Positions 1 to 26,959 of a DNA stretch of 26,959 nucleotides are shown piece after piece; within the stretch, counting starts at the first letter, position 1; each line of letters begins with the position of its first letter. The position numbers and the translations under genes were made by a program. Origin of the DNA: a virus. The stretch covers positions 1 through 26,959 of the IMG/VR virus record IMGVR_UViG_3300037264_000998; one strand, given 5' to 3'. The notes beneath the pieces were generated by a model, which saw nothing but the letters and a program-made list of their open reading frames with translations, made no database searches and had not been told where the DNA came from.

Positions 1-51
1 GGCATAATCCAGCCGGTGAAAAAAGCTTACCAATCGTATACTGAGGATTGA
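1..51 (+). CDS. C-terminal end of an upstream plus-strand gene (partial)
   Basis: Frame 1 is open from the window edge and ends at TGA 49-51, immediately followed by TAA 52-54. Only 16 codons are visible; the last residues read KKAYQSYTED. No function can be assigned. The frame runs into the ribosome binding site (GAGG, 43-46) of the next gene, which fits a tightly packed plus-strand structural operon. It could be chance, because 16 codons is little evidence. Confidence 0.45.
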   Translation, partial: GIIQPVKKAYQSYTED

Positions 52-54
52 TAA

Positions 55-3000
55 ATGGCCACAACCCTAGAAGAGATGGAGGCGGAACTTGCCGCCCCAG
101 CCGCTCCTAGACTCCTCAAGGTCAACGCAGCAGTAGAACAGAAGGCTAAACTGTCTGCTGGCCAAGCCATCAGATCCAATGCCGACCCTTCTACGGTATG
201 GCCTGACGAAGATGTAGACGCCCAGGCTCGCGCTATCACCGAGCACTACCAAACTGTAGAGATGCAGAAGAATGCGCAATTCGCATCTGACCATAAGGTG
301 CCCAAGGTTCTAGATGAGAACGCGCAGACCGGCATTGACATCACGCGCAACTTCGCTAACTTCATGTTCCACGATGAAATGGCTCTGCTCGGCGTGCAGT
401 GGTCTAAGGACAACTTTGAGCACAGTGCTGACATCGCCCGTGACTTCATAGCAGACCATCCTTGGCGCGCAGGTATGGCCGTAGCTGCATCCAGCGGTCC
501 TCTATTCGCCGGTGCTAAGCGCATCGCCCGAGTATTCAAAGGTGCCGACGCAGCTATAGATAGTGGCCGACTGCTTGAACGTGGTCTCATAGACAGCGTG
601 GCCGAGTTCGATCAACTGGCTCCCAGCGCGCAGAAGATTCTTAACGGCCAGGCTAACCGCATTGCAGACATAGCGGAGACTCAGGCGGCCATCAAGGACG
701 GCACCGCTACATTGTCTCAGCGGTTTAAAGCCTCGTTCCATTCCCAGTTCGGCAACGCCTATCTAGACGACCAGGCACTTGAGCGAATGTCCCCTTACAG
801 CACACTCAAAGAGTGGAGCAAGCGCACCGAGGATCTCGTAGCGGGTAAGACCGTCACGAATATGCTAGATATGGCGGACAAGGTTCCTACCAGTGAGGGC
901 ACCGCTATCCTACACGCCCTTAAGGACTCTACTCAGCTAACAGGTTTGAGCCAGGAATCTCAGGCTTTCGCGCTAGCATATGGCGCTGAAGCTCGCACCA
1001 TGCAGCGACAGCTTTTGGACGAAGGCTTCATCGATCAGGAGACTGCCGATAAGGTTGGCGATATTTGGTTCTCTACGTTGCGTCAGGACAGTCCTTTATT
1101 CGAGGAAGGTGCCACTACAGCCATACATTCGGTCATAAAACGCCGCAAGCTCGACCCAGAGAAAGCAGGCAGCCTACGAGTCATAAACATCCCTCGCACA
1201 GGCACAGCCCACCTCAAAGAGCGTGAACTCAACAGCATACAAGTAACCGGGCTCCTAAAGAGACAGCGAGCGGCCGAAGCTCTAGACATGGCTAAACCAG
1301 AACGGGCCATAGCTCTACTTAGGAACGCACCTGAAGAGGCCGAGGCTGTTAACTTAATCAGGGCTGGCAAACTACCCGAGGCCAAGACGCTTCTCGCGCG
1401 CGACGGCTTCATCGGCAGCAACCCTAAAGACCTAGTTGTCAAGAGCATGTTGCAGCAGAAACTTCTCTTCGAGAATTTCAAGACACTACGCGACGTTGCT
1501 CTTAACCCTAACCTGACAAAGACCTACGATGAAGTGCAGGCTATGAGTTCACAAACACGTAGGCACATGGTGAAGCTAGACAAGATGGAGAACGCAGCTA
1601 CGCTGCGGCGCATGGTAGCCAAGAAACAAGGCAAAGCCAGCGTCGAAAGTCTTGGCTACGTCCATGAGAGCTTGTTCGAGGCCCTCGCAGACGTAACGCA
1701 CGAGAGCACTATTAGCTCAGGCATCGGCTTACTTGAGGTTGGCACAGCCATTCTAAAGACCATGAAGACCTCCGCGAACCCTTTCACCCATGGACAGAAC
1801 ATCATCGGTGGGGGTGTCTTCTTGCACATGGCAGGATTCAACATCCTCAACCCGGAAAATAACAAGCTGCTTCGCCAGTCTTGGGTAGCAGCACGGGACT
1901 GGCAGAAGGCTCGTAAGAGTGGCTCCGCAGTCGCCGAAATTCGGGACCTAGGCATGCTAAAGTCCCGCGTCAAGGGCGGCAAAGATATTGATATCGCCGC
2001 TGAATTGCAGAATCCGCTACTATCAGGCGAGCACGGCATATTAGATATGTCTTCAATGGAAGCCTCAGAGGGGATTCCAATGCTAGGGAAGCTAGCCCAT
2101 CAGGCCGGTGACGAGCAAATACTAGTTAAGGGCCTCATAGCCATGACCCAAAAGGGTACGAAGTTCACTGGGATCGAGAAGGCGGCCGAGATTTACATGG
2201 CCGAGGACTCGTCTATGAAGCTAGCCTACTATCTCCATCTTCGACAGAGCGGTCTCAACCCTCTCGCATCGGCCAATGAAGTTGCCAAGCGTCTACCTAT
2301 GTACGGCACTGTCGGCGGCGCAATCAAGCGCGGTCGCAAAGTTCTCTTCCCATGGGCTAGCTTCCCGACTGAAGCCGTGCGCATCATGAAGAACAATATG
2401 ATCGATCACCCGTTTCGCACGGCGGCTTGGATGCACGCGCCCAACCTAGTGCAGACTGCTGCCGCTATGGGGCCACAGGCTTTTGGCGGGCAAGGTATGT
2501 CTTACGAAGAAGTAGAGGCTCGCAAGACTCAGAACCCGATGTATGCTCAGAAATTAACAGGCGTAGTGACTGGCTTCCGGGACAAGAACCAGGACGTTCG
2601 CACTATGCTAATGGACTTCCTACCACACAGCGCACTCTTGCCACCTACCATAGCTAAGACAGCCGACTGGCGTGAGAGCCTACCGCTGGGGTTGGGGAAT
2701 CCCGCACCGATCGTCACTGGATTCGTTGATGCTCTGATGGGCAAAGGATCGTTCGGGGAAGACATTGCTACCGACCCTAACAACCCGGCCTCTAAAATAT
2801 ACAGCATACTAACTAGTGTAGTCGGCCTACTAATGCCGCCCCTAGTGCAGAAGTATGTGTTCAATCCTTCATTGCCAAATCAGGTTTATCGCGGGCCAGT
2901 CGATGCCGGTATCTACAAGAACCCATCTACAGGTAAGACAGGTGACTTCTTGTACGACATGGTTCTCAACAACTTCGCCGTCAAGAACTACGCAGGCTCA

Positions 3001-3456
3001 GCCGCGACCGAGGTCGCAAACGAGCGGTTCGGTGGCCGAGAGATGCAGAACTACCGTGGCCGACTCGGCAAGGAGTTCAATGCTTGGGTAACTACAGGCA
3101 AGTGGGAAGACGCGGCCGAGACCCTGACAGACGTAGCACAATCTTTCCGGAACGAGACACCAGATAACCCAGGATTAGCGCATCAGAACTACATAGACTG
3201 GCTAAAGCTACACTCTCGGGAAGTGATGAAGCACCCGGCTCTCCGTGGTGTGTCGAAAGAGCAGTTCCTTACGCAGTTAGGCAAGGTTGGTGACTCTGCC
3301 GCGCCCGTAATCGATCAAGCCACTCAAGAATACAAGAACCTTCTCATCCAAGGCTATCGCGGGTTGGGTCGTTCCCGTAAAACAGACGGCAAGAACCCTC
3401 TAACTAGAGGCGGGGGTCGCGGCGGCGACAGGAGTAGTGGCAGGAGCGGTAGGTAA
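55..3456 (+). CDS. Very large probable virion / DNA-ejection protein (1133 aa)
   Basis: The protein has 1133 residues and no recognisable enzyme motif. The start ATG follows GAGG by 8 nt. Most of it is helical and rich in Ala, Lys, Glu and Gln, with moderately hydrophobic patches near residues 140-160, 580-600 and 915-937 and no N-terminal signal. Residues about 705-795 contain hydrophobic-aromatic and basic stretches (LFPWASFPTEAVR near 764-776) that recall domains found in large phage polyvalent or internal virion proteins (LPD38-type); this is pattern memory, not a search result. The last 25 residues are Arg/Gly/Ser-rich (GGGRGGDRSSGRSGR), an RGG-like basic tail that could bind DNA or RNA. 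Its size, isolation and opposite strand from the replication genes point to a late structural or ejected protein. Its stop overlaps the next start as TAATG. Confidence 0.7.
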   Translation: MATTLEEMEAELAAPAAPRLLKVNAAVEQKAKLSAGQAIRSNADPSTVWPDEDVDAQARAITEHYQTVEMQKNAQFASDHKVPKVLDENAQTGIDITRNFANFMFHDEMALLGVQWSKDNFEHSADIARDFIADHPWRAGMAVAASSGPLFAGAKRIARVFKGADAAIDSGRLLERGLIDSVAEFDQLAPSAQKILNGQANRIADIAETQAAIKDGTATLSQRFKASFHSQFGNAYLDDQALERMSPYSTLKEWSKRTEDLVAGKTVTNMLDMADKVPTSEGTAILHALKDSTQLTGLSQESQAFALAYGAEARTMQRQLLDEGFIDQETADKVGDIWFSTLRQDSPLFEEGATTAIHSVIKRRKLDPEKAGSLRVINIPRTGTAHLKERELNSIQVTGLLKRQRAAEALDMAKPERAIALLRNAPEEAEAVNLIRAGKLPEAKTLLARDGFIGSNPKDLVVKSMLQQKLLFENFKTLRDVALNPNLTKTYDEVQAMSSQTRRHMVKLDKMENAATLRRMVAKKQGKASVESLGYVHESLFEALADVTHESTISSGIGLLEVGTAILKTMKTSANPFTHGQNIIGGGVFLHMAGFNILNPENNKLLRQSWVAARDWQKARKSGSAVAEIRDLGMLKSRVKGGKDIDIAAELQNPLLSGEHGILDMSSMEASEGIPMLGKLAHQAGDEQILVKGLIAMTQKGTKFTGIEKAAEIYMAEDSSMKLAYYLHLRQSGLNPLASANEVAKRLPMYGTVGGAIKRGRKVLFPWASFPTEAVRIMKNNMIDHPFRTAAWMHAPNLVQTAAAMGPQAFGGQGMSYEEVEARKTQNPMYAQKLTGVVTGFRDKNQDVRTMLMDFLPHSALLPPTIAKTADWRESLPLGLGNPAPIVTGFVDALMGKGSFGEDIATDPNNPASKIYSILTSVVGLLMPPLVQKYVFNPSLPNQVYRGPVDAGIYKNPSTGKTGDFLYDMVLNNFAVKNYAGSAATEVANERFGGREMQNYRGRLGKEFNAWVTTGKWEDAAETLTDVAQSFRNETPDNPGLAHQNYIDWLKLHSREVMKHPALRGVSKEQFLTQLGKVGDSAAPVIDQATQEYKNLLIQGYRGLGRSRKTDGKNPLTRGGGRGGDRSSGRSGR

Positions 3457-3752
3457 TGACTAAGAAACAGTTTGCATTAATCTTTGTAGTATGGGCGATA
3501 TTAATGTCGCTTTTATTCTGCACGCCTGCACGAGCGGCAAATATAGGGCTAGTCATGGGTGGAGGGATAACCTGTGAAGGCTCCCTCAAAGACTTGGCAG
3601 CCACAACTATCAGGCTTGAGCAGCTTAAGACTCTGGTTAACATCAACCAGAATCCGCACGCGGCGGTACCATTAGATGCAGAACTCACGGCCTTGATGAT
3701 CTTAAGAGAAAAGATCCGAATGTGGCGAGAAGAGAACTGCCGCGACGCTTAA
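3456..3752 (+). CDS. Small exported protein with signal peptide (98 aa), unknown function
   Basis: The start ATG shares one base with the stop of the large virion gene (TAATG), so translation is probably coupled. The N-terminus is a classic signal peptide: MTKK, a hydrophobic core at about residues 6-22, then TPARA followed by A, a good signal peptidase I site after residue 27. The mature part (about 70 residues) starts with a Gly-rich stretch and becomes helical and charged, with two Cys (about 40 and 95) that could form a disulfide in an oxidising compartment. No lipobox is seen. Position at the end of a late operon would fit a lysis accessory (spanin-like) or other periplasmic factor, but nothing proves this. 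It ends tail to tail with the minus-strand block, sharing TTAA. Confidence 0.75.
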   Translation: MTKKQFALIFVVWAILMSLLFCTPARAANIGLVMGGGITCEGSLKDLAATTIRLEQLKTLVNINQNPHAAVPLDAELTALMILREKIRMWREENCRDA

Positions 3753-3913
3753 TCGTCCTCGTCAATAGCCTCATCGTCCTCGTCATCGTCCACAATTATA
3801 GGCTCGTCGAGATCGTCGGAAGGCGGCCTCGCAACCTTCCTGTAGGCGTCCTGTCTACAATTCACGCAGGTTAGGCCGTATTCCGTCCAAGTTCCACAAC
3901 GACACCTGAGCAT
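3749..3913 (-). CDS. 54-aa zinc-ribbon-like protein with acidic tail
   Basis: A 54-codon frame begins with ATG at 3913, preceded by GGAG 8 nt upstream, and stops with TAA at 3751-3749. The N-terminal third has two cysteine pairs, C4-x-C6 and C16-x2-C19 (LRCRCG and TCVNC), the spacing of a small zinc ribbon. The last 22 residues are almost entirely Asp and Glu, a strongly acidic tail. The start overlaps the stop of the preceding 30-residue ORF as TAATG. It is the last gene of the minus-strand block. The metal-binding inference rests on spacing alone, and function is unknown; an acidic tail can mimic DNA or contact basic partners. Confidence 0.65.
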   Translation of the reverse strand: MLRCRCGTWTEYGLTCVNCRQDAYRKVARPPSDDLDEPIIVDDDEDDEAIDEDD

Positions 3914-4005
3914 TACGGTAGCTCCACGTAGGCAGCCGCTCTACTGAGGAAGCACGGGTTGCTCTTATATCTGTCTGTGCTTCCGCACTTCTTACATGGC
4001 ATCAT
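3913..4005 (-). CDS. 30-aa cysteine-containing mini-ORF between glycosyltransferase and zinc-ribbon gene
   Basis: The frame opens with two consecutive ATGs (4005 and 4002) inside the 3' end of the glycosyltransferase gene and ends with TAA overlapping the ATG of the 54-aa gene. It begins MMPCKKCGSTDRYKSNPC, a CxxCG...RYKS...C pattern like the first half of zinc ribbons seen at the N-termini of phage endonucleases and small phage proteins; the expected fourth cysteine is missing. No clear ribosome binding site precedes it, so expression would depend on translational coupling. It could be a genuine mini-protein, a leader coupling translation of the 54-aa gene, or the remnant of a larger zinc-ribbon gene. 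Confidence 0.45.
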   Translation of the reverse strand: MMPCKKCGSTDRYKSNPCFLSRAAAYVELP

Positions 4006-4726
4006 GGATTAGTTTTAACGACGGGTTCACGGCGAAATCCTCATATTTATTGAGGAGAATGGGAAGCTCTTTGATTACATCAAGAGGAGCTAGTTCGCCT
4101 CGGTGGTAGGTTGCTTGCTTACGTCGTTCAATCCTTTTAGGGACTTCGTGGTCTTTAGGCGAACGGTGGGTATTGTGAAAGTGGTAGCAGGTAGCGTCTG
4201 TGATTGTGAATTCACGGCTTGCCTTTTGTGTAAAGACTGGATCTTCACCCGGGTGGGTGCCTGTCCAGTACATGTTGCGATGATAGACCCTGTGATGGGA
4301 CAGCCATTCATTCTCGCCATAGGCTTCTGTTAAACCTTCCACAACTTCAATGCGATTGACTACTCCATACGGGACTGTACTATTCCGGCCCTGCGTTGAC
4401 TTCACAATGTTGCGCAGACCCTCTGGCTTGTACACCTCATCGGCGTCTACGATGAAGTACCACTCTGCCTCCGCTTCTGCTATCATAGAGTTGCGGAACG
4501 TGCCTTGCACTACGGGCGGCACGAAAGGTAGCTGACGCACGAAGAAGTCCGCCCGTTTCTTTTCCTTCTGGACAAACCAATCGATGATATCCCGGGTTCG
4601 ATCTGTGCTGCCGACATCATAGATTACGTATCGCCCAAAGTGCCCAGCCAAGCACTCAAGCGTATATGGCAACCAAAATTCATCGTTCATGGTCAATATA
4701 ACTGGGACCATGTTATATAGTTGCAT
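3992..4726 (-). CDS. GT-A fold (family 2-like) glycosyltransferase, 244 aa
   Basis: A cytosolic enzyme predicted to move a sugar from a nucleotide-sugar donor. Numbering from the chosen start: the protein opens directly with the first Rossmann strand (VPVILTMNDE, about 6-15); DVGSTD at 37-42 corresponds to the nucleotide-binding Asp motif; VDADEV around 93-98 holds the DxD metal/donor motif. A His-rich segment (CYHFHNTHR, about 180-188) lies in the acceptor half. The first in-frame ATG is at 4750, but it lies well inside the upstream gene; the ATG at 4726 has GAGG 6 nt upstream and is preferred. It overlaps the upstream stop by 14 nt and the 30-aa ORF by 14 nt. It is the last of four consecutive glycosyltransferase genes. 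Donor and acceptor are unknown. Confidence 0.82.
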   Translation of the reverse strand: MQLYNMVPVILTMNDEFWLPYTLECLAGHFGRYVIYDVGSTDRTRDIIDWFVQKEKKRADFFVRQLPFVPPVVQGTFRNSMIAEAEAEWYFIVDADEVYKPEGLRNIVKSTQGRNSTVPYGVVNRIEVVEGLTEAYGENEWLSHHRVYHRNMYWTGTHPGEDPVFTQKASREFTITDATCYHFHNTHRSPKDHEVPKRIERRKQATYHRGELAPLDVIKELPILLNKYEDFAVNPSLKLIHDAM

Positions 4727-5660
4727 TAAACACCTCAAGCATCTGCTCAACCCGGTGCTTGATTAAGTGCTTCTCTAGCACTAGTTCGCGAGCACAGTTG
4801 GCCATAGCGATGCACCAACCTGGATGGGTCCTGGCGAATTCCATTGAGTGTTCTAGCCCCCCATACGTATACGCCTCGTAGGCCAAGAAGTGTTCCTCAC
4901 GCTCAAATAGCCGTTCCATGCCACTCCTGGGGTCCACATCTGTAATCAGAGGTCGGCCTACAGCCATAGACTCAAGTACTCGTAGGTTTGGCGCGTCGTG
5001 TTTCTGTCCGTGGTTGAATAGGGTACGACAATTGTTCATGGCTTCACATGTCTTAGGCCACTTATGTTTGCCGGGTCCACCGCCTATCTGTCGAACGTCG
5101 TAGGTCCAGCCACGCTTCCTGCAAATTTCAATCATAGGGTCGCTGCGTTCCAGCCCTGTTTTAGACCCAAAGAACCCGAAGTCAAACTCAGGCTCACCTA
5201 TCACAGTAGGGTAAAAGAAAGATGTGTCCGTGGCGTTAGGACACCAGTGCGCGGAAGAGTGTCCGGCGAACAGCTCTCGCTTATCCCAGACAGCAAAGAA
5301 CACATGGTCATAGTACCCAGCAATGTTCTTGTGGAGGTCAGGTTGGCCGTGTGAGTCTACGAACCATACTGCCTTTAGTATGTTCATGTCCGTCCGCTCT
5401 ACTTGACGACCGAATCCCAAGTTGCCTTTGTTGTCGCGTCCGTTGTCCAACTCCATGTAGAGATCGAAGTCTTTAGGGTTCCATTGAACCTCGCGCTCGT
5501 ATACGTTGGTAGTCTCGTGACCCAAGGAGACGAGCGCTCGATCGACAGATCGTGCATAGGACTCCACAGCCACGAGCGGATAACGGCCAGCCTGCGCTGC
5601 GCTCATGAGTTCGTCGAGGAAAGGGTACCGGTCTACTCTATAACTAAGTGCTATTTTCAA
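4713..5660 (-). CDS. GT-B fold glycosyltransferase, CgeB / family 4-like, 315 aa, TTG start
   Basis: The C-terminal half carries the GT4-type donor-binding signature NLRVLESMAVGRPLITD at about residues 225-241, where the Glu contacts the nucleotide sugar. FDFGFFGSKTG (about 159-169) begins the second Rossmann domain. The arrangement resembles CgeB-type glycosyltransferases common in phages and spore-formers. The N-terminal strand (KIALSYRVD) immediately follows the start, which is TTG at 5660, overlapping the preceding stop as TTGA; the first internal ATG (residue 19) would delete that strand, so TTG is preferred although no strong ribosome binding site is present. Together with its neighbours it probably builds or attaches a glycan; the acceptor is unknown. 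Confidence 0.8.
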   Translation of the reverse strand: MKIALSYRVDRYPFLDELMSAAQAGRYPLVAVESYARSVDRALVSLGHETTNVYEREVQWNPKDFDLYMELDNGRDNKGNLGFGRQVERTDMNILKAVWFVDSHGQPDLHKNIAGYYDHVFFAVWDKRELFAGHSSAHWCPNATDTSFFYPTVIGEPEFDFGFFGSKTGLERSDPMIEICRKRGWTYDVRQIGGGPGKHKWPKTCEAMNNCRTLFNHGQKHDAPNLRVLESMAVGRPLITDVDPRSGMERLFEREEHFLAYEAYTYGGLEHSMEFARTHPGWCIAMANCARELVLEKHLIKHRVEQMLEVFNATI

Positions 5661-6415
5661 GGTAGGAACGGCTCTATGTAAAGCCGGGGGGCGGCCTCAT
5701 TGAGAATCTTCCGTATATTGTGGTTCGTCTTTACTTGCTCTTGGATTACAGCCTGGTCTTCGTTCCACCGGCCACCAATCGTGTCCCCTACTTGTTTGAA
5801 CTTGTTAGCCGCTTCTTGTATGTCTACCCACTTATTAGGATGCTGCACAAGATGGGAGGCGATAACCCTGTCGCTCCATTGCCCATGTGCATGACCAACG
5901 CCGACGAAGTCCGGATGGAACGCCCCTACTTTTCGTATAACCATGTTAGAGATAAAGGTAAAATCCCCGCGAGGGCTCGGTCCATAGATAGGTGTCATAT
6001 TCAAATTGGCGACACACCAAGTCGTAAAATCAGGTACAACTTCTTCGATGAACTTGTCTTGCACTCTGCAAAAGTGGTGGGTATTCGTATGTAAACAAAA
6101 TTCCCGATACATCTCAAACCAACCGCTTTCAGTAGGTATAAGGTCGTCTTCGAGGATTGTTATGAAGTCATAATTGCGTAACGCGAATATAGCGCGATTC
6201 TTATTAGCGCCTACACCTTTATTCGTACCTCGAATTAAAGTTACATCTGGAAATTGTTCCACCACTTTAAATGTGCTATCTGTGCTTCCATCGTCACACA
6301 CCACTACACGAGCACCATCAGGCTTCGTATCGAACACGGCCGTGAGCGACTCCTTGAGTCCCTCACTACGGTTGTAAGTCGCAATGGCAATACCTTCGCT
6401 AAAGTTTGAAAACAT
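5657..6415 (-). CDS. Family 2 glycosyltransferase, 252 aa
   Basis: A GT-A fold enzyme. Residues 8-14 (GIAIATYNR) form the first strand, DDGSTD at 41-46 is the nucleotide-binding motif, and an EDD triad at 89-91 (TILEDDL) fills the place of the DxD metal-binding motif. N-K-G-V-G-A-N-K-N-R (65-74) is the usual helix lining the donor pocket. The C-terminal 80 residues are less conserved and likely bind acceptor. The start ATG lies 17 nt inside the upstream three-domain glycosyltransferase gene, with GAGG 9 nt upstream. There are no membrane segments, so this is a soluble transferase rather than a polyprenyl-linked one. Confidence 0.85.
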   Translation of the reverse strand: MFSNFSEGIAIATYNRSEGLKESLTAVFDTKPDGARVVVCDDGSTDSTFKVVEQFPDVTLIRGTNKGVGANKNRAIFALRNYDFITILEDDLIPTESGWFEMYREFCLHTNTHHFCRVQDKFIEEVVPDFTTWCVANLNMTPIYGPSPRGDFTFISNMVIRKVGAFHPDFVGVGHAHGQWSDRVIASHLVQHPNKWVDIQEAANKFKQVGDTIGGRWNEDQAVIQEQVKTNHNIRKILNEAAPRLYIEPFLP

Positions 6416-9400
6416 TAGCTATTACCTCTTCAAGTTTTTCAATCATATCGGTCGGGTCTGACATAGCCCTAGCCGCCTGAAACCCTGCCTGTGCAATAGA
6501 ACGTCTCAGTTCCTGGTCCAGGGCTAGGCTATTGACATGATTGGCTAGGGCGTTCAAGTCCCCGATCGGAGCCACCAAAGCGTTGACACCGTCAACTACA
6601 TACTCTGCCTTGGTGTCCGTCAGGACACAAGCTGCTAAGCCGGTCATGGCTTCGAGTGCCATGCGCCCAAGCCCTTCGCCGTGGGAGCAGCCCAACCAAA
6701 TGTCCGTCTTGAACAGCAACTCAGCCATCTCGTCTCGTGAAGGATGATAAATGTACTCCATGCCTGGTATCTGGATCTTCACGTCGGCGGCGGGTATCTC
6801 GCCGACACCGTACAATTTTACCTTGTCGCCGTGAGCTTTCTTGAGTGCAGCGAAGATGTGTCCGGCATCCTGCGCACCCTTGCTCGGGTGTCCGTGGATC
6901 AGTGTTGTGACTACGAGAGGATCTAGAGCGTTAAGTGTCCGAATCTTCTTGCGTTTCGGGTTGCGACGCATAGACTCAAAGTTATAGTGTGACCAACCAA
7001 TGCGGGTCGCTGGCACAGGCTTGAAGTTCCAATCTGGCTCAGGGTTCATGCACACGTCAGCCAACCATTGAGTGCTCGTTACTATCGCGTCCCACGGACA
7101 GTTAAGACCGATCTCCTCAAGTTCCTTGAAGCGCGGGTTGTGGCTCAGTTTCAACATGATGGTCTTCTTAGCCTGAGGGCACAGCCTAGAGAAGCTAGCG
7201 TTGAGCGGGTTGTCAGAGTTCGTGATAAGCAAATCGCACGCCGGTATCCTGGTAGGGTCTTGTTCCAACAACACGATAGGTAGGTCCGTGAACTTGACTA
7301 CCTCGGGGTTTAGGTCCGAGTAGACAGTCGCTACAGTAACGTCGTGGCCTTTCTTAGCCAGGCCGTTCGCCAGGGTAAGGATGGTAGTAGGTCCGCCGTG
7401 CTTACGAAGATGAGGAGTAACTACCACGATCTTCTTGCGATCTACATTTGGACTAAAGTTCGTCTGCAACACGTCGATGAACCGGTCAACGCTTATTTTC
7501 CTATCGTGCGCGTCAATAGTAGCAACTTTGCTCTGATGCTTCGCGAGTTTAGCCATGGCTCCTTCCGTGAAGAGAATTCGGTAAGCTAGTTCGGCTAGTT
7601 TCTGGGGTCTGACATCGTTATGGACAATGACATCCGACTCTATGTAACCCTTCGGTAGGTATTCGCGGATGCCTCGGTTGTCCCAGCCTATAACAGGCAC
7701 GCCACACGAAATAGCTTCCAGCGCTGGCATACCGTATGAGTGGTTCAATGCGGGGTCTACGAACAAGTCCACCTCAGAAGTGAGCAAACGCGCTACACGA
7801 GTTCTAGGTAGATTGCCTTGACACAATATGTCGCTAGCTCCCTGTACCGCCGTAGCGTGTAGCGCTAAGATGCGAAGCTCTTTATGATTCCTCTTCGCCA
7901 ACCCGCCCAGCGCTTGGGCGAAAAGGACACCTCGCTCGGCCCCTTTGAAAGGATACTGCCCATTTATAGAGACCATTACAGTAGGTCTATCGTCTCCTAG
8001 TTCCCTGCCGGTAGGGTAGAAAATATCCCTGTCAACACCGGGGTTGATGGTGTCAATAACATCACCGGTAAAGCCAGGCAGTTCTTCAAGTTCTTTAGTG
8101 ATCCAAGAAGAACTACTAATGATCTTATGGATATGTGAGAAGTTAGTCTCAAACTTCTTAGATTCCTCGGCGTCGGTGACCAGTGCCGGTTCGTATGATT
8201 GTACGTGGAGCACGGGAGTTAACTTGGGGTTGTTCGCACACAGAGCAGCTACATGGGGAGCTAGCTCAGATGTAGCTGCAATAACGACGCCGTGTTCAAA
8301 GACCGTTCTTGAAAAATTTAGAAGAAAAGTTTCCACGGAAGCAAATATAATAGGAGCAGTTCTTAACTCGCCTATAGCTTCCCCTATTTGTTTATTCTCT
8401 CGCTGAATTTGCACTACTCTAGCGTCGCCGCCTATGACGTTGATCCTATTGACTATATCGGCAATGTAGTGCATTCCACCACAGGCTTCTGTACTGTGGG
8501 TGACAAAGCAAACAGATGGGCGAAGGGCCTTAGCAGTGGTCTCTTTGAGTTCGTCGGCGGTGTGGCTCTTTCGGATATGGTCGATAGCTTTAGTGCCGAT
8601 GGTCTTGTTCCAGAGTCCCCAACTCGGCCACGTCTGACGGAATCGGCCACTCGCCAGCTTGCGAAAGTTAAGGTGTTGCTCCTCCCCGAGGGTAGCATAG
8701 CTAGCACCCCTTTGGTGGAAGACGTAGGTGTCGTCGGCTAGGACTGCGCGAAAGCGGTCGTAGGTCTTACCGTCCGTCCACGTAATAGCGCGCATCCAGA
8801 AATCGGTCTCCTCTCCGAAGTTTTTATACGCCTCATCTAGGTAACCGACTTGCTTTATTAGGGAGTTGGCGAACAGGAAGCAGAACCCGGTAGGCATAAT
8901 CTCAGGGTAACGCCGAGCGGCGGTCTTTTCGAGCACCTCGTTCATGGCTTGAAACGAGTATCCTGGGTTCATGCTAACGTTTATGACAGCGGTATTGTTT
9001 GTGACAGGGTTAACGATCTTGTTGCGCGGGTTGGCGTTTAGGGCGACGATCATCTTTGTTAGCCAGTATGGAGTAACAATGACATCTGAATTTAGGTAGC
9101 AAGTATATTTGCTATGCTCCTCGTAGGACTTGACACCGCGATTGACCGTAGCGGAGAAGCCACGGTTCTTTTTGTTGGTCAACAGAGTAATCTTTTTGGG
9201 GTGTTTAGCTGCTATCCTCTCAAGCGCAAGGTTAACATGCTTGTCGCTAGCGTCGTCCACGATGGTAAGGTGATAGGGCCAATGAGTTTCCCGAAGAACC
9301 GAGTCCACACATTCTTTGACTAGGTGTAGGGAGTTATAGACAGGCAATACTATGTTGACTGTCTCAGTTGGACCGATAGTGTCAGCGAAATTTTTCAGGT

Positions 9401-9623
9401 TCTTGTAGTAAGCCTCGTTGACCAAGGCTAGAGTCTTCTCAGGGGCCTCAAAAGCTACGGAGAGAACCGTACCGTCACCTGCACTCAATGTTTCAAACTG
9501 AGCGTAGGACATTACCTCTTTTAGGGAGTCCATTGAGAGGTCGGTCAAGGACATACGATCCTTGATGAAGTCGCCGACATCAGCCGGATTTGGTGGTTGC
9601 CATTCTTTACCGCGAAAGGACAT
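6399..9623 (-). CDS. Three-domain glycosyltransferase (GT2 + GT4 + GT4), 1074 aa
   Basis: A single long frame joins three catalytic-type domains. Residues about 88-310 are GT-A/family 2: TVNIVLPVYNS (88-98), IVDDASD (121-127), the donor helix NKKNRGFSATVNRG (150-163) and YLNSD (176-180) as the DxD equivalent. Residues about 368-720 are GT-B/family 4: a Gly-rich first loop (CGGMHY, 381-386) and SYGMPALEAISCGVPVIG (629-646) around the donor-binding Glu. Residues about 730-1074 are a second family 4 domain: VVVTPHLRKHGGPTTI (733-748) and EGLGRMALEAMTG (983-995). Residues 1-85 are an unassigned helical extension. The first GT4 site has HSYG where many members have E-x-FG, so that domain may be altered. 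TAATG coupling to the DUF3310 gene and an AGGAG ribosome site are visible. Confidence 0.88.
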   Translation of the reverse strand: MSFRGKEWQPPNPADVGDFIKDRMSLTDLSMDSLKEVMSYAQFETLSAGDGTVLSVAFEAPEKTLALVNEAYYKNLKNFADTIGPTETVNIVLPVYNSLHLVKECVDSVLRETHWPYHLTIVDDASDKHVNLALERIAAKHPKKITLLTNKKNRGFSATVNRGVKSYEEHSKYTCYLNSDVIVTPYWLTKMIVALNANPRNKIVNPVTNNTAVINVSMNPGYSFQAMNEVLEKTAARRYPEIMPTGFCFLFANSLIKQVGYLDEAYKNFGEETDFWMRAITWTDGKTYDRFRAVLADDTYVFHQRGASYATLGEEQHLNFRKLASGRFRQTWPSWGLWNKTIGTKAIDHIRKSHTADELKETTAKALRPSVCFVTHSTEACGGMHYIADIVNRINVIGGDARVVQIQRENKQIGEAIGELRTAPIIFASVETFLLNFSRTVFEHGVVIAATSELAPHVAALCANNPKLTPVLHVQSYEPALVTDAEESKKFETNFSHIHKIISSSSWITKELEELPGFTGDVIDTINPGVDRDIFYPTGRELGDDRPTVMVSINGQYPFKGAERGVLFAQALGGLAKRNHKELRILALHATAVQGASDILCQGNLPRTRVARLLTSEVDLFVDPALNHSYGMPALEAISCGVPVIGWDNRGIREYLPKGYIESDVIVHNDVRPQKLAELAYRILFTEGAMAKLAKHQSKVATIDAHDRKISVDRFIDVLQTNFSPNVDRKKIVVVTPHLRKHGGPTTILTLANGLAKKGHDVTVATVYSDLNPEVVKFTDLPIVLLEQDPTRIPACDLLITNSDNPLNASFSRLCPQAKKTIMLKLSHNPRFKELEEIGLNCPWDAIVTSTQWLADVCMNPEPDWNFKPVPATRIGWSHYNFESMRRNPKRKKIRTLNALDPLVVTTLIHGHPSKGAQDAGHIFAALKKAHGDKVKLYGVGEIPAADVKIQIPGMEYIYHPSRDEMAELLFKTDIWLGCSHGEGLGRMALEAMTGLAACVLTDTKAEYVVDGVNALVAPIGDLNALANHVNSLALDQELRRSIAQAGFQAARAMSDPTDMIEKLEEVIANVFKL

Positions 9624-10291
9624 TAAGGCTCCTGCTTCTTAAGACGATCGATCTCTCGGGTCAAGTACCAGAGAGCCTTTTCTAGGTCTTGCAGTAGGGC
9701 ATCCTGTTTGTACCCTGCCCGTGAAACGTACTTAACGGTATTACCCAGGTGGAAGTTCAGCCCTTTCGCTTCGATGAAGTCGATGGTCTCGATACCCCCA
9801 CGAGTGTAGTGGGCGGGACTGTGAACCGCAGGGTTCTTATCGGTAGGATAGTCTGCTTGACTCTTCCCTAGGAAAGCCTTAGCGCCCTCTGCTAATACCG
9901 TCTTAATGTAATCTGGGACTGCCTCGTGCGCGCGGGTCTCGTCAGAGATGTGATCCAGCACCTGGGTATCAAAACCGTCACGGGGTCGCTCAATGATCTT
10001 GGTCGTGATCCCGCCCCGGGTCTCGGCGAAGAGCGACAGCGGTGTGACGACGTGCTGCGGGGCTTGCTCGACCTCGGGGGCATCATCTTCAATGTCTTTT
10101 AAAGTAAGATAGCCGTCATTAATTTCTAAGACACCTTGGTTTAGCAGACTGTTAACAGACTTTACGATATCGTCGAAAGGGTATCCCTTGTTCCTGAATT
10201 CCTGATAGATAAAGTCTCGCCCGTGCTTTTCAGTCTTCGACACCCACTCGGCAATGGCGCTGTCTAGCTCCCCCATAAATGCTACCTTCAT
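9623..10291 (-). CDS. DUF3310 (SaV-like) protein with N-terminal winged-helix-like domain, 222 aa
   Basis: The last ~65 residues (157-222) match the DUF3310 pattern: SPAHYTRGGIETIDFIEAKG, then LGNTVKYVSRAGYK and DLEKALWYLTREI. Phage members of this family include, as I recall, the T7 gp1.7 nucleotide kinase, so a role in dNMP handling is plausible but not shown by the residues. Residues about 8-66 look like a winged helix (helix-helix-helix, then GVLEINDGYLTL as a wing), and residues 67-150 are a probable linker. GGAG 7 nt before the ATG supports the start; the gene overlaps the MazG-like gene by 4 nt. It sits in the nucleotide-metabolism run, consistent with a pool function. Confidence 0.8.
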   Translation of the reverse strand: MKVAFMGELDSAIAEWVSKTEKHGRDFIYQEFRNKGYPFDDIVKSVNSLLNQGVLEINDGYLTLKDIEDDAPEVEQAPQHVVTPLSLFAETRGGITTKIIERPRDGFDTQVLDHISDETRAHEAVPDYIKTVLAEGAKAFLGKSQADYPTDKNPAVHSPAHYTRGGIETIDFIEAKGLNFHLGNTVKYVSRAGYKQDALLQDLEKALWYLTREIDRLKKQEP

Positions 10292-10707
10292 ACCAAATCT
10301 CCCAGATAAGGTTCTTTATAACCCGGACCCTTCATTACCTTTCCGTCTTCACGATACACAGGCTTACCGTCCGCGCCTAATTTTGTCATGTTGCTCTCAT
10401 GTACCCGCTTGACAGCCTCATCAAGATCCCAGCCGAATGCTTCTGCGGTACCGTAAATTACGTAGGCAAGATCTGCCAACTCTTTGAGTAGGTGTTCCGT
10501 ATCACAGCCTTTTAATTTAGTACAAAATAAAGTCCGGGTATCCGCTTTAACAATAAAGAACCCGGCAGCATCAATTACTTCATTAAATTCTTCATGAATC
10601 AAGCGCATTCTGAATTCCGCAGATTGCACATCAGAGGGATGAGCCTTTGGAATATCAAAGGTCTTGTGAAACTCTCGAACCGCTATCGTTGCTGCGCTTG
10701 ATTTCAT
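10288..10707 (-). CDS. MazG / PRA-PH-like nucleoside triphosphate pyrophosphohydrolase, 139 aa
   Basis: An all-alpha NTP pyrophosphohydrolase, predicted to cut (d)NTP to (d)NMP and PPi with Mg2+. The metal-binding motifs are visible: EExxE at E39-E40-x2-E43 and ExxD at E76-x2-D79 (KELADLAYVIYG). The tail HESNMTKLGADGKP...GPGY is typical of the phage MazG-like/phosphoribosyl-ATP pyrophosphohydrolase-like subgroup. Length is normal for a one-domain member. The start ATG has only a weak GGG upstream; a 21-nt gap separates it from the IMPDH-like gene. Likely jobs are dUTP or damaged-nucleotide cleansing, or shaping the purine pool with the neighbouring IMPDH-like enzyme. Substrate cannot be read from sequence. 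Confidence 0.85.
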   Translation of the reverse strand: MKSSAATIAVREFHKTFDIPKAHPSDVQSAEFRMRLIHEEFNEVIDAAGFFIVKADTRTLFCTKLKGCDTEHLLKELADLAYVIYGTAEAFGWDLDEAVKRVHESNMTKLGADGKPVYREDGKVMKGPGYKEPYLGDLV

Positions 10708-10728
10708 GTACCCATAGTTTAGCTTATT

Positions 10729-11793
10729 TTATGGCCGAGGGCTACTCTCTGCTTCGTAGTTGCCGGTCACCTGGATGAACTCGGCCTTCCGCTGTAGCTC
10801 TTTGATAGAGCGGGCACCGCCGTAGGTCATGCCACTGCGTAAGCCGGCTAGTAGCCTTTGGATTAGGTTAATGGCGGGGCCGGACACGGGTGCCCAGAAA
10901 GCTTCACCCTCAGGGACGGTGCCATCCTTCGTAGCCCCAAAATATTCTTCTTGGAAGTCGGCGCTGGCCTGCCCTCGGTACTTGGCTTCATAGGGGCCAT
11001 TCCAACGATACAGTTCGTGGCTGCCGGGGGTATAAGTCAGCACCGTTCCTGGTGAGCCCGGTATTCCGCGTTTATGTGCCGCACTTTCATTGGTTAGCGC
11101 AAACAACTTGCCCAGCATAACAGAATCAGCCCCAGCAGCAAGCGCCTTAACGAGATCTGAGGAGCTGCGGATTCCCCCATCGGCGATAATAGGTACTAGG
11201 AGTTTCTTCCTGACCGCTGCGATATCTTGGATGGCGGTGAATTGTGGAACGCCGAATCCGGTGACCTTTCGGGTAGTACAGGCTGCCCCAGGCCCGATCC
11301 CGACCTTAACCGCCGTGGCCCCAGCATTAACAAGATCCCTATAGCCATCAGCAGTACAAACATTTCCAGCAATTATCTCTAGTTCTGTGTACGTGTTCTT
11401 CAAGTCCGAGATAGTCTTTAATAGGCGAGCATCATGGCCATGGGCTATGTCGAAGCACACCCCCGTTACATTGGTTTCTTCAAGGAGCTTAGTTAGTTCA
11501 ATTACGTCTCCGGTACGGATACCACAAGAAAGAAAAGAATTAGGAAAGGTATTGATCCACTGTACCTTCTGTTCAAACGTAGCAAACCTGTGAAAGATTG
11601 GCACGCTTCCTGCATCGGTTAGTACCTTCGCCAAGTCTGAACCAATAACCGAATCCATGTTGCTAGCAATAATAGGAATGTCCATAGGGACACCACGGGT
11701 CAGATAGGTAGATACGTTTGGGTCTACCCTCGATTCCACGTTGTTGAATACCGGGACGAGCGCTACGTCATCGAAAGTTAAGCCCTGTTTCAT
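10729..11793 (-). CDS. IMP dehydrogenase / GMP reductase family enzyme without CBS domains, 354 aa
   Basis: A TIM-barrel purine enzyme. [10 protein letters not shown] (5-14) opens the barrel; the catalytic loop [12 protein letters not shown] (164-175) holds nucleophile Cys172 and Thr174; [21 protein letters not shown] (203-223) and VMLG bind phosphate; [17 protein letters not shown] (317-333) and KAEFIQVTG close the fold. There is no CBS insertion. The flap contains KYRGQAS (271-277), nearer to IMPDH KSYRGMGS than to GMP reductase FYGMSS, and VPEGE follows as in IMPDH. At the IMPDH Arg-Tyr dyad position (DRYF in E. coli GuaB) this protein has EEYF (Glu283, Tyr284). It may therefore not be an ordinary IMPDH. 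ATG overlaps the upstream stop (ATGA), with GAGG 7 nt before it. Confidence 0.88.
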
Positions 11794-12245
11794 CTATTTT
11801 CCTCGTTGAATCTTTTCAGTTCACGCACGTCATAGTCTAGCACATTCTGATAATCTTCGTGGTGCATCCAGCCTAGCTTGGTTAGGAAGCCCCACTCCCT
11901 GCGGCGGCGGAAGAACATGAAGAAGGTCCACACCTTACCTTCCGTCCCAGGGCGAAGCTCTACCCAATGGAACTCTTCCCCTGTCCTGAACTTTAGGCGG
12001 AAAGGTTTCCTATCTACCGTGGTGCCATCTGGTAGGTGCTCCAAGTAGCCCTTGGTTAGAGGAAACGATAAGAAATTAGCCGGGTGATCGTGGGGAGTAA
12101 TATAGTCGCTGATATGGAAGCAGTGGATGTAAGCGCTCACAAGAGGGGTACGAAATAGAACATACCTTGTTAGGTATAGCTCCCCAGGTCGGCGGTAAAT
12201 GTCCATCTTGGTGAACCAGTTACGCTCGTACTTGCCTGTTTCCAT
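11790..12245 (-). CDS. Cupin-like metalloprotein, 151 aa, function unknown
   Basis: An upstream extension of the open frame to 12449 is rejected: it only mirrors ThyX in another frame. The ATG at 12245 has GGGAG 9 nt upstream. The sequence contains HISDYITPHDHPANFLSF (44-61), LTKGYLEH (63-70) and EFHWVEL (91-97), the HxH...(E)...H arrangement of a cupin metal site (candidates H52, H54, E69, H93) in a beta-rich single-domain protein. Similar HDHP proteins occur in phages and are mostly annotated only as cupin-fold. It lies between ThyX and the IMPDH-like gene, which hints at nucleotide or sugar-nucleotide chemistry, but no reaction can be named. Confidence 0.68.
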   Translation of the reverse strand: METGKYERNWFTKMDIYRRPGELYLTRYVLFRTPLVSAYIHCFHISDYITPHDHPANFLSFPLTKGYLEHLPDGTTVDRKPFRLKFRTGEEFHWVELRPGTEGKVWTFFMFFRRRREWGFLTKLGWMHHEDYQNVLDYDVRELKRFNEENR

Positions 12246-12334
12246 TAGCGAATACTCCCGTCGAAGGCCCCGCTTAGTATAAGGATGAAGACTATGAAGA
12301 CGATTACTTCCACCCAAGCGCCTCGCTTGTGCAT
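12245..12334 (-). CDS. 29-aa single-span membrane peptide
   Basis: A short frame starts with ATG at 12334 inside the 3' end of thyX and ends with TAA overlapping the ATG of the cupin-like gene as TAATG. Its composition is not random: a positive N-terminus (MHKRGAW), an uninterrupted hydrophobic run of about 16 residues ([17 protein letters not shown], 8-24) and a short polar end (DGSIR). This fits a small transmembrane peptide with the N-terminus in the cytosol. It fills exactly the gap between thyX and the next gene. The ribosome site is weak (GGGCAG), so coupling is likely. Function unknown. Confidence 0.5.
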
Positions 12335-12987
12335 GGGAACTGCCCGACGAAGATGGCCTTGCAACCCTCGGCAATCTCCCGGTGCTCAAGCTGGGTGCCA
12401 GGCTCGGTGCGTAGTTGTAGGTAGTGAATCCACGAGCGAGCCGTGCCACTCATGTATAGGGTGGTGGCTGTGCCCAGGGGGAGGAGGAATCGGGCTTGCT
12501 CCTTGGCTATCCCCTTTGCCAGAGCTAAATCGTAAAGATCCACAGAATGGTTCTGAATAGTTCGTTGGGCATATTCAAACCAACCCTTATCTGCTTCCGA
12601 CATGTCATCAATACTATTCTGCCTATTTTTCACGTCCTGCCGTCGCGCCGGATAGATCTCAAACTCTGTGGCCTTGGCGTACCGCTGGCTAAACTCTTGG
12701 AAGGAGAAGCTGCGGTGACGTAGGATCTGCTGGGCAATGGCTCGGGATGTGTGAATTTCTAGTGTCATGTTAACTTGTTCAAAGATTGACCAATGCTTGT
12801 TGTGGATACAATAAGCAAGCAGCTTTGGAGCGGTTTCTTGATTCATTTTATTAGCCGGATTTGAAACTCTTGCAATATATGCAATAAGTTCTTCAGCCGA
12901 TAAATGCTCTAATTCTTCTGTTGGTTTTGTTAGAGAGATGAGTTTTACTTTAGGCTCCGGTTGGTTTGTATTCACAGGAATCTCCAT
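12304..12987 (-). CDS. thyX: Flavin-dependent thymidylate synthase ThyX, 227 aa
   Basis: Converts dUMP to dTMP with methylene-tetrahydrofolate, FAD and NADPH. The signature RHR-x7-S is intact at R90-H91-R92...S100 ([17 protein letters not shown]). The conserved family features ARVSNP (39-44), [13 protein letters not shown] (66-78), ARFLLPLGT and the C-terminal [15 protein letters not shown] are present. Length is normal. The ATG at 12987 overlaps the reductase by 38 nt and has only a distant GGAAG; a GTG at 12975 has GGAG 6 nt upstream and may be the true start, giving a protein four residues shorter. It follows the ribonucleotide reductase directly, so the pair would supply dNTPs and dTTP independently of host ThyA. 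Confidence 0.95.
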
Positions 12988-14926
12988 CGCAGAAAGTGGC
13001 TTCCTTGGCCTCGAAGGTTTTGAACTTCGGCTTCTTCAGTCCTGAACATAGCCTATCGAAGGTGTCTTTGTCAACCTCTTCATATGGTGCTTGAAGATAG
13101 GAATGATCGTTGAGCGGCAAGAAGCTGACCGACTTGAGCCTAGTCTCGAACATTTCCAAGGCTCTAGCTAGATCTTTGCTTTCTTCTGGCTTCACCGTAA
13201 CCGTGATACTGACACTGTTGTCGGCCCATTCAGACTGCATGAGCGCTGCCAGTTCAAGCTGCTCCCACATTGAAACGTCTGCCTTACGCTTCTGGAAGTT
13301 GGGCTCGTGGACAGGAAACTCTACGACCATCGTGTTCGCTGTCTCATACACATCCGGTTCTACACTATAGCCCGCTTCCCGCATCGTTTGCACGAGATCA
13401 GAGTTTTTCGAGATTCGTATTCGACGAACATAAAATTCTGAATGAGGATAGTGTATTCCAGGGGTCTTGCCGGGGAGCAAGGACACGGTCCCAGAAGGCT
13501 TAACTGTGGTGAGCTTGATGGACTTCCGTACACAGAGCCAATCGGAATACACTTGATCCCAGGTCTTTAGGTCTTGATAGCCCTTGTCACACCAGCGTAG
13601 ATGCTCTCGTAGACCGACCTGATTAATGTTCTCAACGATTCCACTTTGGCTAACTCCTATACGTCGGTTCTTCATCTGAACCTGATTCGTTAGATCGCAA
13701 TGCGTTGCTAAGAGTGTAACAGTTTTACAATAGAGGAAAGCATACTTAAGAGTACGAAGATAGTCGTCCAAGTTACTATGGTTGCTTGGGAAAGTTTCCA
13801 CGATATTGCAGAGTTCAGCGTGGTTGAGTGTAATCTCACCGCAAGGGTTAGTACCCATGACGTTGCGATCATGCTCATTACGAGGGTCTTTGAGCCTACC
13901 AAAATGACGAGCATTATCAAGCCACAAGTAACCAGGCTCTCCATTAACCATTGCTTGTTCAGCCAGCTTACTATAGTCATCCCCTACCTCCACGCATACA
14001 CTGTTGTTAGATGCCCACCGAGCAAACGCGGGGTCGGCTACTTTCTCTGGACTCTTGAGACTTAAAAACTCTTGGTCGCCGGGAGAGCCGAAGGCGATCT
14101 CGGCAGTCCGTCTAGTGCCGCCAGCTACGACACAGGCACCGGCAAAGTTCATAATGTCTACTATGAAGGTGCTGTCTACTGCCTGGTCCTCGTTAACATA
14201 GGACTGCATATATGCCTCTGTGCGCTCCAATAGGTGCTTTAGAGGGTCAGAGCCAGGGGCTATGCCTCCGAACGTCTTGATGGGGCTTCCAGCGGGTCGT
14301 ATGTTACTGTAGTCGAAGCTCTCGGGTAGGGTATTGGACCCGGAGAAGGCGTCTAGTACCCGCTTGAAGGCTTCGATCCAGCCCTCCCGGCTATCCTCAA
14401 CTACGTGGACATCCTTGGTTCGGCGAGGCTTCTTAAGGTAGAACTCGACTGAACTTCCTAAAGTATCGAACCCTACGCCCACCCCCATGAGACTCATATC
14501 CATGAGCCATACGAACGGGAAGCTGAGGTCGTCCTTGAGGTTCTTGGTGCTAATGAACCCGCAGTTGTACAATGGGGCAGAAGACTTCTCTAGTACGAAG
14601 TCTGTGCCCATGGCCCACAAGCCACGCCCAGGGGGGAGAAACTTGAAGTCCCACATGCGGCGATACATCTCTTGCGCACTCTGCTGTGCTCGCCTCTCAT
14701 CCCATGTAAGATGATGCTGCTTACAGTGCAGCTTCTGGATGAGGAAGGTACCTTCAACTACCCTCTGGATAGTCTCCCAGAACTCTTCGGTGCGACCGTT
14801 ACCCTTATCGCGGGCATACGAACGTTTAAATGTAAAAAATCCGAGCGGCCCCCACTGCGGCTGCTTACCTTTGTACTTGGCAATAAAATTGTCTGTCAGT
14901 TTGAAGTCTATGTCTTTAGAAATCAC
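12950..14926 (-). CDS. nrdJ: Adenosylcobalamin-dependent (class II) ribonucleotide reductase, 658 aa
   Basis: Reduces ribonucleotides to deoxyribonucleotides using a cobalamin-generated thiyl radical; monomeric class II type, as in Lactobacillus leichmannii RTPR. Radical Cys362 lies in NPCGEI (360-365) with Glu364; the disulfide pair is Cys122 (YNCGF) and Cys373 (ELCNIVE), and the 11-residue 362-373 spacing equals that of RTPR C408/C419. A C-terminal shuttle pair C646-x4-C651 (CDGDSC) is present. GTRRTAE (270-276), VKPSGT (475-480) and GIHYPHSEF are conserved. The distance C122-C362 is about 50 residues shorter than in RTPR (C119-C408), so an inserted/allosteric segment seems reduced. The start is GTG, overlapping the upstream stop as GTGA. 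No partner subunit is expected. Confidence 0.95.
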
Positions 14927-15174
14927 AATGATACGAGCTTTCGATTAATGTAGTTAAAGATTTCATCTTCAGGATCGTCTACGTGAGCCAACAGGTATGC
15001 CACTAGGCATGGATTGTGAAACTTCCGCCTGACAATAGATCCTGCGGGTAGCTCTAGTACTGGGGGTAGCTCTAGTACTGTATGTGGCTCATCACCTAGT
15101 TCGGTTTGACAAATCTCACACTTAGTAACCTCTTCACAGTCAGATGCTACAACAATGAAGGGCCACACTATCAT
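14923..15174 (-). CDS. Small protein with possible zinc-binding cysteines, 83 aa
   Basis: The chosen ATG (15174) overlaps the phosphoesterase stop as TAATG; an upstream in-frame ATG at 15234 lies inside that gene and is rejected. The protein contains C13-x5-C19-x2-C22 (CEEVTKCEIC) and H53-x2-C56 (HNPC), a possible four-ligand zinc site. Between them is an 11-residue segment LELPPVLELPA created by an 18-bp tandem duplication in the DNA. The C-terminal part is helical and acidic. It ends in a GTGA overlap with the ribonucleotide reductase gene, so a link with that enzyme is possible, but no family is recognised. Confidence 0.65.
   Translation of the reverse strand: MIVWPFIVVASDCEEVTKCEICQTELGDEPHTVLELPPVLELPAGSIVRRKFHNPCLVAYLLAHVDDPEDEIFNYINRKLVSL
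15046..15080. repeat. 18-bp tandem duplication inside the 83-aa gene
   Basis: The 17-base string GGGTAGCTCTAGTACTG occurs at 15046-15062 and again at 15064-15080, a period of 18. It is in frame (six codons), so the protein gains a second LELP unit. It reads as a recent slippage or duplication event. Confidence 0.9.
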
Positions 15175-15983
15175 TACCCTTTGACTTCGGTTCCATCCGG
15201 TAGTACTGCATATCCCTGGTTTATGTTTATACAATATTCAGTCCATGACCGCGTACCCACGTAAATTATAGCAAATCCGTGGCTCCATTCGCTAGGGTTG
15301 CTCGTCATGTATAGAGGTTGCAACTTGCTCAGTGTGCCCGGGTTGAACGCTTTGATAGGCGCTCCCGTCCAGGTATCTCGGCTTACGATTGTTTGTGCCC
15401 GGTGTGTGTGCCCAAAGACGATGCTCTGGCTGCGTGACTTCTCAAGATGCACATAAGCGGCGTGCTTGCTGAATGACCAGCCGTGTACCGCCACGAGTCC
15501 GCCCGTCCTCATGATAGGAGAAGGCTTGACTAGCTGCACGAACCCAAGGCGATCGCCAGTGGTAGGAGAATAAGGAATATAAGTGAAATTCTTGCGGCCA
15601 GCAGCCAGCGTGTGCTCAGGGGATATGCTAGAATATAAAGATTCACCAACAGCGCCAGCGCCCACAGCCCATCGCTCAATTCGTTCCTCATGGTTTCCTC
15701 CTAGAAAGAATGTATGTTGCTTCGTGTACTTCTGTACGTGGTCCAGCATCGTATTACAGGGGTCTACTTCTAGCTTCTTGAAGTCGTAAGACTGGTTCTC
15801 GCTGATCTTTCGCTTGGGGTGAGACGAGAAAATAGCACAGTCTAATACGTCTCCCAGGAAAAGAGTAATATCCGGTTTGATAATTTCGTGCGCTCTTATC
15901 GCTGCACCTAAGGCTGCGGGGTCATGATCTGGAAAGTGTATGTCTGGAAACACGAAGATTGTCTTAGCTTTAGATTTGGCCAT
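15174..15983 (-). CDS. Calcineurin-like metallophosphoesterase, 269 aa
   Basis: A two-metal phosphoesterase. All five motif blocks are present: DIH at D14-x-H16, GDVLD at 44-48, GNHEER at 96-101, a conserved His at VHGW (H167), and GHTH at 191-194. There is no capping domain of the SbcD type and no signal peptide, so it acts in the cytosol. Possible substrates are phosphodiesters in DNA/RNA ends or cyclic nucleotides; the sequence does not say which. The start ATG has AGGA 8 nt upstream and overlaps the nuclease gene by 14 nt. Coupling with the PD-(D/E)XK nuclease suggests a joint role in DNA end processing, which is inference. Confidence 0.88.
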   Translation of the reverse strand: MAKSKAKTIFVFPDIHFPDHDPAALGAAIRAHEIIKPDITLFLGDVLDCAIFSSHPKRKISENQSYDFKKLEVDPCNTMLDHVQKYTKQHTFFLGGNHEERIERWAVGAGAVGESLYSSISPEHTLAAGRKNFTYIPYSPTTGDRLGFVQLVKPSPIMRTGGLVAVHGWSFSKHAAYVHLEKSRSQSIVFGHTHRAQTIVSRDTWTGAPIKAFNPGTLSKLQPLYMTSNPSEWSHGFAIIYVGTRSWTEYCININQGYAVLPDGTEVKG

Positions 15984-16374
15984 TATTGGAGTCCTTTACC
16001 AGAGTCTTATACCAGTCGATGAATTCGACTAGATCGAAACGAATCTCACCCTTGGTGCCGCCTTCTCCTGTCGTCTGCCACACTACTGCACCTATCGTGC
16101 CCTTGGCTGCGTTGTATTGGGCTTGTCGCATTGACTTCCTACCTGGGTCCGCCGCCGTTTTCTTCGCTTCCACGGTCACAGGAAAAGCTTTACGCGCGGC
16201 CGGGCTGGCCATAATATCGGCACCACCAGAACCCATTGGTCTACTTACTAGATCGCCTTCCTCCAGCCCGAACTTTAATGTTAGCAGGGCGGCTATTTGC
16301 TGTTGCCATTGCCTTCCTTTGGCTTTGCAACTTTGTGGACGAATTCCTTTTCGCTTTGACTTTTCGCTTGACAT
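15970..16374 (-). CDS. PD-(D/E)XK nuclease, Holliday-junction-resolvase-like, 134 aa
   Basis: The catalytic core is visible: SGGADIM with Asp53, then VTVEAKKT with Glu69-x-Lys71, the D...ExK pattern of the restriction-endonuclease fold, followed by a Gln/Tyr helix (SMRQAQYNAA, 81-90). The opening CKAKGRQWQQQIAALL and SRPMGSGGAD...SPAARKAFP match a phage family often annotated as resolvase or VRR-type endonuclease. Likely roles are resolving recombination branches before packaging or trimming DNA ends. The conserved KAKGR helix begins at residue 17, so the ATG at 16374 is needed; it has AAGGA about 8 nt upstream, although it lies far inside the upstream gene. Confidence 0.8.
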   Translation of the reverse strand: MSSEKSKRKGIRPQSCKAKGRQWQQQIAALLTLKFGLEEGDLVSRPMGSGGADIMASPAARKAFPVTVEAKKTAADPGRKSMRQAQYNAAKGTIGAVVWQTTGEGGTKGEIRFDLVEFIDWYKTLVKDSNNGQI

Positions 16375-16792
16375 TTTTCTTTTCCTTCTTAACTGTAGAT
16401 CTTGATGGGTCGTATACTATTAGTTCACCCGGTTTCATAGTATACGTTCCATTTTCAATCGGTTTGAAATGCCTACATTCCGGTATGTGAATTTTATCAT
16501 CACAATCAGGGCTCGTATCCCATATATCTTCAAAATCCTCAGGCTTCTCACTCATAGCTAGGATCTCTTTATCACTAGACCACTCAAGATAACCCCACAC
16601 ATCCACAACCATAAAGATAATGCCCCACACAACAATAGACGACATCCCCATCGCTAGGCCAATAACAATCCAGCCAGCCTCACCTAAGAATCGGAACACC
16701 CAGCCGCGATAGTCCTTGGCTGATAGCAGTAGCATCCCCAGGAATAGGGAAGCGTAAAAGAAATGGCCGAAGAAATCTACCTTACTCATCAT
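16241..16792 (-). CDS. Two-span membrane protein with basic C-terminal tail, 183 aa
   Basis: No family is recognised. Two hydrophobic segments at about residues 8-24 and 39-66 are separated by a short basic loop (KDYRGWVFR), predicting a hairpin in the membrane. A mid region with acidic residues (76-100), Cys97 and Cys106 follows, and residues about 128-183 are very rich in Lys and Arg. Residues 140-183 are encoded by the same DNA as the first 45 codons of the nuclease gene, in another frame. The basic tail may be functional (nucleic acid or acidic lipid binding) or simply imposed by overprinting. The start ATG-ATG overlaps the end of the ClpP-like gene (stop at 16784-16782). Confidence 0.7.
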   Translation of the reverse strand: MMSKVDFFGHFFYASLFLGMLLLSAKDYRGWVFRFLGEAGWIVIGLAMGMSSIVVWGIIFMVVDVWGYLEWSSDKEILAMSEKPEDFEDIWDTSPDCDDKIHIPECRHFKPIENGTYTMKPGELIVYDPSRSTVKKEKKNVKRKVKAKRNSSTKLQSQRKAMATANSRPANIKVRAGGRRSSK

Positions 16793-17468
16793 CTTCTTCC
16801 TCTGATTCGATAACTTCCTTGACGCGGGTGCGAAGCTTCTTAGTGCTGAGTACCGGCCATACGTCTGTCGTAGGGATTATAGAGTCCACGACACCATACT
16901 CGATCATGGTATCTGCGTTAATCCAAAGCTCTCCCTTATGCTTACTCTTGGAGAGCCATTGGGTAGCTGTGAGATTGGTGTGCCGCTGTAGCAGCTTCCA
17001 GTATCGGTCGCTCATGAGGGACTGCAACGCAGCCTGTGCCTCGATCTCATCATCGTCCCCGCCTAACCCGACCTTGCCTTTGTGGGTCATGAACATACAG
17101 TTAGGGGTAGCAGTGCGGTGGCCCTTCTCTCCCGCCACTAAGATGAGAGCTGCGGCCGAGCAAACTTCCCCGGTGGCGGCAGTATGGATAGGAGTCTTGC
17201 AGGTAGTCATGAAGTCATATAAGTGGAACATCGCAATGTCTTCACCCCCCGGGCTGTCAATCACCATAGTGATAGGCTCTAGGTAGGTCTCAGGGAAGTG
17301 ACTCGGGCTAGATAGGAAGCGTAGGTTCGCGAGGACCATCTCGATAACATCACATTCCCCGCCGAACTCCCCAATCAGGGTCACTGTGCGACCTTGAATA
17401 TCGACCCCCAGCTCGTGTGCCAGGAGCAGTCGTTCTGTCAGTGGATCTTTTAGTGTAGGATTATGCAT
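16782..17468 (-). CDS. ClpP-like serine protease, 228 aa
   Basis: A Clp/crotonase-fold peptidase. VIDSPGG (69-75) forms the oxyanion hole, GEVCSAAALIL (100-110) carries nucleophile Ser104, and CMFMTHKG (124-131) carries catalytic His129, matching ClpP S97 and H122. At the third triad position (D171 of E. coli ClpP) simple alignment back from YGVVDSI gives Glu180 in KGELWINAD rather than Asp. The C-terminus is acidic (ESEEEDDE). Phage ClpP-like proteases usually sit beside portal and capsid genes for head maturation; this one lies in the replication block between SbcC-like and membrane-protein genes, so it may cleave a different target or act with host Clp ATPases. Confidence 0.85.
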   Translation of the reverse strand: MHNPTLKDPLTERLLLAHELGVDIQGRTVTLIGEFGGECDVIEMVLANLRFLSSPSHFPETYLEPITMVIDSPGGEDIAMFHLYDFMTTCKTPIHTAATGEVCSAAALILVAGEKGHRTATPNCMFMTHKGKVGLGGDDDEIEAQAALQSLMSDRYWKLLQRHTNLTATQWLSKSKHKGELWINADTMIEYGVVDSIIPTTDVWPVLSTKKLRTRVKEVIESEEEDDE

Positions 17469-19305
17469 AGTCTAATCGCGATACTCCATTTTCTTTTATT
17501 ACTAGTAGTCTATTAGGTATTAATGTCTGGAGATTCGCCTCATTACTGACCAATAGAATTGTTTCCTTCTTGCTCTTTAAGTAGCCGGTCAGATATGCGA
17601 CAAGGTTCTCGGAGTTCCTAGCGTCCAGCGCCATGAATGGCTCATCCAGAACCATGAAATAAGACGGCCCATCTACTTGCGACTCGGCAAGATCGGAGAG
17701 AGCCAGTCCAAACGCAAAATTGACGATTTGGCGTTCTCCGCCTGAGAGAGCATCATAAGTAGCTCCACCGGTGTTAGAATACACGGCCACATTGAACTCT
17801 GATTTACTGTCACTGGTCTTGAGCGTTTTGGTTGTGGAGACCTTAACTTTGATTTGGCCATTGCCCATACCACCCAGGTGTATATTAGCTTTTGTTTCAA
17901 GGAAAGGGCAAACGTGGTTCAGGAATTCATTCTTAAGTTCTTTGCTGAACGCCGCCTGCCAGAACTCCAAAGCCTTGCGATCAATCTCAACATCTATTAG
18001 CCGGTTCTTGTGGTAGCTGAGCACACCCATAGTGGTTGTTAATGCTGCGCTGTTACTGGAGTACAGGCTTTCGTATGGGTTCTTTTCCAGGCTTACACTT
18101 TCTAGCTTCTGTCTTAGTATAGCTAAGTTGTCGTTGTTGCGTGTAGCCTCTAGTTTGGCGATCTCTAGGTCGATCTGATCTAGCTTCTTAATATTTAATG
18201 TGTAGGCGGTCTCTTGCCCATGGGTTTCCCGTATAGACTGCTCTAGCGAAGACAGAACTTCGGTGTACTTTTTAACCGTGGACTTAGCGTGTTCTATGTT
18301 TATGTTAGCGTTGGTATATTCTATCGCTAGGGCATTGAATTGTTCGGGGTTCATGATCTGCTTACAGGTAGGGCAAGAATTGTTCACCGGTTCGACTAGC
18401 TTCCGGCTAGCAATGACCCGCCACTCGCCTATTGCTTTGATATGAGCGTCCCGCTGATCGCCTAGTACCCCCCTGGTAGCGTTAATACCAACAATTTGCA
18501 AGTCGCTCTCGTTCCGGGTAGGCAACTCCACGACGAGCTTTTTTAACTCTTCGATCTTGGCAACGAACGGATCGTTCGCCTCAAGTTTGGCTATCTCTAA
18601 GGTTAGGGACACGAGTGAATCACCGTGCTGCCTCTCCCAAGTGTCGATCGACGTGGAGAGTTCCCGCTCTTGGCGTTGCCCTTCCAACACCTGGCCGGTG
18701 TATTCCGCTACCTTGCGGTCAAGACTAGACTGGTGCGCCTTGAGTTTCGTCAGGAAATCCTTAGTGTTATCAGCCAGTTGCGTAAGCTGTTCAAATGGCA
18801 GTATAGTTTCTAGGAGTTCCGCTTGCGCTTTGGGCGTAAGGTCGAGGAAGTTCGCGGCCTTCCCCTGTCCAAAGAAGTCCGTCTGCAAGAAGGTTTCGCG
18901 GGTACGTCCGAGGAGCTGGTCCACCATTGTTTGAGTGTCTTTCTCAGTTTTTTGAGAGATATCAGTAGCTGTAGCCAGATCAATGATGGTGAGACGGTTG
19001 GGGCGTCGGCTCCGAACAATGCGGAATTGGCGGCCGTCACCAGATTCCATGTCAATAGTCCCACTACACGTAGCGCTCTCATCGGCAAAGCGGTTGATGA
19101 CTGCGTCGGCTTTATCACCCGCTGCGGTGCTTCCGTACAGCGTCCACACGATCCCTTTGGATGACAAGCTTGATTTTCCTGATCCATTTGCTCCGCCTTC
19201 GTCCAGGCTATGGCCTGTGACAAGTAGTAGTCCTCGCTTGTCGAGGTCAAGTTCGACATCGCCAAGAGAAAACAAATTTTGTGCCTTGAAGTTTATTAGT
19301 CTCAT
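17461..19305 (-). CDS. sbcC: SbcC/Rad50/T4 gp46-like ATPase of the recombination nuclease, 614 aa
   Basis: The ATPase half of an Mre11-Rad50-type complex that processes DNA ends. Walker A is GANGSGKSS (38-46); a Q-loop lies near FGQGKA (145-150); coiled-coil arms flank a zinc hook CPTC at 311-314; the ABC signature LSGGERQ is at 520-526; and Walker B VLDEP is at about 552-556 with a D-loop ALDA. At 614 residues it is much shorter than E. coli SbcC (about 1050) and close to T4 gp46 in scale, with short arms. It overlaps the exonuclease gene by 4 nt (ATGA) and works with the SbcD-like product encoded one gene upstream. Confidence 0.93.
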   Translation of the reverse strand: MRLINFKAQNLFSLGDVELDLDKRGLLLVTGHSLDEGGANGSGKSSLSSKGIVWTLYGSTAAGDKADAVINRFADESATCSGTIDMESGDGRQFRIVRSRRPNRLTIIDLATATDISQKTEKDTQTMVDQLLGRTRETFLQTDFFGQGKAANFLDLTPKAQAELLETILPFEQLTQLADNTKDFLTKLKAHQSSLDRKVAEYTGQVLEGQRQERELSTSIDTWERQHGDSLVSLTLEIAKLEANDPFVAKIEELKKLVVELPTRNESDLQIVGINATRGVLGDQRDAHIKAIGEWRVIASRKLVEPVNNSCPTCKQIMNPEQFNALAIEYTNANINIEHAKSTVKKYTEVLSSLEQSIRETHGQETAYTLNIKKLDQIDLEIAKLEATRNNDNLAILRQKLESVSLEKNPYESLYSSNSAALTTTMGVLSYHKNRLIDVEIDRKALEFWQAAFSKELKNEFLNHVCPFLETKANIHLGGMGNGQIKVKVSTTKTLKTSDSKSEFNVAVYSNTGGATYDALSGGERQIVNFAFGLALSDLAESQVDGPSYFMVLDEPFMALDARNSENLVAYLTGYLKSKKETILLVSNEANLQTLIPNRLLVIKENGVSRLDYA

Positions 19306-19793
19306 CGTTCGCCTGCCAACATGCGCCTGAATGCTTCTGCATTTCCTATAGCATCATGCACTGGGTTGTGGTCGTGCTTAGTGATACGCAATTTCTTCCA
19401 CTTGGAAGCCTTACTGAAGTCGCCGAGGAGCCCAGCGTAGAAGTCACCTATGCGTCTAGCCGAGTGGCCCATAGGGTTGAAACCTAGTGAGCGCCAGAAC
19501 CCATCGTTGATCCATTGCCAATCAAACGCCGGGTTGTCCGAAATGAACACGGGCGCACCGTCGCTGTTCTCTTCTATCCACTTTAGGAAAGCAAGGAACA
19601 CGTCGTACCGTTGAGCGTCCGAGCACTTCGCTTTAGGTAGAGGGCAGACAGGGTTGGCTGGATCTGGTTCCGTCTTAACTAGCACCCCGTGGAAGGTTTG
19701 CATACTAGGATAGGCTACGGCTCCGAACTCAGTCAAGTCTCCGGTAGCAGGGCACCCGCCCCAAGCTTCACAGTCTACGAATATCAATGTCAT
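19302..19793 (-). CDS. DEDDh-type 3'-5' exonuclease (DnaQ/RNase T-like), 163 aa
   Basis: All DEDDh residues are present: D7 and E9 in FVDCEAWG, D91 in NPAFDWQWI, and H142-x4-D147 in DHNPVHDAIGNAEA. The EFGAVAY block (22-28) is typical. It would remove nucleotides from 3' ends of DNA or RNA with two metal ions. The polymerase has its own exonuclease domain, so this is probably not the proofreader; wedged between SbcD-like and SbcC-like genes with ATGA overlaps on both sides, it more likely acts in end resection or turnover of DNA made by that complex. Cytosolic, single domain. Confidence 0.87.
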   Translation of the reverse strand: MTLIFVDCEAWGGCPATGDLTEFGAVAYPSMQTFHGVLVKTEPDPANPVCPLPKAKCSDAQRYDVFLAFLKWIEENSDGAPVFISDNPAFDWQWINDGFWRSLGFNPMGHSARRIGDFYAGLLGDFSKASKWKKLRITKHDHNPVHDAIGNAEAFRRMLAGER

Positions 19794-20866
19794 ACTTGTG
19801 GCACACAGTAGTTGTTCTTGAGTAATCGCTCCCCTATTTCGCTGTCGTATTCTGAAATGATACCGGCCTTCTCCTTAGCTTTAGCGAAGGAGTAGATAAC
19901 CTCATTTAGTGATGCTACCGTGGCTGTCGTTTTGAAGACCGGGTTTTCTTTGTAGACGGTTTTAACTTCACACGAGACCGCACCGAATTGGAGAACAAGA
20001 TTTGACAACTCTTCTGGGCTATAAGCGCCCGAAGAGAGTACCCGGATATAGTTGCCAACCAAGCTCGGTAGTGGATTATTTTCGCCATTGGAATCAAAGT
20101 CCTGTTCGTTTAACGTGATGAACTTGGAAGCCTGTGACTGTATTAGATTGACCTCAGTGACCTGCTCTCCGTCTACGGTAACGTCGAGCCATCCTCGGGG
20201 CTCTCCCTCGTCTCCCCAGTTGAGCTGTGTGGTGGAGCCAGGAATGATGAGATTGCTGCTAACTGGTTTGAAGCTGTGATAGTGACCAGTAAGAGCCAAA
20301 GCACAATTCCCAGGCACCATAGCAGGAGTAAGAATCTCATTGAGAGTAAACCCTTTAGAGTTGATTTCGACACCCCCTACTCCTTGGTGGAAGAACATGA
20401 AACATCGAACTTGATTAACTCCTCGAAGCCAACCTTTGAGGGTGTCTTCGTCTCCTGTATAAGGGAAAAAATAGGCTGGCAATCCTGCAATTGTTTGAGT
20501 CTCATCTTCGCCCAAGCATCGCTCAATAAGCTTCCCATGGTCTCCCAGCCAAGATAAGGCATGAGATCCACCTGTTCTGCTACTCTGGTCATGGTTGCCG
20601 ACGATGATCGTGAGGTTAATGCCGTTTTCTTTGAAGCCTTTGAACGCCGCGTGTGCCGCTTGTCCGACTTCTGCTGTGACGGTACTGGCGTGGAAAAGGT
20701 CACCACAGAAGACAACCTCTGGAATCTCTCGTTCTTTACAGTAGGAGACGATACTTTTGACGACTTCTTTTTGCTGCTCAAGACGGGAGTTCCTTCCATT
20801 GATTACGTGCGCACCGTACTGCCATTGGTGTAGGTGTAAGTCAGAGAAGACTACGAAATGTTTCAT
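19790..20866 (-). CDS. sbcD: SbcD/Mre11/T4 gp47-like nuclease subunit, 358 aa
   Basis: The metallophosphoesterase nuclease half of the SbcCD-type complex. Motifs: SDLHLH (D9, H11), FCGDLFH (D56), VGNHD (N91-H92-D93), FFH (H160) and TGHYH (194-197). The C-terminal ~120 residues hold the capping and SbcC-binding region. Length agrees with T4 gp47 and bacterial SbcD. It would cleave DNA ends and hairpins with the SbcC-like ATPase encoded downstream. AAGG lies 6 nt before the ATG, and the gene starts 8 nt after the recA stop, consistent with co-expression. Confidence 0.93.
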   Translation of the reverse strand: MKHFVVFSDLHLHQWQYGAHVINGRNSRLEQQKEVVKSIVSYCKEREIPEVVFCGDLFHASTVTAEVGQAAHAAFKGFKENGINLTIIVGNHDQSSRTGGSHALSWLGDHGKLIERCLGEDETQTIAGLPAYFFPYTGDEDTLKGWLRGVNQVRCFMFFHQGVGGVEINSKGFTLNEILTPAMVPGNCALALTGHYHSFKPVSSNLIIPGSTTQLNWGDEGEPRGWLDVTVDGEQVTEVNLIQSQASKFITLNEQDFDSNGENNPLPSLVGNYIRVLSSGAYSPEELSNLVLQFGAVSCEVKTVYKENPVFKTTATVASLNEVIYSFAKAKEKAGIISEYDSEIGERLLKNNYCVPQV

Positions 20867-20874
20867 GCTAAACC

Positions 20875-21972
20875 TTAAGAATCAAGTGATGTACCGTAGG
20901 CTGTAATGTGCTTGTCGTTCGCTGCTAGGCGTAGGAAGTACTTGTAGAACCCATCGATACCTAGTACCTTACCTTCTGCGTTAGCATAAGAATCGATTAA
21001 GGCATGCCACTCTTTCTTGGCTAACGTAGTCTGCGTAGGAATGAAATGCCAGTTGACGTTGTTGACCCGTTCAAGAGCGCCGATAGTTTGGAACGCCTCG
21101 AAGAGACCCTCATAGATATCGAAGCCGTTCTCTGTAAGCTCGACCTTGACTACTGGAGCGTGTGTCTTCTCTACCTTGTTCTTGATGAGAGATAGGTTGA
21201 CTACCTGCCCCCGGCGTTGCTTGTCCTCTTTGCCTTCGGTGATGTTACCTACGAAGGCAAACTCCACGCGAACGCTAGCGAAGAACTTGATGGCGTGACC
21301 GCCAGCGCTATCAGACTGCTTGCCGAATGACTTACCGATCAACATGGTTGAGTGGTTAATAAAGATCATGCACGCATTCGTTGTAGCTATTGCTTTGTTT
21401 ATCTTGCGAAGCCCTCGACGGATAGCTCTAGAATCCTCGCCTACCTTCGGTTCATCAGCTAGAGCGCGCAGACTGTTTACACGAGTCTCTACGGCGGTTA
21501 CTGAGTCTACACAAATGACGATAGGACTTGCCTTAAGCGTTTCGTCCTTATCGTAAGCTTCCAACATAGTGTCTATCTTCTCAAAGATTTCCTCAATGTC
21601 ATTAGCCTCGGATACCAGAAGACGTTGGACATTAATGCCACACTGTTCTGCCCTCTGTGGGTCGAAGGTATGCTCGGTGTCGATCAGTACGCCGAGCCCC
21701 CCCATCTTTTGGCATTGGGCTATAGCGTGGTAGGCTGCTGTCGTTTTGCCGCTGGCTGGTAGGCCGTACAATTCTATGATGCGCCCTGCTGGGTAACCTG
21801 GGCGTCCCATAGATAGATCTAGCTGCGGTATGCGCGAAGGAATGCCGAACGCTACGTGGGACGCAAGGGAAAGATCGGTGCCATAGCCGCTGGCACCGGC
21901 ACCGTCTTCCCCCCCTATCTTTGCCTTATTCAAAGCATCTAAGATGCTATTGGACTCTTCTTTAGAGGCCAT
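20875..21972 (-). CDS. recA: RecA-family recombinase, 365 aa
   Basis: The strand-exchange ATPase. Numbering from ATG at 21972: Walker A GLPASGKTT at 70-78, catalytic Glu100 in LIDTEHTFDP, Walker B PIVICVDSVTA at 150-160, and the conserved DNA-binding loop region FINHSTMLIGKSFG...SAGGHAIKFFASVRVEF, equivalent to RecA L2 and the following strand. An alternative TTG one codon upstream is less likely than the ATG. The C-terminal ~100 residues are not RecA-like at sight and may be a phage-specific regulatory domain. It should load on ssDNA covered by the gp32-like SSB and use ends made by the SbcCD-like pair. The start overlaps the 27-aa membrane peptide by 11 nt. Confidence 0.93.
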   Translation of the reverse strand: MASKEESNSILDALNKAKIGGEDGAGASGYGTDLSLASHVAFGIPSRIPQLDLSMGRPGYPAGRIIELYGLPASGKTTAAYHAIAQCQKMGGLGVLIDTEHTFDPQRAEQCGINVQRLLVSEANDIEEIFEKIDTMLEAYDKDETLKASPIVICVDSVTAVETRVNSLRALADEPKVGEDSRAIRRGLRKINKAIATTNACMIFINHSTMLIGKSFGKQSDSAGGHAIKFFASVRVEFAFVGNITEGKEDKQRRGQVVNLSLIKNKVEKTHAPVVKVELTENGFDIYEGLFEAFQTIGALERVNNVNWHFIPTQTTLAKKEWHALIDSYANAEGKVLGIDGFYKYFLRLAANDKHITAYGTSLDS

Positions 21973-22045
21973 CAATAATTACCAAAAAGAGTAGTGTGGC
22001 TATAAACCCTACGACAACACCCGCTATTATTATTAATGCTATCAT
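21962..22045 (-). CDS. 27-aa single-span membrane peptide
   Basis: ATG at 22045 overlaps the stop of the helix-turn-helix gene as ATGA, and the TAA at 21964-21962 lies inside recA. GGTGG sits 4 nt before the ATG. Residues 2-24 are almost entirely Ile, Leu, Val, Ala, Gly and Phe, and only the end (DGL) is polar, so it is a transmembrane helix with little else. It fills the whole space between its neighbours. Function unknown; coupling recA translation is a possible alternative role. Confidence 0.6.
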   Translation of the reverse strand: MIALIIIAGVVVGFIATLLFLVIIDGL

Positions 22046-22323
22046 GTTTCCACCGAAAGTAGCACACGCACAGGCGCGGCTTCTGGTTCGACAACTACTT
22101 CTTCGATGAGGTCCGGTACGACCGCCTTCTCAACTACTACCGATTTAACTACCGGCCCGATGATTCCAGGCTTGCGGACAACTCCGCCGCCTGCACGAAC
22201 GTACTTTGCCATTGTAGGGATGCTGACACCGAAGTTCTTGGATAGGGTTGCTAGCCCCACGCCTCGGGTATACTCGGCTGCCATAGCCTGCTTCTCATTG
22301 TCTGTGAATTTCTTGAACGCCAC
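22042..22323 (-). CDS. Small helix-turn-helix protein, 93 aa, GTG start
   Basis: Residues about 6-45 form a resolvase/homeodomain-like helix-turn-helix: FTDNEKQAMAAEY, GVGLATLSKNFGVS and IPTMAKYVRAG, with the turn near NFGVS. The tail is rich in Val and Glu with Pro, probably extended. It would bind DNA, perhaps as a transcription regulator of this block, or assist replication proteins. The start is GTG at 22323, with AGAGGA about 8 nt upstream inside the end of the ssb gene. No effector domain is present. Confidence 0.72.
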   Translation of the reverse strand: MAFKKFTDNEKQAMAAEYTRGVGLATLSKNFGVSIPTMAKYVRAGGGVVRKPGIIGPVVKSVVVEKAVVPDLIEEVVVEPEAAPVRVLLSVET

Positions 22324-22325
22324 GG

Positions 22326-23171
22326 TTAGTTCCTCTTAGATTGGATGGTTGGGGGAGACAGGAGCACGTTGACCTTCGGTGAGGCTACTGTGAAGCCCTG
22401 CACTAGTGGTGCGCCTTGAGGAAGTACCGGTGCGCCTACGGTAGCGGGTCGGATGGCGGCGAGAACCGGTACTGGCTGCGCCTGCGGTGCCGGGGCATCT
22501 GATATGATCGCACCGAACTCCGCAACCAAGTCCTCATATGACTTCACGGGTGAGAACTGGTCTAGTGCGTGGAGCGTGAAGCTATCCAGATTGAGCCCCT
22601 CTTGCTGGATCGTATCAACGATGCTCGTTCGCTGGGGTACGACCTTTACCGTGTACTTGGTAGTGAGGCCAACACCTGCTCTATCTACGTTGACGTTCAT
22701 GCCTGTGTGAAAGTTGATGATATCCCCGTAGCCACCCCTTATGTCGGTGTCCAGGTCTAGGAGCGCCGTCTTCACGGTCGCTGGTATCTTCATAACCTTC
22801 ACGCCGTCCTTGATTGATACTTTGCCAGTTGGATCGCTGAGCACTAGAGCGTTGATGAGGAAGCGTGTCGAAGCCTTGAAGCTCTTCGCTGCCTCTTCGT
22901 TGTGTTGCGCCGCGAGACTCGCACCGTGCTCACAGATAGGGCATCGGCCCACTGAATTCTGTAAACAAACAAAGGAACGGTTCTTCCCTTGAATGAAATG
23001 CTCTACAACCTCGTGGAACCACACGCCCTTCTCACTGTAGGATGGCATTACGCGGATCGTAGTGCGGCCACCCTTAAGTGTGAGAGCGAAGTTACGGTTC
23101 TCACCGTCTCGGTCTGATTGTCGTGCGCGGTTTAGTGCTTCATCGTTTCGTTGGTATTCTACTAGAGCCAT
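22326..23171 (-). CDS. ssb: gp32-like single-stranded DNA-binding protein, 281 aa
   Basis: Covers ssDNA during replication and recombination. The N-terminal core has RVMPSYSEKGVWFHEVVEHF (40-59) and a zinc site H58...C69-x7-C77-x2-C80 (FVCLQNSVGRCPICEHG), close to the His-Cys-Cys-Cys arrangement of T4 gp32; the rest of the OB-fold follows to about residue 210. Residues about 225-281 are a Pro/Ala/Val-rich disordered linker, but the end is basic (QSKRN) instead of the acidic tip usual for SSB proteins. AAAGGA lies 8 nt before the ATG. It is preceded by the only sizeable noncoding gap in the block, so it may have its own promoter and be made in excess. Confidence 0.85.
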   Translation of the reverse strand: MALVEYQRNDEALNRARQSDRDGENRNFALTLKGGRTTIRVMPSYSEKGVWFHEVVEHFIQGKNRSFVCLQNSVGRCPICEHGASLAAQHNEEAAKSFKASTRFLINALVLSDPTGKVSIKDGVKVMKIPATVKTALLDLDTDIRGGYGDIINFHTGMNVNVDRAGVGLTTKYTVKVVPQRTSIVDTIQQEGLNLDSFTLHALDQFSPVKSYEDLVAEFGAIISDAPAPQAQPVPVLAAIRPATVGAPVLPQGAPLVQGFTVASPKVNVLLSPPTIQSKRN

Positions 23172-23277
23172 GTTGTGTTTCCTTTAAATATTTAATTGAT
23201 CGTGTTAAATGATCTATATTATCTTTGAAAAGTCCTAGTCCTGTGTTACATCTAATACATAGTAATCCTCTTATTTT
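23172..23277 (-). promoter_or_regulatory. 106-bp AT-rich gap upstream of ssb, candidate promoter/operator
   Basis: This is the only gap above 21 nt in the 23-kb minus-strand block. It holds a perfect 12-bp palindrome TTAAATATTTAA (23184-23195) next to the ssb ribosome site, a second inverted pair ATTTAA/TTAAAT around it, and a tandem AGGACT-AGGACT on the minus strand (23231-23242). Reading the minus strand, AT-rich hexamers such as TAATAT resemble a -10 box, but no good -35 is seen. No terminator hairpin with a U-run is evident. Confidence 0.35.
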
Positions 23278-23721
23278 TCACCTATCAGCTTTCATACTCT
23301 GGTTCTCGCGATACGCCAAAGCTCTAAGGCACTCTGATTTGTGAGTAAGAGCCGTCATACTCCAGCGAAGAGTCGCTGCGTCCTTCTCTGCTAGCAACAG
23401 CGCTTGCACTGTTGCTTGGTATTCTCCATTTAGGGTTATAGCATGGCCTACTTTAGCTTCCGTCGCTTTATCCCCCGATCTCGCAAATTCTGCTCGGACA
23501 GCCGAGTCCAGCACGGCTGCTAGCCTATCCTTCTCTGCATCCAGACGGCCCACCCGAAGTCTAGCTTCGGCTTCAAGCGTTCCATGCTCGAAGATGATAC
23601 GGCCCATATTACAAAGCTCCCGGTCAAGCTCGCTCTCGTCAATGCTAAACGCCTCTGGGTTCAGCTTGACTTCGAGGAACTGTCCGTCCCTTTCAATGTA
23701 TACTGTACGTTCTTCTGACAT
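23278..23721 (-). CDS. Helical protein, possible recombination mediator, 147 aa
   Basis: Residues about 35-145 are a long Ala/Glu/Arg/Leu heptad-like helical region (ELDRELCNMGRIIFEHG, LDAEKDRLAAVLDSAVRAEF) broken by GDKATEAKVGHAITLNGEY near 83-103. Helical proteins of this kind and size often sit beside SSB and RecA genes in phages and are sometimes called UvsY-like mediators, which help load recombinase on SSB-covered DNA. That name is suggested by context and length (T4 UvsY is 137 residues), not by a clear motif. GGGAG precedes the ATG at 6-8 nt. No membrane segment is present. Confidence 0.6.
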   Translation of the reverse strand: MSEERTVYIERDGQFLEVKLNPEAFSIDESELDRELCNMGRIIFEHGTLEAEARLRVGRLDAEKDRLAAVLDSAVRAEFARSGDKATEAKVGHAITLNGEYQATVQALLLAEKDAATLRWSMTALTHKSECLRALAYRENQSMKADR

Positions 23722-23723
23722 GA

Positions 23724-23894
23724 CTATCTCTCCCGTTCAGGTTGTGCTGCTAGCCGAAGCTCGCGATTGGCCTGTGCTAGGTCTGCCACTATCATGCAAA
23801 GAGCAGGTATGACAATGTAGTTAGTGTTCGACACTAGCCAGTTACCACTTTCAATAAGGTGGTAAGCTTCTTCTAGGGTCATTTGTGTTAGCAT
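23724..23894 (-). CDS. 56-aa protein of unknown function
   Basis: ATG at 23894 overlaps the HNH stop as TAATG; a longer in-frame start at 23912 lies inside the HNH gene. The sequence is an amphipathic helix (TQMTLEEAYHLIESG), a mildly hydrophobic middle (YIVIPALCMIVADLA, about 27-41) and a charged end (ERER). No family is recognised. Before the apparent HNH insertion this gene would have been coupled directly to the polymerase gene by the same TAATG junction, so it may be a polymerase-linked accessory protein. Confidence 0.6.
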   Translation of the reverse strand: MLTQMTLEEAYHLIESGNWLVSNTNYIVIPALCMIVADLAQANRELRLAAQPERER

Positions 23895-23906
23895 TAGTGT
23901 GCCGCC
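23891..23906. repeat. 16-bp direct repeat, left copy flanking the HNH gene
   Basis: GCATTAGTGTGCCGCC on the plus strand, identical to 24328-24343. On the minus strand it spells the last codons of the HNH gene, its TAA, and the ATG of the next gene. Bases just outside the repeat differ on both sides. Confidence 0.9.
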
Positions 23907-24331
23907 TTCCATTCCATTACGAATTTCTTCAAGTCTACCGCCAACTTAGCGGCCTGTTCTTCCGATTTGCAACCTTCACTGACGAAGGCTTGCCATTTAT
24001 TTCGCCCCTTGCTCCAGCTAACCCCAGGCGCTTCACTTTGAACTATAGCTCGGTTTCGTTTATTTTTCAAGTTCGAGCTAGGCGACACCCACCTGCAATT
24101 GGAAGGTTCGTAGTTACCGTTACAATCTATTCTATCCAGTTGTGTGCCTTCTGGTTTCTCCCCCATATCAGCAAGGAAGTTTTCAAAGGTCAACCAACTC
24201 TCACAAACTTTTATACCTCGTCCGCCGTAGGCAGCATAAGATACGTGCTTTTCATACCAGCATCTTTGCTTCATAGCATACCAGCACATATAGGTTTTAC
24301 TTTGTTTCCGCCCTGCGCAATGCTTGTGCAT
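23894..24331 (-). CDS. HNH homing-type endonuclease, 145 aa
   Basis: A free-standing endonuclease of the common phage HNH type. Conserved blocks are MKQRCWYEKHVSYAAYGGRGI (20-40), VCESWLTFENFLADMGEKP, and LDRIDCNGNYEPSNCRW (65-81), which carries the His-Me finger metal site; the C-terminal 45 residues (PGVSWSKGRNKWQAF) resemble an AP2-type DNA-binding repeat. Such genes spread by cutting homologous DNA that lacks them. Its start overlaps the polymerase stop (TAATG) and its stop overlaps the next gene start (TAATG). The last residues KAAH repeat the polymerase ending RAAH because of the 16-bp flanking duplication, which marks it as an inserted gene. Confidence 0.9.
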   Translation of the reverse strand: MHKHCAGRKQSKTYMCWYAMKQRCWYEKHVSYAAYGGRGIKVCESWLTFENFLADMGEKPEGTQLDRIDCNGNYEPSNCRWVSPSSNLKNKRNRAIVQSEAPGVSWSKGRNKWQAFVSEGCKSEEQAAKLAVDLKKFVMEWKAAH

Positions 24332-24343
24332 TAGTGTGCCGCC
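24328..24343. repeat. 16-bp direct repeat, right copy flanking the HNH gene
   Basis: Identical to 23891-23906, 437 bp away. On the minus strand it spells the last codons of the polymerase gene, TAA and the HNH ATG. It is the probable footprint of gene insertion. Confidence 0.9.
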
Positions 24344-26952
24344 CTCTCTGCTTCTGCCCAGGTATTACCCCATCCGCTATTGATAGGTAGAACCATTCCA
24401 CCTAGCTCAGGGATTGGGCGCTGTGCAACCTTCTTGAATTCAACATCGAACCATTCCACGTAGTCTTTATGTATGCCGTAAGATATAGAATCATGAACGG
24501 AACAAATCAAACGAACTTTATCAGGTCCGATACCTAAGCCCTCTAGACCCTCACGCATAATGTTCATCGTGCGAAACGAAACTGCTCCAGCGGGGCTTTG
24601 GATTGAGACGTTAGTTGCTGATCGCTCCGCTTCGGCACGGCGATACTGTTCCTTATGATTCAGGTCGGGTATAAAGATTTCCCGTCCGAAGATCGTCACT
24701 ACCTTACTACCACGCCCGCGAGCAATGTCCGGGGTCAAGCTGAGGTACTCGTCGATCTTTGGGTAGCGCATCCGATAGTTGCGCACGAGTCCGTAGGCCA
24801 TCTCTTCACCGATAAGCTTGCGCTCCTTGGTCTTAATGTCCTCGTACTCTAGCTTGGCTAGGCTCGCGCCCTCTGAGCCGTAGATGATACCGAAGTTCAT
24901 AGGCTTACCTATAGCCCCTCGGTTATAGTCGCTAATTTCTGACGGGTCGCACATGAGCGCCGCCGCAGCCGTGAATCTGTGTACGTCGCCATCGGGGTCG
25001 CTAAGGACCTTGAGGAATTCTTCCTCCCCTGTAAGCTGAGCGAACACTCGCAATTCAATTTGTGAATAGTCCGCGTAGTAGTAGACGAATCCCTCTTCTT
25101 CATCGACCATATCCCGCATTACCAGCTTGCCAGCCTTCACGTCGTCCTCTTTGGACTTCGGAATCTGGTGCAAGAAGCTACAGGTTAGGCGAGCCGAAAT
25201 AGAACCGGCCATGTTGAAACCGTAGCGAATACGTCCGTCCGTGCCTACTTCGTTCATGGCGTTGTCAACGTAGGTGCTCTTAAACTTCTGTCGGTTGCGG
25301 TACTTGATGATCTTTCTGGCCAGCGGAACGTCTTCTGGGTCCAGCTTCATTAGAGTGTTCTTGTTAGTAGAGTAGCCCTTGACTGCCCTGACGTTGAGGA
25401 TCTCCTCACCAAACCCTAGCTCTCGAAGCGCCTTGGCTACCTGAGCATGGCTACTAGGATTGAAGTCCGGATTGGTGACAGCACGGCAGTCTACCATGAT
25501 CTCTTCCATCTCGTTGTCGAAGCTGACCCCAAGGGACTTGACGTTCTCAATGTTAAGGTGGTTGCCGTTGTACTCTGCCTCAGCCAACGTGTACAATAGG
25601 GGCATCGACTCCTCGGTGTACAGCTTCATGAGATTGGCCTTTCGGGCAATGTCAGGGTAGTACACATCAAGCAGACGATAGGTTAGTTCGGCGTCCGTGG
25701 CGCCATAGGGCCATAGCTTATCATCGGGTACGTTGTCGTAACCCATGATGAGCTTTCGACCATGCCCTACGATATCTCGAACCGGCTTCTCGTAGTTGCC
25801 ACAGAAGAACTCCCCATCGGCTAGCTCTTTGAGTCCGTGCGGCGGGGTAACGTCTAGTAGATGGTGCATAATCTGGGTATCCCAGAGCCATCCCTTGACC
25901 CTGATGCCACAATGGCGGCGCAGGACGTTAATATCATACTTTATATTATGGGCGCACTTGGCGATCTTCTCGTCCTCAAAGATTTCTTTGAGCTTCTCGT
26001 TTATCGCTTTTCGATCACCGTTTATCCAGGTAGGGGTGAGTTTGAACCCGAACTCCACCGTTGGATCGTGCTTATAGAACGGTATAACCCATGTCTTTCC
26101 TACGCCACACGAGAGTTGTAGCAGAATACACGGTGAGGACATGAATTTGAGGTCCGGAGACTCTGTATCAAAGGCAAAGACACCGTGTAGTTTTATTTGG
26201 GACGTAACCTTGGCTAATTCCTCAATAGAATCAACTACTTGGTACTGTGCGTTATAAAACTTATTAACTATGATTTTTCCATCTGCCAATAATGATCGAG
26301 CCTTGTTCAAATCCTCCTGCATTAGGCTCTTGATCTTGACGTTACCCGTCGCGAGGTACTGCTTCGGATGGTAGACTGGCATGACCCGGAATTCTAGCTC
26401 CTCTTTCCAATGAGGATACTTCATGTCAAACGCGGTGCCGTGTAGCTGTGTGATGCCTCCCTCGCCGTGGAGATTGAATACCTTGAGAGCCTCTGAGCCT
26501 AGAAGAATTATCAGGCGAGGCTCGTACTTGAACAGCTCATACTCTAGGTGCTGACGACATACTGCGTACTCGCTGGCTGCTGCTTTCCTGTTTGGTGGCG
26601 CACATTTAGCGTGGCAAGTGATGTAAGTTTTGTCTGGGTCGAACTCCGAGTTGGTCAGAAGCCCTATCATTATCTCCCGTGCGTCGCCCCACAACGGGAA
26701 GCCTGCCTTGTCGCCGTCTCGGGCGGGGAAGTCGCTCACCACAAAAGTATCGAAGTTGCGGGGCTTGCTCGGGTCTCCTCGCCGACCGTCGATAAGCTCG
26801 CGTAGCGAGCAACCCATAAGCTGGGCGTTGCGGGTGTACTTCCAACCCTTGTCGCTCACTATAGTAGGGAGCTGGCAAAGTGGCTTGCCACTCTCGGCGG
26901 GGTCGCAGTTATACCATTCCTTATAGAGCGGTAGTTCTAGTTCTTCGGCCAT
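24331..26952 (-). CDS. Uracil-DNA-glycosylase-like domain fused to family A DNA polymerase, 873 aa
   Basis: The replicative polymerase. Residues 1-215 resemble family 4 UDG: cysteines C16, C26, C117 (CAPPNRKA) and C132 (CRQHLEYEL) fit an Fe-S site, and VYHPKQYL (193-200) is the His motif, but motif 1 (GEAPG in the family) reads SDFPA at 73-77. Residues about 240-435 are the 3'-5' exonuclease: D262/E264 (FDTES), D340 (AHNIKYD), Y416/D420 (YGATD). The polymerase follows: motif A DYSQIELR with D628; O-helix K683, F687, Y691; motif C SVHDS with H820, D821. The O-helix Arg678 lies five residues before Lys683 instead of four as in E. coli Pol I. The start ATG is 8 bases from the window edge. Confidence 0.93.
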   Translation of the reverse strand: MAEELELPLYKEWYNCDPAESGKPLCQLPTIVSDKGWKYTRNAQLMGCSLRELIDGRRGDPSKPRNFDTFVVSDFPARDGDKAGFPLWGDAREIMIGLLTNSEFDPDKTYITCHAKCAPPNRKAAASEYAVCRQHLEYELFKYEPRLIILLGSEALKVFNLHGEGGITQLHGTAFDMKYPHWKEELEFRVMPVYHPKQYLATGNVKIKSLMQEDLNKARSLLADGKIIVNKFYNAQYQVVDSIEELAKVTSQIKLHGVFAFDTESPDLKFMSSPCILLQLSCGVGKTWVIPFYKHDPTVEFGFKLTPTWINGDRKAINEKLKEIFEDEKIAKCAHNIKYDINVLRRHCGIRVKGWLWDTQIMHHLLDVTPPHGLKELADGEFFCGNYEKPVRDIVGHGRKLIMGYDNVPDDKLWPYGATDAELTYRLLDVYYPDIARKANLMKLYTEESMPLLYTLAEAEYNGNHLNIENVKSLGVSFDNEMEEIMVDCRAVTNPDFNPSSHAQVAKALRELGFGEEILNVRAVKGYSTNKNTLMKLDPEDVPLARKIIKYRNRQKFKSTYVDNAMNEVGTDGRIRYGFNMAGSISARLTCSFLHQIPKSKEDDVKAGKLVMRDMVDEEEGFVYYYADYSQIELRVFAQLTGEEEFLKVLSDPDGDVHRFTAAAALMCDPSEISDYNRGAIGKPMNFGIIYGSEGASLAKLEYEDIKTKERKLIGEEMAYGLVRNYRMRYPKIDEYLSLTPDIARGRGSKVVTIFGREIFIPDLNHKEQYRRAEAERSATNVSIQSPAGAVSFRTMNIMREGLEGLGIGPDKVRLICSVHDSISYGIHKDYVEWFDVEFKKVAQRPIPELGGMVLPINSGWGNTWAEAERAAH

Positions 26953-26959
26953 GATGCCA

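Follow-up and report, generated by a model that had tools for sequence, protein, structure and literature searches.

An HNH endonuclease gene in a variable slot behind a phage DNA polymerase gene is flanked by a duplicated stop/start junction and shows sequence patterns expected of homing

The free-standing HNH gene mobE of phage T4 lies between nrdA and nrdB with a UAAUG(A) start/stop overlap for which translational coupling has been proposed (PMC2988022). During the intronless homing of SegF and SegG in the same phage, the endonuclease gene is inherited together with its flanking tracts (PMC2988022, PMC2993671), and illegitimate repair at microhomologies has been documented for T4 intron homing (PMC2988022). 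Free-standing HNN-AP2 endonuclease genes are scattered between the genes of the Xanthomonas phages Xp10, OP1 and Xop411 (PMC2248197), and HNH insertions in Cluster J mycobacteriophages include Courthouse 46 and Omega 51 (PMC3706429). How such free-standing genes first enter packed phage genomes while leaving their neighbours unbroken is poorly documented, and in the open-access literature we found no description of a duplicated stop/start junction or a target-site duplication around phage homing genes.

The window analyzed here is the whole 26,959-nucleotide stretch of the viral record IMGVR_UViG_3300037264_000998. On its minus strand, ORF and Pfam analysis identified a family A DNA polymerase gene (24331-26952; 873 aa, with a UDG-like N-terminus and the C-terminal end AERAAH*), which is followed by an HNH endonuclease gene (23894-24331; 145 aa, ending in EWKAAH*), a 56-aa orphan ORF (23724-23894) and a 147-aa gene of unassigned function (23278-23721) that comparison with relatives showed to be conserved; the genes for a gp32-like SSB and then a RecA-like protein come next. 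The stop and start codons overlap as TAATG both between polymerase and HNH gene and between HNH gene and 56-aa ORF. Among the PHROGs HNH families, the best matches of the HNH protein were phrog_374 (E = 2.5e-40) and phrog_3377 (4.3e-38), both annotated as HNH endonuclease. The 145-aa protein, for which Pfam gave no match, appears to resemble the HNN-AP2 endonucleases, and its GVSWSKGRNKWQ block is common to a protein at locus L006 (locus labels are ours) whose longer C-terminus looks AP2-like. The HNH gene is intergenic, located between two intact ORFs, and a group I intron as its host was rejected after Rfam returned no match within 23000-25000.

Several features of the surrounding sequence were recorded alongside. 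The UDG-like part of the polymerase is a uracil-DNA-glycosylase superfamily domain (residues 68-204) placed ahead of the exonuclease, and the 3' end of its gene holds a 16-nt direct repeat with one mismatch (24390-24405 and 24448-24463, 58 bp apart) that is also found in the related contig L005 and is absent from L004. An A/T-rich geneless stretch of 106 nt (23172-23277) separates the 147-aa gene from the SSB gene in the window, whereas these two genes nearly abut in L005. Elsewhere in the window, a single phage gene (6399-9623) encodes a 1074-aa protein with glycosyltransferase domains of both family 2 and group 1, and genes for an IMP dehydrogenase/GMP reductase-like protein (10729-11793) and a B12-dependent ribonucleotide reductase (12950-14926) share one strand.

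A preliminary description of this DNA had reported an identical 16-bp sequence on either side of the HNH gene, 437 bp apart, and both the repeat and the roles assigned to its copies were confirmed. The direct repeat reads GCATTAGTGTGCCGCC on the plus strand and GGCGGCACACTAATGC on the coding minus strand. Copy 1 (24328-24343) covers the polymerase end and stop (AERAAH*) and overlaps the HNH start, while copy 2 (23891-23906) covers the HNH end and stop (EWKAAH*) and overlaps the start of the 56-aa ORF; the start-to-start distance is 437 bp. Markov shuffles gave an expectation of 0.005 such 16-bp repeats within 600 bp per window, and the similarity stretches to 18 of 19 positions with a single mismatch. 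Among eight related records, the 11-bp core GCACACTAATG was confined to the ends of polymerase genes and the tails of HNH genes, and the reversed control pattern had zero matches. The sixteenth matching base, a C, is coincidental, because L004 has an A directly after its second copy, and the repeat with evolutionary meaning is about 14-15 bp long. As in a transposon target-site duplication, the gene lies between direct repeats of 14-16 bp, of which relatives with an empty site have a single copy; neither terminal inverted repeats nor a transposase were found, with no inverted repeats in 23500-24900, and the sole gene between the two copies encodes the HNH nuclease.

To place the junction in context, six relatives were compared with the window, four identified through the polymerase (L002-L005, 87-93% identity) and two through the 147-aa gene (L088 and L090). 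The resulting set of seven genomes consists entirely of metagenomic contigs, mostly fragments. Scanning viral contigs by alignment added no further genomes with a related polymerase, nor did a DNA scan for degenerate junctions; bacterial genomes yielded none, and the polymerases of named phages were only about 25% identical. In L005 and the distant outgroup L088 the slot is empty, the polymerase gene running through GCACACTAATG directly into the 147-aa gene. L004 carries the HNH gene alone, with the duplicated tail (GGGAGCACACTAATG) and without the 56-aa gene, while the window holds both HNH gene and 56-aa ORF. In L003 (4355-4775) a TGA following codon 105 cuts the HNH gene short, and the truncated gene is joined to the remnant of another slot ORF. 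The HNH gene is absent from L002, whose slot contains two unrelated small ORFs, and from L090, whose slot contains three ORFs including two tandem paralogues. The polymerase/147-aa slot is thus a hot spot that accommodates an HNH gene, a truncated HNH gene or unrelated small genes. Two details of its contents were noted separately: the slot-ORF remnant in L003 ends in ITEEI* with a TAATG adjoining the 147-aa gene, and the paralogues in L090 (1504-2006; MATKKAKV.../MATKKEKV...) are joined by TAATG, a gene duplication inside the slot.

These relatives, with and without the HNH gene at the same slot, support the earlier view that it is an added, mobile gene and that the duplication rebuilds the stop/start overlap on both of its sides. 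The proposed uninterrupted junction was borne out in part. A single GCACACTAATG does mark the fused junction of HNH-less relatives, but the empty sites of L005 and L088 show that the downstream partner is the 147-aa gene; a polymerase-TAATG-56-aa arrangement occurred in no relative. Since no relative carries the 56-aa gene at all, it was rejected as the original polymerase neighbour, and the duplication is independent of it because L004 has the HNH gene and the duplicated tail without the 56-aa ORF. The clean coupling of three genes, which had been considered unusual, is present, but TAATG overlaps are nothing out of the ordinary for genes inserted here (L002 and L090) and are known for T4 mobE.

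The two copies of the junction do not appear to be of equal age. Copy 1, the polymerase tail, is ancestral, because it is kept in relatives with and without the HNH gene, the distant L088 included. Copy 2 is best read as a captured polymerase end, because the HNH relatives L023 and G006, which share the same short C-terminus, end at or just before the point where KAAH* starts in the window protein and lack the KAAH tail. Members of the HNH-AP2 family sometimes end in or near (T/A)H (TH at the end in L219, TH near the end in L259), and part of the likeness between HNH tail and polymerase end may predate the insertion as a microhomology guiding the join. A donor genome for the founding insertion was not found.

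The sequence divergence around the slot points to horizontal movement of the HNH gene. Window and L003 differ at only 7 of 316 HNH positions (dS 0.033) compared to 59 of 300 positions in the polymerase gene just upstream (Fisher p=3e-13); polymerase dS values were 1.05-1.38. L003 and L004 are 99-100% identical in the polymerase gene up to about -300, with 10 mismatches in 1200 positions, followed by 67/300 and then 58/316 mismatches in the tract that holds the HNH gene, which is mostly 66-84% identical, before identity returns to 100% in the SSB gene. Window and L005 have one mismatch in 130 positions left of the slot and, after four changes in the first codons, 101 identical nt at the start of the 147-aa gene, while farther out both flanks diverge by about 25%. 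L005-like polymerase sequence gives way to L003-like HNH sequence within the duplicated junction, at a seam between -9 and the HNH start. The HNH gene itself is under strong purifying selection (dN/dS 0.05 between window and L004). The dS contrast and the bounded L003/L004 tract indicate horizontal spread accompanied by flanking co-conversion, to which general mosaicism could still contribute. Homing with co-conversion would be expected to leave exchange patterns of this kind, which plain phage recombination could mimic, and in this respect the gene behaves like a free-standing homing endonuclease gene.

Taken as a whole, the comparison probably reflects a free-standing, homing-type HNH gene that entered a variable slot by a founding join through short homology or template switching and has spread by tract exchange. 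The comparison shows the ancestral junction to be polymerase-GCACACTAATG-147-aa gene. The HNH gene was added there along with a duplicate of the final ~14 bp of the polymerase gene; this duplicate became the HNH C-terminus and stop and restored a TAATG at which the following gene starts. The founding join may have connected the end of the HNH gene to the end of the polymerase gene across the stop/start overlap, by short-homology (illegitimate) repair or template switching, and selection would have kept a join that recopied the overlap because only such a join left all genes intact and coupled. The gene has since moved between diverged relatives through exchange of the tracts around the slot. 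The enzyme would nick or cut HNH-less polymerase/147-aa alleles, and repair from an HNH-carrying phage would copy the gene into the cut allele. The 56-aa gene is a separate addition. Cleavage site, founding event and origin of the first duplication are inferred.

Other explanations were weighed against this course of events. Ordinary phage mosaicism could have moved the HNH gene with no role for its enzyme in the spread, given that the polymerase segments are mosaics of varying identity in all of these phages and that general recombination could yield exchange tracts without endonuclease action; the clean L003/L004 exchange tract and the short window/L005 island of identity are both centred on the slot, however, and we consider this explanation unlikely. 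That the HNH gene is ancestral and the empty sites are traceless losses is very unlikely. Recombination between the two direct repeats would permit such a clean deletion and L003 carries a decaying HNH gene, but L005 and the distant outgroup L088 are empty, L002 and L090 hold unrelated genes instead, and the HNH similarity between window and L003 is far too high for vertical descent with the polymerase. Convergence of the two ends without any duplication, under selection for TAATG coupling and an alanine-histidine tail, is already disfavoured and appears highly improbable: these genomes have many TAATG and ATGA overlaps and some HNH family members end in TH, yet ten more bases upstream of TAATG are identical in the window and the 11-bp core was found at no other gene junction in the eight records.

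A true target-site duplication, in which the HNH enzyme nicks the strands ~14 bp apart and ectopic joining is followed by overhang fill-in as in transposition, would account for a 14-16 bp direct repeat exactly at both HNH ends. Many homing enzymes of the HNH type, such as MobA and MobE, act as nickases (PMC2988022), and an early scan revealed comparable duplications located at junctions in three unrelated HNH loci (L009, L035 and L039). Against this, the lengths of the duplications vary between loci, T4 mobE has none, and HNH genes show no clear excess of them. That early scan, of 81 loci, had indicated an apparent enrichment at HNH genes, but in a larger test with 1286 control genes taken from the same loci, duplications scoring 12 or more were found at 7 of 238 HNH genes and 16 of 1286 control genes (2.9% vs 1.2%, p=0.054), a comparison that is slightly conservative because one of the control entries is the window's own repeat read in antisense. 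At higher scores the HNH excess was gone, and the longest cases, up to 31 bp, were in control genes. We therefore rejected junction duplication as a proven HNH rule, control genes and the larger test having reduced the enrichment to marginal, and regard a target-site duplication at this locus as decidedly unlikely. Equally doubtful is the broader proposition that some phage HNH genes insert at new junctions while duplicating the 14-30 bp overlap of stop, ribosome site and start, one conceivable route being offset nicking by the HNH enzyme itself and then fill-in, with window/L004, L039, L035 and L009 as four independent products; if true, such a duplication would let both neighbours and the newcomer be translated at once. 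No empty sites were found for the duplicated HNH loci L009 and L039. Because the HNH excess is marginal and absent at higher scores, we take the duplication to be an infrequent trace left by gene additions in compact phage genomes in general; it is not a proven HNH signature and does not prove a staggered cut.

The control genes also provided individual cases. At L041, a perfect 31-bp direct repeat (381-411 and 1275-1305; GCCGCCCACGGCATTAAGGAGTAAGACATGA) that includes ribosome site and start flanks an 891-nt non-HNH gene of unassigned function, a stronger junction duplication than that of the HNH gene. Junction-type direct repeats with a score of 22 surround non-HNH phage genes at L014 (1802-1826/2930-2954) and L173 (2192-2219/2584-2611).

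The value of the locus is that one junction is available without an insert, with the HNH gene, with a decayed copy of it and with other genes in its place, and that the seam has been narrowed to about ten bases. Relatives with and without the HNH gene illustrate how neatly it entered and how it spreads while the stop/start overlaps with its two neighbours are preserved. Co-inheritance of flanking tracts is shared with SegF and SegG, which are GIY-YIG enzymes whose cleavage was shown experimentally, whereas the window HNH enzyme is known from sequence alone. The HNN-AP2 genes of Xp10, OP1 and Xop411 are of the same broad kind, present or absent in close relatives and with degenerate copies, but the study describing them detected no conserved flanks and proposed a transfer independent of sequence (PMC2248197), whereas the flank of the window gene is a duplicated junction. 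In Cluster J mycobacteriophages, too, comparison with an empty relative revealed a precise insertion at the boundary between genes, and one site is used by unrelated HNH genes; a junction duplication is unreported there, and Omega 51 came with a 35-bp loss (PMC3706429). As with the window gene, T4 mobE directly follows a nucleotide-metabolism gene and its start overlaps the upstream stop, a likeness of gene position and junction sequence. The gene type is therefore familiar and UAAUG coupling is already known from mobE, but mobE has no second junction copy, its own 3' end, on inspection of the sequence, lacking a copy of the nrdA end.
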